This document shows positions 1 through 64,000 of a stretch of DNA of 64,000 nucleotides, in pieces. How positions within the stretch are numbered: the stretch's first letter is position 1; every line of letters begins with the position of its first letter. The notes beneath the pieces are model-generated. The model was not told the origin of the DNA and made no database searches. It worked only from the letters and a program-made list of their open reading frames with translations. Source of the stretch: Ruegeria sp. EL01. Lineage in GTDB: Bacteria > Pseudomonadota > Alphaproteobacteria > Rhodobacterales > Rhodobacteraceae. The stretch is taken from the NCBI RefSeq assembly GCF_900313035.1, contig NZ_OMPS01000048.1, positions 1-64,000 on the forward strand, written 5' to 3'. The position numbers were made by a program, and so were the translations under genes.

Positions 1-94
1 CCTGATCGAAGAAGAAGGCACTGCCGAAGATATCTTTACGTCCCCCGAATCCGAACGGCTTCGGGGCTTTCTCTCCGCCACTCAGGCGGCATAA
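1..94 (+). CDS. Amino-acid ABC transporter ATP-binding protein, C-terminal end only
   Basis: Only the last 30 codons before the TAA at 92-94 lie in the window. The encoded tail contains EEEGTAEDIFTSPESERLR followed by a short FLS-type end. This matches the C-terminus of HisP/GlnQ/AapP-type ATPases, which typically end with a 'EEG..E.IF..P..ER...FLS' segment. The binding-protein and permease genes of the same kind follow at 127, 960 and 1942, so this is most likely the energising subunit of one polar amino-acid uptake system. No catalytic motif is inside the window, so the assignment rests on this tail and on context. Confidence 0.75.
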   Translation, partial: LIEEEGTAEDIFTSPESERLRGFLSATQAA

Positions 95-126
95 TTTTCA
101 GGAAGAAACAAACTGGGGAGTAACCA

Positions 127-876
127 ATGAAAAACCTGATTCTGACCACTGCAGCCCTGGCGCTGACCGCTGGCATGGCCATGGCGGACACCGTCCGCAT
201 GGGGACCGAGGGTGCCTATCCTCCGTACAACTTCATCAATGACGCCGGTGAGATCGACGGGTTCGAGCGTGAACTGGGTGATGAGCTGTGCAAACGCGCC
301 GAACTGGACTGCGAATGGGTCAAGAATGACTGGGATTCGATCATTCCGAACCTGGTCTCGGGCAACTACGACACCATCGCAGCCGGGATGTCGATCACCG
401 ACGAACGCGACGAGGTCATCGACTTCACTCAGGATTATTTTCCACCGACCGCATCTGCATATGTCGCCACGTCTGACGCGGCCGATGTGACTGGCGGTGT
501 TGTTGCAGCCCAAACCTCGACTATTCAGGCGGGTCATGTGGCAGAATCCGGCGCAACTCTGGTCGAATTCGCAACTCCGGAGGAAACAATCGCAGCCGTG
601 CGTAACGGCGAAGCGGATGCCGTTCTGGCCGACCGCGACTATCTGGCTCCGTTGGTCGAGGAATCGGGTGGCGAACTGCTCTTTATCGGCGATCCGGTTC
701 CGTTGGGCGGTGGTATCGGCATGGGCCTGCGTGAAAGCGACGGCGAGTTGCGCGGCAAGTTTGATGCAGCCATCACCTCGATGAAGGCGGATGGTTCACT
801 GAACGAGATGCTCAAGAAGTGGTTTGGCGAAGAAACCGCCACCTACGGCACAGACGGCACAGTTGTAACCAACTAA
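127..876 (+). CDS. Polar amino-acid ABC transporter, periplasmic substrate-binding protein
   Basis: A 249-residue family-3 solute-binding protein (SBP_bac_3). Residues 1-20 form a Sec signal peptide (basic MKN start, hydrophobic core, AMA cleavage site before DTVRMGTEGAYPPYNF). The opening 'TEGAYPPYNF...G.I.GFE.EL' and the later 'GMSIT.ER...IDFT..Y' are hallmarks of the family. The start ATG has a good ribosome site (GGGGAG, six bases upstream). It lies 32 bases after the ATPase tail and is followed by two HisQ/HisM-type permeases, so it is the specificity subunit of that importer. The acidic second half resembles lysine/arginine/ornithine- or histidine-type binders, but the substrate cannot be fixed from sequence alone. 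Confidence 0.9.
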   Translation: MKNLILTTAALALTAGMAMADTVRMGTEGAYPPYNFINDAGEIDGFERELGDELCKRAELDCEWVKNDWDSIIPNLVSGNYDTIAAGMSITDERDEVIDFTQDYFPPTASAYVATSDAADVTGGVVAAQTSTIQAGHVAESGATLVEFATPEETIAAVRNGEADAVLADRDYLAPLVEESGGELLFIGDPVPLGGGIGMGLRESDGELRGKFDAAITSMKADGSLNEMLKKWFGEETATYGTDGTVVTN

Positions 877-959
877 GCCTTATGTCTTACGGTTCGGCGC
901 GCCGCTAGCGCCGACCCGACCCCGACCGCGTGTCGGGCACGACGTTCGAAAGACGCCAT

Positions 960-1847
960 ATGTTCTCCTACTGCGCTGATCCCGATACGCTGGGCACATT
1001 CCGCTGGTTCTCGTGCTACCTGACCAACGGCGTGCATTGGTCGTTCTATCTGTCGTTCATCAAGGTTTTGGCCCTGCTGGCCGTCACCGCCCCTGTTGCA
1101 CTTGGTTTTGGGTTCGCAGGCGCAATGGCGGCCCGGTCGCACGTCCCGCCGCTGAGCTGGCTTGGCAAGGCCTATATCGCCATCGTGCGCGGCGTACCGG
1201 ACATCGCATTTTTCCTGTTCTTCGTCATCGCTCTGGATCAGGGGTTTGAGTGGATCCGTCACAAGGTCCTGTGTCCCGAGTGGACCGACCCAATCCGCCA
1301 GGGCAACGACTTCCTCGTCTGCCAGGCCGCCAAGCTGCCTTTGGGAACGTCACCAGAATGGGTGCATGAAACTTATGGTTTCTTCCTTGCGGTAATCACC
1401 TTCTCTATTGTCTTCGGAGCCTTCGCCGCCAACGTCCTGTTCGGCGGTATGCGCGCTGTTCCGCATGCGCAGCTAGAAACCGCCGAGGCTTATGGCATGA
1501 CCCGCCGCCAGACCTTCTGGCGCGTCCTGGTGCCGCAGATGTGGGTCTATGCCCTGCCCGGCCTGTCGAATCTGTGGATGGTGCTGATCAAGGCCACGCC
1601 CTTGCTGTTCCTGCTGGGGATTGAGGACATCGTCTACTGGGCCCGCGAACTGGGCGGCACCAAGACCTCGAAATTCACACAATACCCGCATGGCGACTGG
1701 CGCATGTGGTACTTCCTTTTCCTACTGATCTTCTATCTCGGCATGACTCGCGTCTCAGAGCTCGGGCTGGAACGCGTGATGCGCCGCCTCGCCCATGGTC
1801 AGGCCACATCCGCCGGAGAGCTTCTGCGCAAGGAGACTACCGCATGA
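960..1847 (+). CDS. Amino-acid ABC transporter permease (HisQ type)
   Basis: Inner-membrane permease of 295 residues from the ATG at 960 (GAAAG lies upstream); an in-frame GTG at 930 would add ten residues with no better ribosome site. Several hydrophobic segments are visible. The EAA loop is clear in 'ETAEAYGMTRRQTFWRVLVPQMW', where the permease docks onto the ATPase. An insertion of about 50 residues between the first transmembrane segments (IRHKVLCPEWTDPIRQGNDF region) makes it longer than the usual 220-240 residues. It ends in an ATGA overlap with a 33-codon ORF at 1844 and is presumably the partner of the permease at 1942. Confidence 0.88.
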   Translation: MFSYCADPDTLGTFRWFSCYLTNGVHWSFYLSFIKVLALLAVTAPVALGFGFAGAMAARSHVPPLSWLGKAYIAIVRGVPDIAFFLFFVIALDQGFEWIRHKVLCPEWTDPIRQGNDFLVCQAAKLPLGTSPEWVHETYGFFLAVITFSIVFGAFAANVLFGGMRAVPHAQLETAEAYGMTRRQTFWRVLVPQMWVYALPGLSNLWMVLIKATPLLFLLGIEDIVYWARELGGTKTSKFTQYPHGDWRMWYFLFLLIFYLGMTRVSELGLERVMRRLAHGQATSAGELLRKETTA

Positions 1848-1945
1848 CGACCTTGCTTCATCAGAACCTCAACCCCGTCCTCCGCGTGATTGGCGTGCAA
1901 TCACCGCCACGCGTGCGGCCTCCTTTGCACGGAGCCCGCACATGA
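1844..1945 (+). CDS. Possible coupled 33-residue ORF between two permease genes
   Basis: The ORF begins MTTLLHQNLNPVLRVIGVQ and ends PPLHGART. Its ATG overlaps the stop of the upstream permease (ATGA at 1844-1847) and sits eight bases after a strong AGGAG. Its TGA overlaps the ATG of the next permease (ATGA at 1942-1945). Both junctions are arranged for translational coupling, which suggests that ribosomes really read it. It has no recognisable domain. It may be a leader or coupling peptide, or the true N-terminus of the downstream permease disrupted by a frameshift. I see the ORF and the overlaps; function is unknown. Confidence 0.45.
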   Translation: MTTLLHQNLNPVLRVIGVQSPPRVRPPLHGART

Positions 1946-2748
1946 GCTGCATTCAGACCATTCAGGATTATGGCCTCCGCTCGATCGGTTTGGGCGAGCG
2001 ACTGCTGCCCAAGAGTGACTTTACCCTGTGCGAGCAATTCACCCTGATCGGCTCGGGCATGATCTGGAATGTCTATTTTGGTGCCATGGCGCTGGCAACG
2101 GGGTTCTTCCTGGCCACCGCATTGGCAGTAAGCAAAGCCTCACCGAACAAATGGCTGCGCAAACCGGCTGAGTGGTTCATCTTCCTGTTCCGGGGCTCGC
2201 CGCTGTTTATCCAGTTCTTCTTTGCCTATTTCTTCTTCCTGTCGCTGAAGAAGACCTACCCGATGTTCGACGGCCTCACCTCGGCCTGGCTGGGTGCGCT
2301 GATCGTGCTGTTCCTGAACACCGCTGCCTACACCGGCGAGATCTTCTATGGCGCCCTACGCTCAATCCCCAAAGGCGATATCGAGGCGGCGGATGCCTAT
2401 GGCATGTCCGGCTGGTCCCGGTTCCGTCGGATTGTCTGGCCCACCATGCTACGGCTGGCTTGGCCCGCCTACACTAACGAGGCGATCTTTCTGTTCCACG
2501 CCACCACGCTGGTCTTCTTCTCGGCCTTCCCCGCGTGGCAGCAACGGGGTGATGCGTTGTATTATGCCAGCTATTTCGCCGACAAAACGTTCAACCCGTT
2601 CGTCCCTTACCCGATCCTGGCGTTCTATTTCATCCTGCTGACGCTGGTGCTTATCTGGGGCTTTGGGTTGGTGAACAAACACCTGAACCGGCACTTGCCA
2701 ACCGCCAGACGCACTAAAATGAAGCTCCGCCTGAACCTGGCGCGCTGA
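1942..2748 (+). CDS. Amino-acid ABC transporter permease (HisM type)
   Basis: Inner-membrane permease of 268 residues from the ATG at 1942, which has GGAG seven bases upstream. Earlier in-frame starts, back to 1795, lie inside the previous permease gene and add low-hydrophobicity sequence, so they are rejected. The segment 'EWFIFLFRGSPLFIQFFFAYFF' region matches the conserved RGTP/RGSP motif of HisM/GlnP permeases, and 'GDIEAADAYGMSGWSRFRRI' is the EAA loop contacting the ATPase. It is the last gene of the operon; the tRNA-His gene on the other strand follows. Confidence 0.88.
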   Translation: MSCIQTIQDYGLRSIGLGERLLPKSDFTLCEQFTLIGSGMIWNVYFGAMALATGFFLATALAVSKASPNKWLRKPAEWFIFLFRGSPLFIQFFFAYFFFLSLKKTYPMFDGLTSAWLGALIVLFLNTAAYTGEIFYGALRSIPKGDIEAADAYGMSGWSRFRRIVWPTMLRLAWPAYTNEAIFLFHATTLVFFSAFPAWQQRGDALYYASYFADKTFNPFVPYPILAFYFILLTLVLIWGFGLVNKHLNRHLPTARRTKMKLRLNLAR

Positions 2749-2823
2749 TCAAATGGCGCGCCCGACACCGTCACCACAGAATTCAAGCGTATAGCGCGAT
2801 ATTATCCTGATTTTTTAGAGAGA

Positions 2824-2900
2824 TGGTACCGCCTGCTGGATTCGAACCGGCGACCTCTGGATCCACAATCCAGCGCTCTAACCAACTGAGCTAAGGCGGC
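2824..2900 (-). tRNA. tRNA-His (anticodon GTG)
   Basis: The minus strand folds as a 77-nt tRNA with encoded CCA (plus-strand TGG at 2824-2826). The acceptor stem is GCCGCCT paired with AGGCGGT, the anticodon arm is CTGGA-TTGTGGA-TCCAG giving GTG (His), and the T arm contains GGTTCGAATCC. The acceptor stem starts G1:U72, followed by A73 and CCA. The base before G1 is U, so the almost universal extra G(-1) of tRNA-His is not encoded. This is the form known from a large alphaproteobacterial clade that includes Rhodobacterales. Confidence 0.96.
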
Positions 2901-2947
2901 ACTCGTGAGGGGCGATTTACCGAACGCGCCTCGGGAATGCAAGAGGA

Positions 2948-3430
2948 TTAAAGCTGAATTCTCCAGCTTTGTTCAACAAGGTCGACGCCAAAAGACCGCA
3001 CAGGTTTGCTATCTAACAACTTCCAGCCGTTTGCCCGGTACAATGCACAAGCCGCCTTATGACTTTCGTGGGTCCAAAGAGCCATTTCGTGATATCCAAC
3101 GTCGCGTGCGAACCCTGTGCAGGTGGCCAACAGACGTCTCCCCAGCCCCAATCCGCGCGCCTGAGGAACCAAAAGAAACAACCTCAGCTTTGCAGTCTCT
3201 TGGGTCAGTGAGACACAGAATATGCTACCTAACCTCTGCCCGCCTTGTTCAGCAATCCAGCCCCGTTCCCGCGATGGGTCATGCTCGGCACTGAAATCGT
3301 CCAAAATCTGCGCCACGAGCTGGCCAAAGCTATCGTCAAACCCTTCGGCCTGCGAATACAGCGTCCCGTGCTGTTCGACCAACCAGGGTGCGTCATCGGG
3401 GTGAAACGGTCTGAGAACAACGTCTTCCAT
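2948..3430 (-). CDS. GNAT-family N-acetyltransferase
   Basis: A 160-residue acyl-CoA N-acyltransferase. The start MEDVVLRPFHPDDAPWL is typical of the family, and motif A is visible around residues 95-115 as 'LFLLVPQARGLGLGRRLL', which carries the Q/R-x-x-G-x-G/A acetyl-CoA-binding pattern. The C-terminal half contains 'ALYRANGWKLLDSKPVRSFG', a usual motif B. The ATG at 3430 is preceded by an AGGTGGGG ribosome site; the upstream GTG at 3505 would add 25 unsupported residues. Some relatives are fused to MarR-type regulators, but no DNA-binding part is present here. The acceptor substrate cannot be inferred. Confidence 0.85.
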   Translation of the reverse strand: MEDVVLRPFHPDDAPWLVEQHGTLYSQAEGFDDSFGQLVAQILDDFSAEHDPSRERGWIAEQGGQRLGSIFCVSLTQETAKLRLFLLVPQARGLGLGRRLLATCTGFARDVGYHEMALWTHESHKAACALYRANGWKLLDSKPVRSFGVDLVEQSWRIQL

Positions 3431-3507
3431 ACCCCACCTGATAGCAAAGGTGACTTGATTCTCAACCCTTCGCGCGCTAGCACGAACGCTCAGTCCCGGA
3501 GGCACAC

Positions 3508-3696
3508 ATGGGCATTAACACCGAACGCGACATTCAGGCGAACCTTCAGATCGGGCCGACAGATCACGGCATGGTGCGACTGTTCATCGAGGCGGATGGG
3601 GTCGAAGTTCCAATGGACTTCGAACCCGAGGAAGCCGAAGAAATCGCAGACGAACTCCGCGCTGCCGCGCAGGCCGCCCGGGCGGTCAAAGCCTAG
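3508..3696 (+). CDS. Small conserved acidic protein (DUF6324-like)
   Basis: A 62-residue cytoplasmic protein beginning MGINTERDIQANLQIGPTDH and ending in an alanine-rich helix (DELRAAAQAARAVKA). The central part reads as short beta strands (MVRLFIEADGVEVPMDF) followed by an acidic EPEEAEEIADE helix. I recall a family of this kind (DUF6324) in Rhodobacteraceae, but cannot confirm it here. GGAGG at 3498-3502 provides the ribosome site. Its last 11 bases overlap the 3' end of the convergent mmcB gene. No function is known to me. Confidence 0.7.
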   Translation: MGINTERDIQANLQIGPTDHGMVRLFIEADGVEVPMDFEPEEAEEIADELRAAAQAARAVKA

Positions 3697-4117
3697 GGTC
3701 ACGCAGCATCTGCAAGCGGCGCGCTGCATCCGTAGCAAACTTCTGGATCATCTTCTTGCGTCGGGCCGGAGCAACCTTGTCTTCGGGGGCCATCCGTATG
3801 ATCTCGGCATCATAGGCGTCTGCTATGATCAGCCCCGTTTCGTCGGGCAGTAGATCGGTTGGAAATTCAGTATCCACAGCCCAGAAAAACCGATCGCACC
3901 AGTCCAGATACCCATGCCATTTGGAATCTGACTGAAAATCCGCGCGGCTGGACTTGCACTCAATCACCCAGAGCTCGCCCTTGGGTCCCAACCCCATGAC
4001 ATCCACCCGCAACCCACGTTGCGGCACGAATTCCTCAACAGACACAAAGCCATGCGCGCTCAGGTGGCGCGATACGCCGCGTGCCAGTTTCTGTCCGGGT
4101 TGCAGATCCAAAGTCAT
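3686..4117 (-). CDS. mmcB: MmcB-family DNA repair protein
   Basis: A 143-residue protein of the MmcB/DUF1052 family, related to PD-(D/E)XK nucleases. The pattern 'LRVDVMGLGPKGELWVIECKSSRADFQSD' gives the D...ExK nuclease-like core, and 'WHGYLDWCDRFFWAVD' is a second conserved block. In Caulobacter crescentus the homologue is SOS-regulated and contributes to mitomycin C resistance. The ATG at 4117 was chosen because it starts the conserved MTLDLQPGQKLARGV; earlier starts run into a LexA-type box at 4129-4143. The gene is monocistronic and overlaps the convergent gene at 3508-3696 by 11 bases. Confidence 0.88.
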   Translation of the reverse strand: MTLDLQPGQKLARGVSRHLSAHGFVSVEEFVPQRGLRVDVMGLGPKGELWVIECKSSRADFQSDSKWHGYLDWCDRFFWAVDTEFPTDLLPDETGLIIADAYDAEIIRMAPEDKVAPARRKKMIQKFATDAARRLQMLRDPRL

Positions 4118-4128
4118 GTCAGGAATGT

Positions 4129-4143
4129 GAACAATTAGCGAAC
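4129..4143 (-). promoter_or_regulatory. LexA (SOS) box of mmcB, GTTC-N7-GTTC
   Basis: Read on the minus strand the site is GTTCGCTAATTGTTC, a perfect match to the alphaproteobacterial LexA consensus GTTC-N7-GTTC. It ends 11 bases before the mmcB ATG at 4117. Position and known SOS control of mmcB in Caulobacter make repression by LexA very likely. Confidence 0.85.
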
Positions 4144-4165
4144 AAAAGTAAAGCGGGCCACGGCC

Positions 4166-4195
4166 TTGACATAATACCATTTGGTATCTTATTTA
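4166..4195 (+). promoter_or_regulatory. Sigma-70 promoter of the ArsR/SRPBCC operon
   Basis: TTGACA at 4166-4171 and TATTTA at 4190-4195 are separated by 18 bases. The first operator-like palindrome (4174-4187) lies between the two hexamers and the second (4201-4213) overlaps the expected transcription start. Confidence 0.7.
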
Positions 4196-4213
4196 TGTGA
4201 AACCAAATGGTAT
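4174..4213. promoter_or_regulatory. Pair of palindromic operator sites for the ArsR-type repressor
   Basis: Site 1 is ATACCATTTGGTAT (4174-4187, arms ATACCA/TGGTAT). Site 2 is ACCAAATGGT with a TAT extension (4202-4213). The two share the ACCA-N2-TGGT plan and their centres are 26 bp apart. One site sits in the promoter spacer and one at the start site, the arrangement expected for autorepression by the ArsR protein encoded from 4231. Confidence 0.7.
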
Positions 4214-4230
4214 CTCAATTGAGGTTACTG

Positions 4231-4551
4231 ATGAACACCCAAGCCCAAAACGCGTTTCGCGCCCTCGCCGATCCTACCCGTCGGGACATCGTGCAAATCC
4301 TTGCCACCCAAGAGATGACGATCGGGCAACTCACTGACCGGTTCGATATGACCCGCGCCGCCGTCAAAAAGCACCTAACCGTGCTCTCGGACGGTGGATT
4401 GATTTCGGTCGAAGCGCGCGGAAGAGAACGTATCAACCGCCTTGAACCTCAGGGCATGGCCCCAGTGCTCGACTGGCTCAGCTATTTCGATCAGTTCTGG
4501 GATGATCGCCTCAACTCTCTCAAAGAAGCTATTGAAAGGAAAAGGAAATGA
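4231..4551 (+). CDS. ArsR-family winged-helix transcriptional regulator
   Basis: A 106-residue helix-turn-helix protein. 'FRALADPTRRDIVQIL' is the classic ArsR opening, and 'MTIGQLTDRFDMTRAAVKKHLTVLSDGGLI' is the recognition HTH. It has no CxC or similar metal-binding cysteine motif, so it belongs to the group paired with SRPBCC/AHSA1 proteins rather than to metal sensors. The ATG at 4231 follows GAGG by six bases; the ATG at 4207 lies within the second operator and almost at the transcription start. It is translationally coupled by ATGA to the SRPBCC gene at 4548 and probably represses both. Confidence 0.88.
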   Translation: MNTQAQNAFRALADPTRRDIVQILATQEMTIGQLTDRFDMTRAAVKKHLTVLSDGGLISVEARGRERINRLEPQGMAPVLDWLSYFDQFWDDRLNSLKEAIERKRK

Positions 4552-4973
4552 CTGATGCTGTTCTGCAAAAGACAATCTTTCTACGCGCTGAGCCTGAAAC
4601 TGTCTGGGCCTATCTGACTGAACCGGACAGGTTGGCAGAATGGTTCCACAAACCCGAACGTCCACTGGCCCAAGGGAAAAAGCTGGAGATGTTTGGAACC
4701 ACCAGTGGCGATCTGCTGATCTGGGGAGAGGTGCGGGTTGCACAGCCGCCGAAGTATCTGGAATACACGTTCACTGTCAAACCCATGGGGGACGCTGTGA
4801 GCGTGGTCAAATGGACTCTGGACCCTGTCGCAGGTGGCACTCGTCTTGGCCTTCAGCACGAAGGCTTGCCGCAAGGCGCCGAAGCCTTTGGTCTGATCCT
4901 AGCCCTGGACAACGGATGGGACGAACATTTCGGCAAGATGCGTACTGCGTTGCACGAAACTGTTGACGCCTGA
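4548..4973 (+). CDS. SRPBCC / AHSA1-domain protein
   Basis: A 141-residue protein with the START-like SRPBCC fold. The opening 'KTIFLRAEPETVWAYLTEPDRLAEWF' and the ending 'DNGWDEHFGKMRTAL' are typical of the AHSA1 (activator of Hsp90 ATPase homologue 1-like) subgroup, whose fold encloses a hydrophobic ligand cavity. Its ATG overlaps the stop of the ArsR gene (ATGA, 4548-4551), so the two form one transcription unit under the operators at 4174-4213. ArsR-AHSA1 pairs are widespread; the ligand and role are unknown. Confidence 0.87.
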   Translation: MTDAVLQKTIFLRAEPETVWAYLTEPDRLAEWFHKPERPLAQGKKLEMFGTTSGDLLIWGEVRVAQPPKYLEYTFTVKPMGDAVSVVKWTLDPVAGGTRLGLQHEGLPQGAEAFGLILALDNGWDEHFGKMRTALHETVDA

Positions 4974-5114
4974 CCCCTTGTGCAAGCCCGCCTCACACCC
5001 TACTTAGGCGCGTGGCGGGTTCTGCCCTTCTTGTGACAGGTAGCATTCTGGTGGCCTTAAGCAATTCCGAGGGGGCTGGCTCTGTTCAGGTCCTGGCCTG
5101 ATTACCTGGCGCCC

Positions 5115-5130
5115 ACCTGTACATACAGGT
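5115..5130. repeat. Inverted repeat in the convergent intergenic region 4974-5188
   Basis: ACCTGT-ACAT-ACAGGT is a perfect 6-bp inverted repeat. It lies between the stops of two convergent genes (4973 and 5189). A second GC-rich pairing, GCCCGCC (4985-4991) with GGCGGGT (5013-5019), is possible. Neither is followed by a T-run, so I do not call an intrinsic terminator. The rest of the gap shows nothing. Confidence 0.4.
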
Positions 5131-5188
5131 CCTCGGGAATCAAACCACACGGTTGACTGGTGGTCCCGCCACACTTCTTGCCCTGATA

Positions 5189-5494
5189 TCAGCGCCCTGC
5201 TTGGGCTTCTTGCCTTGCAACTGCGGGTTCAAAGATGTGCGCCACAGGGGTACCGCGGCGTGGGCCTTGCGGTTTCTCAGCCATGCTCATGATCGCATAG
5301 GCAAACTGCACGCCAGCAAAGACAATCCCGTTCATGAACCAGATCATGACAAGGGCAATCAGGCCAATCTCAGAGCTTGTGATCAAGTGGCGCAGGTTGG
5401 CGACGTTCAGGGCCAAAAGGACCCCGACAAACACCGCCGAAATAGCAAATCCCCAAGCAACCTGAGTGATGTATAGGCGGATCAGTTTGGGCAT
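5189..5494 (-). CDS. Small conserved membrane protein of unknown function
   Basis: A 101-residue protein with two clear transmembrane segments, about residues 11-31 (VAWGFAISAVFVGVLLALNV) and 43-65 (IGLIALVMIWFMNGIVFAGV). A basic, proline- and glycine-containing tail probably lies in the cytoplasm. The ATG is preceded by AAGGAGG at six bases, so it is probably well translated. It lies just downstream of nusB on the same strand with a 59-base gap and may be co-transcribed with it. I do not recognise the family beyond a general resemblance to unnamed Rhodobacteraceae proteins. Confidence 0.75.
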   Translation of the reverse strand: MPKLIRLYITQVAWGFAISAVFVGVLLALNVANLRHLITSSEIGLIALVMIWFMNGIVFAGVQFAYAIMSMAEKPQGPRRGTPVAHIFEPAVARQEAQAGR

Positions 5495-5553
5495 GACGAA
5501 CCTCCTTGCGCTATGACATTCAGTCTAGAGCATGTCGGGTTCGGGTAAACGTG

Positions 5554-6036
5554 TCAGAACGCCTCGGGCTTGGCCTCGTGGGCCATGTGATCCAGAACGG
5601 CGTTGACGAATTTGGGCTCTTTTCCTTCGGGGAAAAAGGCGCGGGCCACGTCGACAAATTCAGTGATCACCACCTTGGGCGGCGTATCGCTTTGTGTCAG
5701 TTCGGCCCCCGCTGCGCGAAACAGCGCACGCAATGTTGGATCAATCCGGGAAATCGGCCATTTCGCGACCAGAGCACGGTCCGTCATCTGGTCGATGGGC
5801 GCCTGATAGTTCACGGCATCTTCCACCAGCCCGCGAAAGACCGAGATGTCGCCATCTAACATTTCCTCACCCTCATAGACGGCACCAAACCGGTGATCCA
5901 GAAACTCAACGACGACCTGCTCGGTCGTCTGGCCTGACTGCTCCATCTGGAACAGCGCCTGCACGGCGTAAAGCCGGGCGGCGGATTTCATCAGGCGTTT
6001 CCGGTTGGCCGGTTTTGGCGCGTCTTTCTGGGTCAT
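5554..6036 (-). CDS. nusB: Transcription antitermination factor NusB
   Basis: A 160-residue all-helical RNA-binding protein that, with NusE (S10), binds boxA and supports rRNA antitermination. The N-terminal 'KSAARLYAVQALFQMEQSG' matches the conserved RR.ARE.A.QALYQ..-type helix, and the C-terminal half 'TPPKVVITEFVDVARAFFPEGKEPKFVNAVLDHMA' carries the strongly conserved 'EYV..A..F....FVNGVLD' block. The ATG at 6036 overlaps the ribH stop as ATGA, and ribH-nusB is the usual order in proteobacteria. Earlier in-frame starts lie inside ribH. Confidence 0.95.
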   Translation of the reverse strand: MTQKDAPKPANRKRLMKSAARLYAVQALFQMEQSGQTTEQVVVEFLDHRFGAVYEGEEMLDGDISVFRGLVEDAVNYQAPIDQMTDRALVAKWPISRIDPTLRALFRAAGAELTQSDTPPKVVITEFVDVARAFFPEGKEPKFVNAVLDHMAHEAKPEAF

Positions 6037-6584
6037 GCTGTCGTGGATCCGTTGCTGTCGCCCGCCACAAGGATGGACTCGGACGGCGGTTTGAAGCCAA
6101 CGCCCTTTTTCGAAGCGCCCCACTTACGGCTGAGTGCGATCAGATGCAAGGCCGCAGCGGCTGCACCACCGCCTTTATTCATCTTTTCCGGGTTTGCACG
6201 CACTTCGGCCTGATCATCATTCTCGACCGTCAGGATTCCGTTGCCGATGCACAGACCTTGCAGGCCCATCAACTGGATCGCGCGGCTGGAATCGTTGCAC
6301 ACCGTTTCATAATGCGTGGTCTCGCCGCGGATCACGCAACCCAGCGCCACATAGCCATCGAAATTACACTGCCGGTCGGCCATGGCGATGGCGGTTGGGA
6401 TTTCCAGTGCTCCGGGCACTTCGACGACGTCACATGCGCCACCAACCCCTTCGATCTCGGCCCTGGCACCGGCGACCAGATTGTCCGCGATGGCGCGGTA
6501 GAACGGTGCTACCACAATCAGCAGTTTGACCGGGCGGTCGAATGTTGGTGTCGCCAGCACGCCGTGTTTGTCTTGTTCAGCCAT
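6033..6584 (-). CDS. ribH: 6,7-dimethyl-8-ribityllumazine synthase
   Basis: A 183-residue enzyme of the penultimate step of riboflavin synthesis, joining 5-amino-6-ribitylaminouracil with 3,4-dihydroxybutanone 4-phosphate. Visible blocks are 'VVAPFYRAIADNLVAGA', 'VPGALEIPTAIAMA' and 'YVALGCVIRGETTHYE', including the substrate-binding GETTH-type loop with its histidine. An extended C-terminus follows. The second of two nearby ATGs (6584) is preferred because AAGGAGG, located inside the end of ribB, lies seven bases upstream of it. It is coupled to ribB upstream and by ATGA to nusB downstream. Confidence 0.95.
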   Translation of the reverse strand: MAEQDKHGVLATPTFDRPVKLLIVVAPFYRAIADNLVAGARAEIEGVGGACDVVEVPGALEIPTAIAMADRQCNFDGYVALGCVIRGETTHYETVCNDSSRAIQLMGLQGLCIGNGILTVENDDQAEVRANPEKMNKGGGAAAAALHLIALSRKWGASKKGVGFKPPSESILVAGDSNGSTTA

Positions 6585-6586
6585 GA

Positions 6587-7708
6587 TCATTCCTCCTTGA
6601 GAATGGAGCGGCTTCCAACGATGGACAGGCCAAAGGCGTCCAGACCCAGATACTTGGTTTCAGGCGAGTCGGTCAGCAGGATCAATTCCTGTACGCCCAT
6701 CTTGGACAGGATCTGCGCCCCTAGACCGGTTTGCTTGATAGTCCGCGGCCCCTCGTCTTCGACCGCGTAAAGCGAATTGCGCGGCTGACGGAACAGGCAG
6801 ACCACGCCGCGTCCTTCAGCGGCGATGATTTCCATCGCGCGGGGCAGTTCCTGTGGTGGTTTGGGACCCAGGCCCAGAATGTCGGGCGCTTCATGTAGTG
6901 CATGGGTTCGGGTCAAAACCGGTTCGGGCGTGGTGATGTCACCTTTGATCATGACGACATGTTCGATGCCATGGGTCTGATCGGTGAAAATCCGCATCTC
7001 CCAATCGCCGCCATATTCCGAGGTGACCGTTTCACGCGAGGTTTCGACCACCAGATTGTCGTTGCGCGATCGATACGTGATCAGGTCACTGATGGTGCCG
7101 ATTTTCATGTCGTGTTCTTTGGCAAAAGCCACCAGATCCGGCAGTCTCGCCATTGTGCCATCGGCCTTCATGATCTCACAGATCACGCCGGACGGGTTCA
7201 ATCCTGCCAGCCGCGAGATATCGACTGCGGCTTCGGTATGTCCTGCACGCACCAGCACACCACCCCGCTTGGCCCGCAGTGGAAAAACATGACCGGGTGT
7301 CGCGATATGCGCCATTGTGTTTTGTTCGTTGATTGCGGTCGCCACGGTCAGCGCACGATCCCCGGCTGAAATCCCGGTCGACACGCCCTCGCGCGCCTCG
7401 ATCGAAACGGTAAATGCCGTTTCGTGGCGCGAGGAGTTGTTCACTGCCATCATTGGTAGACCAAGCAAGTCGATCCGCTCCGCCGTCATCGGCAGACAGA
7501 TCAGGCCGCGCCCATGGGTGGCCATGAAGTTGACCGCCTCGGCATCCGCAAACTCTGCAGCGATCACCAGATCGCCTTCGTTTTCGCGATCTTCATGATC
7601 TACCAGAATGTACATCCGGCCTTTGCGCGCCTCGTCGATGATCTCTTCGATCGGGCTGATCGCGTCACGCAGCTGGGCCTCGACTGGTCCGGGTGTTTCA
7701 AAGCTCAT
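6587..7708 (-). CDS. ribB: 3,4-dihydroxy-2-butanone-4-phosphate synthase with degenerate GTP-cyclohydrolase-II-like domain (RibBX type)
   Basis: A 373-residue two-domain protein. Residues 1-205 are DHBP synthase with the catalytic '[15 protein letters not shown]' and '[13 protein letters not shown]' blocks; this domain converts ribulose 5-phosphate to the four-carbon precursor of lumazine. Residues 208-373 align with GTP cyclohydrolase II, but the zinc-binding region normally reading 'RVHSECLTGDVFGS.RCDCG' is here '[15 protein letters not shown]', lacking all three cysteines. This is the RibBX variant described as widespread in Proteobacteria, so GTP cyclohydrolase II must be encoded elsewhere. 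The ATG at 7708 starts the conserved [12 protein letters not shown]. The ribH ribosome site lies within its last codons. Confidence 0.92.
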
Positions 7709-7824
7709 GGGGCAGCCTTTCACAAGAGCATATCTGCAGGGCGGGATAGACCACCGCGCGCCCAAAGGCCAGACCGCAAACGGCGCTGGTCGGTCAGGAC
7801 GCGACGTTGCACGCGCCCATCAGA

Positions 7825-8412
7825 TCAGGTCATTTCGGCCAAACGGGCAACGTAGCGCGCCAGGGTGTCAATCTCTAGGTTGACACGGTCCCCTTTTGAT
7901 ACGTCGCCCCAGGTCGTCACTTCCTTGGTGTGCGGAATGAAATTAATCCCGAAATCGCAGCCATCAACATCGTTTACGGTCAGCGAAGTGCCGTTCAAGG
8001 CAACCGATCCTTTGGGCGCGATGAAGCGGGCCAGATCCTTTGGTGCCCGCAAGGTGACACGGGTGCTGTCGCCTTCGTCAGCCACTTCGACCACGTCTGC
8101 CACACCATCGACATGCCCCGAGACAATGTGCCCGCCCAGTTCGTCACCAACCTTCAGAGCACGCTCCAGATTGATCCGCTTTCCGACGACCCAGCTTTCC
8201 AGATTGGTCTTGGACACGGTCTCGGCACTGATTTGGACGTCATACCAATCGTCACCCAACGCAATCACAGTCAGGCAAACGCCATCGCTGGCGATGGACG
8301 CACCGATATCGATACCTGCGGTGTCATAACCAGTCTTGATCCGCGCACGCAGGTCGCCTTGCTGCTCTAACTCGGCGACAGTGCCAACATCTGTGACTAT
8401 CCCTGTAAACAT
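7825..8412 (-). CDS. ribE: Riboflavin synthase, alpha chain
   Basis: A 195-residue enzyme that dismutates two 6,7-dimethyl-8-ribityllumazine molecules to riboflavin. It shows the duplicated lumazine-binding fold: the N-terminal repeat starts MFTGIVTDVGTVAEL and includes 'IASDGVCLTVIAL', and the second repeat includes 'GHIVSGHVDGVADVVEV' and 'SVALNGTSLTVNDVDG'. Length is normal for the family. It is the first gene of the minus-strand ribE-ribB-ribH-nusB set; a 116-base gap without recognisable structure separates it from ribB. No FMN riboswitch is apparent in the 141 bases upstream. Confidence 0.95.
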   Translation of the reverse strand: MFTGIVTDVGTVAELEQQGDLRARIKTGYDTAGIDIGASIASDGVCLTVIALGDDWYDVQISAETVSKTNLESWVVGKRINLERALKVGDELGGHIVSGHVDGVADVVEVADEGDSTRVTLRAPKDLARFIAPKGSVALNGTSLTVNDVDGCDFGINFIPHTKEVTTWGDVSKGDRVNLEIDTLARYVARLAEMT

Positions 8413-8553
8413 TCTGTTAACCCTCAGCTCATAACCTGTGCCTGACTATCACCGTCGAGTTACGCGCAGTAACCCGGGCGGGCAAGCCCTGGCGTCTTGG
8501 AATTGGGCGAAACGGGCTTAGTTTTGACAATAACTAAGGCTAAAGCAGAATAC

Positions 8554-9852
8554 ATGCACCACTCGTTTTCAGGTTCCAAAGGTCGCGTCTTCCTGTTTTT
8601 GCAGGGGCCACATGGGCCATTCTTTAATGCGCTGGGGCGCATGCTGCGTGCCTCGGGGGCACAAACCTGGCGGGTAGGTTTCAATGCCGGGGATCGTGCC
8701 TTCTGGTCTGAAAAAGCAAGCTACATTCCCTTCCGAGACACGCTGGAACAATGGCCGGATGCATTGGTTAACCTGATTGTTGGCAAAGGTGTGACGGACA
8801 TCGTACTTTATGGCGATACCCGCCCAAACCACGCGCGTGCGGCAGAAATCGCCAAATCCCGCGGCGTAATGGTTCATGTGTTCGAGGAAGGGTACCTTCG
8901 GCCATGGTGGGTGACCTACGAACGCGGCGGCTCGAACGGCAATTCACGCCTGATGTCATTGGACGTCGATCAGATGCAACAAGCGTTGGAGGCATCCGCG
9001 TCAAAGACTCCGCCACCGCCGTCCCATTGGGGGGACATGCGGCAGCACATATTCTACGGGGCGCTGTATCACTGGTTTGTTCTGTTCCTGAACGGGGGTT
9101 ACCGAAACTTCAAGCGCCACCGGGAATTGCCGGTCTCGCGCGAATTCATGCTGTATTTCAAACGGCTGGTCCTTATGCCATTTCACAGGGTGCAGCGTAG
9201 ATGGGCAACTGCGCGGGTACGATCAGGCGGATTTCCGTATCACCTTGCGTTGCTGCAACTGGGTCATGACAGCTCGGTCCAGGCTCACTCCGACTTTTCC
9301 AGCATGAGCGAATTTCTGGAGAAAGTGATCGAAGGTTTCGCCGAAGGCGCGCCCAAGCATCACCGGCTGGTTATTAAAGAGCACCCGTTGGAAAATCACC
9401 GCGAGCCGTTGCGTCGCCGTGTCCGGCAATTGTCGAAGGAGTATGGGATTCAGGGCCGAGTTCACTATGTGCCTGGCGGTAAGCTCGCCAAGCTGTTGGA
9501 TGAGGCAAACTCTGCTGTGACGATCAACTCGACGGCTGGTCAGCAGGTTTTGTGGCGCGATATCCCGCTGCGCATCTTTGGGAAGTCAGTTTACGACAAA
9601 CCTGAATTCGTCTCACAACAATCCATAGCCGCTTTTTTTGCCGATCCCAGCGCCGCTGACGGCGATGCGTACCGCAGTTACCGCCAATTTCTTTTGGAAA
9701 CCAGCCAGATACCGGGTGGATTCTACTCCCGTCGCGGTCGCCGACAGCTGTTGCGGCGCATGGTGGACATGATGCTTAAGGTTCATGATCCTTACCAATC
9801 GGTCCTGAAAAGCAACGAGGCGATAACGCCACAGTTGAGAATCGTTGAGTAG
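8554..9852 (+). CDS. kpsS: KpsS-like capsule polysaccharide lipid-anchor glycosyltransferase
   Basis: A 432-residue cytoplasmic protein of the KpsS family. KpsS proteins are beta-Kdo transferases that start the poly-Kdo linker on lyso-phosphatidylglycerol for group-2-type capsules. Diagnostic stretches are 'RVFLFLQGPHGPFFNALGRML', 'VLYGDTRPNHARAAEIA' and 'VHVFEEGYLRPWWVTYERGG', with a later 'HRLVIKEHPLENH' and 'TINSTAGQQVLWRDIP'. The ATG at 8554 begins the conserved part; an in-frame start at 8497 would add 19 residues. A TTGACA at 8524-8529 lies close upstream but has only a weak -10 partner. It is the first of three capsule genes inserted between ribE and ribD. Confidence 0.88.
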   Translation: MHHSFSGSKGRVFLFLQGPHGPFFNALGRMLRASGAQTWRVGFNAGDRAFWSEKASYIPFRDTLEQWPDALVNLIVGKGVTDIVLYGDTRPNHARAAEIAKSRGVMVHVFEEGYLRPWWVTYERGGSNGNSRLMSLDVDQMQQALEASASKTPPPPSHWGDMRQHIFYGALYHWFVLFLNGGYRNFKRHRELPVSREFMLYFKRLVLMPFHRVQRRWATARVRSGGFPYHLALLQLGHDSSVQAHSDFSSMSEFLEKVIEGFAEGAPKHHRLVIKEHPLENHREPLRRRVRQLSKEYGIQGRVHYVPGGKLAKLLDEANSAVTINSTAGQQVLWRDIPLRIFGKSVYDKPEFVSQQSIAAFFADPSAADGDAYRSYRQFLLETSQIPGGFYSRRGRRQLLRRMVDMMLKVHDPYQSVLKSNEAITPQLRIVE

Positions 9853-9931
9853 TTCCAGCGATCTGCGACTAGAAGTTGCGATTCTAAAGCGGTACCCTGC
9901 CGAAAACTAAGAAACTTGAGGATATTCGGCA

Positions 9932-11065
9932 GTGCAGAGCTTTCCAATCCGATGGATGCGAGGGATTTCCCTTGTCGCGGCGTTTGGCCTTCTGGCCGCC
10001 TGCCAGCTTCCCAAGTCCGGGCCAAACAAAAACGAGATCCTGGCCGGCTCTGTCGAGAACGGCGGCAATGCGTTTGTTGTTGAGGTGGATGACCGCGTGG
10101 CCAAGGCCACGTCCTCTGTCCCGCGATATGGGTTTTCTTCCTCGTTCAGCACCGCGCAGACTCTGACGGCAGATACAGTGCGACCGGGTGATGTCCTTGG
10201 CTTGACCATCTGGGAAAACGTCGACGATGGCCTTTTGTCCGGGGAAACCGGTGCGGCCACCGCACTGGACGAAGTTCAAGTGGACAGCGAAGGATTTATT
10301 TTCGTCCCCTATGCAGGTCGCATGCGCGCTGCAGGCAATACGCCAGAGCAACTGCGTGTTTTGATTACAAACAAGCTTCAGGAACAAACACCTGACCCTC
10401 AGGTCGAAGTACGCCGTGTTGCTGGGGATGGTTCAACCGTCTCCCTGACGGGAACCGTTGCGGCACCTGGTATCTATCCGATTGAACGGCCTACCCGTTC
10501 TTTGCTGGGTATGTTGTCTCAGGCCGGCGGCGTGTCTGTCGCCTCGGATATTGCGCTCGTGACCCTGATCCGCGGCGATCAGAAAGGGACAATCTGGTAC
10601 GAGGACTTGTTCCGCAATCCCAGACTTGATGTGGCCTTGCGCGGCGGGGATCGCATTCTGGTGGAAGAAGACAGCCGATCCTACATCGCATTGGGTGCCA
10701 CGGGCGGGCAATCTAGGGTCGCGTTTGAAAGTCAGGATCTTTCCGCGCTTGAGGCCTTGGCGCAGGTTGGCGGATTGCTGACCCTGTCATCGGATCCTAC
10801 TGGCATCTTTATTCTTCGCAACGAACGGCAGGATGTCGCTCGTAAAGTGATGGGGCGCGCGGATCTGCAAGGCAATCAACGCTTGATTTACCTGCTGAAC
10901 CTAACAGCACCAAACGGCCTGTTCGTTGCGCGGGATTTTGTTATCCGGGACGATGACACAATCTATGTGACCGAAGCCCCCTACGCCCAGTGGAGCAAAT
11001 CGATCTCGCTGATTGCGGGCGGTCTGACCCCGGTTGCAAACATAGCCACCCTGACAGGTAACTGA
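9932..11065 (+). CDS. Outer-membrane polysaccharide export lipoprotein (Wza/KpsD family)
   Basis: A 377-residue secreted lipoprotein. The GTG start at 9932 has GAGGA upstream and gives a basic N-region followed by a hydrophobic core and the lipobox LLAAC (cysteine near residue 24). An ATG eight codons later is a possible alternative. 'PGDVLGLTIWENVDDGLL' is the polysaccharide-export (Poly_export) domain, and 'VSLTGTVAAPGIYPIERPTRSLLGMLSQAGGV' opens an SLBB domain; a second SLBB-like segment follows. Such proteins form the translocation channel for capsule across the outer membrane. It lies between the KpsS- and KpsC-like genes, four bases before the latter. Confidence 0.88.
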   Translation: MQSFPIRWMRGISLVAAFGLLAACQLPKSGPNKNEILAGSVENGGNAFVVEVDDRVAKATSSVPRYGFSSSFSTAQTLTADTVRPGDVLGLTIWENVDDGLLSGETGAATALDEVQVDSEGFIFVPYAGRMRAAGNTPEQLRVLITNKLQEQTPDPQVEVRRVAGDGSTVSLTGTVAAPGIYPIERPTRSLLGMLSQAGGVSVASDIALVTLIRGDQKGTIWYEDLFRNPRLDVALRGGDRILVEEDSRSYIALGATGGQSRVAFESQDLSALEALAQVGGLLTLSSDPTGIFILRNERQDVARKVMGRADLQGNQRLIYLLNLTAPNGLFVARDFVIRDDDTIYVTEAPYAQWSKSISLIAGGLTPVANIATLTGN

Positions 11066-11068
11066 TGA

Positions 11069-13069
11069 ATGGTCCTGGACCGGGACACCGCAGCCGGGGC
11101 TGAGCGCACCCGGCTGTTTGTCTACAACGGTGGTTTTCTCACAAACCGACGCATCAGGCGCATTCTTTCCCTGTCCGGGTATGACATACGTCTAGGCCTG
11201 CCCCAGCAAGGCGATGTTGTTGGTGTCTGGGGAAACAGCCCAACCGCCCATCGCGGGATGCGGATCGCCAGCAAACATGATGCTCCGATCCTGCGCGTTG
11301 AAGATGCCTTCCTCAGATCGCTTCACCCTGGTCGGGGGGGCGAAGCACCGGTGGGTCTGTTGTTGGATCAAACCGGCGTGCATTTTGACCCGGAAATCCC
11401 GTCGGGCCTTGAAACCCTTTTGTCTACGCATCCGCTTGATGACACCGCCTTGCTGGATCGGGCACGTGGCGCAATTGAGCGGCTGAAGGAACTACATCTC
11501 AGCAAATACTCGGCTTTTGACTTGGATGTTCCACCACCAGAACCCGGTTATGTTCTTGTTGTCGATCAAACTCAAGGCGATGCGGCTGTGACGGCCAGTG
11601 GTGGCGACCACGCCCGATTCCGGGAAATGCTGGTGATCGCTCAGGAAGAAAACCCCGGTATGCGTGTTCTCATCAAAACGCATCCGGAAACGCTTGCCGG
11701 TCACCGCGACGGGTATTTCTCGGATCTGGACCAGTCAGATCGGGTGTCTGTTCTGCGCAAGCCAATCAGCCCGTGGTCATTGCTGGATGGCGCTGTCGGC
11801 GTTTACACACTGTCTTCGCAAATGGGGTTCGAGGCGATCTTGGCGGGCCACAAACCGCGCGTTTTCGGTCAGCCATTTTATGCTGGGTGGGGCCTAACGC
11901 AGGACGAGAACCCAATCCCACGCCGCCAACGCAACCTGACCCGGGCCCAGTTGTTTGCTGCAGCCATGCTGCTCTACCCGACTTGGTACAACCCTTATCG
12001 GGATCAGCTTTGTGAACTGGAAACCGTATTGGACACGCTAGAGGCGCACACGCGGGCGTGGCGTCAGGATCATATGGGCTGGACCGCCTCGGGGATGCGT
12101 CTGTGGAAGCGTAAGCACCTGCAGCAAATGTTTGGGCGACACCAAAAGGTCTGGTTTTCTTCGACAACGCCTACCGTATCGAAACGTCCGCATATGGTTT
12201 GGGCAAATCAAGCCCGGGGCATCGAAGACGTCATACGGGTCGAGGACGGTTTCCTGCGCTCGCGTGGATTAGGGGCCGAACTTGTGCCCCCGATCTCGCT
12301 GGTGACGGATGATCTGGGGATTTACTACGATCCAACACGACCCAGCAGGTTGGAAGACCTGATCGCAAAACGTGAAACCCTGCGCCCCGATCAGGAACGG
12401 CGGGCCGAGCGTTTGGTGGGACAACTGCTCTCCAAAGGTTTGAGCAAGTACAATACGGGCAGCACCAAGCTCTCACTGCCCGAAGGCCATCGGGTCTTGG
12501 TCCCGGGGCAAGTTGAAGATGATGCGTCCATCTTGTTTGGAACCAGTGAGGTACGTACGAATATGGATCTGCTGCGTGCCGCGCGGGATGCGCATCCAAA
12601 CGCAGTATTGATCTACAAACCCCATCCTGACGTTGAAGCTGGTCTGCGGAAAGGAAAGATTGAAGCCCACGACCTGGCAGATGTGGTTGCCGAAGACACG
12701 GACCCAGCTGCTTTGTTGGCGCATGTCAATGAGGTCTGGACCATGACCTCACTAACTGGATTCGAGGCGCTTTTGCGCGGAATAAAGGTCACAACGCAGG
12801 GGGCACCTTTTTATGCGGGCTGGGGGCTGACCACCGACCTGGGCACGGTTCCGGCTCGCCGGGGCGCGCGACCTTCTCTGATGGGTTTGGTTCATGCGAC
12901 GTTGATCGACTACCCACGATATATCGACCCCGTCACGGGACAGCCCTGCCCCGTCGAAATCGCCGTTGAACGCTTGTCCAACAGTCACACGATGCAAACC
13001 GGTCCGCTGAACCGTATCATATCTAAATTGCAGGGCGTCTTCGCAACCTATGCCCATCTGTGGCGCTAA
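11069..13069 (+). CDS. kpsC: KpsC-like capsule polysaccharide glycosyltransferase (tandem domains)
   Basis: A 666-residue protein built from two related halves, as in KpsC. Each half contains an E-D-x-F-L-R-S block ('VEDAFLRSLHPGR' near residue 80; 'VEDGFLRSRGLGAELVPPISLV' near residue 390), a 'KYSAFDL'/'KYNTGS' segment, 'IKTHPE'/'YKPHPDVEAG', and a 'GFEA...PFYAGWGLT' end motif. KpsC halves alternate beta-2,4 and beta-2,7 Kdo transfer to extend the capsule lipid anchor begun by KpsS. The ATG at 11069 follows the export gene stop by three bases. The gene ends seven bases before the convergent ribD stop. Confidence 0.9.
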   Translation: MVLDRDTAAGAERTRLFVYNGGFLTNRRIRRILSLSGYDIRLGLPQQGDVVGVWGNSPTAHRGMRIASKHDAPILRVEDAFLRSLHPGRGGEAPVGLLLDQTGVHFDPEIPSGLETLLSTHPLDDTALLDRARGAIERLKELHLSKYSAFDLDVPPPEPGYVLVVDQTQGDAAVTASGGDHARFREMLVIAQEENPGMRVLIKTHPETLAGHRDGYFSDLDQSDRVSVLRKPISPWSLLDGAVGVYTLSSQMGFEAILAGHKPRVFGQPFYAGWGLTQDENPIPRRQRNLTRAQLFAAAMLLYPTWYNPYRDQLCELETVLDTLEAHTRAWRQDHMGWTASGMRLWKRKHLQQMFGRHQKVWFSSTTPTVSKRPHMVWANQARGIEDVIRVEDGFLRSRGLGAELVPPISLVTDDLGIYYDPTRPSRLEDLIAKRETLRPDQERRAERLVGQLLSKGLSKYNTGSTKLSLPEGHRVLVPGQVEDDASILFGTSEVRTNMDLLRAARDAHPNAVLIYKPHPDVEAGLRKGKIEAHDLADVVAEDTDPAALLAHVNEVWTMTSLTGFEALLRGIKVTTQGAPFYAGWGLTTDLGTVPARRGARPSLMGLVHATLIDYPRYIDPVTGQPCPVEIAVERLSNSHTMQTGPLNRIISKLQGVFATYAHLWR

Positions 13070-13076
13070 GCCCTAC

Positions 13077-14177
13077 CTACAGCGTAGATCGCCGCCATCG
13101 GTGCAGAACATCGCCTCCCAAAGCGCGCGTTTCGGCGAGTTCGAACCGAGGAGCGGCATCCAGTTTCTCGAGACCCAGCGTTCCAACAGCAGCAAGGCCT
13201 TCTGCCCCAATTGCCAACCCGGCAGTGAAGCCGACCAACTCGTCAACCAGATCTTCGGCGAGTAGTGAGGCAGCCAGCGCCGCGCCGCCTTCGCAGAAGA
13301 CGCTTGTCAAACCTGCTTGTCCCAATTGCAGCAGCACATCGGCCGCATCAATATGATGATCCTGCAAGGCGCAGGGGATCAAACGTGCGTTCAACCCCTC
13401 CCACGCCCGCGCCCGATCTGCATCCGGGTGTGGTCCATGGCACAACCAGACCGGAATTTCGGACGCCGTGCGCGCCAGCTGACCCATCAACGGTAAATCC
13501 ATATGCCGCGACACGACAACACGCACCGGCTGATGGAGTACGCCAAGATCTCGCACCGTCAAAGACGGATCATCTGCGCGGGCCGTACCTGCGCCGACCA
13601 TCACCGCATCATGACGCGCACGCATTGCGTGAACCGCGCGCCGCGACGTTGGGCTGGTGATCCATTGGCTGTGGCCTGTCGCGGTCGCGATCCGTCCATC
13701 AAAGCTGCTGGCCAGTTTCAGCGTTACAAAAGGGCGGACCTGTTCCGTTTTCAGAAAGAAGCCAGCCAGATCCTGCGCCGCCTGATCGGCCAAAACACCG
13801 GTTTCAACTTCGATCCCCGCATCGCGTAGCATTGCAAAGCCCTGCCCCGCAACGCGCGGATCACTGTCTTCAATCGCAGCAACGACCCGACTTATGCCGG
13901 CAGCAATCAAAGCTTCGGCGCAAGGAGGTGTTTTGCCATGATGAGCACAGGGTTCCAGTGAAACATAGGCCGTCGCGCCACGCGCTGCCGAACCGGCCTG
14001 CGTCAATGCTTCGGTCTCGGCATGGGGTCGCCCACCGGGCTGTGTCCACCCCCGGCCAACAATCCGCCCGTCCTGCACGATAACGCACCCGACAGCCGGG
14101 TTAGGCCAACATCTGCCTTGGCCGCGTTGGCCCAAAGACAAGGCCAGCGCCATAAATCGCCTATCTGTGTCGCTCAC
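13077..14177 (-). CDS. ribD: Bifunctional riboflavin deaminase/reductase RibD
   Basis: A 366-residue two-domain enzyme. Residues 1-145 are the zinc deaminase, with HAE ('[11 protein letters not shown]') and '[11 protein letters not shown]' providing zinc ligands and the catalytic glutamate. The remaining part is the NADPH-dependent reductase ('[17 protein letters not shown]', '[18 protein letters not shown]', '[14 protein letters not shown]'). It converts the pyrimidine product of GTP cyclohydrolase II to 5-amino-6-ribitylaminouracil phosphate. The GTG start at 14177 overlaps the nrdR stop (GTGA), so the two genes are coupled. It is separated from the other rib genes by the capsule genes. Confidence 0.95.
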
Positions 14178-14644
14178 TCGTCCGTCGAAGGCTGCGGCGG
14201 ACGCAGTTCGTGGACAAACTCCTCGAAATCATCGGCCGCCTGGAAATTCTTATATACGCTCGCAAAGCGAACATAGGCGACGGTATCGATCCGCGCCAGA
14301 GCTTCCATGACGATTTCCCCGATCTTGCTGGACGGGATATCCGTATCGCCCATGCTTTCCAAACGGCGCACAATGCCCGAGATCATCTGATCAATCCGTT
14401 CAGGATCAACCGGGCGTTTTTGCATCGAGATGCGGATCGAGCGTTCCAGCTTGTCCCGATCAAAATCTTCCCGTTTACCGTTGGTTTTAATGACGACCAG
14501 ATCGCGCAGTTGAACGCGCTCATATGTCGTGAACCGACCCCCACAGGCCGGGCAGAATCTACGCCTGCGGATCGCGACGTGATCCTCTGCCGGGCGTGAA
14601 TCCTTGACCTGAGTATCGATGTTTCCGCAAAACGGGCAGCGCAT
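14174..14644 (-). CDS. nrdR: Transcriptional repressor NrdR
   Basis: A 156-residue regulator of ribonucleotide reductase genes. The N-terminal zinc ribbon is formed by MRCPFC (C3, C6) and FCPACGG (C31, C34), and the ATP-cone follows from about residue 49 ('[20 protein letters not shown]'). Length and motif positions match the family. ATP/dATP binding to the cone controls its oligomeric state and binding to NrdR boxes. It is coupled to ribD downstream, a common alphaproteobacterial arrangement. An 18-bp inverted repeat lies upstream at 14680-14697. Confidence 0.96.
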
Positions 14645-14679
14645 CCGCCGTCTCCTCGTCCCTTGTTCGGCCTCTTTTT

Positions 14680-14697
14680 GTAAGCGCTACGGCTTAC
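14680..14697. repeat. Inverted repeat upstream of nrdR
   Basis: GTAAGC-GCTACG-GCTTAC has perfect 6-bp arms and lies 36 bases before the nrdR ATG. It does not match the NrdR box pattern (acaCwAtATaTwgtgt) convincingly. It could be an operator or a 5'-UTR hairpin. Confidence 0.4.
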
Positions 14698-14764
14698 TTA
14701 TCCACAACTATAGGGCAGCCGCTAGGATTTGGGTAGTCGGAATTTTGCACCGCTAAATAAAGTG

Positions 14765-15178
14765 TCAGCCAAGATGGGCTGCGACCAACCGTGTATGGGG
14801 CGATGTGCGATGTTCGACCAGGTAAACACCCTGCCATGTGCCAAGAAGCGGGCGCCCCTGAGACACAGGAATCGACAACGACACCGGCATCAAAGCGGCT
14901 TTGATGTGCGCGGGCATATCGTCTGGTCCTTCATAGGTGTGCCGCAGATACGCCATAGACGGGTGGTCTGACGGAGGAACGAGCCGGTCGAAAAACGCGC
15001 GCAGATCTGTTTGCACTTCCGGGTCGGCATTCTCTTGGATCAACAAAGAACAGGAGGTGTGGCGAACGAACAGGGTCAACACCCCATCCTTCGCCGCCAG
15101 ATCTGACCACCGAACTATCTCATCGGTGAATTCATAGAGACCCGGCCCCTGTGTTTGAATGGTGAATTCTGCCAGCAA
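14765..15178 (-). CDS. YjbQ/UPF0047 family protein (secondary thiamine-phosphate synthase enzyme)
   Basis: A 137-residue single-domain protein. 'FVRHTSCSLLIQENADPEVQTDL', 'HPSMAYLRHTYEGPDDMPAHIKAAL' and 'LLGTWQGVYLVEHR' match the conserved YjbQ signature, whose histidines and the QENAD region line the active site. Members can show weak thiamine-phosphate synthase activity, but their physiological role is unsettled. The reading frame gives a TTG start at 15178 behind a GGGGGG ribosome site; a nearby ATG is out of frame. It stands alone between nrdR and a secreted protein gene. Confidence 0.85.
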   Translation of the reverse strand: MLAEFTIQTQGPGLYEFTDEIVRWSDLAAKDGVLTLFVRHTSCSLLIQENADPEVQTDLRAFFDRLVPPSDHPSMAYLRHTYEGPDDMPAHIKAALMPVSLSIPVSQGRPLLGTWQGVYLVEHRTSPHTRLVAAHLG

Positions 15179-15199
15179 TTCGAGCCCCCCATACGCACC

Positions 15200-15601
15200 T
15201 TAGCGGAGAAACGGACGAATGTTGCAGCGGCCATTGGCCCCTTGAACCGACATGCTGTAGCCCGGAGGAAAACCGACTGTTATGAAGCTGCTTTGCTGAG
15301 GAACGCCCCCAGCGGGAGGATTAAGTGAAAACTGCACTGCAGTTCTGCGGCCAGTCGTTTCGCTAGGGCCGTACCCCCGCAACACATAGATACGCTGATG
15401 CCACCCTGCCCCCAACTTGCGTCGCGCAAAATCCGCCGCGGCGCACCAATACCCATCTGTATCCTGACGCGCCCTGGGGATGACTTCGAAAGAAGTGCCG
15501 TTTATCGGTTCGGTCTGATACCCGTTTGGTGCCGCATCGGATGTCCCAGGAACGCTCAAGGCAAAGGCGGCCAAAGTGGCGCATACAATAATCTGTTTCA
15601 T
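15200..15601 (-). CDS. Secreted hypothetical protein
   Basis: A 133-residue protein from the ATG at 15601, with a clear Sec signal peptide: MKQ, a hydrophobic stretch (IIVCATLAAFALSVPG) and a cleavage region near SDAAPNG. The mature part is glycine/proline-rich and has two cysteines (in 'YWCAAADFARRKLG' and 'NGRCNIRPF') that could form a disulfide. I do not recognise a family. It precedes yjbQ by 21 bases on the same strand and may be co-transcribed. Confidence 0.7.
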   Translation of the reverse strand: MKQIIVCATLAAFALSVPGTSDAAPNGYQTEPINGTSFEVIPRARQDTDGYWCAAADFARRKLGAGWHQRIYVLRGYGPSETTGRRTAVQFSLNPPAGGVPQQSSFITVGFPPGYSMSVQGANGRCNIRPFLR

Positions 15602-15686
15602 AGCTAACATCTTTCCTAATTGCGTGTGCCTAATACGTTAGGTCACGGCTTAACCCTGCATAGTGGGGATCACAATCAATTCAGCC

Positions 15687-16268
15687 CTAACCCGATACGC
15701 TGTGAACCGGTGTGAGCCAGCCTTGATACCGGATCAACAAACCCAAACCGGGCGCCTCGGCCGCCACATCGAACTTAAAACACCCTTGTTCATCCTGCCA
15801 CTCGGTTGTGGTGGAGCGGGGCAACAAAAACGGCGGTATCGGAACTCCTAGTATGGTTAGTCGGTGAATGGAAATCCCAAGTCTGCGTCCGTCAAAACTG
15901 GGCTGCAACCAAATGGACATTGCGCCGAAATCTTCACGGACGCAGCCTGTGTCGTGATCGTATGTCAGGCTGGATTGCGTCTTGTGGTCATTGAAATCGC
16001 GCTCCCAAGACCATCTCTGCCCGTCTCTACTGATCGTTACCTGAACGGGGATGTTGCTGCCCGCTGGCGGAAATCGTCCCAAGCGCAACGCCATGGCAAC
16101 CAGCCTTCCTTGACCGCGTTCGATCCAACAACGTCCCGCGAAGCGCCCTTCAGAACTGTGCAATGTCCGCACGGCCTCCGGCAGTTCAGCCTCGGCTGGC
16201 AGAGCCCTGAGAAATGGATCACTCACTCTGAAACCCCAACGGCGCAAAACGCGATCGTAGATCTTCAT
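15687..16268 (-). CDS. DUF4166 domain protein
   Basis: A 193-residue protein read from the ATG at 16268 (MKIYDRVLRRWGFRVSDPF). 'EGRFAGRCWIERGQGRLVAMALRLGRFPPAG' and 'TWERDFNDH'-like sequence (here 'SWERDFNDH') are what I recall of DUF4166, followed by 'FGAMSIWLQPSFDGRRLG'. The first 50 bases overlap the end of the DCC-family gene, which indicates a single transcription unit. DUF4166 and DCC domains occur together in other bacteria, sometimes fused. No enzymatic role is established to my knowledge. Confidence 0.75.
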   Translation of the reverse strand: MKIYDRVLRRWGFRVSDPFLRALPAEAELPEAVRTLHSSEGRFAGRCWIERGQGRLVAMALRLGRFPPAGSNIPVQVTISRDGQRWSWERDFNDHKTQSSLTYDHDTGCVREDFGAMSIWLQPSFDGRRLGISIHRLTILGVPIPPFLLPRSTTTEWQDEQGCFKFDVAAEAPGLGLLIRYQGWLTPVHSVSG

Positions 16269-16665
16269 CAGGTACGAAACAGACCTGTGATCGTCCCCAA
16301 ATTGCATATCTGTTTCGGGCGATGAAGCCGTAGAACGGATCCTTCAACATGGCAGGCAGAAACCGGCAAAGTGACAGCATGGGCCAAACCCCCGGCAATT
16401 GTCCCATAGCGGCGGCGAAAGCGTCCAGCCGTTCGTAAACCCTGCCATCCACCACGACCAAGTTGGTTTCAAAATCTTGCGTCGGCAATCCAAGCTGTCG
16501 AAAAAGGCCTTGGCCCAGTGGCGACTGCGCCGTCGCAAACTGAAACCGCCGAGATTGGTCCCGCTTGAGCATGAACTGAAAAAAACTCGAACACAGAACG
16601 CATTCGCCATCGAAAACAATCAGGTTTTTGCCGTCGAACATCTCTGTGTTCATAACGCTCTGCAT
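16219..16665 (-). CDS. DCC-family thiol-disulfide oxidoreductase-like protein (DUF393)
   Basis: A 148-residue thioredoxin-fold-like protein. The defining 'FDGECVLCSSFFQFML' block has the D-G-x-C-x-x-C motif near the N-terminus, and 'QFATAQSPLGQGLFRQLGL' plus 'SLCRFLPAMLKDPFYGFIARNRY' complete the family pattern. The ATG at 16665 is chosen as the first start close to the domain with GAGG upstream; ATGs at 16653 and 16641 are alternatives, and the longer frame back to 16761 adds unrelated residues. It overlaps the DUF4166 gene by 50 bases. Confidence 0.82.
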   Translation of the reverse strand: MQSVMNTEMFDGKNLIVFDGECVLCSSFFQFMLKRDQSRRFQFATAQSPLGQGLFRQLGLPTQDFETNLVVVDGRVYERLDAFAAAMGQLPGVWPMLSLCRFLPAMLKDPFYGFIARNRYAIWGRSQVCFVPDEDLRSRFAPLGFQSE

Positions 16666-16706
16666 GACCTCAACACCTTTGCCGTGAACGCTTTTTTGTA
16701 AGAGTG

Positions 16707-17188
16707 TCACGCTGGCCAGTATGTCGCAATGCGACATGAATGAATGTTCTGATTGAGACAAAGCGTGTCGGGGAGCCTCAGGTCCGGACTAACATCCACA
16801 CCGAGGTTCTGATCCCATCCCCAAGAAAGACCTAAACCCGACAACACGGTAAACATATGAGATGCTGCTGCATGAGTATTGTTAAATTCAGCCAATTCCG
16901 TTCGAATTCTTGCCAAACTGATTGTGTGATTGATCCGGAACCCGAGGCCCAATGCTACGCCGACGGTTTTCACATTGGCTGGTCAAAACGGTTGTTTGCG
17001 CCCTACGCACGTGAAGTGGCAAGTGCGTTCTGAACCAGCGTGGAACCTCCAATCCAGAGCTGAAACCGGGGGTCATCAGCAATTCCTGCCTCGCCCCGGC
17101 CCGTCCCATGAGTGGACAAGCCGAATATAGAAACTGTGCAATTCAGGTTCTTTTGATTTCTTGCCAAGGTTTTTGGCGATGCCGCCAA
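16707..17188 (-). other. Possible decayed gene remnant in the gap 16666-17213
   Basis: No intact gene fits this gap. Two minus-strand fragments in different frames have a beta-barrel-like composition. The first is 17188-17003 (ending 'DDPRFQLWIGGSTLVQN' and a stop). The second runs within 16973-16707 ('VGVALGLGFRINHTISLAR', then 'VLSGLGLSWGWDQ'). Alternating hydrophobic/polar residues and the order of the fragments suggest a frameshifted outer-membrane or transporter-like protein remnant. Chance open frames are an equally simple explanation, so this is only a pointer. Confidence 0.22.
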
Positions 17189-17205
17189 ATTGCCGTTTCC
17201 TACAA

Positions 17206-17232
17206 TAAAAAAAGCGCCTCAATCCGAGGCGC
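17206..17232 (-). terminator. Rho-independent terminator of rpoD
   Basis: On the minus strand the sequence is GCGCCTC-GGATT-GAGGCGC followed by TTTTTTT. The perfect 7-bp GC-rich stem (17226-17232 with 17214-17220) and the U-tract directly follow the rpoD stop at 17238. Confidence 0.93.
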
Positions 17233-17237
17233 CTCTT

Positions 17238-19226
17238 TTATTGATCCAGGAACGACCGCAGTTTGCGCGATCTGCTGGGATGTTTCAGTTTTCGCAGCGC
17301 TTTCGCTTCGATCTGACGGATCCGTTCACGGGTGACGCTGAACTGTTGACCCACCTCTTCCAGCGTGTGGTCGGTGTTCATACCGATGCCAAAGCGCATC
17401 CGCAGAACCCGCTCCTCTCGCGGGGTAAGCGAGGCCAGAACCCGCGTGGTTGTTTCCTTGAGGTTTTCCTGAATGGCGCTGTCCAGCGGCAGCACGGCAT
17501 TCTTGTCCTCGATGAAATCGCCCAGTTGGCTGTCCTCTTCGTCACCGATGGGCGTTTCGAGGCTGATCGGCTCCTTGGCGATTTTCATCACCTTGCGAAC
17601 CTTTTCCAGCGGCATTTGCAACTTTTCAGCCAGCTCTTCTGGCGTCGGCTCACGACCAATCTCGTGCAGCATCTGGCGACCGGTCCGAACCAGCTTGTTG
17701 ATCGTTTCGATCATATGCACCGGAATACGGATGGTGCGCGCCTGATCTGCGATAGAGCGTGTGATCGCCTGACGGATCCACCAAGTTGCGTAGGTCGAGA
17801 ACTTGTACCCGCGGCGGTATTCGAATTTGTCCACCGCCTTCATCAGGCCGATGTTGCCTTCCTGAATAAGATCAAGGAATTGCAGGCCACGATTCGTGTA
17901 CTTTTTGGCAATCGAGATCACCAGACGCAGGTTCGCCTCGACCATTTCCTTCTTGGCCTGACGCGCCTCTTTCTCACCCTTTTGAACCTGCTGCACGATG
18001 CGGCGGAATTCAGGGATGTCCAGACCGATATACTGACCGACCTGCGCCATATCATTGCGCAGCTCTTCCACCTTATCGGTCGAGCGTTCAATGAACATCT
18101 GCCAGCCCCGGCCCGGCTTTTCAGCCATCTCAGAAAGCCAGTTGGGGTCAAGCTCGCGCCCGCGATAGGCGTCAATGAACTCACGGCGGTTGATGCGGGC
18201 CTGATCCGCCAGCTTCACCATCGAACTGTCCAAGGACATGATGCGGCGGTTGATACCATAAAGCTGGTCAATCAGCGCTTCGATCCGGTTGTTGTGCAGG
18301 TGCAACCCGTTCACCAGTTCAACGATTTCAGCGCGCAGTTTTTGGTAGGTTTCTTCGTCTTTTGCGCTGAAGGTGTCGTCTTCGTTCAGGGTGGCCGAAA
18401 TCCGGCTGTCCTGCATCTCGGACAGCATCGCAAAATCGGTTGAGATGCGTTCCAGCGTCGTCAGCACCTGATCCTTCAGCGCGGCTTCCATCGCGGCGAG
18501 GGACATGTTGGCCTGATCGTCTTCGTCATCATCGTCGTCCTGGGCGATCGGATTTCCATCCGCATCCAGCTCGGGTCCGGTGTCCTTTTCAGGCTTCGCA
18601 GCCGAGACAGCCGATGTGTCGACAACCGGCGCTTCGACGTCGCCGTCTTCGTCCATCTGGTTGCCGAACGTGGTTTCCAAATCGATAACATCACGCAGCA
18701 AAATGTCTTCGGACAACAATTCGTCGTGCCAGATCGTAATGGCCTGGAAGGTCAGCGGGCTTTCGCACAGCCCCAGAATCATGGTGTTCCGACCTGCTTC
18801 GATCCGCTTGGCGATGGCAATCTCGCCTTCGCGGCTCAGCAGTTCGACGCTGCCCATCTCACGCAGATACATGCGGACGGGGTCATCTGTGCGATCCAGC
18901 TTTTCGGTCTGCGAACCGGCCAATGTTACTTCGCGGTTCGTATCGGTCGTAACCAGATCGGTCGAACCTTTGTTCTCTTCCTCTTCGGCCTCTTCATCTT
19001 CGATGATGTTGATGCCCATCTCGGACAGCATCGACATTACGTCTTCGATCTGTTCCGAGCTGACCTGATCAGGCGGCAGAACCTGATTGAGCTGGTCGTA
19101 GGTTATGTAACCTTTCTCGCGGGCCTCGGCGATCATCTTCTTGACGTTGGCCTGGCTCATGTCCAGCGAGATTTCCTGTTCCTGCTCGTCGGATTTGCGG
19201 TCTTCGTTCGTATCCTTGGCGGCCAT
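17238..19226 (-). CDS. rpoD: RNA polymerase primary sigma factor sigma-70
   Basis: A 662-residue housekeeping sigma factor. Region 1.1 is visible at the N-terminus ('[20 protein letters not shown]'), followed by an acidic non-conserved insert with poly-D/E runs. Region 2 contains '[20 protein letters not shown]' and '[18 protein letters not shown]', which bind core polymerase and the -10 element. Region 4 ends with '[20 protein letters not shown]', which reads the -35 element. The ATG has GCAGGAG upstream. It follows dnaG by 114 bases, the usual dnaG-rpoD order, and ends at a strong intrinsic terminator. Confidence 0.98.
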
Positions 19227-19340
19227 TCAATGCTCCTGCAGGGATGGGTGATTCGTTTGATCCGAATCATTAGCGCGTGAAACTGATTCGGCCACCCGTT
19301 TACCTGTTTTTCTTTTCCAGTGCCTTACGAAAACACCACT

Positions 19341-21290
19341 TTAGCGACGTTTCCGCTCGAAATTGATACCTGACGTGATCGCCTTGAACGCGTCTTTCTC
19401 GTCGCGGTTGATTCGCGCACCGTTATCCGCGATGTCGAAAACGGCCTTGTCCTCATTCTGGCTGCGGCTCGTTCGGTTGCGCTCTTCGGCGGCCTGGGCC
19501 AACCGATAGGTCAACGCTTCGTCTGCCAGATCGGACAGTTCCTCTTCGGCTTCGGCAATCTCGGCATCCAACCCCCGGAGCGCTTTGATTTTCGCGAGTT
19601 CTTCGGCCAGCGTCATCTCGGCCTTTTCGACGTCGCCTGGTTTGAACACACAGGGGATGATTGCCACATGGCGAAGGCTCAGCAGGTTTTCAAGGGCTTC
19701 GGCCCCCAAAGTTTCGACAATGTGGTCTTTGAGGTTTTCGGGATCATCAATCGCATGCCTCAGGATCGCTTGCCGCAGAGCCGCATGATCTGGATCATGG
19801 CAGTCCATATCCTCAAGCTGATGTTCAAATTGCACAACGACCTGAGGATTCAGGATCGAGATCGCCAGAATTGCTGCCTCCCGCATCTGAATATCCGCAT
19901 TCTCAGAAGATGCCAGGAAAGACGCGCGTGCGCCGGGCGTCGCCGGCTGTTTCGGCGGTTGCCACTTCCCGCGCGGCTGCCACGGTTTGTTCTGCGACTG
20001 CCGTTGGGGGCGGAACAGTTGCCAGCGCAGGTCTTTGATTTCCTGCCCATAATGGGATCGGATTGACGGGTCGCGGATCAGTTTGATCTTGTCACGCAAA
20101 GCCTTATCCAAAGCCGCCTTGCGTTCAGGGCTGTCAAACACCCTGTCTTCAGTCTCTCGCTGCCACAAAAGTTTGACCATGGGAACAGCATTGTCCAACA
20201 CCGTTTGGACGGCCTTCGCGCCTTCGGCGCGCAGCAGATCATCAGGATCTTTGCCCTCCGGCATCAGCGCAAAGCGCAGCGATTTACCGGCTTCAATCAA
20301 AGGTAAAGCAAGATCAACGGCGCGCATCGCCGCGCGCAGACCCGCCGTATCACCATCCAGCGCAATGATCGGCTCGTCTGAAATACGCCACAACAATTGC
20401 AACTGATGCTCGGTGATTGCGGTTCCCAAGGGGGCGACAGACGCACCAAACCCGGCCTCGGCCAACGCGATCACGTCCATATACCCTTCGGCCACGATCA
20501 GCGGTTGCCCCTTGCCTGCCGCCTGCCGGGCCGGTCCCTGATTATAAAGACTACGTCCTTTGTCGAACAATTCGGTTTCTGGCGAGTTCAGATACTTTGC
20601 ATTATCATTGGGGTCCATCGCCCGGCCGCCAAAGGCGATGCACCGGCCACGTGGATCGCGGATCGGGTAGATGATCCGATTTCGGAACGTGTCATAGGGT
20701 TTCTTGCCCTTGTTCGAAGGCTTGGCCAGCCCTGCCCCAAGGATCAAGTCCTCTTCGACGTTTTTGCCGCGCAAATGATCCCACAGACTTTGCCAGCCAT
20801 CTGGTGCGAAGCCGATTTCCCAACGATCCAGAGCCTTCTCATCCAGGCCCCGCCGCGTCAGATAATCCCGCGCTTCCGCCCCCGCTCCGGTTTTGAGTTG
20901 AAGGCGGAAAAACTGCACCGCTTGCTCCATTACCTCGGCAAGCTGCGTTCGATGGTCTTGTTTTTCTTGTGCCTTGGGATCACGTGCAGGCATGGGCATG
21001 CCGGCCTCGCGCGCCAGAATCTCAACCGCTTCGATGAACGAGACGTTCTCGGTCTCTTTCACAAAGCTGATCGCATCCCCTTTGGCGTGGCATCCAAAGC
21101 AGTAGTAAAAACCCTTTTGGTCATCCACGTGGAACGACGCGGTCTTTTCATGGTGGAACGGGCAAGGCGCCCACATGTCACCTTTGCCCTGGTTCGATTT
21201 CCGCGCATCCCACATGACTTTGCGCCCAACGACCTGAGACAGGCTGAGCCGGGTGCGCAATTCATCCAGAAATCCAGGGGGCAGTGACAT
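19341..21290 (-). CDS. dnaG: DNA primase
   Basis: A 649-residue primase that makes RNA primers at the replication fork. The N-terminal zinc-binding domain shows 'CPFHHEKTASF' and 'YYCFGCHAKGD' (C-x2-H ... C-x2-C). The RNA polymerase/TOPRIM core includes 'RIIYPIRDPRGRCIAFGGR', 'LIVAEGYMDVIALAEAG' with the catalytic glutamate, and 'IALDGDTAGLRAAMRAVDLAL' with the DxD metal site. The C-terminal part is the helicase-interacting region. It is upstream of rpoD in the conserved macromolecular-synthesis order, without rpsU in this window. Confidence 0.97.
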   Translation of the reverse strand: MSLPPGFLDELRTRLSLSQVVGRKVMWDARKSNQGKGDMWAPCPFHHEKTASFHVDDQKGFYYCFGCHAKGDAISFVKETENVSFIEAVEILAREAGMPMPARDPKAQEKQDHRTQLAEVMEQAVQFFRLQLKTGAGAEARDYLTRRGLDEKALDRWEIGFAPDGWQSLWDHLRGKNVEEDLILGAGLAKPSNKGKKPYDTFRNRIIYPIRDPRGRCIAFGGRAMDPNDNAKYLNSPETELFDKGRSLYNQGPARQAAGKGQPLIVAEGYMDVIALAEAGFGASVAPLGTAITEHQLQLLWRISDEPIIALDGDTAGLRAAMRAVDLALPLIEAGKSLRFALMPEGKDPDDLLRAEGAKAVQTVLDNAVPMVKLLWQRETEDRVFDSPERKAALDKALRDKIKLIRDPSIRSHYGQEIKDLRWQLFRPQRQSQNKPWQPRGKWQPPKQPATPGARASFLASSENADIQMREAAILAISILNPQVVVQFEHQLEDMDCHDPDHAALRQAILRHAIDDPENLKDHIVETLGAEALENLLSLRHVAIIPCVFKPGDVEKAEMTLAEELAKIKALRGLDAEIAEAEEELSDLADEALTYRLAQAAEERNRTSRSQNEDKAVFDIADNGARINRDEKDAFKAITSGINFERKRR

Positions 21291-21370
21291 GGGTCAAACC
21301 TGACAGAAACGGAAACGCGCGCCAAGGGGATGACACGCGGTTGTCCACAAAGAAATGACGTCGCTGTGGA

Positions 21371-21667
21371 TTATTGCAGCAGACACAGCTCCAACCAGGC
21401 CGCACCCAGATCTTTTTTGCGCACATCGCGCATCTTCTGTTCGTAGACCCACGGGGTGATCAGCGGAACGGCAGCGTTGTAGTTTTCAGGCCATGTTGGC
21501 GTAGTGTCAGAAACCGCCTTTGGCACATCCCGCTCTTTGACTCTGTCCAGCCGGGCTTGCTGGATCGCGGCAACCACTTCAGCCTGATACTGACAGCTTT
21601 GTTGCTTGGTTTCGGCAGCGGACAGAGGGGTAGCCAGCACAGCGGCGGCAATGGCAATACGCAACAT
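21371..21667 (-). CDS. Small secreted hypothetical protein
   Basis: A 98-residue protein from the ATG at 21667, with a short Sec signal peptide (MLRIAIAAAVLATPLSAAE). The mature part has two cysteines ('QQSCQYQAEVV' and 'LELCLLQ' at the very end) and many charged residues, compatible with a small periplasmic helical protein. Earlier in-frame starts lack a signal peptide. It lies between gdh and dnaG on the same strand. I recognise no domain. Confidence 0.68.
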   Translation of the reverse strand: MLRIAIAAAVLATPLSAAETKQQSCQYQAEVVAAIQQARLDRVKERDVPKAVSDTTPTWPENYNAAVPLITPWVYEQKMRDVRKKDLGAAWLELCLLQ

Positions 21668-21808
21668 TGGGATCTCCCGGAATCGTTTCTTGGTACAGCT
21701 TACCCGGGCACCGCGTCGCCTTCCATCTCCCTTTTGACCGACTGCGCAAGCAGGGGGGCTGGGAAAGGCTGGGCAATCCGGCACAGCCAGACTGCCCAGC
21801 CCTTAAGA

Positions 21809-23239
21809 TCAGAGACCTTTGGCGCGGTAGCTGCTTGAGACCCGATCAATGGCCACGATATAGGCCGCTGTCCGCAGATCCTCGACATCATCGCGGCTGT
21901 GCCAGACTTCGCGCATGGACTGATAGGCAATGCGCATCGTGTCATCGAGACCCGAGCGCACCAATTCAAGCTCATCAGCACCTCTGAGGTACTTTGACTT
22001 GAAGTTTGGTGACATTGTCCAGGCATCGCCTAGGTAACGGTCCAACCGCTCCAATTCACTGACGATCAGTTCGTGCCGGGCTTCTTCCTGGCGGCGCTGC
22101 ATGCGGCCAAACCGGATATGGCTCAGGTTTTTGACCCATTCAAAGTAGGACACGGTCACACCGCCGGCATTGGCATACATATCCGGAATGATCACTGTGC
22201 CTTTCTTCCGAAGAACTTCATCGGCACCCGCTGTAACCGGGCCGTTCGCTGCCTCAATAATCAACGGTGCCTTGATGCGATCCGCGTTATCCAGGTTGAT
22301 GACGCCCTCCAAAGCAGCTGGGATCAAGATGTCGCATTCTTCTTCCAACACCGCAGCACCTTCGGCGGAATGCGTCGCGTCCGGGTAGTCGCTGACGCCG
22401 CCATGTTTGACGATCCACTGCCGCACCGCTTCGACATCAATGCCTTCGGGATTGTACAGCGCACCATCCCATTCGATGATGCCTACGATGATCGAGCCGT
22501 CTTCTTCGCTCAGGAATTTGGCTGCGTGATACCCCACGTTGCCAAGCCCCTGAACAATAACGCGCTTGCCATCCAGCTTACCGGACAGGCCAGCCTTGGC
22601 GATATCTTCCGGGTGACGGAAGAACTCGCGCAGCGCATATTGGACCCCACGCCCGGTTGCCTCGACCCGCCCTGCGATGCCACCCGCATTCAATGGCTTG
22701 CCCGTTACGCAAGCACGGGCGTTGATATCGGTCGTGTTCATCCTTGCGTATTGGTCGGCCATCCAGGCCATCTCACGCTCGCCCGTTCCCATGTCAGGGG
22801 CCGGGACGTTTTGCGACGGGTTGATCAGGTCACGCTTGGCGAGTTCATAGGCAAAGCGACGTGTGATCTGTTCCAGTTCATGTTCTTCATATTGACGAGG
22901 GTCAATGCAAAGCCCGCCTTTCGATCCCCCGAACGGAGTTTCAACCAAAGCGCATTTATAAGTCATCAACGCCGCAAGCGCTTCGACTTCGTCCTGGTTT
23001 ACAGCCATTGCATAGCGAATACCGCCCTTAACCGGCTCCATATGTTCGGAATGCACAGATCGATAACCGGTGAACGTGTGGATCTCACCGCGCAGGCGGA
23101 CCCCAAAACGAACGGTGTAAGTGGCGTTACAGACTCGGATTTTTTGTTCCAGGCCAGGCGGCAAATCCATCAAGGACGCCGCCCTGTTGAACATCAGATC
23201 AACACTTTCACGAAAGCTAGGTTCTTTGGTGCCGGTCAT
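21809..23239 (-). CDS. Glu/Leu/Phe/Val dehydrogenase (glutamate dehydrogenase)
   Basis: A 476-residue amino-acid dehydrogenase, most likely NAD(P)-dependent glutamate dehydrogenase linking glutamate and 2-oxoglutarate plus ammonia. 'HSEHMEPVKGGIRYAMAVNQDEVEALAALMTYK' region holds the glutamate-binding K and the catalytic 'GGSKGGLCIDPRQY' lysine; 'VPAPDMGTGEREMAWMADQY' and the Rossmann 'RVIVQGLGNVGYHAAKFL' follow. The ATG at 23239 has GGAGG eight bases upstream. Two palindromes (23261-23272 and 23313-23324) lie in its upstream region and could be operator sites. The gene appears monocistronic. Confidence 0.92.
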   Translation of the reverse strand: MTGTKEPSFRESVDLMFNRAASLMDLPPGLEQKIRVCNATYTVRFGVRLRGEIHTFTGYRSVHSEHMEPVKGGIRYAMAVNQDEVEALAALMTYKCALVETPFGGSKGGLCIDPRQYEEHELEQITRRFAYELAKRDLINPSQNVPAPDMGTGEREMAWMADQYARMNTTDINARACVTGKPLNAGGIAGRVEATGRGVQYALREFFRHPEDIAKAGLSGKLDGKRVIVQGLGNVGYHAAKFLSEEDGSIIVGIIEWDGALYNPEGIDVEAVRQWIVKHGGVSDYPDATHSAEGAAVLEEECDILIPAALEGVINLDNADRIKAPLIIEAANGPVTAGADEVLRKKGTVIIPDMYANAGGVTVSYFEWVKNLSHIRFGRMQRRQEEARHELIVSELERLDRYLGDAWTMSPNFKSKYLRGADELELVRSGLDDTMRIAYQSMREVWHSRDDVEDLRTAAYIVAIDRVSSSYRAKGL

Positions 23240-23565
23240 AAAATCCTCCGTACCGGTAACTGACAAATGTCATGACGTTTTGTCGCACCGCTGAGCGAAT
23301 GCTGCAATCTTCAAATGTACATTTTTTAATCATTTTGAGAACGAGGACTTCCCGAGACCGCCCCTGAGTCGCTTTTTACCCGATCAACAGGTATTGTCCC
23401 CAGCGGCGAAACAAACCCAACAGCCCATGGATGACTGCGGCCAATTTTCATTCAATAATAGCACCATAGTGGCGACCCTGCCCAAATCTTGCCACGATCA
23501 AAGTCTAAATAGTTAAACTTGCCAAGAACTGGGATCAGTGTGCCTGACCGGTAGAAGGACAAGTT
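23240..23565. promoter_or_regulatory. Divergent intergenic region with two perfect palindromes (gdh / VWA-tad operon)
   Basis: This 326-base gap separates the divergent gdh and VWA genes. It contains TGACA-AA-TGTCA (23261-23272), 21 bases upstream of the gdh ATG, and AAATGTACATTT (23313-23324), a 12-bp perfect palindrome. Both are plausible regulator sites. The right half, near the VWA gene, is AT-rich ('TCTAAATAGTTAAACTTG') and probably holds its promoter, but I cannot pick a convincing -35/-10 pair. No ORF is supported here. Confidence 0.45.
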
Positions 23566-25437
23566 ATGAAAAATTTCGTTTGTAAGTTAAAATTGACAAA
23601 AGAAAAGCAAGCGGACAGCCGTCGGCCAACATCAGATTCCTTCGTGAAATCTGAAGATGGCCTTATGACCATTTTCGGCCTTTTCCTAATCCTGATCATC
23701 TTCACTGTAGGTGGTTTTGCCGTTGATATTATGCGTTTTGACCATGAGCGAGCCAGACTTCAGTATTCTCTCGACCGCGCCGTTCTGGCAGCTGCTGACC
23801 TAGAACAGGACCTTTGCCCCAAAGTTGTGATAAAGGACTACTTGGAGAAAGAAGGCCTGTCGCAGTATCTGGTTGGGGATCCAATCGTTACCCCGGACCT
23901 TTGCGGCTCGCAGGCTGTTACTGTCCAGGGTTACCGTCGCGTTGAAGCAAGCGCCAAAATGGACGTGAAGATGCACTTCATGCAGTGGTGGGAAGTCGAC
24001 TCGATCGCAACTTCGGTGGTCAGCGTTGCGGAAGAAGCTATTGGTAACGTTGAGATTTCAATGGTTCTCGACGTGTCCGGTTCGATGAATAGCAATAACC
24101 GCCTGACCACACTCAAATTGGCAGCGCAGAATTTCGTACAAGAGATGGTCGACAAAACCGAAGACGGCAAGCTATCGATCTCGATCGTCCCCTACGCCAC
24201 CCAGGTGTCTTTGCCAGATTCACTGATGGCCGAATTGCAAACCACAGGCACCAACACGCACGCAAACTGCATCAACTTCGAGAACACCGAGTTCTCGACA
24301 AGCAGTTTTGATCGAAACCTCATCCGCAAACGGACGCTGCATTTCACCCATTGGGGCAACTATGATCGACGTTCGAACAACACATTAGTCTATAGTGAGA
24401 TTTGCGAGAGTGACACGAACCGTGAGATCATGGTTCACCAAAAAGACGCCGACACTCTGAAGCAAAAGATTGCAGATTTCAAAGCGGGCGGAAACACCTC
24501 GATCGATTTGGGCGTAAAGTGGGGTCTCACCCTGCTGGACGAAAGCTTTAGACCTGTCGTTGCCTCGCTCGCCGCAAAAGGCGATGTTCCCGCCGAATTC
24601 GCGGCACGGCCGGCCAACGTTGCGAGTGGTGACACCATGAAAGTCATGGTTCTTATGACGGACGGCGCCAACACCTCGCAGTATTGGGTAAATGATCCTC
24701 ACCGTGCCGGTAAGTCCGGTATCTGGTGGAATGAAGACGTTGAAGCGTATGTCTCATACGCCAAGCTTGTCGAAGGCAAAATCTACACTGGAGATAACGC
24801 CAGGTATTACTGGCCCAATGTCGATATCTGGGAGTGGGATAGCGATCGCAACTTCTATTGGGCGCGTGAACAACTTCAACCGGCCGGATATGGCAGCACT
24901 TTTGTTGATGCAAACACTATGACTGTTATCGAAGACGCAGATACTGAAGGATCGACGGACGGTTATGACAGGGCATACATTCAGTACCGTTGTCTTTCTT
25001 TTTCCGGTGGGCTTTGCAGCACATTCGACTACAGCACGTCCCGGCTGGTAAAATATGCGGACATGACACCACCGGTTACGCCTTCCGAGCATCTTACATG
25101 GCCGACCCTGTGGGAAAGTACGACACGATACGCAATCTACAACGATTTCCGCGACTACTACGGTTCGACCTTCGCATATGACTGGTACTACGATGCCGTG
25201 TCCTCGAGTAGTCGCTCGACCAAAGACCCTCGCGTTACCGCCATGTGCAGTTATGCAAAAAATGAGAAAAAGATCGTAATTTTTACGATTGCCCTGGAAG
25301 CTCCGAGCGCAGGCAAAGCAATCCTAAAAAGCTGCCAAAGTGATGATGGTGCTTATTACGAGGCGACGGTAGGCAACCTTCCGGATGTCTTTGCCTCAAT
25401 CGGTTCAAGCATCCGTAACCTGAGGCTGACTCAATGA
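23566..25437 (+). CDS. TadG-like von Willebrand factor A domain protein
   Basis: A 623-residue protein with a Flp/TadG-like N-terminus: a short cytoplasmic part, then 'EDGLMTIFGLFLILIIFTVGGFAVD', one transmembrane helix of the TadG/TadE type. The VWA domain begins near residue 160 with 'ISMVLDVSGSMNSNNRL' (MIDAS D-x-S-x-S) and continues with 'VMVLMTDGANTSQYW'. A long tyrosine-rich insertion (about residues 385-565, many YW/WE pairs) lies within the VWA region. The protein probably sits in the inner membrane facing the periplasm. It overlaps the next TadE-like gene by ATGA, forming a three-gene operon. No Tad secretion ATPase is in the window. Confidence 0.85.
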   Translation: MKNFVCKLKLTKEKQADSRRPTSDSFVKSEDGLMTIFGLFLILIIFTVGGFAVDIMRFDHERARLQYSLDRAVLAAADLEQDLCPKVVIKDYLEKEGLSQYLVGDPIVTPDLCGSQAVTVQGYRRVEASAKMDVKMHFMQWWEVDSIATSVVSVAEEAIGNVEISMVLDVSGSMNSNNRLTTLKLAAQNFVQEMVDKTEDGKLSISIVPYATQVSLPDSLMAELQTTGTNTHANCINFENTEFSTSSFDRNLIRKRTLHFTHWGNYDRRSNNTLVYSEICESDTNREIMVHQKDADTLKQKIADFKAGGNTSIDLGVKWGLTLLDESFRPVVASLAAKGDVPAEFAARPANVASGDTMKVMVLMTDGANTSQYWVNDPHRAGKSGIWWNEDVEAYVSYAKLVEGKIYTGDNARYYWPNVDIWEWDSDRNFYWAREQLQPAGYGSTFVDANTMTVIEDADTEGSTDGYDRAYIQYRCLSFSGGLCSTFDYSTSRLVKYADMTPPVTPSEHLTWPTLWESTTRYAIYNDFRDYYGSTFAYDWYYDAVSSSSRSTKDPRVTAMCSYAKNEKKIVIFTIALEAPSAGKAILKSCQSDDGAYYEATVGNLPDVFASIGSSIRNLRLTQ

Positions 25438-26003
25438 TGAAGCGTTTGACCAAAAAATTGCGTCTGTTTCGTCGCGACGAAGAAGGCATGGCAACCATTG
25501 AGTTCATAATGTGGTTCCCGATTTTCATGATGGCCACATACTCGGGCGTTGAGCTGGGGATCGTTGCCTACAACCACGCAAACCTGGAACGCGCGCTCGA
25601 TGAGACGATCCAGGACGTTCGGATGAACCACATAGCGAAATATGACGCGAGCCCCGGCGCAGCATGGACACACACGCTGCTCAAGCAGATCATCTGCGAC
25701 AAAGCTGGTGCACTTCCAGACTGCACTGGCAATCTTGCTTTGGAAATGAAGTCGATTGACCCCCGGTCTACCAATCCTGTTCTGGACGCCAACCCATTTT
25801 GCGTCGACACCCCCGAAGAAGTGCGGGGGAAGGACGATCAGGTGTTCACGCCCGGGAGCTCTAACGAATTGATGATCATCCGAGCCTGCATTGAAATTTA
25901 TCCGCTTTTCAACGGCACTACGCTCGGGAAACTGGCCGCCAGGGATCCCGATGGCCAGTACGAATTGCATGCAACAACGGTGTTTGTCCATGAACCGGCT
26001 TAA
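25434..26003 (+). CDS. TadE-like pseudopilin-type membrane protein
   Basis: A 189-residue protein. After a basic leader (MMKRLTKKLRLFRRD) comes 'EEGMATIEFIMWFPIFMMATYSGVELGIVAYNHANLE', the TadE-like hydrophobic helix with the conserved glutamate after G-x-A-T-I-E. The C-terminal extracytoplasmic part has cysteine pairs ('QIICDKAGALPDC', 'NPFCVDT', 'RACIEIYP') likely to be oxidised. Its start overlaps the VWA gene stop (ATGA) and its end overlaps the next gene by 14 bases. It is presumably a minor pilin-like partner of the VWA protein. Confidence 0.82.
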   Translation: MMKRLTKKLRLFRRDEEGMATIEFIMWFPIFMMATYSGVELGIVAYNHANLERALDETIQDVRMNHIAKYDASPGAAWTHTLLKQIICDKAGALPDCTGNLALEMKSIDPRSTNPVLDANPFCVDTPEEVRGKDDQVFTPGSSNELMIIRACIEIYPLFNGTTLGKLAARDPDGQYELHATTVFVHEPA

Positions 26004-26574
26004 GCGCATACCTTTCAAATCTGTTTCAGGTTTTTTCGGTCGATTTTTCCGAAAACAAGACGGGGTAGTGAGCATCGAAGCCATTATGGTGTTTCCGTTG
26101 CTCTTCTGGTCCATGTGGACCTCATATACATATTTTGACGGCTATCGTCAGAGTGCACGAAACCTGAAGGCGGCGTATGCCATCGCAGATATTCTGTCCC
26201 GCGAAAAAAGCACAGTAACTGCCCAATATGTTACGACCATGTACGACCTGCAAAAATTCATGATTGCGGATCGATCGGCTGTTTCTATGCGAATTTCTTT
26301 CATTCGGTACGACAAGCCGGATGACCGCCATTATGTTTTGTGGTCATGTGTCCGTGGCGATAGCTTCGAAAAGTGGAATAACGGAACGATTGACCAAATC
26401 TGGGATCGCATTCCAGTGATGGCGGACAATGCGTCAATGATCGTGGTAGAAACAAAGGATCACTACAAGCGACCTTTCAAAATTGGCTTTGGTGACAATG
26501 ATTTTGCAATCGACAAGTTCATCTTCACCCAACCTCGCGGCTATCACAACATCAACGTATCGGGTGATTGCTAG
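25990..26574 (+). CDS. Second TadE/TadG-like membrane protein
   Basis: A 194-residue protein from the ATG at 25990; the longer frame back to 25891 lies inside the previous gene. The plan repeats that of its neighbour: a basic leader (MNRLKRIPFKSVSGFFGRFFRK), 'QDGVVSIEAIMVFPLLFWSMWTSYTYFDGY' as the TadE-like helix with conserved glutamate, then a periplasmic domain. It shares the operon with the VWA and TadE genes through overlapping ends. The last four bases overlap the stop of the convergent gene at 26571. Such trios are common in roseobacters, often away from the main tad cluster. Confidence 0.8.
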   Translation: MNRLKRIPFKSVSGFFGRFFRKQDGVVSIEAIMVFPLLFWSMWTSYTYFDGYRQSARNLKAAYAIADILSREKSTVTAQYVTTMYDLQKFMIADRSAVSMRISFIRYDKPDDRHYVLWSCVRGDSFEKWNNGTIDQIWDRIPVMADNASMIVVETKDHYKRPFKIGFGDNDFAIDKFIFTQPRGYHNINVSGDC

Positions 26575-27047
26575 TTCCCCGACCGCTCGACCAGCATTGC
26601 TGTCAACATCTCTGACATAAACTTGGCTTCCGAGGCGGCTGTCACGCCGCCGACGCCAACGCGGTGGCCCATTCGCCACCACAAGCCCGGAGCCCAGCCA
26701 TTTGGGCCTTTTGTGCGGGTGCGAACCAGAAACCCATTTGACGGTTTGAAAGCGAAAACACCGCGATCCACGGATTCAATATCCGCAACCTCGGCGATTA
26801 TGCGTCCAGTCGTGGTGCGTAGTTCCGAACGTGTAAGCTCAATACGATCAAGCGTCGATTGCCACATACGATGCGCCAACCACAGCGTTGCAACACCAAC
26901 GCCCAACAGGAAAACTTGCCAAACCAGTTCGGGCGGTGAAGCAAGTGCGACATAAATCACCAAGGCACCAACAGTGGTCAACATCCCGACACCGGCCCAT
27001 CGTCTGGGGGATGACGCCTGGATCGTCGCCAGCACTTCGTCCTGCAT
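26571..27047 (-). CDS. Conserved membrane protein of unknown function
   Basis: A 158-residue protein with two transmembrane segments near the N-terminus (about residues 19-37, 'VGMLTTVGALVIYVALA', and 42-61, 'LVWQVFLLGVGVATLWLAHR'). A soluble domain follows, 'IELTRSELRTTTGRIIAEVADIESVDRGVFAFKPSNGFLVR', that resembles a PH-like beta domain. Its stop codon overlaps that of the convergent TadE-like gene by four bases. I know it only as a hypothetical protein type in Rhodobacteraceae. Confidence 0.75.
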   Translation of the reverse strand: MQDEVLATIQASSPRRWAGVGMLTTVGALVIYVALASPPELVWQVFLLGVGVATLWLAHRMWQSTLDRIELTRSELRTTTGRIIAEVADIESVDRGVFAFKPSNGFLVRTRTKGPNGWAPGLWWRMGHRVGVGGVTAASEAKFMSEMLTAMLVERSGN

Positions 27048-27204
27048 TGATATCTCCTGTTTATCTGGGCTTCACCTAACTGCTTTTTGTCATGAACAAC
27101 AGGCCCGATACCCTCTGACAATTTTGCACAGGCAAGGTGTGTCTCCGCAAATTGACTGCGATGGCGTAAAGAATAAATGCTGGTCAAACACATAGGAGGT
27201 CGAC

Positions 27205-28116
27205 ATGTCCCTAAGACCCACATTGGAAACCCGGCAGGCCGTACCCACGATGGAAGGGGCTGGGGTAAAACTACATCGCGCATTCGGGTTTCAGGATCCG
27301 TCGGAACTTGATCCATTTCTTCTGTTTGATGACTTCCGCAATGAGCGGCCACAAGACTACCAAGCCGGTTTTCCCTGGCATCCACACCGGGGGATCGAGA
27401 CGATCACCTATGTGTTGTCCGGCACAGTCGAACATTCAGATTCGCTGGGCAACAGCGGCACGCTGGGTGCAGGAGATGTGCAATGGATGACAGCCGGATC
27501 AGGCATCCTGCATCAGGAAATGCCACATGGAAATACATCCGGCCAGATGCATGGGTTTCAGTTGTGGGGCAACCTGCCCTCGGATCAGAAAATGACGGCG
27601 CCACGGTATCAGGATGTGCAAGGTAGCGACATCCCGGAGATCACCGATGACGATGGAACAACCGTGCGGGTGATTGTGGGCGAGTTTTGGGGAAAAATCG
27701 GGCCGGTTGATGGTATCGCTGCTGACCCTCAGTATCTGGACATTCACATCCCGGCGGGCGTCAAAAAGACGTTTCGCATCGACACCTACCGCCGCGCCTT
27801 TGCTTACATATTCCAGGGTCAGGCGGCATTCGCAGACGCCTCGCAACCCTCTGGGATACTGTTGGAAAAAGAGGTTGCCGGGCAAGAGGTCAACATCCGC
27901 GACATGTCAGGGGACAGAACGCTGGTTCGCTTTGGCACCGGGGATGAGATCGCCGTTCAGGCTGGACCAGAGGGTGCGCGATTTCTCTTGATCTCCGGCG
28001 CTCCGATTGATGAGCCGGTTGCCTGGCATGGCCCAATCGTCATGAACACGCAGGCAGAACTGGAACGGGCGTTTCGGGAACTTCGGAATGGATCTTTCAT
28101 TCGGCCTGCGCATTGA
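27205..28116 (+). CDS. Pirin family protein
   Basis: A 303-residue bicupin. The N-terminal cupin has the metal-site pattern 'FPWHPHRGIETITYVLSG' (H-x-H) and 'GSGILHQEMPHG' (H and E), expected to hold one iron. The C-terminal 'IPAGVKKTFRIDTYRRAFAYIFQG' is the second cupin. Bacterial pirins include quercetin 2,3-dioxygenase-active members and proteins of unknown role, so no substrate is assigned. The ATG follows AGGAGG at six bases. A TTGACT lies about 50 bases upstream as a possible -35 element. The TetR gene is convergent. Confidence 0.88.
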   Translation: MSLRPTLETRQAVPTMEGAGVKLHRAFGFQDPSELDPFLLFDDFRNERPQDYQAGFPWHPHRGIETITYVLSGTVEHSDSLGNSGTLGAGDVQWMTAGSGILHQEMPHGNTSGQMHGFQLWGNLPSDQKMTAPRYQDVQGSDIPEITDDDGTTVRVIVGEFWGKIGPVDGIAADPQYLDIHIPAGVKKTFRIDTYRRAFAYIFQGQAAFADASQPSGILLEKEVAGQEVNIRDMSGDRTLVRFGTGDEIAVQAGPEGARFLLISGAPIDEPVAWHGPIVMNTQAELERAFRELRNGSFIRPAH

Positions 28117-28143
28117 CGAAACGGCGGCCTGATCCGGGATGGG

Positions 28144-28731
28144 TCAAGCCGTTACCGACCGGCGCACCATATCCCAATAAACCTGCTCCACCTCGTCCAG
28201 CGACAATCGTCCACCGGACCGGTACCAGGTCATTACACCGTTCAGCATGGCAATCACCGCCAAGGTCGCGATCTTGGTATCTGAAATCGCAAACAATCCG
28301 GATTGCTGCCCTTGGTGGAGAATGCCCTCAAGCGCGTTTTCGTATTTTCGGCGTAAATCCTCGATCTCGACAAAATTGTCCGGCGTCAGATTGCGAAGCT
28401 CCATATAGGCGATGAAAACCTCGTCCGGGCGTTCCAGATGAAAACGTATGTGAAACCCGACAAAGCGACGCAGCGTATCCTGTGCATCACCGCCCTGATC
28501 CATGGCTTCATAGGCCTCCAACAGTTCCTGCATGTGGTCGCGCATCAGCCGGTACAACAGGCTTTGTTTGTCGGGAGTATAATTGTAAAGTGCACCGGCC
28601 TGCACACCGACGTCCTTCGCAATCTGGCGCATTGAGACCGCAGCATAGCCATGGCGCGCAAAAAGCCTGATAGCGGCTTCGCGAATTCGCGGGCCTGTTA
28701 TGTCGGAATGTGAACCTTGTGTACGCGCCAT
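28144..28731 (-). CDS. TetR-family transcriptional regulator
   Basis: A 195-residue repressor-type protein. Its N-terminal HTH reads 'IREAAIRLFARHGYAAVSMRQIAKDVGVQAGALYNYTPDKQSLLY', the standard TetR DNA-binding block with the 'Y.Y...K..LL' end. The C-terminal all-helical domain is divergent, as usual for ligand sensing. The ATG at 28731 (MARTQGSHS) is preferred over an in-frame start at 28752. A perfect palindrome TGAACA-AA-TGTTCA at 28746-28759 sits just upstream and is probably its own operator. The target besides itself may be the divergent lipoprotein gene or pirin. Confidence 0.86.
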   Translation of the reverse strand: MARTQGSHSDITGPRIREAAIRLFARHGYAAVSMRQIAKDVGVQAGALYNYTPDKQSLLYRLMRDHMQELLEAYEAMDQGGDAQDTLRRFVGFHIRFHLERPDEVFIAYMELRNLTPDNFVEIEDLRRKYENALEGILHQGQQSGLFAISDTKIATLAVIAMLNGVMTWYRSGGRLSLDEVEQVYWDMVRRSVTA

Positions 28732-28745
28732 TCCGTGACCGTATC

Positions 28746-28759
28746 TGAACAAATGTTCA
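28746..28759. promoter_or_regulatory. Palindromic operator upstream of the TetR gene
   Basis: TGAACA-AA-TGTTCA is a perfect 14-bp palindrome ending 15 bases before the TetR start codon, in the region separating it from the divergent lipoprotein gene (28833). Its form and place are typical of TetR autoregulation. Confidence 0.6.
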
Positions 28760-28832
28760 AATAGAACCCTGCTTGAACCAGCCTGGCAAAACGTGCATCA
28801 CAGGCGAACGATGGACTTTGAAAGGTTTCACC

Positions 28833-29081
28833 ATGAAGCCCCTGCCCCTGCTGACCCTGTTGCTGATCTGCGCCGGATGCGCTGACATACCCGAGCTTGA
28901 TGGCAGCGAACCAAAATCTGTGAAATCTGCTGATTATCCTCACCTAATCCCTTTGCATGACATTCTTGGTGCCCCCGCTGATCCAGTCAGCGAAGCCGCC
29001 GAAGTCGAACAGGACCTGACAGCCCGCAGCGAAGCCTTGGCGAAAAAGGCGCAAGCGCTGCAGAACGCGCAAATCAACTAA
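28833..29081 (+). CDS. Small lipoprotein
   Basis: An 82-residue protein from the ATG at 28833 with a lipoprotein signal peptide: MKPLPLLTLLLICAGCADIPELDG, with the lipobox LICAGC-like and lipidated cysteine at residue 16. The mature part ends in a helical, alanine- and lysine-rich segment ('LTARSEALAKKAQALQNAQ') that may form a short coiled coil. It resembles short lipoproteins seen upstream of hom in roseobacters, but I know no function. The start is further supported by the loss of the signal peptide with the upstream ATG. Confidence 0.75.
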   Translation: MKPLPLLTLLLICAGCADIPELDGSEPKSVKSADYPHLIPLHDILGAPADPVSEAAEVEQDLTARSEALAKKAQALQNAQIN

Positions 29082-29207
29082 CGATAAGGGTTTCGACGCC
29101 CAACCGACCGGTGACGGATTGAACCCTCGTCCCGAACCAGCTAAGGCAACGCTGAACGGACAACGCGTCCGAATTCAGACAATGTCGAGCGGAAAGGAAC
29201 CCACGGA

Positions 29208-30494
29208 ATGGCACAGGCACTGCGGCTGGGAATTGCGGGCTTGGGAACTGTCGGCGTGGGTGTCGTCAGGATCGTTCGACGCCAAGCGGAGCTGCTGCAG
29301 GCGCGCACCGGTCGCCCAATTGAGATCGTGGCCATTTCCGCGCGCGACCCGAAAAAAGATCGCGGTGTCAGCCTGTCCGAATATGCGTGGGAAACCGACC
29401 CAGTTGCTTTGGCAAAACGCGATGATATCGACGTATTTGTTGAATTGATGGGGGGTGAAAACGGCCCCGCCAAAACATCGGTCGAAGCGGCGCTGTCCAG
29501 TGGCAAGGATGTGGTCACCGCAAACAAGGCTTTGCTAGCGATCCACGGCCAGGATCTGGCGGAAAAGGCCGAAGCTTCAGGCCGCGTTATCCGGTTCGAA
29601 GCCGCAGTGGCCGGTGGTATTCCCGTGATCAAGGCGCTGACCGAAGGGTTGGCCGGAAACGACATCACCCGCGTCATGGGCGTTATGAACGGCACGTGCA
29701 ACTACATCCTGACACGGATGCAATCGCAAGAGCTGGGGTATAACTCCCTGTTTGAAGAATGCGCGCAGCTAGGGTATCTGGAAGCGGATCCAAACCTTGA
29801 TGTGGGCGGCATCGATGCTGCTCATAAGCTGGCGCTTTTGTCGTCCATCGCCTTTGGCACAAAACCCAATTTCGACGGGATCGAGATCGAAGGCATTCAG
29901 CAGATCAGCCTGGACGATATCCACCAAGCGTCTGATATGGGTTATCGGATCAAGCTGTTGGGTGTTGCGCAGCGCACAGCGCGTGGCCTGGAACAACGGA
30001 TGCAACCGTGCCTGGTGCCCAGTGACTCACCTTTGGGTCAGCTTGAGGGTGGCACGAACATGGTTGTGATCGAAGGCGACGCGGTCGAACAGGTGGTTCT
30101 GCGCGGCCCGGGCGCTGGCGAAGGCCCAACTGCAAGCGCCGTTATGGGCGACGTGTGTGATCTGGCGCGTGGTTTGCAAATTCCAATATTCGGACGCCCT
30201 GCAACGTCATTGGAAGAGGCCACCCCGGCCCGCACAGGCCTACCGGCCCCTTACTACCTGCGCCTCGCGTTGTTGGACAAGCCCGGGGCGTTGGCCAAGG
30301 TTGCCGCGATTCTGGGCGATGCCGGAGTGTCGATTGATCGAATGCGCCAATACGCACATTCCGAAAACACCGCCCCGGTGTTGATTGTGACTCACAAGAC
30401 CACCCGAACCACGCTGGACCACGCGCTTGAAGGCCTGCGCGCCACCGATGTGGTGTCGGGCGAGCCTGTTGCACTTCGGATCGAACAGGTCTGA
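29208..30494 (+). CDS. hom: Homoserine dehydrogenase
   Basis: A 428-residue enzyme reducing aspartate semialdehyde to homoserine, the branch point to methionine and threonine. The NAD(P)-binding 'LGIAGLGTVGVGVVRIVRR' opens it; 'ELMGGENGPAKTSVEAALSSGKDVVTANKALLA' and 'AAVAGGIPVIKALTEGLAGNDITRVMGVMNGTCNYILT' are catalytic-domain blocks, and a regulatory ACT domain begins near residue 348 ('YYLRLALLDKPGALAKVA'). It is followed after 71 bases by glpX. The ATG has GGAA upstream, with no better start nearby. The 126-base upstream region contains no structure I can identify with confidence. Confidence 0.96.
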   Translation: MAQALRLGIAGLGTVGVGVVRIVRRQAELLQARTGRPIEIVAISARDPKKDRGVSLSEYAWETDPVALAKRDDIDVFVELMGGENGPAKTSVEAALSSGKDVVTANKALLAIHGQDLAEKAEASGRVIRFEAAVAGGIPVIKALTEGLAGNDITRVMGVMNGTCNYILTRMQSQELGYNSLFEECAQLGYLEADPNLDVGGIDAAHKLALLSSIAFGTKPNFDGIEIEGIQQISLDDIHQASDMGYRIKLLGVAQRTARGLEQRMQPCLVPSDSPLGQLEGGTNMVVIEGDAVEQVVLRGPGAGEGPTASAVMGDVCDLARGLQIPIFGRPATSLEEATPARTGLPAPYYLRLALLDKPGALAKVAAILGDAGVSIDRMRQYAHSENTAPVLIVTHKTTRTTLDHALEGLRATDVVSGEPVALRIEQV

Positions 30495-30565
30495 CCCCTT
30501 GCAGCCTGCGCCATGAGCAGGCTATTCCAGACATGACGTCTTTGCTGACCAAAGGATTACATCGT

Positions 30566-31549
30566 ATGACCGCTGCCAAAATTGATTTCAACGACCGCCT
30601 GCTGTCTCTGGGCCTAGCCCGGGTCGCAGAACAGGCAGCGCTTGCCTCAGCCTCGCTGGTCGGGCGCGGCGACGAAAAAGCTGCCGATCAGGCCGCAGTG
30701 AACGCGATGCGTGAACAATTGAACCTGTTGGATATTGCGGGCGTCGTTGTCATCGGTGAAGGCGAACGGGACGAAGCGCCGATGCTGTTTATTGGTGAAG
30801 AAGTTGGAACGGGCAATGGCCCCGGCGTGGACATCGCGCTGGACCCGCTTGAAGGCACGACGCTGACAGCCAAGGACATGCCCAACGCGTTGACCGTGAT
30901 TGCCATGGGTCCCCGCGGTTCAATGTTGCACGCTCCGGACGTTTATATGGACAAACTGGCAGTTGGTCCGGGCTATCCGGACGGCGTCGTCAATCTCGAC
31001 ATGAGCCCGCGTGAGCGGGTCGAGGCGCTGGCCAAAGTCAAAAACTGCACCCCTGCGGACATCACTGTCTGCATTCTGGAACGCCCGCGCCACGAAGCGA
31101 TGATCGCCGAAGTGCGCGAAACGGGCGCGGCAATCCGACTGATCACAGACGGCGACGTCGCCGGAGTGATGCATTGCGCCGAAAGCGAAGAAACCGGGAT
31201 CGACATGTACATGGGTCAGGGTGGCGCACCCGAAGGTGTCCTGGCCGCAGCCGCGCTGAAATGCATGGGCGGGCAGATCTTTGGTCGTCTGCTGTTCCGC
31301 AACGATGACGAACGTGGCCGTGCCGCCAAGGCTGGCATCACAGATCTGGACCGCATTTATACGCGGGATGAGATGGTAACCGCTGACGTGATCTTTGCCG
31401 CCACAGGCGTCACGGGTGGGTCGCTTCTGCCGCGCATCAAACGAGAGCCGGGCTGGGTCGAAACCACCACGCTGCTCATGCGTTCGAAAACCGGATCAGT
31501 GCGCCGCATGTCGTATCGCACGCCTACCTGGCCTCATGCCGAAGCGTAG
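30566..31549 (+). CDS. glpX: Fructose-1,6-bisphosphatase, class II
   Basis: A 327-residue GlpX-type phosphatase of gluconeogenesis, which may also use sedoheptulose 1,7-bisphosphate. Metal and catalytic blocks are 'GVVVIGEGERDEAPMLFIGE', 'VDIALDPLEGTTLTAKDMPNALTVIA' and 'GGAPEGVLAAAALKCMGGQ'. The ATG at 30566 starts the conserved MTAAKIDFNDRLLSLGL; the ATG at 30533 would add 11 unrelated residues. It lies between hom and recJ on the same strand, a gene order I regard as common in Rhodobacteraceae. Confidence 0.95.
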   Translation: MTAAKIDFNDRLLSLGLARVAEQAALASASLVGRGDEKAADQAAVNAMREQLNLLDIAGVVVIGEGERDEAPMLFIGEEVGTGNGPGVDIALDPLEGTTLTAKDMPNALTVIAMGPRGSMLHAPDVYMDKLAVGPGYPDGVVNLDMSPRERVEALAKVKNCTPADITVCILERPRHEAMIAEVRETGAAIRLITDGDVAGVMHCAESEETGIDMYMGQGGAPEGVLAAAALKCMGGQIFGRLLFRNDDERGRAAKAGITDLDRIYTRDEMVTADVIFAATGVTGGSLLPRIKREPGWVETTTLLMRSKTGSVRRMSYRTPTWPHAEA

Positions 31550-31590
31550 AACTATGTGCCTTTGCCTTAGGCAAGCGTATCTGTGTTGAA

Positions 31591-31630
31591 TTGACAGGCC
31601 GGGTCCGTAAGGGTCCGGCCTTGCTGTCAA
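31591..31630 (+). repeat. Long stem-loop between glpX and recJ
   Basis: TTGACA (31591-31596) pairs with TGTCAA (31625-31630), and GGCCGG (31597-31602) pairs with CCGGCC (31615-31620), with a four-base bulge. The hairpin ends immediately before the recJ ribosome site AGGGG. No T-run follows, so it is not a classic terminator. It may limit recJ translation or mark an mRNA processing site. A smaller TTGCC-TTA-GGCAA repeat lies at 31562-31574. Confidence 0.5.
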
Positions 31631-31641
31631 AGGGGAACGGA

Positions 31642-33384
31642 TTGAGCTTTTTGGGGGTCGAACAATCGCTAACTGGCCGGCGTTGGATTGGACCCACGCC
31701 CGAAGTTGAACGCGCGGCGGAAATGCTGGCGCAACAGACTGATCTGCACCGGGCGGTCTGCCAGGTGCTTGCCCGGCGCGGAGTGCCTCCTATGGAGGCG
31801 CAGAGCTTTCTGGACCCCAAGCTCAAAGAACTCTTGCCCGATCCGCGCACCCTGAAAGACATGGAAATCGCGGCTACCCGGTTTCTGCAGGCCGCTCACC
31901 AAAAGCAGCGTATCGCTGTGTTTGCTGATTACGACGTGGATGGCGGCAGTTCTGCAGCGTTACTGTTGGTCTGGTTGCGCCAGATGGGTGTGCAGGCGAC
32001 CTTTTATGTGCCTGACCGGATCGACGAAGGTTATGGCCCGAATGTACCAGCCATGCAAACGCTGGCGAAGTCGCATGACCTGATCATTTGTGTGGATTGC
32101 GGCACACTCAGTCATGAGCCCATCGCGGCTGCCAAGGGTGCCGATGTCATCGTTCTGGACCACCATCTTGGCGGCGAAACCCTGCCCGAGTGTGTGGCGG
32201 TCGTGAACCCGAACCGGCAAGACGAAAGCGGCGATCTGGGGTATCTGTGCGCAGCAGGCGTGGTCTTTCTGATGTTGGTCGAAGCTGGCCGTCAGATGCG
32301 GGGCACGGGGACCAAAGGTCCTGATTTGATGTCTTTGCTGGATCTCGTTGCCCTAGCAACGGTTGCGGATGTGGCGCCTTTGATCAGCGCCAATCGAGCG
32401 CTGGTACGACAGGGCCTGAAGGTTATGGCCGCGCGCAAAAGACCGGGTCTGGTGGCCCTGTCGGATGTGGCAAGGATGGATTCTGCTCCAAACAGTTATC
32501 ATCTGGGATTTCTTCTGGGGCCGAGAGTCAACGCAGGTGGCCGGATTGGTCAGGCTGATCTTGGCGCGCGATTGCTAAGCACCGAGTCGATGACCGAGGC
32601 CGAAGCCCTGTCCGAGCGTCTGGACGCGTTGAACTCCGAACGGCGGGAGATCGAAAACGCGGTCCGAGCCGCCGCGCTGGACCAAGCCGAGGATCGGGGC
32701 TTGGACGCACCACTGGTCTGGGCCGCCGGTGAGGGTTGGCACCCCGGAGTCGTCGGGATTGTCGCCTCGCGTTTGAAAGAAACGGCAAATCGTCCCGCCA
32801 TCGTCATCGGACTTGATGGGGATGAGGGCAAAGGCTCGGGACGGTCTGTATCGGGCGTCGATTTGGGTGCGTCGATCCAAAGGTTGGCCGCGGAAGGTTT
32901 GCTGGTGAAAGGCGGTGGCCACAAAATGGCGGCTGGTCTGACGGTAAAGCGCGATCAGTTGGAACCGGCCATGGAACGATTGAGCGAGCTGTTGGCCAAA
33001 CAAGGGGCCGGACAAGGCGGACCAGCGGATTTGAAGCTGGACGGTACGCTGATGCCCAGCGCGGCGACGGTTGATCTGATCGAACAGATTGAAAAGGCAG
33101 GTCCTTTTGGCGCCAGCGCCCCTGCCCCACGTTACGTTTTGCCTGATCTTCAGGTGCGCTTTGCCAAACGCGTGGGCGAGTCCCATTTGAAACTGTCCCT
33201 GTCGGACGGCATGAGCAGTGGGCTTGATGCGATAGCCTTTGGTGCGTTTGATGGACCGATCGGAGAACGGCTGTCAAATCACGGCGGTGCACGGTTCCAT
33301 TTTGCCGGTCGGCTCGAGATCAATTCATGGGGCGGTCGACAAAATGTGCAACTGCGCCTCGAGGACGTGGCGGAGGCCAATTGA
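31642..33384 (+). CDS. recJ: Single-stranded-DNA-specific exonuclease RecJ
   Basis: A 580-residue 5'-3' ssDNA exonuclease of the DHH superfamily, acting in recombination and mismatch repair. Motif I is 'AVFADYDVDGGSSAALL', motif III contains 'VIVLDHHLGGETLP', and 'RVNAGGRIGQADLGARLL', 'HPGVVGIVASRL' and 'KGGGHKMAAGLTV' (DHHA1) follow. The TTG at 31642 (encoding MSFLGVEQSLTGRRW) is chosen because AGGGGAACGG directly precedes it and the conserved sequence starts here; the open frame extends back to 31591 inside a hairpin. It follows glpX by 92 bases. Confidence 0.94.
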   Translation: MSFLGVEQSLTGRRWIGPTPEVERAAEMLAQQTDLHRAVCQVLARRGVPPMEAQSFLDPKLKELLPDPRTLKDMEIAATRFLQAAHQKQRIAVFADYDVDGGSSAALLLVWLRQMGVQATFYVPDRIDEGYGPNVPAMQTLAKSHDLIICVDCGTLSHEPIAAAKGADVIVLDHHLGGETLPECVAVVNPNRQDESGDLGYLCAAGVVFLMLVEAGRQMRGTGTKGPDLMSLLDLVALATVADVAPLISANRALVRQGLKVMAARKRPGLVALSDVARMDSAPNSYHLGFLLGPRVNAGGRIGQADLGARLLSTESMTEAEALSERLDALNSERREIENAVRAAALDQAEDRGLDAPLVWAAGEGWHPGVVGIVASRLKETANRPAIVIGLDGDEGKGSGRSVSGVDLGASIQRLAAEGLLVKGGGHKMAAGLTVKRDQLEPAMERLSELLAKQGAGQGGPADLKLDGTLMPSAATVDLIEQIEKAGPFGASAPAPRYVLPDLQVRFAKRVGESHLKLSLSDGMSSGLDAIAFGAFDGPIGERLSNHGGARFHFAGRLEINSWGGRQNVQLRLEDVAEAN

Positions 33385-33492
33385 GCCCGGTTTCTGGCCC
33401 TGCGCCGCACGCCAAAAAACTTTCACATCCCTGCACTTTTCGGCTTGCGGGGGTCCGAGTGAAACCGTAAAAGGCCCTCCACAAGCCAGCGT

Positions 33493-33567
33493 GGCCCGTT
33501 CGTCTATCGGTTAGGACGCCAGGTTTTCAACCTGGAAAGAGGGGTTCGATTCCCCTACGGGCTACCA
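33493..33567 (+). tRNA. tRNA-Glu (anticodon TTC), copy 1
   Basis: A 75-nt tRNA with encoded CCA. The acceptor stem is GGCCCGT with ACGGGCT, and the anticodon arm CCAGG-TTTTCAA-CCTGG gives anticodon TTC (Glu). The T arm contains GGTTCGATTCC. The sequence is identical to the copy at 33638. Confidence 0.97.
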
Positions 33568-33637
33568 ACTTGTGTTTTTATATATTTTCCAGCGGGTTAG
33601 TGATAGCTAGCCAACCGTCTTGCTGGTTAGCCAACGT

Positions 33638-33712
33638 GGCCCGTTCGTCTATCGGTTAGGACGCCAGGTTTTCAACCTGGAAAGAGGGGTTCGATTCCCC
33701 TACGGGCTACCA
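33638..33712 (+). tRNA. tRNA-Glu (anticodon TTC), copy 2
   Basis: Identical over all 75 nt to the gene at 33493-33567 and 70 bases downstream of it, so it is a tandem duplicate. The spacer between them is AT-rich (a TGTTTTTATATATTTT stretch) and does not look duplicated beyond a few bases. No clear terminator follows. Confidence 0.97.
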
Positions 33713-33799
33713 TCAAACCTCAAAAAAACTATAAAGTGCTTTTAGGCCAGACACTTCCCAAGCGTCTGATGCGTCCGGACACCATGGTTTGAACAACGT

Positions 33800-34582
33800 C
33801 TATTCTGGTGCTGCGACCTGCACGTCTATACCCCACTCTGCAAATGAACTTGCCAGGGGTTCTTCAGGTGACTTGTCCGTCACCACTGTCCGCACCATGC
33901 GCGGATCTGGGCCGACATAAGGGGCAGTTTCGCCGAACTTATAGTGTGATGCTGCCATAACGACATTATCGGCATTGCCAATAGCCACGGAGGCGAGGTC
34001 AACCTCGGCCAGGCTTTGATACAGAAATCCTTTTCGCGCTGAAATCGCATCGGTGCTCAGGACAGCAAGGTCGAACGCATAGCGCTGCAATTGTCTATGG
34101 GTCACATGACCAAATGTTCCTCGCTCGTCGCTTTGCATTTCTCCGCCAAGCAGATGCACCCTGATGCCGCGTGTCCCCACCAGCGTCTGAGCAACAGCGA
34201 CTGAGTTGGTCACGATCGTAAGATCTCAGACCTGACGCAGTTCTTCCGCGACAAACGCTGTAGTGGACCCAACATCCATAAATACAGTCATTTGATCCTG
34301 CACAAGTTTGGCGACATGAGCGGCAATCCGACGTTTTTCATCGGCATGTTGAGAAATGCGGTGAAAGAAACTCGGGTCACCCTGCGCACCGGCCAGATAG
34401 GCCCCGCCGTGAACACGCTCAACCGTGCCCGCCTTTGAAAGGGCCTTGATCGTGCGGCGCACCGTTTCCTCGGATACATCCAGCGTCTTTGCGAGATCCG
34501 AATTCCGCGCAGTTCCGCCCAGACGGCGCAACACATCGAGCAGTTCCAGTTCACGATGGGTATTAGGTGCGTGTTTTTTCAC
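33800..34582 (-). pseudogene. glpR: DeoR/GlpR-type regulator interrupted by one in-frame TGA
   Basis: The minus strand encodes a full-length DeoR-family regulator (about 260 codons) in a single frame, broken only by TGA at 34228-34226. The first part (118 residues) has the HTH 'RNSDLAKTLDVSEETVRRTIKAL' and the start of the sensor domain ('VFMDVGSTTAFVAEELRQV'). After the stop the frame continues 'DLTIVTNSVAVAQTL' to the end. In homologues an arginine usually stands at the stop, so CGA-to-TGA is the simplest origin. The rest looks intact, so the lesion is recent or a sequencing error. The divergent operon at 35230 encodes a glycerol-type ABC transporter, its likely target. Readthrough, or a restart at the GTG at 34213, cannot be excluded. 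Confidence 0.85.
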
Positions 34583-35229
34583 AAAGCGCTCCGCAGCTTT
34601 CAGAACCTCCGCGAAAATACACCAAATCAGACTGCCATCAAGCCGGGCATTCGCAACGAATGTTCGCGCTTTGCAGCGTATTTTGGTTCGGCACGCCCTT
34701 TAACCCAACAGTCTAAAATTCACCCGGCACAAAAGTTGATTCTGCTGTCAGGGCAAATTGTGTTCTATCGCGTTGGCTGAGGCGTTGTGGATACTCTCCG
34801 TCACCCCGTCAGCGATGCAAATGCTGGCCGGACATCTGCCCTTTCTGATTACCCAGCATGGAATTGCGTGACCTCGCAAAAAAGCCGGACGAGGACTTTT
34901 TCCCGCTCCAGAAGCACCGTTACGTCGAACCTCTCCACGCACGTTATCGCTGTTGGACCACTTCCGACAACGAAGCTCTTTGATCGGCGAAAAGTGGTCA
35001 ATCGAAACGCCATTCTCCCCTGTTGCGCGCATCAAGTACTCCGAAAAAATTACTTCTTTTTTAATAACTTAGAACCGATCGTTGAATGGAAAATAAGGTC
35101 AAATTTAGCCGCCAAACGCCTGCGGAATTTCATTTACTAAATTTTTAGTTTGACAGGCAGGCTGAAAATCGCTGATGCTGTCCGGCATCCGGTCTGCGCC
35201 GGGTAACCACAATTTTTGGGAGGAAACAG
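34583..35229. promoter_or_regulatory. Long intergenic region with candidate promoter and operators of the glp transporter operon
   Basis: This 647-base divergent gap holds no supported gene. Near the regulator, CATTCG-CAA-CGAATG (34648-34662) is a perfect inverted repeat of the TTCG...CGAA type used by GlpR-like proteins. Near the transporter, ACTAAA-TT-TTTAGT (35136-35149) abuts TTGACA (35149-35154), a likely -35 element; the -10 is weak (CTGATG/TGATGC near 35172-35178). GGGAGG precedes the ATG at 35230. The length leaves room for an activator site or small RNA, which I cannot identify. Confidence 0.5.
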
Positions 35230-36969
35230 ATGCGGAGACATCTACTTTCCGCAGTGGCGGCGGCTGCCGTCATTGCGGGGCATGGTCCTGTTTGGGCCGA
35301 CGAAGCCGCAGCGCAACGCTGGATCGACGACGAGTTCCAGCCATCGACCCTGTCGAAAGACGAACAGATGGGTGAAATGCAGTGGTTCATAGAAGCTGCA
35401 CAGCCTTACTCTGGCATGGAAATCAACGTTCTGTCCGAAGGCATTCCAACGCATTCTTACGAATCCGAGGTTCTGACCAAGGCGTTCGAGGAAATCACGG
35501 GTATCAAAGTCAATCACCAGATCCTCGGTGAAGGTGAAGTGGTTCAGGCTGTGCAGACTCAGCTTCAGACAGGTCGCAACCTGTATGACGGCTATGTCAA
35601 TGACAGCGACCTTATCGGTACCCACTCGCGCCTGCAGCTGGCCTATCCGCTGACGGACATGATGGGTGGTGATTGGGCGGCGTCAACTTCGCCGACGCTG
35701 GATCTGGATGACTTCATGGGCATTCAGTTCACCACTGGCCCGGACGGTAAGCTGTATCAGCTTCCTGATCAGCAGTTCGCCAACCTCTACTGGTTCCGCA
35801 AGGACTGGTTCGATGATGAAGCCAACAAGGCCGCGTTCAAAGAGAAGTACGGCTATGATCTGGGTGTTCCGGTCAACTGGTCTGCTTACGAAGACATCGC
35901 CGATTTCTTCACCAACGACGTGAAAGAAGTCGACGGCACCACGATCTATGGTCACATGGATTACGGCAAGCGCGCGCCTGACCTGGGCTGGCGTATGACG
36001 GACGCCTGGCTGTCGATGGCTGGCGCCGGCGATGTGGGCGAGCCCAATGGTATCCCGGTCGACGAATGGGGCATCCGCATGGAAGCGGGCACCTGTAACC
36101 CGGTCGGTGCTTCGGTGTCGCGCGGTGGTGCCGCCAATGGTCCAGCTGCGGTCTATGCGATCCGCAAGTGGGACGAATGGCTGCGAAACTACGCCCCTCC
36201 GGGCGCGGCGTCTTATGACTTCTACCAGTCGCTGCCGGCACTCAGCCAAGGCAACGTGGCCCAGCAGATCTTCTGGTACACTGCCTTTACCGCCGACATG
36301 GTGAAGCCGAAGTCTGAAGGCAACAACACCGTAGATGACGAAGGCACGCCGCTGTGGCGGATGGCACCCAGCCCGCACGGCCCCTATTGGGAAGACGGTC
36401 AGAAGGTTGGGTATCAGGACGTGGGGTCCTGGACCTTCCTGAAATCGACCCCTGCGGATCGCGCTCAGGCGGCGTGGCTCTACGCTCAGTTCGTGACGTC
36501 CAAGACTGTCGATGTGAAGAAGTCCCATGTGGGTCTGACCTTCATCCGCGACAGCTCGGTCAATCACGAGTCGTTCACCGAACGCGCACCCAAGCTGGGT
36601 GGACTGGTCGAGTTTTACCGCTCACCTGACCGCGTGGCATGGTCACCGACCGGCATCAACGTGCCGGACTATCCCAAGCTGGCCCAGATCTGGTGGCAGC
36701 AAATTGGAGACGTGAACTCGGGCGCCTTCACCCCGCAAGAGGCGATGGACCGTTTGGCTGAAGAGATGGACATCACCATGGCCCGCATGCAGGCCGCGGA
36801 TGAAAGCGCCGGTGTCTACGGTGGCTGTGGCCCCCGCCTGAACGAGCCACAGGATGCGTCCTTCTGGCTGGAAAAGGCGGGCTCGCCCAAGGCCAAGCTG
36901 GAGAACGAAAAGCCGCAAGGCCAGACCGTCAACTATGACGAGCTGGTTCAGCGCTGGCAGTCCCAGTAA
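35230..36969 (+). CDS. glpV: Glycerol-type ABC transporter substrate-binding protein (GlpV family)
   Basis: A 579-residue family-1 extracellular solute-binding protein, notably longer than the usual 420-450. The signal peptide covers about residues 1-24 (MRRHLLSAVAAAAVIAGHG, cleavage near VWADEAAAQ). 'IPTHSYESEVLTKAFEEITGIKV' and 'QQIFWYTAFTADMV' fit COG1653 proteins of the GlpVSTPQU system described for glycerol uptake in Rhizobium leguminosarum. It is the first gene of the operon, with GGGAGG before the start. The substrate is inferred from the whole gene set, not from binding residues. Confidence 0.87.
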   Translation: MRRHLLSAVAAAAVIAGHGPVWADEAAAQRWIDDEFQPSTLSKDEQMGEMQWFIEAAQPYSGMEINVLSEGIPTHSYESEVLTKAFEEITGIKVNHQILGEGEVVQAVQTQLQTGRNLYDGYVNDSDLIGTHSRLQLAYPLTDMMGGDWAASTSPTLDLDDFMGIQFTTGPDGKLYQLPDQQFANLYWFRKDWFDDEANKAAFKEKYGYDLGVPVNWSAYEDIADFFTNDVKEVDGTTIYGHMDYGKRAPDLGWRMTDAWLSMAGAGDVGEPNGIPVDEWGIRMEAGTCNPVGASVSRGGAANGPAAVYAIRKWDEWLRNYAPPGAASYDFYQSLPALSQGNVAQQIFWYTAFTADMVKPKSEGNNTVDDEGTPLWRMAPSPHGPYWEDGQKVGYQDVGSWTFLKSTPADRAQAAWLYAQFVTSKTVDVKKSHVGLTFIRDSSVNHESFTERAPKLGGLVEFYRSPDRVAWSPTGINVPDYPKLAQIWWQQIGDVNSGAFTPQEAMDRLAEEMDITMARMQAADESAGVYGGCGPRLNEPQDASFWLEKAGSPKAKLENEKPQGQTVNYDELVQRWQSQ

Positions 36970-37055
36970 GCCTTTGAGAACCGGGGATGCCGCGACAGGC
37001 ATCCCCACCCAAGACGAAAACAGCGCATAGCGCTGCGGGATCGGAACCCACGGAC

Positions 37056-38105
37056 ATGATCGAACTTCAAGACGCGACCAAACGGGTCGGCAACGTCATC
37101 CATATCAAACCTACATCTCTGACCCTGCAGACAGGCCACTTCAATGTGCTGCTTGGGGCCACCGGGTCAGGCAAGACCTCTCTGATCAAGATGATGGCCG
37201 GGCTTGACCCGATTGCCTCGGGCAAGGTCCTGATGGACGGGCAGGATGTGACCCGGCTGAACACGCAAAAGCGTAAAATCAGCCTCGTGCACCAGTTCTT
37301 TGTGAACTACCCACATATGAGTGTTTTCGACAACATCGCCTCGCCATTGCGCGTGGCTGGCATGGCGCAAAGCGAAGTAGAGGGGCGCGTCGAAGAGGCG
37401 GCCGACCTGCTGCAACTGCGCCCGATGCTGCAACGTCGCCCGCATGAGTTATCCGGCGGACAACAACAACGCACCGCTTTGGCACGTGCGATTGCCAAGG
37501 AAAGCCGCGCAGTGTTCCTGGACGAACCGCTGGCCAACTTGGATTACAAGCTGCGCGAAGAACTGCGCGAGCAACTGCCCGATCTATTCGCAGGACGCGG
37601 CGCCGTCGTGGTCTACGCAACGTCAGAACCCGAAGAAGCGCTTCTGCTCGGTGGTCAAACCGCACTGATGGAAGATGGTCGTGTGACCCAGTTCGGCCCA
37701 ACCGCCGACATCTACCGCAACCCCGAAAATATCGCTGCCGCGCGGGTATTTTCCGACCCGCCCATCAATCTGGCGCGCATCACCGTCTCAGGCACCGATG
37801 CCCAACTGGAGGGCGGTGGCAACTGGACCGTCGGTGACATGGCGGACGGGGAATACACCGTTGCCGTGCGCCCTCACCGGGTAACGCCGTTCCGCACATC
37901 GGATGCGGATATCGAGCTGACAGGCCGCGTGATAGTCACTGAACTCTCGGGCTCGGATTCCAGCGCCCATTTCCAACATGGCGAAGACGCGTGGGTATCA
38001 CTTGCTGTCGGCGTGCACCCTTATGAAGTGGGCGAAGATCACAGTTTCTATATGAACCCGGCCCATTGCCGATATTTCAGCCAAGACGGCAAAAGGGTGG
38101 CCTGA
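37056..38105 (+). CDS. glpS: Glycerol-type ABC transporter ATP-binding protein GlpS
   Basis: A 349-residue ATPase of the MalK/UgpC group. Walker A is 'LLGATGSGKTSLIKMMAG', the signature is intact 'LSGGQQQRTALARAIA', and Walker B is 'RAVFLDEPLANLD'. The switch histidine is absent: where others have THDQ, this protein reads 'VVYATSEPEEALLLGG'. A C-terminal TOBE-like regulatory domain follows. The ATG at 37056 starts the conserved MIELQDATKRVG; the upstream ATG at 36987 adds 23 residues. It pairs with GlpT, whose defect is complementary. The GlpT gene starts one base after its stop. Confidence 0.88.
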   Translation: MIELQDATKRVGNVIHIKPTSLTLQTGHFNVLLGATGSGKTSLIKMMAGLDPIASGKVLMDGQDVTRLNTQKRKISLVHQFFVNYPHMSVFDNIASPLRVAGMAQSEVEGRVEEAADLLQLRPMLQRRPHELSGGQQQRTALARAIAKESRAVFLDEPLANLDYKLREELREQLPDLFAGRGAVVVYATSEPEEALLLGGQTALMEDGRVTQFGPTADIYRNPENIAAARVFSDPPINLARITVSGTDAQLEGGGNWTVGDMADGEYTVAVRPHRVTPFRTSDADIELTGRVIVTELSGSDSSAHFQHGEDAWVSLAVGVHPYEVGEDHSFYMNPAHCRYFSQDGKRVA

Positions 38106-38106
38106 C

Positions 38107-39183
38107 ATGGCACAGATCAAGCTTTCAAACCTCCGCCACAGCTATATGCCGTCGCCGAAAGGCCCAGACGACTATGCCTTGAAGGAAATCGATGTCACTT
38201 GGCGTGATGGTGGCGCTTATGCACTGCTGGGGCCGTCGGGCTGTGGGAAGTCCACTTTGCTGAACATCATCTCGGGCCTGCTGACCCCGTCCGAGGGGCA
38301 GATTCTGTTCGATGATCGCGACGTAACCGCCCTGCCCCCGGATCAGCGCAACATTGCACAGGTGTTCCAGTTTCCAGTGATCTACGACACGATGACCGTG
38401 GGTGAGAATCTGGCATTTCCTCTCAAAAACCGGGGCGTCGATGTCGCCACGATCAAGCGTCGCGTCGATGAGATCGCCGAGATGCTGGATGTCACGGATA
38501 TGCTGCGTACCAAGGCCTCCGGTCTCAGCCCTGACAACAAGCAAAAAATCTCGATGGGCCGCGGTTTGGTCCGCGACGACGTGAACGCGGTGATGTTTGA
38601 CGAGCCGCTGACCGTGATCGACCCGCATCTGAAATGGAAGCTGCGATCCAAGCTGAAAGAGCTGCACCAGCGCGTCAAAGCCACGATGATTTACGTGACC
38701 CACGACCAGACCGAGGCGCTGACCTTCGCGGATGAGGTTGTGGTGATGCAGGACGGCGAAGTGGTTCAGATCGGCACGCCGGTCGAGCTGTTCGAACGCC
38801 CTCAGCACACATTCGTCGGTCATTTCATCGGCTCGCCTGGTATGAACGTCCTGCCCTGCGAGGCCAAAGGCGACCGCGCGGTGTTCGAAGGGCACGAAGT
38901 TGCGCTGGAAGGCCCGGCGCATGGCGACGGAGGCCGGACTGATCTGGGCATTCGGCCAGAATATGTGGGCTTTGGTGATACCGGAATTCCAGCGCATGTG
39001 ACCAAAGTCTCGGACATTGGCCGCCACTATGTGGTCAGCGCCATGGTCGGAAATACGGCCCTGAAGGCCGTGACCGAACGCAGCGTGCCCGAACCGGGAT
39101 CACAGGTCTTCCTGCAATTCAAACCTGAACAATCGCGCGTCTACCGTGACGGCTGGATCGCGACCAAGGAGCGGGCCCAATGA
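38107..39183 (+). CDS. glpT: Glycerol-type ABC transporter ATP-binding protein GlpT
   Basis: A 358-residue ATPase. Walker A is canonical ('LLGPSGCGKSTLLNIISG'), Walker B is 'AVMFDEPLTVIDPHLKW', and the switch histidine is present ('IYVTHDQTEALTFAD'). The ABC signature is degenerate: 'LSPDNKQKISMGRGLV' replaces LSGGQ. With GlpS it should form a heterodimer in which only the site made by GlpT Walker motifs and the GlpS LSGGQ is complete. The C-terminus carries a TOBE domain. It overlaps the next permease gene by four bases (ATGA). Confidence 0.88.
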   Translation: MAQIKLSNLRHSYMPSPKGPDDYALKEIDVTWRDGGAYALLGPSGCGKSTLLNIISGLLTPSEGQILFDDRDVTALPPDQRNIAQVFQFPVIYDTMTVGENLAFPLKNRGVDVATIKRRVDEIAEMLDVTDMLRTKASGLSPDNKQKISMGRGLVRDDVNAVMFDEPLTVIDPHLKWKLRSKLKELHQRVKATMIYVTHDQTEALTFADEVVVMQDGEVVQIGTPVELFERPQHTFVGHFIGSPGMNVLPCEAKGDRAVFEGHEVALEGPAHGDGGRTDLGIRPEYVGFGDTGIPAHVTKVSDIGRHYVVSAMVGNTALKAVTERSVPEPGSQVFLQFKPEQSRVYRDGWIATKERAQ

Positions 39184-40043
39184 GAACGGAAAATCAAAGA
39201 GCCTGGTTCTTTGTCCTGCCAGTTCTGGCGCTGGTGGCGTTCAATGCGCTGGTTCCGATGATGACGGTGGTCAATTATTCGGTGCAAGAAACCTTTGGCA
39301 ACAACCAGTTCTTCTGGGAAGGACTGGGCTGGTTCGAACAAATCCTGCGCTCTGACCGGTTTCAGGCCGCTTTGGGACGGCAATTCCTGTTTACCTTCAT
39401 GATCCTGATCATCGAGGTGCCCTTGGGTATCATCGTCGCCCTGTCCATGCCGCGCAAAGGTTTTTGGGTGCCGGTTTGTCTGGTGCTGATGGCGCTGCCG
39501 ATGCTGATCCCTTGGAATGTTGTGGGCTCGATGTGGAACATCTTCACCCTGCCCAAGATCGGCCTGCTGGGATACTTCCTGAATGACGTTCTGGGCATCA
39601 ACTATGACATGACCCAACAGCCGCTGTCGGCCTGGATTACAGTCATTGTGATGGATGTTTGGCACTGGACGTCGCTGGTGGTACTGCTGTGTTATGCGGG
39701 CCTCGTGTCGATCCCGGATGCCTATTATCAGGCGGCCAAGATCGACGGCGCCAGCCCATGGTCGGTGTTCCGTTACATCCAGTTGCCCAAGATGAAGACG
39801 GTTCTGACGATCGCAATCCTGCTGCGGTTCATGGACAGCTTCAATATCTATACCGAGCCGTTTGTTCTGACCGGAGGTGGCCCCGGCAACTCGACCACCT
39901 TGCTGTCGATCGACCTTGTGAAGATCGCGCTGGGACAGTTCGACCTAGGCCCTGCGGCGGCGATGAGCCTGATCTATTTCGCCATCACGCTGCTTGTGTC
40001 GTGGCTCTTCTACACTCTGATGACAAAGGATGACGCAGAATGA
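39180..40043 (+). CDS. glpP: Glycerol-type ABC transporter permease GlpP
   Basis: A 287-residue MalF-type inner-membrane permease with six hydrophobic segments, beginning 'RAWFFVLPVLALVAFNALVPMMTVVNYSV'. The EAA loop is 'AYYQAAKIDGASPWSVFRYIQLP', the coupling helix that contacts the ATPases. The start overlaps the end of glpT and its stop overlaps the next permease start (ATGA), so all subunits are coupled. Confidence 0.88.
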   Translation: MRTENQRAWFFVLPVLALVAFNALVPMMTVVNYSVQETFGNNQFFWEGLGWFEQILRSDRFQAALGRQFLFTFMILIIEVPLGIIVALSMPRKGFWVPVCLVLMALPMLIPWNVVGSMWNIFTLPKIGLLGYFLNDVLGINYDMTQQPLSAWITVIVMDVWHWTSLVVLLCYAGLVSIPDAYYQAAKIDGASPWSVFRYIQLPKMKTVLTIAILLRFMDSFNIYTEPFVLTGGGPGNSTTLLSIDLVKIALGQFDLGPAAAMSLIYFAITLLVSWLFYTLMTKDDAE

Positions 40044-40837
40044 AAAAGCGTTCCCTCATCCCGATCCTGTACATCGCGTTCCTAATGCTGCCAATCTATT
40101 GGCTGGTGGCGATGTCCTTCAAGACTACGAACGAGATCCTGTCGGGCTTTTCCCTGTTTCCCCAAACCTTTACGCTGGAGAATTACACCACGATTTTCAC
40201 CGATCCGACATGGTACTGGGGCTACATCAACTCGATCACCTATGTGACTTTGAACACGATACTTTCCGTGTGCGTCGCGCTACCTGCCGCCTATGCGTTC
40301 TCGCGATACAGGTTTCTGGGGGACAAGCAGCTTTTCTTTTGGCTGCTGACCAACCGAATGGCCCCTGCGGCGGTTTTCGCCCTGCCGTTCTTCCAGCTGT
40401 ACTCGTCCATCGGTTTGTTCGACACCTATCTGGCCGTGGCACTGGCACATACGCTGTTCAACGTGCCGCTGGCTGTGTGGATTCTCGAAGGCTTCATGCG
40501 CGGCATCCCGAAGGAACTGGATGAGACGGCTTACGTAGACGGCTATTCCTTCCCGCGGTTCTTCGTGACGATCTTCTTACCGAACATCAAAGCGGGCGTG
40601 GGCGTCGCGGCCTTTTTCTGCTTCATGTTCTCATGGGTGGAAATGTTGCTTGCGAAAACCCTGACTGCGGTTGAGGCCAAGCCTATCGCCGCCGTGATGA
40701 CCCGCACCGCGTCAAGCGCAGGGTATGAGTTGGGCTTGCTGGCCGCCGCCGGCACCCTGACCATCATCCCCGGTGCCATCGTCATCTGGTTTGTTCGTAA
40801 TTACATCGCGCGTGGTTTCGCGATGGGACGCGTGTGA
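40040..40837 (+). CDS. glpQ: Glycerol-type ABC transporter permease GlpQ
   Basis: A 265-residue MalG-type permease. It opens with 'IPILYIAFLMLPIYWLVAMSFKTTNEI', typical of the family, and carries the EAA loop 'KELDETAYVDGYSFPRFFVTIFLP'. Together with GlpP it forms the membrane channel. It is coupled by ATGA overlap to glpP and overlaps or abuts the GlpU start region. The name follows the R. leguminosarum transporter and is unrelated to the GlpQ phosphodiesterase. Confidence 0.88.
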   Translation: MKKRSLIPILYIAFLMLPIYWLVAMSFKTTNEILSGFSLFPQTFTLENYTTIFTDPTWYWGYINSITYVTLNTILSVCVALPAAYAFSRYRFLGDKQLFFWLLTNRMAPAAVFALPFFQLYSSIGLFDTYLAVALAHTLFNVPLAVWILEGFMRGIPKELDETAYVDGYSFPRFFVTIFLPNIKAGVGVAAFFCFMFSWVEMLLAKTLTAVEAKPIAAVMTRTASSAGYELGLLAAAGTLTIIPGAIVIWFVRNYIARGFAMGRV

Positions 40838-40845
40838 GGTTCGAT

Positions 40846-41253
40846 ATGCGCAAACTTCTATTCACCCTCCCGCTTCTCCTCCCTACCTCTGCTTTGGCGC
40901 AGGCCGCAGCCGGATGGGGCAGTGTCGGCCAGCAAGAAGAAAAAGCGTTCTCCTGGACGGCCCCGCTGTGGCCCGATTTCTGGATGGCTTGGACACCCGC
41001 AACACTCGCCGTGTTTGTTGGTATCTTTTCGGCTATCGCCTTGATTGGCATTCTGGAAGTCACCCGATTTCGGGACGGGATTGAACGACGCGGTGTCCTT
41101 GGCCTGACCACAACCTTAGGAGACCGGTTGTTCATTACGCTGCTTGGATCGGTCTACATCTTCCTGGCATGGCTTGGCTTTGTGGGGCAGCCGGTCTGGG
41201 TACCGCTTTTCCTGTCTATTGGTTGGGGCGTTTTTGTTTTCTCGAAAGTTTAG
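40846..41253 (+). CDS. glpU: DUF2160 membrane protein (GlpU)
   Basis: A 135-residue small membrane protein of the DUF2160 family, found in glycerol-type ABC operons. It has a signal peptide or first helix (MRKLLFTLPLLLPTSALAQ) and two further transmembrane segments ('WTPATLAVFVGIFSAIALIGIL' and 'LFITLLGSVYIFLAWLGF', the last close to a third hydrophobic run). The ATG at 40846 has GAGG six bases upstream; a GTG at 40834 overlapping the GlpQ stop is the alternative. Its role in transport is unknown. In other genomes it lies before the binding-protein gene, whereas here it is last. Confidence 0.82.
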   Translation: MRKLLFTLPLLLPTSALAQAAAGWGSVGQQEEKAFSWTAPLWPDFWMAWTPATLAVFVGIFSAIALIGILEVTRFRDGIERRGVLGLTTTLGDRLFITLLGSVYIFLAWLGFVGQPVWVPLFLSIGWGVFVFSKV

Positions 41254-41281
41254 GCTTTGCGTAACCGCGAAAGGATGCTTG

Positions 41282-41299
41282 TTTAGCGGGCATACTAAA
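41282..41299. promoter_or_regulatory. Candidate BlaI-type operator
   Basis: TTTAG-N8-CTAAA forms a 5-bp inverted repeat ending four bases before the ATG of the BlaI-like gene. Autoregulation through a palindrome near the start is usual in this family, but the match to the known TACTACA-type box is weak. Confidence 0.35.
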
Positions 41300-41303
41300 T
41301 AAA

Positions 41304-41717
41304 ATGGCGACACCGAAACCGATGCGTAAGAAAAAGACGACAAATCTGCTGACCGAGGTTGAACTTGAGTTCATGAACGAACTCTGGGCCCTCGGACAAG
41401 GCTCGGTTCGTGACGTTCTTGACCGCCTGCCGCCAGAGCGCAATCTGGCCTATACATCAGGTGCGACGATCCTGCGCATTCTCGACGAAAAAGGTTTTGT
41501 CGAAAGTCGTAAGGACGGCAAAACACTGATCTACAGGCCCCTTCTGGAAAAAGACAGGTATCAGGCACGATCGCTTCAAAACCTGTCCCGTACATTGTTC
41601 GATGACACGCCCGCCACACTGGTGGCGCGATTGGTAGACGACGCGGGGCTGAGTGAAGATGATCTTGAGGAAATTCGAGCACTGGTAGAGAGGAGACTGC
41701 AAAATGACAGCGGTTAA
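41304..41717 (+). CDS. BlaI/MecI/CopY-family transcriptional repressor
   Basis: A 137-residue winged-helix repressor. 'TEVELEFMNELWALGQGSVRDVLDRLPPERNLAYTSGATILRILDEKGFVESRKDGKTLIYRPLL' region is the standard BlaI HTH and wing, with the C-terminal dimerisation helices after residue 85. In known systems a M56 membrane protease triggers cleavage of BlaI. That partner follows directly here, overlapping by 14 bases. No beta-lactamase or PBP gene is adjacent, so the regulated target is unknown. Confidence 0.86.
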   Translation: MATPKPMRKKKTTNLLTEVELEFMNELWALGQGSVRDVLDRLPPERNLAYTSGATILRILDEKGFVESRKDGKTLIYRPLLEKDRYQARSLQNLSRTLFDDTPATLVARLVDDAGLSEDDLEEIRALVERRLQNDSG

Positions 41718-42801
41718 ACCGGTTCTCGATGCGTATCTCGAATTGAATATCGTGCTGGGGTTTTCAGCCGTAATCTGGCTGGCGGCGCGCGCCGCGCTGG
41801 CCCGCACATCGCTGCGATACGGGTTTGTGGCGCAACTTCGCACGCTCAAAGCCCTGTGTATCTGTGTGCTGCTCAGTCCGCTATTGGCCCTTGGTGTCTC
41901 TGCGCTTGCTGCGTCTGCATGGCCCGGCCAAGCTGTTGGTTTGGGTGATATTGCGGTGGCAGCTTATTTGCGGGGCGAGATTTCGATGCCTGCAACTCAG
42001 TTCGAGGCGCTGTTGAACACCCGCGAACGATGGGTCGATCTTGTCCTGTCTGGACAAAATACAGCGCTGACGATCACCCTGGCACTGCTGGCTGCAATCG
42101 CCAGCTTGTTTACTGTTCGCGCCATCCGCGACGCGCTGGCGATCCGAAATGCGGTTGCCAACAGTTTTCTTTGGCGTCGGTCCACCAAGGTGGACATTCG
42201 CCTGTCAGATCGCATCACCATCCCCTTCGCTGTGCGCGGATTGCGCCGTCGCCATGTGGTGTTGCCCAGTCATCTTCTGGACACCCCGCGCGAGCTGCGG
42301 TTCGCCTTGGCGCATGAGTTTCAGCATATCCGCGCTGGCGACGTGGAGTGGGAGCTGGGTTTTGAAATCCTGCGCCCCCTACTGTTCTGGAACCCGGCCT
42401 ACCTGATGCTCAAGTATCAATTCGGTCGATTGCGCGAATTGGCCTGTGACCAGTCAGTGGTTGCCCGCAAACGGATTGATGCTCGCGAATACACGACGTG
42501 CCTGCTGGACTATTGCGCCCGCACTGTCACGATGGGTCGCCCACGTGTGTTGAACGTGGCCTTGGTCACCGGAGGCAAAGCCAAGCGGGTGCTACGGCAG
42601 CGGGTCATTGCGCTGACGGACGCCCCGTCAGTTTCGGCACCTTTACCGGCTGTGTTTTTGGGCCTGACGCTGAGTTTTGCCACCCTTCTTGCGCTGGGTG
42701 CCGCATCGCTGCAACAGACGCAAGACTGGAGCCATGATCGTTTGATGTTGTCCACGGTTGTAAACCTGGAACGGTTGGAAGCCCGTAATCAAGGCAATTG
42801 A
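41704..42801 (+). CDS. M56-family membrane metallopeptidase (BlaR1-like, no sensor domain)
   Basis: A 365-residue membrane protein with hydrophobic segments near residues 12-30, 48-75, 115-140 and 310-330. The zinc-protease motif is 'LAHEFQHIRAGDVEWEL' (HExxH), with 'LRELACDQSVV' further on providing the third ligand region (E-x3-D). BlaR1/MecR1 proteins carry an extracytoplasmic penicillin-binding domain after this; here the protein stops at about the last helix, so the signal it senses is not a covalently bound beta-lactam in the classical way. It probably cleaves or signals to the coupled BlaI-type repressor. It is convergent with the MATE gene, seven bases apart. Confidence 0.84.
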   Translation: MTAVKPVLDAYLELNIVLGFSAVIWLAARAALARTSLRYGFVAQLRTLKALCICVLLSPLLALGVSALAASAWPGQAVGLGDIAVAAYLRGEISMPATQFEALLNTRERWVDLVLSGQNTALTITLALLAAIASLFTVRAIRDALAIRNAVANSFLWRRSTKVDIRLSDRITIPFAVRGLRRRHVVLPSHLLDTPRELRFALAHEFQHIRAGDVEWELGFEILRPLLFWNPAYLMLKYQFGRLRELACDQSVVARKRIDAREYTTCLLDYCARTVTMGRPRVLNVALVTGGKAKRVLRQRVIALTDAPSVSAPLPAVFLGLTLSFATLLALGAASLQQTQDWSHDRLMLSTVVNLERLEARNQGN

Positions 42802-42808
42802 CACCTGG

Positions 42809-44212
42809 TCACCAGCCTCGACGGCCGAACAGGGACAGAATGCGCTTTTGGTCCGCAAACGGGTCGATGTCCTGCGGCCGTGTCAGGCGTGACACCACGC
42901 GCGCGACAAATACCCAACTGATGGCAGCGAATATGACACCTCCGAAGGCTTGCCCCAGTAGGACACCTGACGCCCCTGCCAGGTACGACCCAATGGTCGC
43001 GAACACCCAGGTTCCGATCGTGTGGCGACCCCAGTTTATCCATGTCGAATAAACGGGATGCCCCAGATTGTTAAAGCTGGCATTCGCCACAAATATGACC
43101 CCGTTGAAAAAGGCCGCAAGCGCCAGCGGACCGCAGAACAGATAGATCAATATCCGGGTTTCACCTTGCGCGGCGAACAGATCCGCGATTGGGCCACGCA
43201 ACAGGAACAGGATTGCGGCCATGCCAAGCACATAGATGGCCGTAAATTTGATCCCGGCAAAAAAGGCCTCGCGGACCCGGTCAAATTTCTCGGCGCCGAA
43301 GTTCTGACCGATCATTGGTCCGATTGCGCCCGACAGGGCAAAAATGACCGAAAACGCCACTGGCAGTAGACGCCCGATGACAGCCATTCCAGCCACAGCA
43401 TCCGTGCCATACTGAGCAATCTCACGCACCACGATGGCGTTTCCAATGGGGGTGGCCACATTTGTCAGAACAGCCGGTATCGCAATAGCCCGGACTGGTC
43501 GCAGGTCAGTTGCGACCTGTTTCAGAGACGGACGAGCGAATCCGTGGTGGACCCGTAATGCAGGCCATAATGCTGCCGCCAACATGCAAATCCGAGCAAG
43601 AACCGACGCGATGGCGGCACCATCCAATCCCAATCCAACAGCAAAGATCAAGATGGGGTCCAGCACCGCGTTCACTACACCACCATAGATGGTCGCCATC
43701 ATTGATCGGCGCGCATCTCCATGGGCGCGCAACACAGCCATGGACACCATCGCAAGCGACATCACCCACATGGTCGGCAGGATAATCGACACATACCGCG
43801 TGCCCAGTCTAAGCACCTCGCCTTCGGCACCCAGAAGAGACAGCAAGAAACTGATGTTCATCAAGACCAGAGCCGACGTAATCACCCCGACAATCAGCCC
43901 CAAAACGGCGACGCTCGACGCGTAGTGACCCGCCTGCCCCGACCTGCCAGCCCCAAGTTCGCGCGCGACAAGCGCCCCGGCGGAAATAGACAGGCCAATG
44001 TTGATAGCGTTCGTAAAGAACAACAGCGTCCCGGCGTAACCCACGGCTGCCGCCAGCGCGTCATTCCCCAACATCGAGATAAAGACCATGTCCACGAAGT
44101 CGACGGCGAAAATAGCCATCAGGCCAATACTGGTGGTCAGCGACATGCGCGTCACGTGGCGCATCAGGCTGCCACTTAGAAACACGGCCTGATGTTTTGA
44201 CTGGTCTGCCAT
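42809..44212 (-). CDS. MATE-family multidrug/cation antiporter
   Basis: A 467-residue inner-membrane transporter with about twelve hydrophobic segments. 'MSLTTSIGLMAIFAVDFVDMVFISMLGNDALAAAVGYA' and the repeated 'FDAEKFDRVREAF'-like second half ('IGQNFGAEKFDRVREAFFAG') match MatE domains 1 and 2. MATE proteins export drugs or metabolites using Na+ or H+. The gene is alone; 192 bases without recognisable structure separate its start from the end of the next operon. The substrate is not predictable. Confidence 0.87.
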   Translation of the reverse strand: MADQSKHQAVFLSGSLMRHVTRMSLTTSIGLMAIFAVDFVDMVFISMLGNDALAAAVGYAGTLLFFTNAINIGLSISAGALVARELGAGRSGQAGHYASSVAVLGLIVGVITSALVLMNISFLLSLLGAEGEVLRLGTRYVSIILPTMWVMSLAMVSMAVLRAHGDARRSMMATIYGGVVNAVLDPILIFAVGLGLDGAAIASVLARICMLAAALWPALRVHHGFARPSLKQVATDLRPVRAIAIPAVLTNVATPIGNAIVVREIAQYGTDAVAGMAVIGRLLPVAFSVIFALSGAIGPMIGQNFGAEKFDRVREAFFAGIKFTAIYVLGMAAILFLLRGPIADLFAAQGETRILIYLFCGPLALAAFFNGVIFVANASFNNLGHPVYSTWINWGRHTIGTWVFATIGSYLAGASGVLLGQAFGGVIFAAISWVFVARVVSRLTRPQDIDPFADQKRILSLFGRRGW

Positions 44213-44404
44213 GGCTTAGGCCGCTCCTTCCAACACTCTGCAACGGCACATTAACAACCATCGCAGCATCCGAAGCACCCTGTGACTAATCCCTCATGCG
44301 GACATCAGATCGTTCAGGGCGCAACCGCATATCCCCATATGTCAGTAATCTTCGTACGAACGCGACTGATTTTTGTTGGCTTTGAAGTGGTTGTTGCCGT
44401 CGGA

Positions 44405-45499
44405 TCAAACAGCCTCAACAGATGTCACACCGATCTGCGCCATTGCGATGCTCATCTCGTCGCTGAGCACGTCCCACAGCTGTTGAAGTCCTGCCTCTCC
44501 TTCTGCCGCTATCGCGAATTGCAGAACACGGCCAAAGAAAACAAAATTTGCGCCCTGAGCAATCGACTTGAGCACGTCTTCACCGGATCGCAGACCACTG
44601 TCGTAAAAAACTGGAAAGTCATCGCCCACGGAATTTCGGATATCCGAAAGGGCCGAAAACGGTGCCGGTGCGCTGTCCAATTGTCTTGAGCCGTGGCTGG
44701 AGACCTGAATTGCATCCACGCCCACAGTTTTCAGGGCACCTGCGTCCTCAGCATCCAGAACACCTTTGACAACCAGCTTCCCCGACCACTTATCTCTCAG
44801 CCGTGCCAGCGTTTCCCAATCGGCCTTGGCGCGACTTTCGGTTCGATCGAACTCGTAGCCGTCCATCAGGAAATTGGCCATCTGAGGCTTACCATGTAGC
44901 AAAGTACTCAGGGACCAACGGGGATGCAGCGCGAAATCCAGAAATTGCTTTGGGCCCAATCGGAAAGGCATTCGAAACCCATGGCGCAGCTCTCGCGGGC
45001 GGCGCCCAACTTCGGGAACATCCACCGTCAGCACAAGCGTCTCATAACCAGCAGCCTTGGCACGATCCACAAGCTTGAATGTGCCCGCTCCATCGCCGCT
45101 GAAGTACAACTGGAACCACGCATTGCCCTGCGCAGTCTCGATCATCTCGTCCATCGGGGTTGAAGCAACGGTGGACACACCCAGCGGCACTGAATACCGC
45201 GCAGCCAAACGCGCCAACATCAGATCTGCCCCTGGTGCTGACAGGTTGCACATACCCATGGGGGCTATGCCAAAAGGAAGCTTGGTGGCTTTCCCAAATA
45301 CGGTGCTACCTAGCGACCTTTTGCTGACATCTCGCAGGATGCGCGGGCGCAGGGTCATAGCGTCCAGCGCGGCGCGATTACGCGCCGCGCCCATTTCTGC
45401 ACCGGCAGACCCATCGATATAGTCGAACACCATCCACGGCAGACGCCGCCGGGCCAGACAGCGGGCGTCTTCCGCGCAGTGGATAGCGCTCTGCGGCAT
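44405..45499 (-). CDS. FMN-dependent alpha-hydroxy-acid dehydrogenase, candidate sulfolactate dehydrogenase
   Basis: A 364-residue enzyme of the LldD/glycolate-oxidase family. 'PFGIAPMGMCNLSAPGADLMLARLAA' binds FMN, 'WFQLYFSGDGAG' and 'TLVLTVDVPEVGRRPRELRHGF' are family blocks, and the catalytic histidine lies in 'IQVSSHGSRQLDSAPA' (usual form SNHGGRQLD). It is the last gene of the DHPS operon; its ATG overlaps the comE stop by one base. HpsN should yield (R)-3-sulfolactate, which has the geometry of L-lactate, so an L-specific flavoenzyme making sulfopyruvate for ComDE fits exactly. That role is inference from position and stereochemistry; plain L-lactate oxidation is the alternative. Confidence 0.85.
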   Translation of the reverse strand: MPQSAIHCAEDARCLARRRLPWMVFDYIDGSAGAEMGAARNRAALDAMTLRPRILRDVSKRSLGSTVFGKATKLPFGIAPMGMCNLSAPGADLMLARLAARYSVPLGVSTVASTPMDEMIETAQGNAWFQLYFSGDGAGTFKLVDRAKAAGYETLVLTVDVPEVGRRPRELRHGFRMPFRLGPKQFLDFALHPRWSLSTLLHGKPQMANFLMDGYEFDRTESRAKADWETLARLRDKWSGKLVVKGVLDAEDAGALKTVGVDAIQVSSHGSRQLDSAPAPFSALSDIRNSVGDDFPVFYDSGLRSGEDVLKSIAQGANFVFFGRVLQFAIAAEGEAGLQQLWDVLSDEMSIAMAQIGVTSVEAV

Positions 45500-46053
45500 T
45501 AAGCCTGAACGGCCTTCATGAACCGGTCACGGATCACGACCGGGTCCATAGTTATGACGGGCATCTTGGCATTGCCGCTTTCACATTTGCTTACGATGAT
45601 GGTCATCTGCTTGGCCTCCAACGCTTCTTGAAGCACGCGGCCGGTATCTTCGGCAGCGCATTCGATCACGCGCTCGCAGCCTGCAGCCTCGGCCATTTTG
45701 GTCAGCGAGGTTTTCTGTCCGGCATAGGTCGGCTGGTCGCCGGTCGAGCCGTAGGAGCCATTGTCGATGATCAGCAGGACGTAATTGTCGGCCACGTTGT
45801 TAGCGATAGTGGGCAGTGTGCCGAGGTTGGTCAGGATCGAGCCATCGCCGTCGATAACAATAACCGGTTTCGGTTGTGACAGGGCAAGACCCAGACCGAT
45901 GCTCGACGCCAGTCCCATGGTGCCCAACATGTAGAAGTTGGTCGGTTGATCATCGATGGCGTGCAATTCCTGGCTGGGAATGCCGATGTTACAGACAACC
46001 AGTTGATCACGCAGGATCGGGGCGATTTCCTTCAGGATTTCAGAACGGATCAT
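45499..46053 (-). CDS. comE: Sulfopyruvate decarboxylase, beta subunit
   Basis: A 184-residue thiamine-diphosphate-binding subunit. 'MIRSEILKEIAPILRDQLVVCNIG' and 'FYMLGTMGLASSIGLGLAL' are family blocks, and the TPP/Mg motif is 'VIDGDGSILTNLGTL...LLIIDNGSYGSTG' (GDG ... N). With ComD it decarboxylates 3-sulfopyruvate to sulfoacetaldehyde. The ATG at 46053 overlaps the comD stop (ATGA). In archaea the enzyme serves coenzyme M synthesis, but in roseobacters it is used in sulfolactate/DHPS catabolism, which the surrounding genes support here. Confidence 0.92.
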   Translation of the reverse strand: MIRSEILKEIAPILRDQLVVCNIGIPSQELHAIDDQPTNFYMLGTMGLASSIGLGLALSQPKPVIVIDGDGSILTNLGTLPTIANNVADNYVLLIIDNGSYGSTGDQPTYAGQKTSLTKMAEAAGCERVIECAAEDTGRVLQEALEAKQMTIIVSKCESGNAKMPVITMDPVVIRDRFMKAVQA

Positions 46054-46556
46054 TGGTCGCCATAGCCTCCCCAGAAATTTGCATCGGTCAGAATTGCGAC
46101 CGGTTTGTTGCACATGAACGTGTATTTCAGGATCGCGTCCAGTTCTTCGACATCCGCCTGATGATGAAAGTGGTAGGTTGGGATGTTCATCTGTGCCAGC
46201 AGTGCCTTGGTATGCACCGCCATTTCGACCTGGCAGGCCACTGGTTCACGTAGTTCGCCGCGATAGGAGATCAGCATTGGCAAAGGCATACGGTAGTATT
46301 GAATCAAGGTTGCGATTGTGTTGATGGTCACGCCGATGGCGGTGTTCTGCATGATGATCGCCGGACGTTTACCGCCCATCCACGCGCCTGCACATAGGCC
46401 CATCCCCTCGTCTTCCTTGTTGGACGGAATGTGAAAAATTTTATCATGCGCATCGATTTCTTCGATCACACCGGCCAGCTGTTTACACGGTACGGTGGTG
46501 ACGAACGAGATATCATTCGCAACCAGATCGTCGGTGATCTTTTTGTCTATGTTCAT
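46050..46556 (-). CDS. comD: Sulfopyruvate decarboxylase, alpha subunit
   Basis: A 168-residue subunit corresponding to the N-terminal (PYR) half of TPP enzymes. 'DDLVANDISFVTTVPCKQLAGVIEEI' and 'PSNKEDEGMGLCAGAWMGGKRPAIIMQNTAIG' are typical; the glutamate in KEDEG should activate the thiamine cofactor. It continues 'TLIQYYRMPLPMLISYRGELREP'. It needs ComE for activity and the two are translationally coupled. It lies 47 bases downstream of the universal stress protein gene. Confidence 0.92.
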   Translation of the reverse strand: MNIDKKITDDLVANDISFVTTVPCKQLAGVIEEIDAHDKIFHIPSNKEDEGMGLCAGAWMGGKRPAIIMQNTAIGVTINTIATLIQYYRMPLPMLISYRGELREPVACQVEMAVHTKALLAQMNIPTYHFHHQADVEELDAILKYTFMCNKPVAILTDANFWGGYGDQ

Positions 46557-46603
46557 TTCCGATCAGTCAGTCCTGTTTGGGGCGCCGAAGCGCGATTAAG
46601 AAT

Positions 46604-47014
46604 TCAGGCCCTGCGGTGCACATGTACGGCGCAGGTTGCGTGGCGGACGACCCGCGACGCGGTCGAGCCCAGAAAATAGTCGCTGAGACCCGGCTTATGC
46701 GAGCCGATGACAATGCAATCAACACCATTGGTATCTGCATAATCGATGATCGTGCGCGCGGTGTGACCTTTCACAATTTCCGAGTTCACACCTTCGAGAC
46801 CTTCAACCTTAGTCAGCAATTGCCGGCGCGCGCGTTCAAAACCTTCGGCGACGGCTGATTTGTCAAGATAGGCGCTGACCGATCCCTGTGGCATTTCGTA
46901 TACATGCAAAGCCATGATCTGGGCCCGGTCTTCAGACAGGGCACGGGCAACTTCCAGTGTATGCTGCGAAATACCATGGTCCAGCGCCATCGGAACAAGG
47001 ACTTTTTTGTACAT
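46604..47014 (-). CDS. Universal stress protein (UspA family)
   Basis: A 136-residue Usp-fold protein from the ATG at 47014 (GGAGG five bases upstream). The end 'IVIGSHKPGLSDYFLGSTASRVVRHATCAVHVHR' contains the G-x2-G-x9-G-S/T ATP-binding pattern of the nucleotide-binding Usp group. It lies inside the sulfonate operon, between the dehydrogenase genes and comDE. Usp genes are often linked to TRAP transporters (as in TeaD with TeaABC), so a regulatory link to the transporter is plausible. Confidence 0.88.
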   Translation of the reverse strand: MYKKVLVPMALDHGISQHTLEVARALSEDRAQIMALHVYEMPQGSVSAYLDKSAVAEGFERARRQLLTKVEGLEGVNSEIVKGHTARTIIDYADTNGVDCIVIGSHKPGLSDYFLGSTASRVVRHATCAVHVHRRA

Positions 47015-47037
47015 GACTGCCTCCAATTCTGCAGGGA

Positions 47038-48018
47038 TTATTCCCAGGGGTTCAGGATTACTTTCGGTGCGGCAACGGCACCTGAGCGCAGATCGCGAAA
47101 AGCTTGCGCTCCTTCTGACAAACCACGCATTTCAGTCCAATTCAGCGCCCCAAGTCGACCGTCAAAGATGGCCTGTGCGGTGTCGCGGAAGTCTTGGGAC
47201 GTATAGGTATAGGTACCGATAAACGTAATCTCTTGCAGGGTCATCCGTCGAATGTCCAAACCACCAGTGTCCTCGCCCAGACCGACATGTGCGATGACAC
47301 CACCAGGTTTGACGTGGGCAGAAGCCACAACACGGGTGGCCACATATCCCACCGCGTCAATCACCAGCGAAAACTCTCCGGTCGGGATTTCCACCACGTT
47401 GAACGACCCCAGCGCGCGAAGATAGTCGCGGCGCAGCGCATTCGGTTCAACAAGCGTCACATCCTCGACATCCATTGCCCCAAGGGCCAGTGCGGCGGCC
47501 AACCCTATCGCACCACCGCCGATCACCAGCGCGCGTCGATTGGTGGCAGGGTGCTGGGCTTCGATTGCCAACCGCACGGCATGCCAACTGACAGCCAACG
47601 GTTCAGCCAGCGCGGCTTTGGTCAGCGGGACACTCTCGGGTACCTCGACCAGATTGCTGTCCGGGATTGAAACGAACTGTGCAAAAGCGCCTTCTCTGGG
47701 TGGCATCGAGATAATCTGACGATTGGAACAGAGGTTTTCGCGTTCTGCCACACATGCAGAGCATGTGCCGCAGGTGACCAACGGGTTGATTGTCACGCGC
47801 GTGCCGTCCCGAGGGCCACCGGCGACAACACCAGCTGCTTCGTGACCCAGGATCAGCGGCGCTGGTCGCCGGGCATCATGCCCAAGATAGGCGTGCATGT
47901 CTGATCCACAGATACCGGATGCCTCAATACGGATCAGGCATTCTCCGATACCGGGGACAGCATCAGGGACGTCCGCAAACGACAATTGTTCGACACCGTT
48001 GTAAACCAGCGCTTTCAT
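47038..48018 (-). CDS. hpsP: Zinc-binding alcohol dehydrogenase (MDR), candidate DHPS 2-dehydrogenase HpsP
   Basis: A 326-residue medium-chain dehydrogenase. 'IRIEASGICGSDMHAYLGHD' and 'ILGHEAAGVVAG' hold the catalytic zinc ligands, 'CGTCSACVAERENLC' the structural zinc cysteines, and 'ALVIGGGAIGLAAALAL' the NAD-binding fold. The ATG at 48018 overlaps the SDR stop by ATGA; the longer open frame is excluded because it lies in the SDR gene. In DHPS degraders two different dehydrogenases (HpsO, HpsP) interconvert the DHPS enantiomers through a keto intermediate. Which of the two names belongs to this gene is my inference. Confidence 0.82.
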   Translation of the reverse strand: MKALVYNGVEQLSFADVPDAVPGIGECLIRIEASGICGSDMHAYLGHDARRPAPLILGHEAAGVVAGGPRDGTRVTINPLVTCGTCSACVAERENLCSNRQIISMPPREGAFAQFVSIPDSNLVEVPESVPLTKAALAEPLAVSWHAVRLAIEAQHPATNRRALVIGGGAIGLAAALALGAMDVEDVTLVEPNALRRDYLRALGSFNVVEIPTGEFSLVIDAVGYVATRVVASAHVKPGGVIAHVGLGEDTGGLDIRRMTLQEITFIGTYTYTSQDFRDTAQAIFDGRLGALNWTEMRGLSEGAQAFRDLRSGAVAAPKVILNPWE

Positions 48019-48776
48019 TTCGCCGTGAACCCCCCGTCGACCATCAGGACCTGCCCCGTCACATAATCCGATGCTTTTGAACATAAAAACAAGATCGGAC
48101 CGTCGATATCCTCCAGGCGCCCGTTTCGCTGCATACACGTCTGGTCGGCGTTACGGGTGGCGCGTTCGGTGTCGTCAAACACGGCCTGCGTCAACTCGGT
48201 CGGAAAGAACCCCGGTCCGATTGCATTCGCGGTGATCCCATGCGGCGACCACGCTTCGGCCATCGCACGGGTCAATTGCCCAATGCCAGCCTTTGTTGCG
48301 CCATACGCTATTCCGTTGGGAAAGGCGCGCGTGGTCTGCAAGGATGCAAAATTGACAATCCGCCCCCACCCTCGGGTTTTCATCGAAGGCACCATGGCCC
48401 GGCTTAGAAAGAACGGAGCACTGAGGTTGAGCGCCATCGTGGCATCCCATCCCGCATCCGAGACATCGTCTGCCGCTTCCCGGGTATTCACCCCCGCCGC
48501 GTGGACGATAATGTCCGGTGGTCCGAATTTGGCTGAAACCTCAGCGACGATTGCATCCGTTTTCGACCGATCCGCCACATCGCCCATCGTAAAGGCGGCG
48601 TTACCGCCAATTTCGTCGCACAGCTGTTCAAGCGCGTCGGCCCGACGCGCCACACCAACGACTTGCGCCCCGGCGGCGGCCAAAACTTTCGCCACGCGCC
48701 GCCCCAGGCCCGAGCTTGCCCCAGTTACGCAGGCAACCCGGCCTGTCAGATCAAATAACGCACGTGGGTCATCCAT
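48015..48776 (-). CDS. hpsO: Short-chain dehydrogenase/reductase, candidate DHPS 2-dehydrogenase HpsO
   Basis: A 253-residue classical SDR. 'VACVTGASSGLGRRVAKVL' is the TGxxxGxG cofactor motif, 'IVHAAGVNTREA' the NNAG-type motif, and 'IAYGATKAGIGQLTRAMA' the catalytic Y-x3-K with the serine upstream in 'VNFASLQTTRAF'. The end 'TGQVLMVDGGFTA' is standard. It overlaps hpsN by eight bases upstream and the MDR gene by four bases downstream. Role in oxidising one DHPS enantiomer at C2 is inferred from the Cupriavidus/Roseobacter hps gene clusters. Confidence 0.82.
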   Translation of the reverse strand: MDDPRALFDLTGRVACVTGASSGLGRRVAKVLAAAGAQVVGVARRADALEQLCDEIGGNAAFTMGDVADRSKTDAIVAEVSAKFGPPDIIVHAAGVNTREAADDVSDAGWDATMALNLSAPFFLSRAMVPSMKTRGWGRIVNFASLQTTRAFPNGIAYGATKAGIGQLTRAMAEAWSPHGITANAIGPGFFPTELTQAVFDDTERATRNADQTCMQRNGRLEDIDGPILFLCSKASDYVTGQVLMVDGGFTAK

Positions 48777-50076
48777 CGGCGGTCAGGTCAAACTGTTCGT
48801 CTGGGAAATACTTGGCAAGACGGACATCCGCCGCGCGTGCGTGCCCCTCCATCCCTTCAAGGCGCGAGATACGCGCCGTGGCCACAGCAATGGACTTTGA
48901 TCCTTCGCGCGTTGCGCGCTGCCAGGTGACAATTTTCATGTATTTATGAACACTCAGACCACCAGTATAGCTGGCCGCACCTGATGTCGGCAGCACGTGG
49001 TTGGTGCCTGTGGCCTTGTCGCCGTAAGATACGGTGGTTTCTTCACCCAGAAACAGCGATCCATAGCAGGTAAGCCGACCAAGCCACCAATCCAGATCTT
49101 CGGCCTGTACGGTCAGGTGTTCAGGCGCGTATTCATCAGAACACGCCGCCATTTCTTCGCGATCCGAACAAACAATAACCTCGGCATAGTCGCGCCACGC
49201 GGCAAATGCGTTTTCGCGGTTCAATTCAGGCAAGTCGTCGATCAGGGTCGGAACCAAGGACATGACTTTTTCAGCCAAGCCACGATCATCCGTCACCAGC
49301 CAGACTGGCGAGTTGTAGCCGTGTTCGGCCTGACTGACCAAATCCGTAGCCACCACATGCGCATCAGACGAGGAATCTGCGAGGATCAGACTGTCGGTCG
49401 GACCCGCAATCATGTCGATCCCAACCGTGCCATAGAGAATGCGCTTGGCCTCGGCCACGAACTGGTTGCCTGGTCCTACAAGGATATTGGCACGCGGCAG
49501 GCCAAACAGCCCGTAGGTCATCGCAGCCACGCCCTGTACGCCGCCCATGGCCAGAATGCTGTCCGCACCACAGATATGCGCTGCATACACAATCGCCGGC
49601 GCGACGCCTTCACCGGGTCGTGGCGGAGAACAAGCCGTGATGTGGCGACATCCGGCCACCTTGGCCGTTGTCACAGTCATGATCGCACTTGCGATGTGGC
49701 TATAGCGACCGCCCGGAACGTAACACCCTGCCGCGTCGACCGGGATGGCTTTTTGGCCAGCCACAAAGCCCGGAACGATTTCCATCTCAACATCGGACAC
49801 TGTTGCTTTCTGCGTCTCTGCAAACCGGCGCACATTGTCGTGGGCAAAGCGGATATCAGCCTTCAGCTTTTCCGGAACCAACGCACAAGCGGCTTCGATT
49901 TCTTCCGCGGTCATCAAAACATTGCCGTCGAATTTGTCGAACTTGACCGCATATTCAAGGGCTTTGGCATCCCCCTCTGCTTCGATGTCAGCAAGGATGG
50001 TCTTGACCGTCTCATGCACCTCTGAAGCGTGGGTTTGCGGGGTAAGAGTTGCCTTTTTAAGGTAGTCACGCGGCAT
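48769..50076 (-). CDS. hpsN: Sulfopropanediol 3-dehydrogenase HpsN (histidinol-dehydrogenase homologue)
   Basis: A 435-residue zinc-dependent four-electron dehydrogenase of the HisD superfamily. 'AASDLVSQAEHGYNSPVWLVTDD'-type sequence (here 'VATDLVSQAEHGYNSP'), 'YAPEHLTVQAEDLDWWLG' and 'SYGDKATGTNHVLPTSGAASYTGG' carry the metal and catalytic residues. The 'SYGDKATGTNHVLPT...YTGGLSVHKYMK' form is that of HpsN, not of biosynthetic HisD (DYASGTNHVLPT). It oxidises (R)-DHPS to (R)-sulfolactate in two NAD-dependent steps. The ATG at 50076 is preferred; an in-frame TTG lies three codons upstream. Context (TRAP transporter, SDR, MDR, ComDE) strongly supports the function. Confidence 0.92.
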   Translation of the reverse strand: MPRDYLKKATLTPQTHASEVHETVKTILADIEAEGDAKALEYAVKFDKFDGNVLMTAEEIEAACALVPEKLKADIRFAHDNVRRFAETQKATVSDVEMEIVPGFVAGQKAIPVDAAGCYVPGGRYSHIASAIMTVTTAKVAGCRHITACSPPRPGEGVAPAIVYAAHICGADSILAMGGVQGVAAMTYGLFGLPRANILVGPGNQFVAEAKRILYGTVGIDMIAGPTDSLILADSSSDAHVVATDLVSQAEHGYNSPVWLVTDDRGLAEKVMSLVPTLIDDLPELNRENAFAAWRDYAEVIVCSDREEMAACSDEYAPEHLTVQAEDLDWWLGRLTCYGSLFLGEETTVSYGDKATGTNHVLPTSGAASYTGGLSVHKYMKIVTWQRATREGSKSIAVATARISRLEGMEGHARAADVRLAKYFPDEQFDLTADG

Positions 50077-50088
50077 ATTCAGCAAGTC

Positions 50089-51417
50089 CTATTGATAGAT
50101 TTCAGGGAGAAATGTTGTCGAAACCGCAGGAACATACGCAATCAGCAGGACAACAAAAAACATGGTCAAAACAAAGGGTACCGCCCGAGCGGCGATCTTC
50201 AAGATGGATTCGCCGGTGATCCCGGACACCACGAAGAGGTTCAATCCCAGTGGAGGCGTGATAAACCCAACGCCCAGAGCAGTGATCATCATGATGCAGA
50301 ACTGAATTTCGTTCATACCGATATTATCCGCCAAAGGCTTCAGGATCGGCGCAAGGATCACGATGTTTGGTGTCGTCTCCATCACACAGCCAGCAGCAAT
50401 CAGGATACCGATCATCAGTAGGATCAAGACATAGGGATCATCCGTCAGAGCCGTGATCGAAGCGACAAACCCCTGGGGCACACCCATGATCGCAAGCGCC
50501 TCGGCCAATGGGGCCGAGAAGGCGATAATCGGCAGGATTACACCATTCACCTTGGCCGAGCTGACCAACATCGAGGGGAAGTCGGCCAGGGTTAGCGTGC
50601 GCAGGATGAACCCCATGATAATCGTCACGACCACAGCCGTGGCACCAGCCTCGGTCGGGGTCAGACGCCCCGAGAAGATGCCATAGAAGATTATGCCGGG
50701 AACGATGAACGCGTACCAGCCGGATTTGAGCGCCTTCCCAAGATTGCTCAGCCACTCCCCAAAGGTCATCACACCGCCGCCTTCGTACAGGTAGATGCGG
50801 TTCACGATCAGGTTGGTGATCAGGATCGATATCAGAATGGCCAAGCCGGGAATGAGGGCTGCCAGGAACAATGTCGAGGCGGATATACCCAGCACCAAAC
50901 CGATGATGATATACGCGATGGATGGCGGGATCAGAATACCGGTACATGCCCCTGCCGCCACCAAGGCGCAGGCATATGGGCGCGGATAGCCGCTTTCGAC
51001 GAGCCGGTTGATGGTCATGCGACCCACAGCTGCGGCACCAGCAGCATCCGAGCCGGAAATCGCAGCGAACATACCGCAAACCAGAACAGTGGCCGAACCA
51101 AAGCCGCCCTTGGTGAAGCACGTCAACGCTTCGGCCACGTCAAGGAATTTTCGCGATAAGCCCGTTCGAACCAGCACGTCTCCGGTCAGGATGAACAGTG
51201 GGACGGCCGTCAGGGCAAAGGCGTCGATGCCGGTAAACAGGCTTTCGCCAACCAGGCTCAGCGGCAGATCGCCAGACATGACCAGCATGACGATCGCGGC
51301 GGTGCCAATTGCCGCCCAAACCGGAACTGCCAGTGCGATCAGACCAACAAAGAAAATGACAGGCAGGTAAAAATCCCAGCCCAATTCGACGGATTGATTG
51401 AGGGAACCCCAGAGCAT
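50089..51417 (-). CDS. dctM: TRAP transporter large permease (DctM type), DHPS uptake
   Basis: A 442-residue inner-membrane protein with about twelve hydrophobic segments, of normal length for DctM. 'LAVPVWAAIGTAAIVMLVMSGDLPLS' and 'AISGSDAAGAAAVGRMTI' are conserved TRAP large-subunit blocks, and 'AAGCVMETTPNIVILAPIL' and 'LGVGFITPPLGLNLFVVSGI' mark the C-terminal half. It couples substrate uptake to the sodium gradient. It lies 12 bases after hpsN's upstream neighbour boundary and 11 bases after dctQ, within the sulfonate operon. Roseobacter DHPS transporters of this type have been called HpsKLM. Confidence 0.9.
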   Translation of the reverse strand: MLWGSLNQSVELGWDFYLPVIFFVGLIALAVPVWAAIGTAAIVMLVMSGDLPLSLVGESLFTGIDAFALTAVPLFILTGDVLVRTGLSRKFLDVAEALTCFTKGGFGSATVLVCGMFAAISGSDAAGAAAVGRMTINRLVESGYPRPYACALVAAGACTGILIPPSIAYIIIGLVLGISASTLFLAALIPGLAILISILITNLIVNRIYLYEGGGVMTFGEWLSNLGKALKSGWYAFIVPGIIFYGIFSGRLTPTEAGATAVVVTIIMGFILRTLTLADFPSMLVSSAKVNGVILPIIAFSAPLAEALAIMGVPQGFVASITALTDDPYVLILLMIGILIAAGCVMETTPNIVILAPILKPLADNIGMNEIQFCIMMITALGVGFITPPLGLNLFVVSGITGESILKIAARAVPFVLTMFFVVLLIAYVPAVSTTFLPEIYQ

Positions 51418-51428
51418 TCTGTTTCTCC

Positions 51429-51941
51429 TCAGTCAAACAGCTTGTCGCCTTCGAAAACGGGCGTGCCGTCGCGAAGGGATTTCAAGTCACGTAGGAAGGA
51501 TTGAATCAGCCGCCAGATCATCAGCGCAAAACCGGTGGGCACAGCCATCAGGAACCAGACCTTGGACACACGCAGCCCGTCCGTCACAGATCCGAACTTG
51601 GCCGAGACATGCACCGCCTCGTAGGACCAATAAAGCGCGATGATCGCCACCCCGAACATCACCAGATCACCGAAGATGTACAGCAGCGCCTTGGGGCGTG
51701 GCCCGAGGTAATGCATCAAGACGTCGATACGGATATGGGCGCGTTCCTTAACGGCCGCTGCCGCCCCGATCCATGCTAGGTAGATGAAGGAATAGCGGAC
51801 GATTTCCTCACCCCAGATCGACGAAAACGCGAATATCTCTCGTCTCAGAACCTCGACGGCCATCGTGATGACGAGCATCACGTAGAACACCAGCAGCAGC
51901 CAGCGTTCAGCATTGCGATCTACTTTTTGAAGAATGGTCAT
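51429..51941 (-). CDS. dctQ: TRAP transporter small permease (DctQ type), DHPS uptake
   Basis: A 170-residue protein with four transmembrane helices: about residues 13-32, 45-62, 85-105 and 128-148. 'EEIVRYSFIYLAWIGAAAAVKERAHIRIDVL' is the DctQ hallmark. It associates with DctM to form the membrane part of the transporter. It sits between dctP and dctM; the 113 bases upstream contain two strong stem-loops (51963-52006 and 52021-52043). Confidence 0.9.
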   Translation of the reverse strand: MTILQKVDRNAERWLLLVFYVMLVITMAVEVLRREIFAFSSIWGEEIVRYSFIYLAWIGAAAAVKERAHIRIDVLMHYLGPRPKALLYIFGDLVMFGVAIIALYWSYEAVHVSAKFGSVTDGLRVSKVWFLMAVPTGFALMIWRLIQSFLRDLKSLRDGTPVFEGDKLFD

Positions 51942-51962
51942 CTTATCCCTCGGCGATAGAGC

Positions 51963-52043
51963 AGCCAGGCCGAAACCTTCTGTTTACGGGCCTTTGCGGC
52001 CTGGCTAACTGTGGTAAATTCGGACGCCTTCATGAGGCGTCCG
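51963..52043 (-). repeat. Two intercistronic stem-loops between dctP and dctQ
   Basis: CGGACGCC-TTCATGA-GGCGTCCG (52021-52043) is a perfect 8-bp hairpin 11 bases after the dctP stop. AGCCAGGCCG (51963-51972) pairs perfectly with CGGCCTGGCT (51997-52006). No U-tract follows either one. Such hairpins after binding-protein genes usually protect the upstream mRNA from 3' decay and allow more binding protein than permease. Confidence 0.7.
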
Positions 52044-52054
52044 CCAATAAGGCG

Positions 52055-53200
52055 TTAGGCGTCGTGGACGTAATACTTACCCTGAGTTCCAGCCGCTTCG
52101 ACCAGCTTCTCAAAGTTGTCCATCGATCCAGCCAGTTCCATTTTGAACGGATCCCAATCAGCATTCTGATACCCGCCGGCATCCTGCCATTCGGCCAGTT
52201 GATCGCTGCTAAGCGAATGGAATTCGACCCCTGCCTTGTTCAACTCGGCCATCGCATAAGCACGTGCTGACGGAACCTTGGACAGGTTCTGATGGCTGGT
52301 CATCTCGGCGCCCCACATGATACCTTCCTGAACATCAGCAGGCATCGAGTTGAACCATTCAAGATTACAGGAATAGACTTGGCTATCCGGCACCGCCTGC
52401 GTGAAGGTCACGTGGCTGAGGATGTCCTTGAAGCCGAACACATACAGCGCACCAACAGACGGATCGAGCGCATCTGCGACACCTTGTTTAATCGCTGAAG
52501 GCGTTTCGCCCCAGGCGACTGGTGTCGGGTTTGCACCGGCCATCCGGTAGTATTGCTGCAGCATCTTGGAACCCGGCACGCGGAACTTCACGCCGCTCAT
52601 GTCGGAAGGGGTAATGATTGCGTTGCCACCTTGACGGACCGCGACAACACGGGGGTCGATCACCACATAGAACAACGCCTTGAACCCGGCGGCTTCGACC
52701 TTGGGGTGAACTTCGTTCTTCCAGGTGTCCGAATGAACCAGGTTGGTGAACCGCTGGTTTGATCCACACAGGTACGGCATGTTGATCAGGTCGACCGTCG
52801 ACGCAAATGGCGCAAAGTTCGACAGTGAATGCTGCGCCGCCTGGATCGTGCCACCTTGCACTTTTTGCACCAGCGATCCGCCCGCACCCAACTGACCGCC
52901 CGGGGCCAGTTTAACGTAGACCTTGCCATTCGTTGCGTTCTGGATGTTTTCTTTCAGATCCAGCTGCATGATCGGATAACTGCGCGATGCGCCCAGCACA
53001 TAGGCCGTCGCAATGGTCATCACGTGGTCAGCGGCCTTCTCTCTCTCACTCTCTTCCTTAGCGGTTTGCGCTGCGGCTTCTGATGACCACAAAACGCCCC
53101 CCGCCACGGCGACGAGCGCAGCGGTAAATGCCCCGCCGGCACTGAGTTTTAGGAAATTGCGGCGCTCTGCGGACGCAAGTTCTTTTCTGTCATTGTTCAT
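52055..53200 (-). CDS. dctP: TRAP transporter substrate-binding protein (DctP type), DHPS uptake
   Basis: A 381-residue periplasmic binding protein. The N-terminus carries a twin-arginine signal (ERRNFLKLSAGGAF, then a hydrophobic core to SSEAAAQ), so it is probably exported folded by Tat. 'LAPGGQLGAGGSLVQKVQGGTIQAAQHS', 'PSDMSGVKFRVPGSKMLQQYYRMAGANPTPVAWGETPSAI' region and 'QGVADALDPSVGAL' are typical of the mannitol/chloroaromatic-type DctP group, with the R of 'KFRVPG' expected to bind the acidic substrate. The ATG at 53200 has GGGAGGG upstream. It is the specificity subunit of the sulfonate transporter. Confidence 0.9.
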   Translation of the reverse strand: MNNDRKELASAERRNFLKLSAGGAFTAALVAVAGGVLWSSEAAAQTAKEESEREKAADHVMTIATAYVLGASRSYPIMQLDLKENIQNATNGKVYVKLAPGGQLGAGGSLVQKVQGGTIQAAQHSLSNFAPFASTVDLINMPYLCGSNQRFTNLVHSDTWKNEVHPKVEAAGFKALFYVVIDPRVVAVRQGGNAIITPSDMSGVKFRVPGSKMLQQYYRMAGANPTPVAWGETPSAIKQGVADALDPSVGALYVFGFKDILSHVTFTQAVPDSQVYSCNLEWFNSMPADVQEGIMWGAEMTSHQNLSKVPSARAYAMAELNKAGVEFHSLSSDQLAEWQDAGGYQNADWDPFKMELAGSMDNFEKLVEAAGTQGKYYVHDA

Positions 53201-53223
53201 GTATTGCCCTCCCATAGGAAAAT

Positions 53224-53421
53224 TCAGCGCTCGTCTGAACCGCCTTTTGCGGCTTTGCGATCCGCCTCCTTTTTCAGAATTGCGACAACGAACAAGATCG
53301 AGGCCGCGAACAGAACCAACATTTCCCCTACGTCTCCAAGAAACGCGCTGCTTGCAAAGGCACCCAAAGCCACATTCGCAAAATAGATGACAAATACGAT
53401 TATGGATGCAGCAAGGAACAC
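53224..53421 (-). CDS. Small two-helix membrane protein heading the sulfonate operon
   Basis: A 65-residue protein with two transmembrane helices (about residues 3-22, IIVFVIYFANVALGAF, and 31-49, MLVLFAASILFVVAIL) and a charged tail (KKEADRKAAKGGSDER). The GTG start at 53421 follows GGGAGA by seven bases. It lies 23 bases before dctP and directly downstream of the LacI-type operators, so it should be the first gene transcribed. I know of small ORFs at this position in related operons, but no function. Confidence 0.72.
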   Translation of the reverse strand: MFLAASIIVFVIYFANVALGAFASSAFLGDVGEMLVLFAASILFVVAILKKEADRKAAKGGSDER

Positions 53422-53457
53422 GCTCTGATCTCCCAGTAGAATCGGCTCTACCCCATT

Positions 53458-53492
53458 TGTAAGCGCTTACATTTGAATTGCAAGCGCTTACA
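53458..53492. promoter_or_regulatory. Two LacI-family operators in the divergent hps/regulator region
   Basis: Site 1, TGTAAGCGCTTACA (53458-53471), is a perfect 14-bp palindrome with the CG centre typical of LacI-family sites. Site 2 (53480-53492) has the same AAGCGCTT core followed by ACA. The centres are 21 bp apart, two helical turns, so two dimers would bind the same face. They lie 37 bases upstream of the small membrane protein gene and about 65 upstream of the LacI gene. Confidence 0.88.
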
Positions 53493-53556
53493 TTGCTGCT
53501 TTCATATGACCCATGAAACAGCTAGACTTAAGTGAAAACGAATTGTGAGTTCGGTA

Positions 53557-54576
53557 ATGTCAAATCTTCGGTCAGCTCCGACATTGGATGACGTGGCCCG
53601 AAAAGCCGGTGTTTCGACGGCAACGGTGTCGAGGTGCCTCAACGATCCAGAGCGCGTTGTCGCAGCAACGCGCGAACGTGTGATGTCTGCTGTATCCGCT
53701 TTGGGTTACACGCCGAATTTTGCCGCGCGCGTGATGGCTGCAAAACGCTCATTCACGATTGGCGCTATCATTCCAACTATGGAAAATGCGATTTTTGCCA
53801 GAGGCTTACAGGCCTTTCAGGAAGAAATTCACCGGCAAGGTTACACTCTGCTTGTATCCAGTTCAGCCTACCGATCCGAAGATGAAGAAGAACAAATTCG
53901 CACACTGGTGGCGCGCGGCGCCGATGGACTTTTGTTGATTGGTCACGATCGCGCGCCCCGCATTTTCGATTTCCTTGAACAGCGCAAGATGCCCACCGTT
54001 GTGGCGTGGTCGTTTATCCCGGACAAAGACACGCCTTCGATCGGATTCAACAACAGGCAGGCAATGAAAGCCTTAGCGAACCAGGTGATAGAACTTGGAC
54101 ATACGCGCCTGGCGGCGATTTCGGGCATCAGACAGGGAAACGATCGGGCCCGGCTTAGAATCGAAGGCTTAAAGGACGCCATGAAGATGAATGGTCTGCC
54201 GTCCGAGAGCCTGCCGATCATAGAGACATCATATGAAATCGAAAATGGCGCCGAGGCATTTGCCAAGCTTATGTCCCAAACAGAACGACCGACGGCCGTC
54301 CTATGCGGTAACGACGTTTTGGCGGTTGGCGCGGTCCGGCAAGCTCAGGACATGGGAATTCGGGTTCCGGATGACGTCTCGGTAACCGGGTTCGACGATA
54401 TCGAACTTGCCAGGATCATCAGCCCGCCATTGACCACCGTGCATGTTCCGCACCGCGAAATGGGTCGAAAAGCGGCACTGGCGTTGATTGAAATGATCGA
54501 AACGGGGTCAGTGGGGCATTCTATCGAACTGCCAACCGAAATCGTGAACCGACAATCGCTTGATCGAGCGAATTGA
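53557..54576 (+). CDS. LacI-family transcriptional regulator, probable hps operon repressor
   Basis: A 339-residue regulator. The HTH and hinge read 'TLDDVARKAGVSTATVSRCLNDPERVVAATRERVMSAVSALGYTPNFAARVMAAKRS', followed by a periplasmic-binding-protein-like sensor ('IGAIIPTMENAIFARGLQAFQEEI') with the family's 'RPTAVLCGNDVLAVGAVRQAQDMGIRVPDDVSVTGFDDIELARI' end. GTG at 53545 is an alternative start four codons earlier. It is divergent from the sulfonate operon, and the two operators between them are of the type its HTH should bind. The inducer is probably DHPS or a pathway intermediate. Confidence 0.88.
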   Translation: MSNLRSAPTLDDVARKAGVSTATVSRCLNDPERVVAATRERVMSAVSALGYTPNFAARVMAAKRSFTIGAIIPTMENAIFARGLQAFQEEIHRQGYTLLVSSSAYRSEDEEEQIRTLVARGADGLLLIGHDRAPRIFDFLEQRKMPTVVAWSFIPDKDTPSIGFNNRQAMKALANQVIELGHTRLAAISGIRQGNDRARLRIEGLKDAMKMNGLPSESLPIIETSYEIENGAEAFAKLMSQTERPTAVLCGNDVLAVGAVRQAQDMGIRVPDDVSVTGFDDIELARIISPPLTTVHVPHREMGRKAALALIEMIETGSVGHSIELPTEIVNRQSLDRAN

Positions 54577-54856
54577 CCTGAATTTTGTGCCAGCTTGCGT
54601 ATTCCTCGCTGCAATCTTCCGAATTCACCCCACCAAAGGCTGACGCGTAAGAGACTGGTTGGTCGCTGCCCTGCCCTCTTTGGACACCGCGACAGCCGAA
54701 GCTTCTAAACTTTGATCTGGCAGCGCTGGTCGGCTGCTCAATCCGGGTATTCTCGGCGGATCGTCGCGTATCGGTTGAATGCTGTTGGTCTGTTTTCCCG
54801 CAAGGAACTAGCCTTGGGGCGAAGACTCATTTCCTTAGATAGGAAAAGGACCAGTC

Positions 54857-55642
54857 ATGTCGTCAAATTGCTCAAATCGGTGGTTTTCAGCTTTAGCCTT
54901 AACTGCATCTGTTGCTGCTCCCACCGGTGCCCTCTCACAGAATGGTGGCTCGTTCTTCGAGCCATTCAACAACCTGTCTCAGGACCGGTGGTTTGTCTCA
55001 AGCGGTTGGGCAAACGGCGACCACCAAAGCTGCCTTTGGCACAGGAACCGGGTCAAAATAAAGGACGGCAAACTTTTGTTGTCCCTGACGGATCATGCCA
55101 AAGAGGACCGCGATTTCAGTTGCGGTGAAATACAATCACAAGACCGGTTGGGATACGGCACGTTTGAGGCACGCATGAAGGTTCCCTACGCGCGCGGTAT
55201 GAACGCCAACATGTTCACGTTCATAGGGTCTCCGCAGGATCGGCCCCATAACGAGATCGACTTTGAATTTATTGCGCGCGACGCGCCAACGCTGCAGACG
55301 AACTTCCATTTCAAGGGGGATAGCAACAACACCGAACTGCACTCCATGCCGGACGACGATGTATTTCGAACCTATTCGTTCATCTGGGAACCCGGCCGGA
55401 TACGTTGGTACATCGACGGTGAGCTACAGCGAGACCTAAGCGGAGACGCTTTGCCGAACGAGCCTCAAAAAATGTACCTCAGCATTTGGTCAACCGACAC
55501 TCTGGTCAGTTGGATGGGCGCATTTTCGGCGTCTTCTGCGCCGCAGGTTCTTGAAGTCGACTGGGCGGCCTACACCAAACTGGGTGAAAGATGCGCGTTC
55601 GAACAGTCTGTACTTTGTGACAGCAGGGTCAATGCGCTTTGA
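54857..55642 (+). CDS. Secreted glycoside hydrolase family 16 (ExoK-like endoglycanase)
   Basis: A 261-residue protein with a signal peptide (about residues 1-28, SALALTASVAAPTGALSQ). The GH16 fold is recognised by 'YGTFEARMKVPYARGMNANMFTFIG' and the catalytic 'NEIDFEF' (E-I-D-x-E nucleophile and acid/base), with 'SFIWEPGRIRWYIDGELQRD' downstream. ExoK-type enzymes cleave nascent acidic exopolysaccharide during export. It opens the polysaccharide locus, 280 bases after the LacI gene, and has AAAGGA upstream of the ATG. Four cysteines may form disulfides. Confidence 0.88.
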   Translation: MSSNCSNRWFSALALTASVAAPTGALSQNGGSFFEPFNNLSQDRWFVSSGWANGDHQSCLWHRNRVKIKDGKLLLSLTDHAKEDRDFSCGEIQSQDRLGYGTFEARMKVPYARGMNANMFTFIGSPQDRPHNEIDFEFIARDAPTLQTNFHFKGDSNNTELHSMPDDDVFRTYSFIWEPGRIRWYIDGELQRDLSGDALPNEPQKMYLSIWSTDTLVSWMGAFSASSAPQVLEVDWAAYTKLGERCAFEQSVLCDSRVNAL

Positions 55643-55994
55643 TCACGAACCCTGCACAATACAGGCGATCAGAAGTGCGCTGGAAAGATGTGTGCTTGTC
55701 TTTGAAACCGATTTTCAAAACGACTCTCATAGATTCTGAGCCGGGAAACCAAGGCAAAGTAGTTCATTGCTCTTGCCCAAATCTTGGTCGATTCCCGCAT
55801 GGGCACCCTAGCCTGGGTCGGTATCACTTGTTTTCGAGGGGCCACATGCGGCATTCTGGGAGGCAAGACAGCACCATTTGGTGCCGCAGGTTTCGTCCCG
55901 TGAAAGACCGTCGTGTTGCAACCACGACGAGCGGTGCGCTTGTTTGTCTGACCGTCGGCACCGTCGATAAGGACAACCGAAGGGCTTCAATCGA
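55643..55994. repeat. Intergenic region with two perfect inverted repeats
   Basis: This 352-base gap between the GH16 and polymerase genes has no supported gene. GCACCA-TT-TGGTGC (55871-55884) and CGTCGTG-TTGCAAC-CACGACG (55909-55929) are perfect inverted repeats. The latter could be an operator or hairpin before the polymerase gene. The core ACCATTTGGT of the first also occurs in the ArsR operator at 4177-4186, probably by chance. Confidence 0.45.
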
Positions 55995-57290
55995 ATGAAC
56001 GTGAAACTGGCTTCGATCATCGATCCTGAACAAAACACGGCCTATGTTGTGCCTGCTGTTGCGCTGTCGATGATCGTTTTTGCCTATTCGGTGAATTTCG
56101 GACCACTTTCGATCCTTGCCTTTTATGCTGTTTGGCTTTTTCCTTTTGCTCTCGCTCCGCGAGTTTTGTTGGCGCGCCCCGGCGCGGTTGTTCTGCTTCT
56201 GATGCTACCGTCTTTCTTTTTGCTATCCACTTTATGGAGCGATGCGCCGTCCGCCACGTTGCGCGCATCTATTCAGTATGGGATCACCTTCTTCGCCGGT
56301 TTGGTCGCCGCCAGAATAACGTCGCCGGGCAATCTTGCGCTTGGCGGGACCATTGGGTGTCTGCTTATTCTGTTCTATTCCGCTGTGAACTGGGGATATT
56401 CCTACGACTATATTGATGGTGATTTTGCGTTTAACGGTGCGTTTTCCTCAAAGAACCAGCTTGGCTACTTTGCGACCCTTGCGATCATCTTCTCGATGTC
56501 GCTTATCGGGGTCTTCAGAACGCCGCGGGTGCTGTTGCCGATGATCGCGGTCACAGCAGTATCTGGATGCGGCATGCTTTGGATGTCGGATTCCGCGACT
56601 TCGCTGTTGTCGGCTCTGGTGGCATTTTCTGCCGTTTTCTTTGCCGGCCTCGTCATGCTTCTCGCCCCTTGGCTGCGACGGGCTACGGTTGTTTTGGCGC
56701 TGACCGGTATTGCAGCGATGGTATTGGCCTCGCAACATCTGGGTGCATTCGATGCACTTCTTGCGGCGTTCGGTAAGGACACGACCCTGACCGGCCGAAC
56801 ATACCTTTGGAACCAAGCGTTCGAAATCGGCGCGCGGCAACCAGTTCTGGGGCTCGGATACAACGCATTTTGGGTTCACGGGCGACCAGAGGCAGAAGCA
56901 CTATGGGATACTTTTTACATAACTGCGCGCTCTGGCTTTCATTTCCACAACGCGCTGATTGAAACCTATGTAGGGACTGGATTGGTCGGACTTGGATTTG
57001 TGATCGCACTGTGCGTACTGTTGATCGTCATGCCGCTCAGCGCTGTATTCGGCCGGGGCAATGTCGGATCGTTGATGTTTTTCTCTGGCCTAGCCGCCTT
57101 GTTCCTGGTGCGCTCGGTCGCTGAGGTCGATTTCGTGACACCTCATACCGTCGGATCTTTTCTGGTCGCCTTCATTTTGTTGCGTTTGTTTGATCACAAC
57201 CGAAACGTGCGGCACGCAGCATCCCTTTCCAGACCCACGCGGTCAACACGGCATCCATCCTTGAGCACTGCGACAGGGGTTTTCGAATGA
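55995..57290 (+). CDS. O-antigen ligase / Wzy-like polysaccharide polymerase
   Basis: A 431-residue membrane protein with about eleven hydrophobic segments. 'WSDAPSATLRASIQYGITFFAGLVAARI' and, in the C-terminal half, 'TGRTYLWNQAFEIGARQPVLGLGYNAFW' followed by 'FHFHNALIETYVGTGLVGLGF' are the Wzy_C (O-antigen ligase) pattern, with H-N-x-x-L-E. ExoQ-type proteins of this kind polymerise repeat units on the periplasmic side. The start has no strong ribosome site (GAAGG about 14 bases upstream). The next gene starts 66 bases downstream. Confidence 0.87.
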   Translation: MNVKLASIIDPEQNTAYVVPAVALSMIVFAYSVNFGPLSILAFYAVWLFPFALAPRVLLARPGAVVLLLMLPSFFLLSTLWSDAPSATLRASIQYGITFFAGLVAARITSPGNLALGGTIGCLLILFYSAVNWGYSYDYIDGDFAFNGAFSSKNQLGYFATLAIIFSMSLIGVFRTPRVLLPMIAVTAVSGCGMLWMSDSATSLLSALVAFSAVFFAGLVMLLAPWLRRATVVLALTGIAAMVLASQHLGAFDALLAAFGKDTTLTGRTYLWNQAFEIGARQPVLGLGYNAFWVHGRPEAEALWDTFYITARSGFHFHNALIETYVGTGLVGLGFVIALCVLLIVMPLSAVFGRGNVGSLMFFSGLAALFLVRSVAEVDFVTPHTVGSFLVAFILLRLFDHNRNVRHAASLSRPTRSTRHPSLSTATGVFE

Positions 57291-57356
57291 TGATCCGGTC
57301 GCGCGTCAATGTCCCATCAGCAGCCAGTTGCCTAACGCCATCGCGGAGTTCCGGAT

Positions 57357-59573
57357 ATGAATGAACCTGTGAAAGACCGGCGCATTACCTGGACCAAAGA
57401 CAATGCGCATCTACTTGCCGGGTACCGGGACGAGCCGCGCGTCGATATGGGCGCCATGATGAGGGCCGTAAGGCGCCAAATTCCCTTGGCGTTGGCATGT
57501 GCGTTTGTCGGCATCACAATCGCTGTCCTAATGATCCTTGGATCTGTTCCGCGTTACACAGCCGTCGAAACTATTTTGCTGGATGAAGAGCGCGGCGAAT
57601 TGCTCAACGAGGTTTCTCCGCTACCCAATGCCGTCCGTTCGGACACCGCTGTGCAGAGCGAAATCGAGATCATCAAATCCCGCGCGCTGGCCTATCAGGT
57701 TGTCGATCTGCTGAAACTTGATCAGGACGCCGATTTCCTATCTCCGCCTCTTGGGCTGAGCGAGAAAGTCAGCCGCGTAGTCTCGTCTGTGACGCGTCCG
57801 TTGGCGCGTTTGTTGACACCGCAACCTGCTGCAAAATCGGGGACCGAAGGGGCCAGCGAAGCGAACACCACCACCGACAATACCCTTGTTCCCGAATTTA
57901 ACTTCGAGGCGACAGACCGCGACCGCGCCGTTCGGATATTGCGCGACCGGCTGTCTGTCTCACGGACCGGCCGGAGCCTTGTGATCGAAATTGGCTTCTC
58001 GGACTTTGATCCAGCCCGTGCGGCCTCGATTGCGCGTGGCTACGGCTTAGCCTACGAAGGCTTTCAGCTGGTGACGACAAACGAAGTTGCTGCCAAGGCC
58101 GAAGCCTGGCTGCGTGAACGCCTTGAGGTATTGGAACGGAAGGCCATTGATGCTGCCTCGGCCCTGCAAGCCTTCCGCACCGAAAACGATCTGGTGCAGG
58201 TGCGCGGTGATCTTCTGACGGAACAGCAACAATCGGAACTGGCCAGCGAACTTGTCAACGCATCTGCCGCCGCAGCCGAAGCGGAAGCATATCTGGAAAG
58301 CCTGATATCCTTGTCGGAACGCGCAACGGATGAGGCCGATTTCATCGCGGTTCCATTTGTCGAAGGCCTTGTTGACGGTGCAAGTGACACGGTGCGTCGG
58401 GATTTTCTGGATGCCAGCCAAAGCTATCGCCAAATCGTTGACCAATTCGGAGAAGACCACCCTCAAGCGCAGCAACTGAGCAACCGCATTCAAGTTCTCG
58501 CCGAAACCCTGAAGGTCGAGCTGGATCAAGCGACGCAAACTGCGCGCGTGGCGCACAATATGGCGTTGGGTCGCGAGCAGTCCCTGCGGTCGGATCTTGC
58601 TGCGTTGACGGGCACTTCCGATGTGAACGTGGCCCTTCGCGGCAGGTTGCAGCAACTAGAAGCTATCTCGGAAACCTATGCACAGGTCTATCGCGACTAT
58701 CTGGCCCGGCTGGAAGTCACGATGCAGCAGCAGAATTTCCCAATTGCATCGATCAAGATCATCTCGCCTGCGGAATTGCCCAAAGATCCATCCAGCCCCC
58801 GGAAAAAGGCGATGTTGTTCACCGGCGCCTTGCTGGGCGGACTGTTGGGGGCATTGGCGGGCGCCGCCCGCGAGTTGGCTCCAAAACCGGCGCGTACCGT
58901 ATCCGAACTGCGGCAAGGAGTTGGGGTGAATTGCGTTGGAATGCTGCCGGACCCCAACACGTTGGGAGACACGGCGGCAGCTAACGCACATGTCCGCACC
59001 GTTGAGAGGTTGGCGCAGGTTTGCGAGGCCCACAGCCAGTCCAACACGGGCTTGTTGATCGGAGTGGCTCCACTGACGTTTGGTCTGGAAAAACCACAGG
59101 ACTTGCCGTTGGATCTGGCCAATCGACTGTCTCGTGAAGGCACCCGCAAAGTTTTGGTCGTTTACGAAGGCGTATCACAAGGCCTGTTGCCTGCGGTCAC
59201 TCCAAATGGGGTGGAAACCGCCAGCATGCAAAGCGTCATGGACCATATGCGCGAACACGCGACGGGCGGTTCTGCTGACATCGCACAGGACATTCTGGCA
59301 AGTGATCTGCGCACGCGGTTCAACTATGTTTTGGTCGCGTTGAACCCGTTAAGCCATACAGAGCAATCTGATCCCCACGCCTGGGTCTATGACATGACCG
59401 TCCTGCGCATCCCATGGGGCAAAGTCCTGCCAAGCTTTGTCTCGGACGCGCTGCTTGATCATCCCAAATTCAGCGATGCTTTGGCGACAACGGTTTTAGA
59501 AGACGCTGACCTGTCAAAGGCACGGCGATATATGAGCCCCGGCAGTTATGAGGAGGTCAAAATCAATGCTTAA
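57357..59573 (+). CDS. Wzz/ExoP-like polysaccharide co-polymerase with pseudo-kinase domain
   Basis: A 738-residue inner-membrane protein. A Wzz domain with first helix near residues 40-60 ('IPLALACAFVGITIAVLMIL') is followed by a long periplasmic coiled coil (residues 230-430) and the GNV-type 'YLARLEVTMQQQNFPIASIKIISPAELP' end. The second helix starts near residue 483 ('AMLFTGALLGGLLGALAGAA'). The cytoplasmic part (505-738) occupies the place of a BY-kinase, but at the P-loop position it reads 'LIGVAPLTFGLEKPQDLPLDLA', without GxxxGKT, and there is no C-terminal tyrosine cluster. It should control chain length without phosphorylating. It overlaps the next gene by eight bases. Confidence 0.87.
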   Translation: MNEPVKDRRITWTKDNAHLLAGYRDEPRVDMGAMMRAVRRQIPLALACAFVGITIAVLMILGSVPRYTAVETILLDEERGELLNEVSPLPNAVRSDTAVQSEIEIIKSRALAYQVVDLLKLDQDADFLSPPLGLSEKVSRVVSSVTRPLARLLTPQPAAKSGTEGASEANTTTDNTLVPEFNFEATDRDRAVRILRDRLSVSRTGRSLVIEIGFSDFDPARAASIARGYGLAYEGFQLVTTNEVAAKAEAWLRERLEVLERKAIDAASALQAFRTENDLVQVRGDLLTEQQQSELASELVNASAAAAEAEAYLESLISLSERATDEADFIAVPFVEGLVDGASDTVRRDFLDASQSYRQIVDQFGEDHPQAQQLSNRIQVLAETLKVELDQATQTARVAHNMALGREQSLRSDLAALTGTSDVNVALRGRLQQLEAISETYAQVYRDYLARLEVTMQQQNFPIASIKIISPAELPKDPSSPRKKAMLFTGALLGGLLGALAGAARELAPKPARTVSELRQGVGVNCVGMLPDPNTLGDTAAANAHVRTVERLAQVCEAHSQSNTGLLIGVAPLTFGLEKPQDLPLDLANRLSREGTRKVLVVYEGVSQGLLPAVTPNGVETASMQSVMDHMREHATGGSADIAQDILASDLRTRFNYVLVALNPLSHTEQSDPHAWVYDMTVLRIPWGKVLPSFVSDALLDHPKFSDALATTVLEDADLSKARRYMSPGSYEEVKINA

Positions 59574-60900
59574 AGACATCCTATCTCAAGCCCTGTCTGG
59601 CATCAGACGCCGCGTTTCTGTTTCCCTCGCCGTTGTTGTCCTGTTGTCAGGCAACGCAGCCGCCCAATCATCTTCAGGTACCGGCGCGATAAGCGCTGAA
59701 ACTCTTGGACCGCAACAAACGCTTGATATCCGTATCGGCAAGTGGGACCCGGTCGACGAAGTATTCTTGCCTTGGGACGCAGTGGCCGGAACCTACTTGA
59801 TCAATGCATCAGGCGAGGTCGCGGTGCCACTTGTTGGCAGCGTGCAAGCCGCGGGGATGACACCTGATGAACTGGGCGCTGACCTGGCCGGGCGCATTCA
59901 GAACCGTATGGGGCTGCGCAGCGACTTACAGGTTATTGTAACAATTACCGAATATGCACCGATTTACATACTTGGCGACGTCAAATCCCCGGGCGCGTAT
60001 TCGCATGTCCCGGGTATGTCGGTGCTTCAGGCTCTTAGCCTTTCGGGCGGTATAGACGATGCCTCGTCAGCATTGGTTCGGGGCGAGCGCAACGCGCTGA
60101 GCGCCCTTGGCAATTACCGGGTGATGGAGTTGGAACTTATGCGCCGCCTGGCGAGGCTCGCGCGATTGGAAGCCGAGGAAACCGGAGCCGAGTTTGTAGC
60201 GCCGCCTGAACTGGTGTCGTCCCCTTTGGGTACCGAACTGATCGAGCAAGAACGCAAGATTATGGCGTCCGAACAATCGGCCTTCGCATCCAATCTTGCG
60301 CAGATCGAAGAACTGGAAGCCTTGCTTCTGGAACGGATCGCACGGCTGCAACAACAGATTGAGGTGCGGCAAAGACAGTTGAATCTACTAAGTGAGGAAC
60401 TTGAAAACGCCTCAAGCCTTGTGGAACGCGGTCTTTCTACGGTTACGCGGGAAAGCAATCTGCAGCGCGCAGTTACAGATCAGCAAGTGCGGTTGCTCGA
60501 AGTTGAAACAGCCCAGCTGAGTGCTGAGCAACGGCTCAGCGAAACGCACCGCGACCGGTTGGATATGACCAACCAGCGTGATCGTGAACGGGTTCAAGGT
60601 ATTCAGGAGCAGCGCGCGGCCACCGCCGAACTGCGTGTAAAAATGGAAACCGAAGCCGCGCTTTTTGCCGAAGCCGAGCGTACAGGCAACGGTCTGGTCG
60701 AGCTTTCAATGCTGGCATCGTTGACGATGCAAGTTACCCGGAGCAAACCCGAAGGGCCCGTTACGTTTTTGGTCGAGCGCAACGATCAAGTTCAGGGCGG
60801 AGATGTTCTGGAGGTTATCCTCTCCTCTCCGACGGCCAATGATGCAATCCAGGTACGTCGCCTGACAACTGAAGGATCTGAGGATCCCCAATCGAACTAG
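59566..60900 (+). CDS. Polysaccharide export protein (ExoF/Wza family)
   Basis: A 444-residue secreted protein from the ATG at 59566 (GAGGAGG upstream). The signal peptide covers about residues 1-33 (SLAVVVLLSGNAAAQ). 'QTLDIRIGKWDPVDEVFLPWDAV' is the Poly_export domain, 'IYILGDVKSPGAYSHVPGMSVLQALSLSGG' the SLBB domain, and residues 220-380 are coiled coil ('EELEALLLERIARLQQQIEVRQRQ'-like heptads), as in ExoF. It lacks a lipobox. With the ExoP-like protein it would build the trans-envelope export path of the exopolysaccharide. Confidence 0.88.
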   Translation: MLKDILSQALSGIRRRVSVSLAVVVLLSGNAAAQSSSGTGAISAETLGPQQTLDIRIGKWDPVDEVFLPWDAVAGTYLINASGEVAVPLVGSVQAAGMTPDELGADLAGRIQNRMGLRSDLQVIVTITEYAPIYILGDVKSPGAYSHVPGMSVLQALSLSGGIDDASSALVRGERNALSALGNYRVMELELMRRLARLARLEAEETGAEFVAPPELVSSPLGTELIEQERKIMASEQSAFASNLAQIEELEALLLERIARLQQQIEVRQRQLNLLSEELENASSLVERGLSTVTRESNLQRAVTDQQVRLLEVETAQLSAEQRLSETHRDRLDMTNQRDRERVQGIQEQRAATAELRVKMETEAALFAEAERTGNGLVELSMLASLTMQVTRSKPEGPVTFLVERNDQVQGGDVLEVILSSPTANDAIQVRRLTTEGSEDPQSN

Positions 60901-60961
60901 CCCCCTGGGCCCAAATCAGTCGACCCAAAGTTTGGCCTGGCGCCGTCATAAGATGGCAGTC

Positions 60962-62020
60962 CTACGAAACGGGGCGGTCTAGTATCTCAACCAACCTGTC
61001 AATCTGGCGCTCGGAGTTCATTTCGGGGCGTCGGGAGTGTTCAAGGGCAAGTTTGGACAGTTTGGAATAGATCTGTTCGTCATGCCACAGGCTGCGCACT
61101 GCCGCTGCCCAATCTCCGACCGGTGCGTCCGGTTCCAACAAAATACCGCCGGGACCAACAGCTTCAGGCAACCCGCCAATTTTCGATGCCACAACCGGTA
61201 TGCCACTGACCTGTGCTTCGGCCGCTATGCGACCAAACGCTTCTTCCCACTGACTGGGCGCAAGAACGATACGGGCTTTTTCATAAACAGCACGCATGTC
61301 ATTGGTCGAAGGGAGCAATGTGACATTCGAAAGCCTCGACAGGTTGTCCTGAAGATCAGCCTCCTGCTCGGCGCTCAGGCCCCAACCACGGACAAAGACA
61401 AAGGGGATTTCAGGACAAGCCTCAGCCGCCTTCAAAGCGATATCGACACCTTTGTTCGGATGGGGGTTTATGAAGGTCACGTTCTCACCAGTTGAGCTGA
61501 CGCGGTACTTCTCGGCTTCGATCATTGGATGGATGACATCGGCGGAAATACCTTGCGTCTCAGCAAAGCGCTCAGCCGTGAAATGTGAGTTCGCGATGAA
61601 GCCAGTGTTGGGCACTTGTGCCAGCGACCCTCCCAGATCTTCGGTTTCGACGTTGCGCAGATAGATAAACGTGCGCGTTGCATTTCGGTCAATTGACTGC
61701 GCAAGTGGCACCGGAAGTCGCGATTGGAAAATCGCAACATCAGCTTTGAAATCGGCCACAACACGGTGCGCCACATCCTGTGCGAACCACGCCCGAAACA
61801 CAGGGTATCCAAGACTGTCATCGCTGACGTAACCGCGCCGCGCCAGTTTCAACAACAGTCTGCTGCGCAGACCTAACCACCCCTCTCCTGTCAGGCCACT
61901 CAATACGCCCACTGTGTGGCCACGCGCGCTTAGGCGCTGTACCAACTCATGCGTACTGGCCTGAGCGCCGCCATACATTTGCGGCAAGTAGGGATGAGCA
62001 CTTCCAAACAGTATTCGCAT
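60962..62020 (-). CDS. Glycosyltransferase family 4
   Basis: A 352-residue GT-B glycosyltransferase. It opens 'MRILFGSAHPYLPQMYGGAQAS', with the glycine-rich N-terminal loop of GT4, and its C-terminal donor domain reads 'VLAPSQWEEAFGRIAAEAQVSGIPVVASKIGGLPEAVGPGGIL', including the E-x7-E motif. It probably adds one sugar to the repeat unit. It is the only minus-strand gene in the polysaccharide locus, transcribed from its own promoter in the 62021-62628 gap. Confidence 0.88.
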   Translation of the reverse strand: MRILFGSAHPYLPQMYGGAQASTHELVQRLSARGHTVGVLSGLTGEGWLGLRSRLLLKLARRGYVSDDSLGYPVFRAWFAQDVAHRVVADFKADVAIFQSRLPVPLAQSIDRNATRTFIYLRNVETEDLGGSLAQVPNTGFIANSHFTAERFAETQGISADVIHPMIEAEKYRVSSTGENVTFINPHPNKGVDIALKAAEACPEIPFVFVRGWGLSAEQEADLQDNLSRLSNVTLLPSTNDMRAVYEKARIVLAPSQWEEAFGRIAAEAQVSGIPVVASKIGGLPEAVGPGGILLEPDAPVGDWAAAVRSLWHDEQIYSKLSKLALEHSRRPEMNSERQIDRLVEILDRPVS

Positions 62021-62628
62021 GTTGAGATCACCTTAGATCCGAAAATTTGGTATACGACCCGGATGAGATTTGGTTTCGAAAAAGAGTGCTTTTCTGTACC
62101 AACCTCCCGGCAATCACCGTCCCGCGCACACTGAAACTAACGAGAGCCGTGCCTATGACTCTGCTCTCAAGTTCCAACGGGGGGAGTTGATCTCCGAGTG
62201 ATCGTATCGCCATTGGCAGGCAGCACCGTTTCGTGTTTAGCGTGAATCTTGAGGACCGCGAGTCAGTCTTTGAATTGCGCAACCAAGATTGTTGGGAAGG
62301 TGTTCTTTTGCTGCCTTCGATTCGGGCATTTGTGACATCATTCGTCAAAAGTTAAGCGATGAACATGGTTGGTTGTGCGGAAAACCGGCGAAAGTCCAAG
62401 CAACCATAGGCGGTGCTTTGCTTGAATCGCTACCGGCGTTTGCAATCGCAGCATTTGTCATATCCATCTAATCCCAGTGTGTCAGAATACAGTAACGAGT
62501 GGCGTAAATTGTACACGGATCACTTTCGCCGACACCGGTTGGTGTTTCGCGGCGATCGTCTTTGCAACTTTAGGTGGCAGCGGTGCTGATACCCAGCGCC
62601 GGTTCCTAAGACATAGGGATGAAGTGGG
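62021..62628. promoter_or_regulatory. 608-base divergent intergenic region of the polysaccharide locus
   Basis: It separates the divergent GT4 and ExoY-type genes. No open frame here resembles a protein. I see one short inverted repeat, ACACC-GGTT-GGTGT (62532-62545), about 85 bases before the ExoY start, and an AT-rich stretch near 62330-62360 (GTGACATCATTCGTCAAAAGT) that might hold a promoter. The length suggests complex regulation or a small RNA, but nothing is identifiable. Confidence 0.35.
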
Positions 62629-63345
62629 ATGAAACCGATCGAGACAGAAGTGGCGTCCGCCGAAGGCATTATGTCGCCCGTGTCGCGACCGCGTCATATC
62701 GTGTGGACTCATCATGCCCCACAGGAAGAACCCGCGGGCGGATGGACAAAAAGAACGCTCGACGTCGCAATCGCTGTAACCATGCTTGTGATGTTGTCAC
62801 CGCTTATGGTCGGACTTGCGCTATTGGTTTGCATAACGTCCCCGGGACCGGTTTTGTATCGACACCGTCGCGTCGGGTATCGAAGCCAGCCCTTTTCCTG
62901 TCTCAAGTTCAGAACTATGGCTGTGGATGGTGATGACCTTCTTCAAAGGCACCTTCAACGCGATCCAATTGCTCGCTCTGAGTGGGACAAAAGCCAGAAG
63001 TTGCGCGATGACCCGCGCGTCACGCCAGTTGGGCACGTGCTGCGAAAACTTAGCCTTGATGAATTGCCACAGCTTTACAACGTTCTGCGTGGAGATATGA
63101 GCCTTGTCGGTCCCCGCCCAGTTTTAAGCGAAGAGCTGCGCCGCTATGGGCCGTCCCGTCGTTATTATCTGCGCGCACGCCCGGGCATTACTGGCCTGTG
63201 GCAGGTAAACGGCCGGAACACCACATCCTACAAGCGCAGGGTGGCTTATGATCGCGCCTATGTGGCCAAGGTCAGCACCGTTACTGACATCGCAATCCTC
63301 GCTCAGACTCTACCAGCCGCGATGCGTTCTGATGAGACATCGTAG
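62629..63345 (+). CDS. Undecaprenyl-phosphate sugar phosphotransferase (ExoY type)
   Basis: A 238-residue bacterial sugar transferase that primes repeat-unit synthesis by moving a sugar 1-phosphate to undecaprenyl phosphate. 'KRTLDVAIAVTMLVMLSPLMVGLALLV' is the membrane hairpin, and the catalytic domain contains 'FSCLKFRTM', 'RKLSLDELPQLYNVLRGDMSLVGPRP' (with the D-E pair) and 'RPGITGLWQVNGRN'. It is of the short, ExoY-like form without the large N-terminal membrane domain. The N-terminal 40 residues are poorly conserved. The ATG has GGGATG-like sequence but no ideal ribosome site. Confidence 0.92.
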   Translation: MKPIETEVASAEGIMSPVSRPRHIVWTHHAPQEEPAGGWTKRTLDVAIAVTMLVMLSPLMVGLALLVCITSPGPVLYRHRRVGYRSQPFSCLKFRTMAVDGDDLLQRHLQRDPIARSEWDKSQKLRDDPRVTPVGHVLRKLSLDELPQLYNVLRGDMSLVGPRPVLSEELRRYGPSRRYYLRARPGITGLWQVNGRNTTSYKRRVAYDRAYVAKVSTVTDIAILAQTLPAAMRSDETS

Positions 63346-63426
63346 CAGCAAACGAATGCCCTGCCCGGATCGGTGAATGTGCCCCTCTCAGTCACAGACG
63401 GGCTTTGTTGGTGAGCGATAGGAATT

Positions 63427-64000
63427 ATGGCAAACATCGCAACGGCGGAACTGCAATCAGCGCGAACTGAAACCGGCTCTCTGGTGTCTGTCGTAATGTC
63501 AAATTTCAATGGGTCCGCCTATCTGGAAGCCGCGATAACATCGGTTCTGAACCAGTCTCATTCAGAGTTGGAATTGATTGTGGTTGATGACGCATCAGAA
63601 GACCGCAGCTTGGAGATCATTGAGGACATAGCCGCATCAGACACCAGGCTCAGGCCAATCGCCCTGGACACAAATCACGGCCCTGCCGGAGCCCGAAACG
63701 CCGGATTGGACGCCGCCCGCGGGCAATGGATCGCGATTGTCGACGCCGATGATCTGATCCACCCGCAGCGGATCGAGCGCATGCTGATTGCAGCCCAAAG
63801 TATGGGGGCGGATGCGGTAGCCGATGATTTGCTGTGCTTCGGGTCTGCACGTACGGCAGGCCAAACCTTGCTAGAGACCAGCCACATCGAACAGCCGCAA
63901 CCGATTACGGCAACCGATCTTGTCTGCAGCGACTCGGCCATTGCTGGATTCACTTCATTTGGTTATCTGAAACCACTGATCCGTCGGGAAAAATTGCGTT
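63427..64000 (+). CDS. Glycosyltransferase family 2 (5' part, runs off the window)
   Basis: The ATG at 63427 opens a frame that stays open to the window end (191 codons). 'VSVVMSNFNGSAYLEAAITSVLNQS' and 'LIVVDDASEDRSLEIIEDI' are the GT-A N-terminal blocks, followed by 'GPAGARNAGLDAARGQWIAIVDADD', where the D-x-D metal motif binds the nucleotide sugar. It follows the ExoY-type gene by 81 bases and is presumably a repeat-unit transferase. The C-terminal part, which decides acceptor use, is not in the window. Confidence 0.9.
   Translation, partial: MANIATAELQSARTETGSLVSVVMSNFNGSAYLEAAITSVLNQSHSELELIVVDDASEDRSLEIIEDIAASDTRLRPIALDTNHGPAGARNAGLDAARGQWIAIVDADDLIHPQRIERMLIAAQSMGADAVADDLLCFGSARTAGQTLLETSHIEQPQPITATDLVCSDSAIAGFTSFGYLKPLIRREKLR

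Follow-up and report, generated by a model that had tools for sequence, protein, structure and literature searches.

Among the closest described systems is that of Cupriavidus metallidurans, in which disruption of glpR by an insertion sequence (glpR::IS1088) rendered the neighbouring glycerol-type ABC transporter constitutive, as reported in PMC7912956. The Ruegeria locus described here resembles that case in having lost a DeoR-type gene next to such a transporter, but the C. metallidurans regulator is named GlpR and its control of the transporter is documented in the same paper. GlpR proteins of Alphaproteobacteria (Rhizobium leguminosarum, Sulfitobacter, Paracoccus and Maritalea) share with the gene described here the superfamily, the order of domains and a nearby glycerol-type ABC transporter. 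Other DeoR genes, in Ruegeria and its relatives, are linked to genes for an inositol-monophosphatase, an Na-Pi symporter, an FGase, a glutamine-synthetase-like protein and an aldehyde dehydrogenase. Finally, DeoR pseudogenes created by nonsense mutation likewise carry HTH_DeoR and DeoRC domains in a frame that is open except for one in-frame stop; the copy described here differs from these in that the history of its stranding is legible from an adjoining V-type ATPase remnant.

The window, meaning the whole 64,000-nucleotide stretch that was analysed, comes from a Ruegeria-type genome of 5.32 Mb (49 contigs, 99.99% complete), designated G000 in a sample of 54 genomes of the genus. The regulator gene and the genes on its 3' side are as follows.

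31591..33384, forward strand, conserved flank gene, presumably recJ-like, 87-92% identical in six relatives
33493-33567 and 33638-33712, forward strand, two tRNA-Glu genes, which the regulator also adjoins in six relatives
33800..34582, reverse strand, DeoR-family regulator pseudogene, 118 codons, a stop, 141 codons in the same frame and a final TAG
34226..34228, reverse strand, the in-frame TGA, codon 119, at a variable position of DeoRC according to frame reading and the codons of relatives

The tandem tRNA-Glu genes are 145 bp apart from start to start, compared with 97-101 bp in five relatives, and G018 has three copies.

The regulator frame starts with a GTG preceded by a GGAG motif, and neither a second internal stop nor a frameshift was found between 34582 and 33800. 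The part before the TGA matches Pfam HTH_DeoR (41.9 bits, cut-off 21) and positions 2-40 of DeoRC (39.3 bits, cut-off 31.8), and the part behind it matches DeoRC positions 47-160 (80.1 bits), so that the two domains that define the DeoR family are present in order and above their cut-offs in a frame that is interrupted. The entire split frame aligns with its nearest relative at 79% identity over 257 residues, and this, together with the domain matches on both sides, indicates one gene with one stop rather than a chance arrangement, as the first-pass annotation had proposed. Of the named organisms that carry the gene, Ruegeria haliotis is the nearest. Because the TGA falls within the DeoRC sensor domain, after approximately 40 of its 160 positions, a truncated product would retain the HTH together with a short part of the sensor. 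The earlier expectation that the HTH is kept thus holds, but the sensor is not wholly lost. The predicted 118-residue product, from which most of the sensor domain is absent, is most likely inert. A scan for promoters and terminators between 33400 and 35400 found 0 and 2 sites, respectively, compared with 1.1 and 2.8 in shuffled sequences.

Orthologs at 61% identity or more were detected in 10 of the 54 genus genomes, G000 included, and the next match is at 51%. The codon corresponding to the TGA was read in 18 related copies, comprising nine same-genus orthologs, six other named records, two more distant same-genus copies and a paralog on contig C39 of G000. It is a sense codon in all 18, and the stop is confined to the window copy. 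Among the 15 orthologs, the residue at this position is Arg in four, Gly in three, Asn, Glu and Ser in two each, and Gln and Lys in one each; the nine same-genus orthologs have Gly, Asn, Glu, Ser, Ser, Gly, Glu, Gly and Gln, and none has Arg. CGA occurs in one of the 15, a sequence that is 61% identical. As the position is variable, the CGA-to-TGA transition given as the origin of the stop in the first-pass annotation cannot be claimed and is one possibility among others.

The same comparison bears on the proposal that the TGA is read through, or that translation restarts at a GTG (34213) five codons past the stop, to yield a working protein. A dN that is low before as well as behind the stop across most of the branch would suit readthrough, but a stop at this non-conserved position is shared by none of the related copies, and searches for SelB and tRNA-Sec gave no match over the cut-off, the best tRNA-Sec score being narrowly below it (46.3 versus 47). 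A product restarted at 34213 would begin within DeoRC, at position 47 of 160, and would be missing the HTH. A working protein made by either route is therefore extremely unlikely. A recoded selenocysteine gene was rejected on the same absence of a retained stop and of SelB and tRNA-Sec matches.

The gene had been described as glpR-type. A tree was constructed from 16 DeoR proteins, including five GlpRs from glp operons of Maritalea, two Sulfitobacter, Paracoccus and Rhizobium, and in it the window gene groups with the Ruegeria orthologs, apart from the five GlpRs, with a split support of 100/100. The Maritalea GlpR forms a long branch, which the tree program flagged with a warning on long-branch joins. 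The window regulator is 25-30% identical to the five GlpRs, compared with 39-68% for a DeoR gene on contig C49 of the same genome that falls in the GlpR clade and is divergent from glpD. The halves of the window gene, scored separately, reach 56 and 43 bits against the NCBIfam GlpR cut-off of 331, and the C49 gene, at 240.7 bits, is also below it. Neither glpD nor glpK was found among the scanned neighbours of the window regulator; a glpD is present on contig C49, accompanied there by a DeoR gene of its own. The tree split and the identities indicate that G000 keeps a GlpR-clade gene and that the broken gene lies outside that clade, so the glpR-type assignment was not retained. The C49 gene was also considered as a second broken regulator and rejected, as the TAG in its matched stretch ends a 277-residue frame and the gene is intact.

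The linkages of the orthologs suggest a different former role. An ortholog is located within 1 kb of an Na/Pi symporter gene in four of the ten genus genomes (G006, G018, G026 and G037; this count took ten symporter rows from the nine other genomes with an ortholog), beside the gene for V-type ATPase subunit A in four (G006, G018, G035 and G051), and next to neither in four (G000, G015, G043 and G047). The gene order in G037 is regulator, inositol-monophosphatase-like, symporter, N-formylglutamate-amidohydrolase-like, glutamine-synthetase-like and aldehyde dehydrogenase, and Ruegeria conchae has the same module minus the symporter and with an additional Fe-alcohol dehydrogenase. The window gene is 61-79% identical to these module-linked regulators and belongs to the same clade, but differs from them in having none of these partners adjoining and in carrying a stop. 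Each of the nine same-genus genomes in which the ortholog is intact has a symporter match somewhere, and none was found in G000 at E 1e-20. As 42 of the 54 genomes, distant ones included, match at the same threshold, and as only one genome has the stop (n=1), the tie between symporter absence and breakage of the regulator is at most suggestive.

Parts of such a module persist in G000. Contig C28 carries glutamine-synthetase-like, aldehyde dehydrogenase and Fe-alcohol dehydrogenase genes at 417-425 kb (L106, 3312-11231), together with an amidohydrolase-like gene (51% identical). None of the genome's five DeoR matches, no phosphatase and no Na/Pi symporter gene adjoins this cluster. Contig C39 has a related phosphatase gene (66% identical), separated by about 8 kb from the DeoR paralog on that contig. 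Survival of the C28 genes and of this phosphatase means that not every candidate target is gone, and these may possibly be remaining targets of the regulator.

On its other side, the regulator faces the following transporter genes.

35130..35229, forward strand, conserved transporter upstream region, with 78-90% identity to the corresponding stretch in eight relatives, of which three have no copy of the regulator
35230..36969, forward strand, GlpV-like substrate-binding protein (SBP; SBP_bac_1), from Pfam and genus comparison
36987..38105, forward strand, ABC ATPase 1, UgpC-like, below the NCBIfam cut-off
38107..39183, forward strand, ABC ATPase 2, UgpC-like, below the NCBIfam cut-off
39180..40043, forward strand, permease 1, BPD_transp_1
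40040..40837, forward strand, permease 2, BPD_transp_1
40846..41253, forward strand, small membrane protein (DUF2160), with a start codon assigned by eye

An SBP, two ATPases, two permeases and a small DUF2160 membrane protein make up the GlpSTPQUV-type composition, and the same composition is described for a glycerol-type ABC transporter in PMC7912956. The intact glycerol-type transporter noted earlier is borne out by this gene content, and glycerol is the predicted substrate. The Ruegeria-type arrangement (35230-41253) has the SBP gene first and glpD and glpK not adjoining, unlike the glp operons compared; a glpD/glpK operon was not found among the neighbours scanned here, nor beside the transporter in Ruegeria conchae and Aliiroseovarius, and is present in Maritalea. 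The SBP is strongly conserved, being 93-99% identical in 49 other genus genomes and 64% identical in one more. BlaI/MecI-type repressor and M56 peptidase genes located 3' of the transporter (41304-42801) form a candidate control pair that also accompanies it in Ruegeria conchae, Aliiroseovarius and Maritalea.

The transporter is present in 51 of the 54 genus genomes, and 42 of these 51 are without this regulator. In the annotated records of Ruegeria conchae and Aliiroseovarius, for which the gene table is incomplete, no DeoR gene is listed beside it. The 100 bp upstream of the transporter are also kept in the three genomes without the regulator that were compared. On these observations, dependence of the transporter on this regulator would be unlikely. 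The first-pass annotation had suggested that truncation could derepress the transporter or, through the HTH alone, silence it permanently. Such an effect has a parallel in Cupriavidus, where the insertion in glpR rendered a transporter of this type constitutive. An arrangement that would suit it exists in Maritalea, where a DeoR gene and a similar transporter with the SBP gene first are divergent, 222 bp apart, and accompanied by glpD and glpK. However, the Maritalea regulator is 24.7% identical to the window gene and groups with the GlpRs, albeit on a long branch, most genomes have the transporter without this regulator, and the neighbourhood itself appears to be the product of a deletion (see below). 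A change in transporter expression through loss of an adjacent repressor is thus very unlikely.

The region between the regulator and the transporter contains the trace of that deletion.

34583..34715, reverse strand, interval that separates the start of the regulator from the subunit A remnant, 134 bp by the coordinate difference that gives 133-140 bp in four relatives
34716..35034, reverse strand, decayed 3'-terminal piece of a gene for V-type ATPase subunit A, matching nt 1511-1832 of the 1836-nt region of G018

At the DNA level, the remnant aligns across 325 bp with 59% identity (E 8.7e-13 when the whole window is searched) and scores 66.8 bits; the best match elsewhere in the window reaches 31.1 and the top score among 1000 random sequences is 34.0. 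At the protein level, 44 residues match at 45% identity with an internal stop, which lies in the in-frame piece 34804-34935, and the score is 40.8 bits, against a maximum of 26.2 among 1000 random sequences. The random controls were first-order Markov sequences with the dinucleotide make-up of the gap and not exact shuffles. The best other protein match in the window is to another subunit-like protein at 51394-50948 (33.5 bits, 26% identity over 173 residues, E 4.8e-4), and a further one, at 2044-2292, scores 29.3 bits. No convincing match to other V-ATPase subunits was found in the gap (34583-35229), and subunit A has no match in G000 at E 1e-60.

Subunit A was found in 33 of the 54 genus genomes, with no match in the other 21. 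In 19 of these 33 genomes its distance from the SBP gene is 5,789-5,865 bp, and in G035 it is 1,958 bp; the gene is elsewhere in 13, one of these at 20.5 kb and twelve either on another contig or in genomes where the transporter match is missing. In all four genomes with both genes (G006, G018, G035 and G051), the regulator is behind subunit A at the coordinate difference given above, and the V-ATPase cluster sits between the tRNA-Glu genes and the transporter. The approximately 320-bp stump, together with the lack of subunit A in G000, indicates that the cluster was lost here, leaving the regulator adjoining the transporter; their adjacency is apparently secondary and due to this loss. Two of these four genomes have altered copies of subunit A, with an internal TAG in G018 (L035, 6268-8103) and a match that begins only at residue 141 in G035 (L036, 10033-13168). 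The remaining 31 of the 33 matches are full length and free of stops. G043 has an arrangement similar to that of the window with an intact regulator. Neither G043 nor G047 has a subunit A remnant at the protein level, and a single 24-bp DNA match in G047 was not counted. As the G043 gene is intact though similarly stranded, stranding alone does not doom the gene.

The relative ages of the two lesions can be compared. Over the same 44 codons only, dN between the remnant and intact copies of subunit A is 0.38-0.46, compared with 0.08-0.11 among the intact copies themselves. The window regulator has a dN of 0.107 against G018, with dS about 2 and near saturation (branch-wise dS is saturated), and its end branch in the tree is 0.13, compared with 0.11 for G018. 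A decayed remnant beside a regulator with low dN and an end branch close in length to that of G018 indicates that selection continued to act on the regulator long after loss of the cluster and that the stop is recent. The order of events is apparently that the cluster was lost first, the regulator was kept and the stop came later, in agreement with the earlier view that the gene, well kept in other respects, has undergone one recent nonsense change.

The rate behind the stop was compared with that before it by counting residues found only in the window copy against those found only in G018. With the majority of G035, G051 and G043 as outgroup, the counts are 6 versus 5 before the stop (p 1.0) and 19 versus 9 after it (p 0.087); with the majority of G037, G006, G047 and G026 they are 3 versus 7 and 12 versus 7 (p 0.36 after), and with that of all nine, 4 versus 6 and 15 versus 7 (p 0.13 after). 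For the nine single outgroups, p behind the stop ranges from 0.043 (G043 and G006) to 1.0, with no excess when G037 (13 vs 12), MAG3 (7 vs 12) or G015 (8 vs 10) is used, and the direct before-versus-after comparison gives p 0.025 with G006 and 0.146 to 1.0 with the other eight. Five sites that are invariant in ten other sequences are changed in the window copy, one before the stop and four behind it; other copies have 0-3 such changes, but G015 has 9.

These figures also bear on a sequencing or assembly error in a gene that is really intact. A single base is at issue, known from one genome and seen in its assembly alone, the frame has no other lesion, and the end branch is close to that of G018, all of which would fit an error. 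Against it are the five altered residues that are otherwise invariant, four of them past the stop, the absence of the linked symporter from the genome, and the low prior probability that would be expected for a single substitution error in an assembly of this completeness and contig number. An error is on balance unlikely.

The locus is very probably a stranded, recently inactivated DeoR regulator undergoing ordinary gene decay, with the fossil of a cluster deletion adjoining it. Deletion of the V-ATPase cluster would have left the regulator beside an unrelated transporter and its promoter, and the regulator may have kept its job in trans for some time after stranding. Its likeliest target would be the phosphatase, Na-Pi symporter and FGase-GS-aldehyde dehydrogenase module linked to the orthologs, as predicted from that linkage. 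Once the symporter was gone, selection could have been relaxed and a chance stop tolerated. The transporter would be controlled by something else, for example the intact gene of the GlpR clade that adjoins glpD, or the BlaI-type pair that follows the transporter. A broader proposal, which is quite improbable, is that a DeoR subgroup of roseobacters controls the V-type ATPase and/or the Na-Pi symporter module, and that the 118-residue form would persist as a protein that binds DNA constitutively for lack of a sensor and acts on the GS/aldehyde dehydrogenase cluster still present in the genome. Literature searches found no paper on such a DeoR subgroup, no report of a DeoR regulator with a V-type ATPase operon in Rhodobacteraceae and none of a V-type ATPase pseudogene in Roseobacter.

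The main value of the V-ATPase remnant is that it appears to date the stranding of the regulator before the stop and accounts for a misleading neighbourhood. Present-day adjacency can mislead, since a regulator beside a transporter looks like a switch even where, as is apparently the case here, the junction was made by deletion. The finding that a bacterial V-type ATPase is damaged or missing in several members of one genus, through a stop, a truncation or the absence of a subunit A match, may be of interest for work on the ion pumps of roseobacters.
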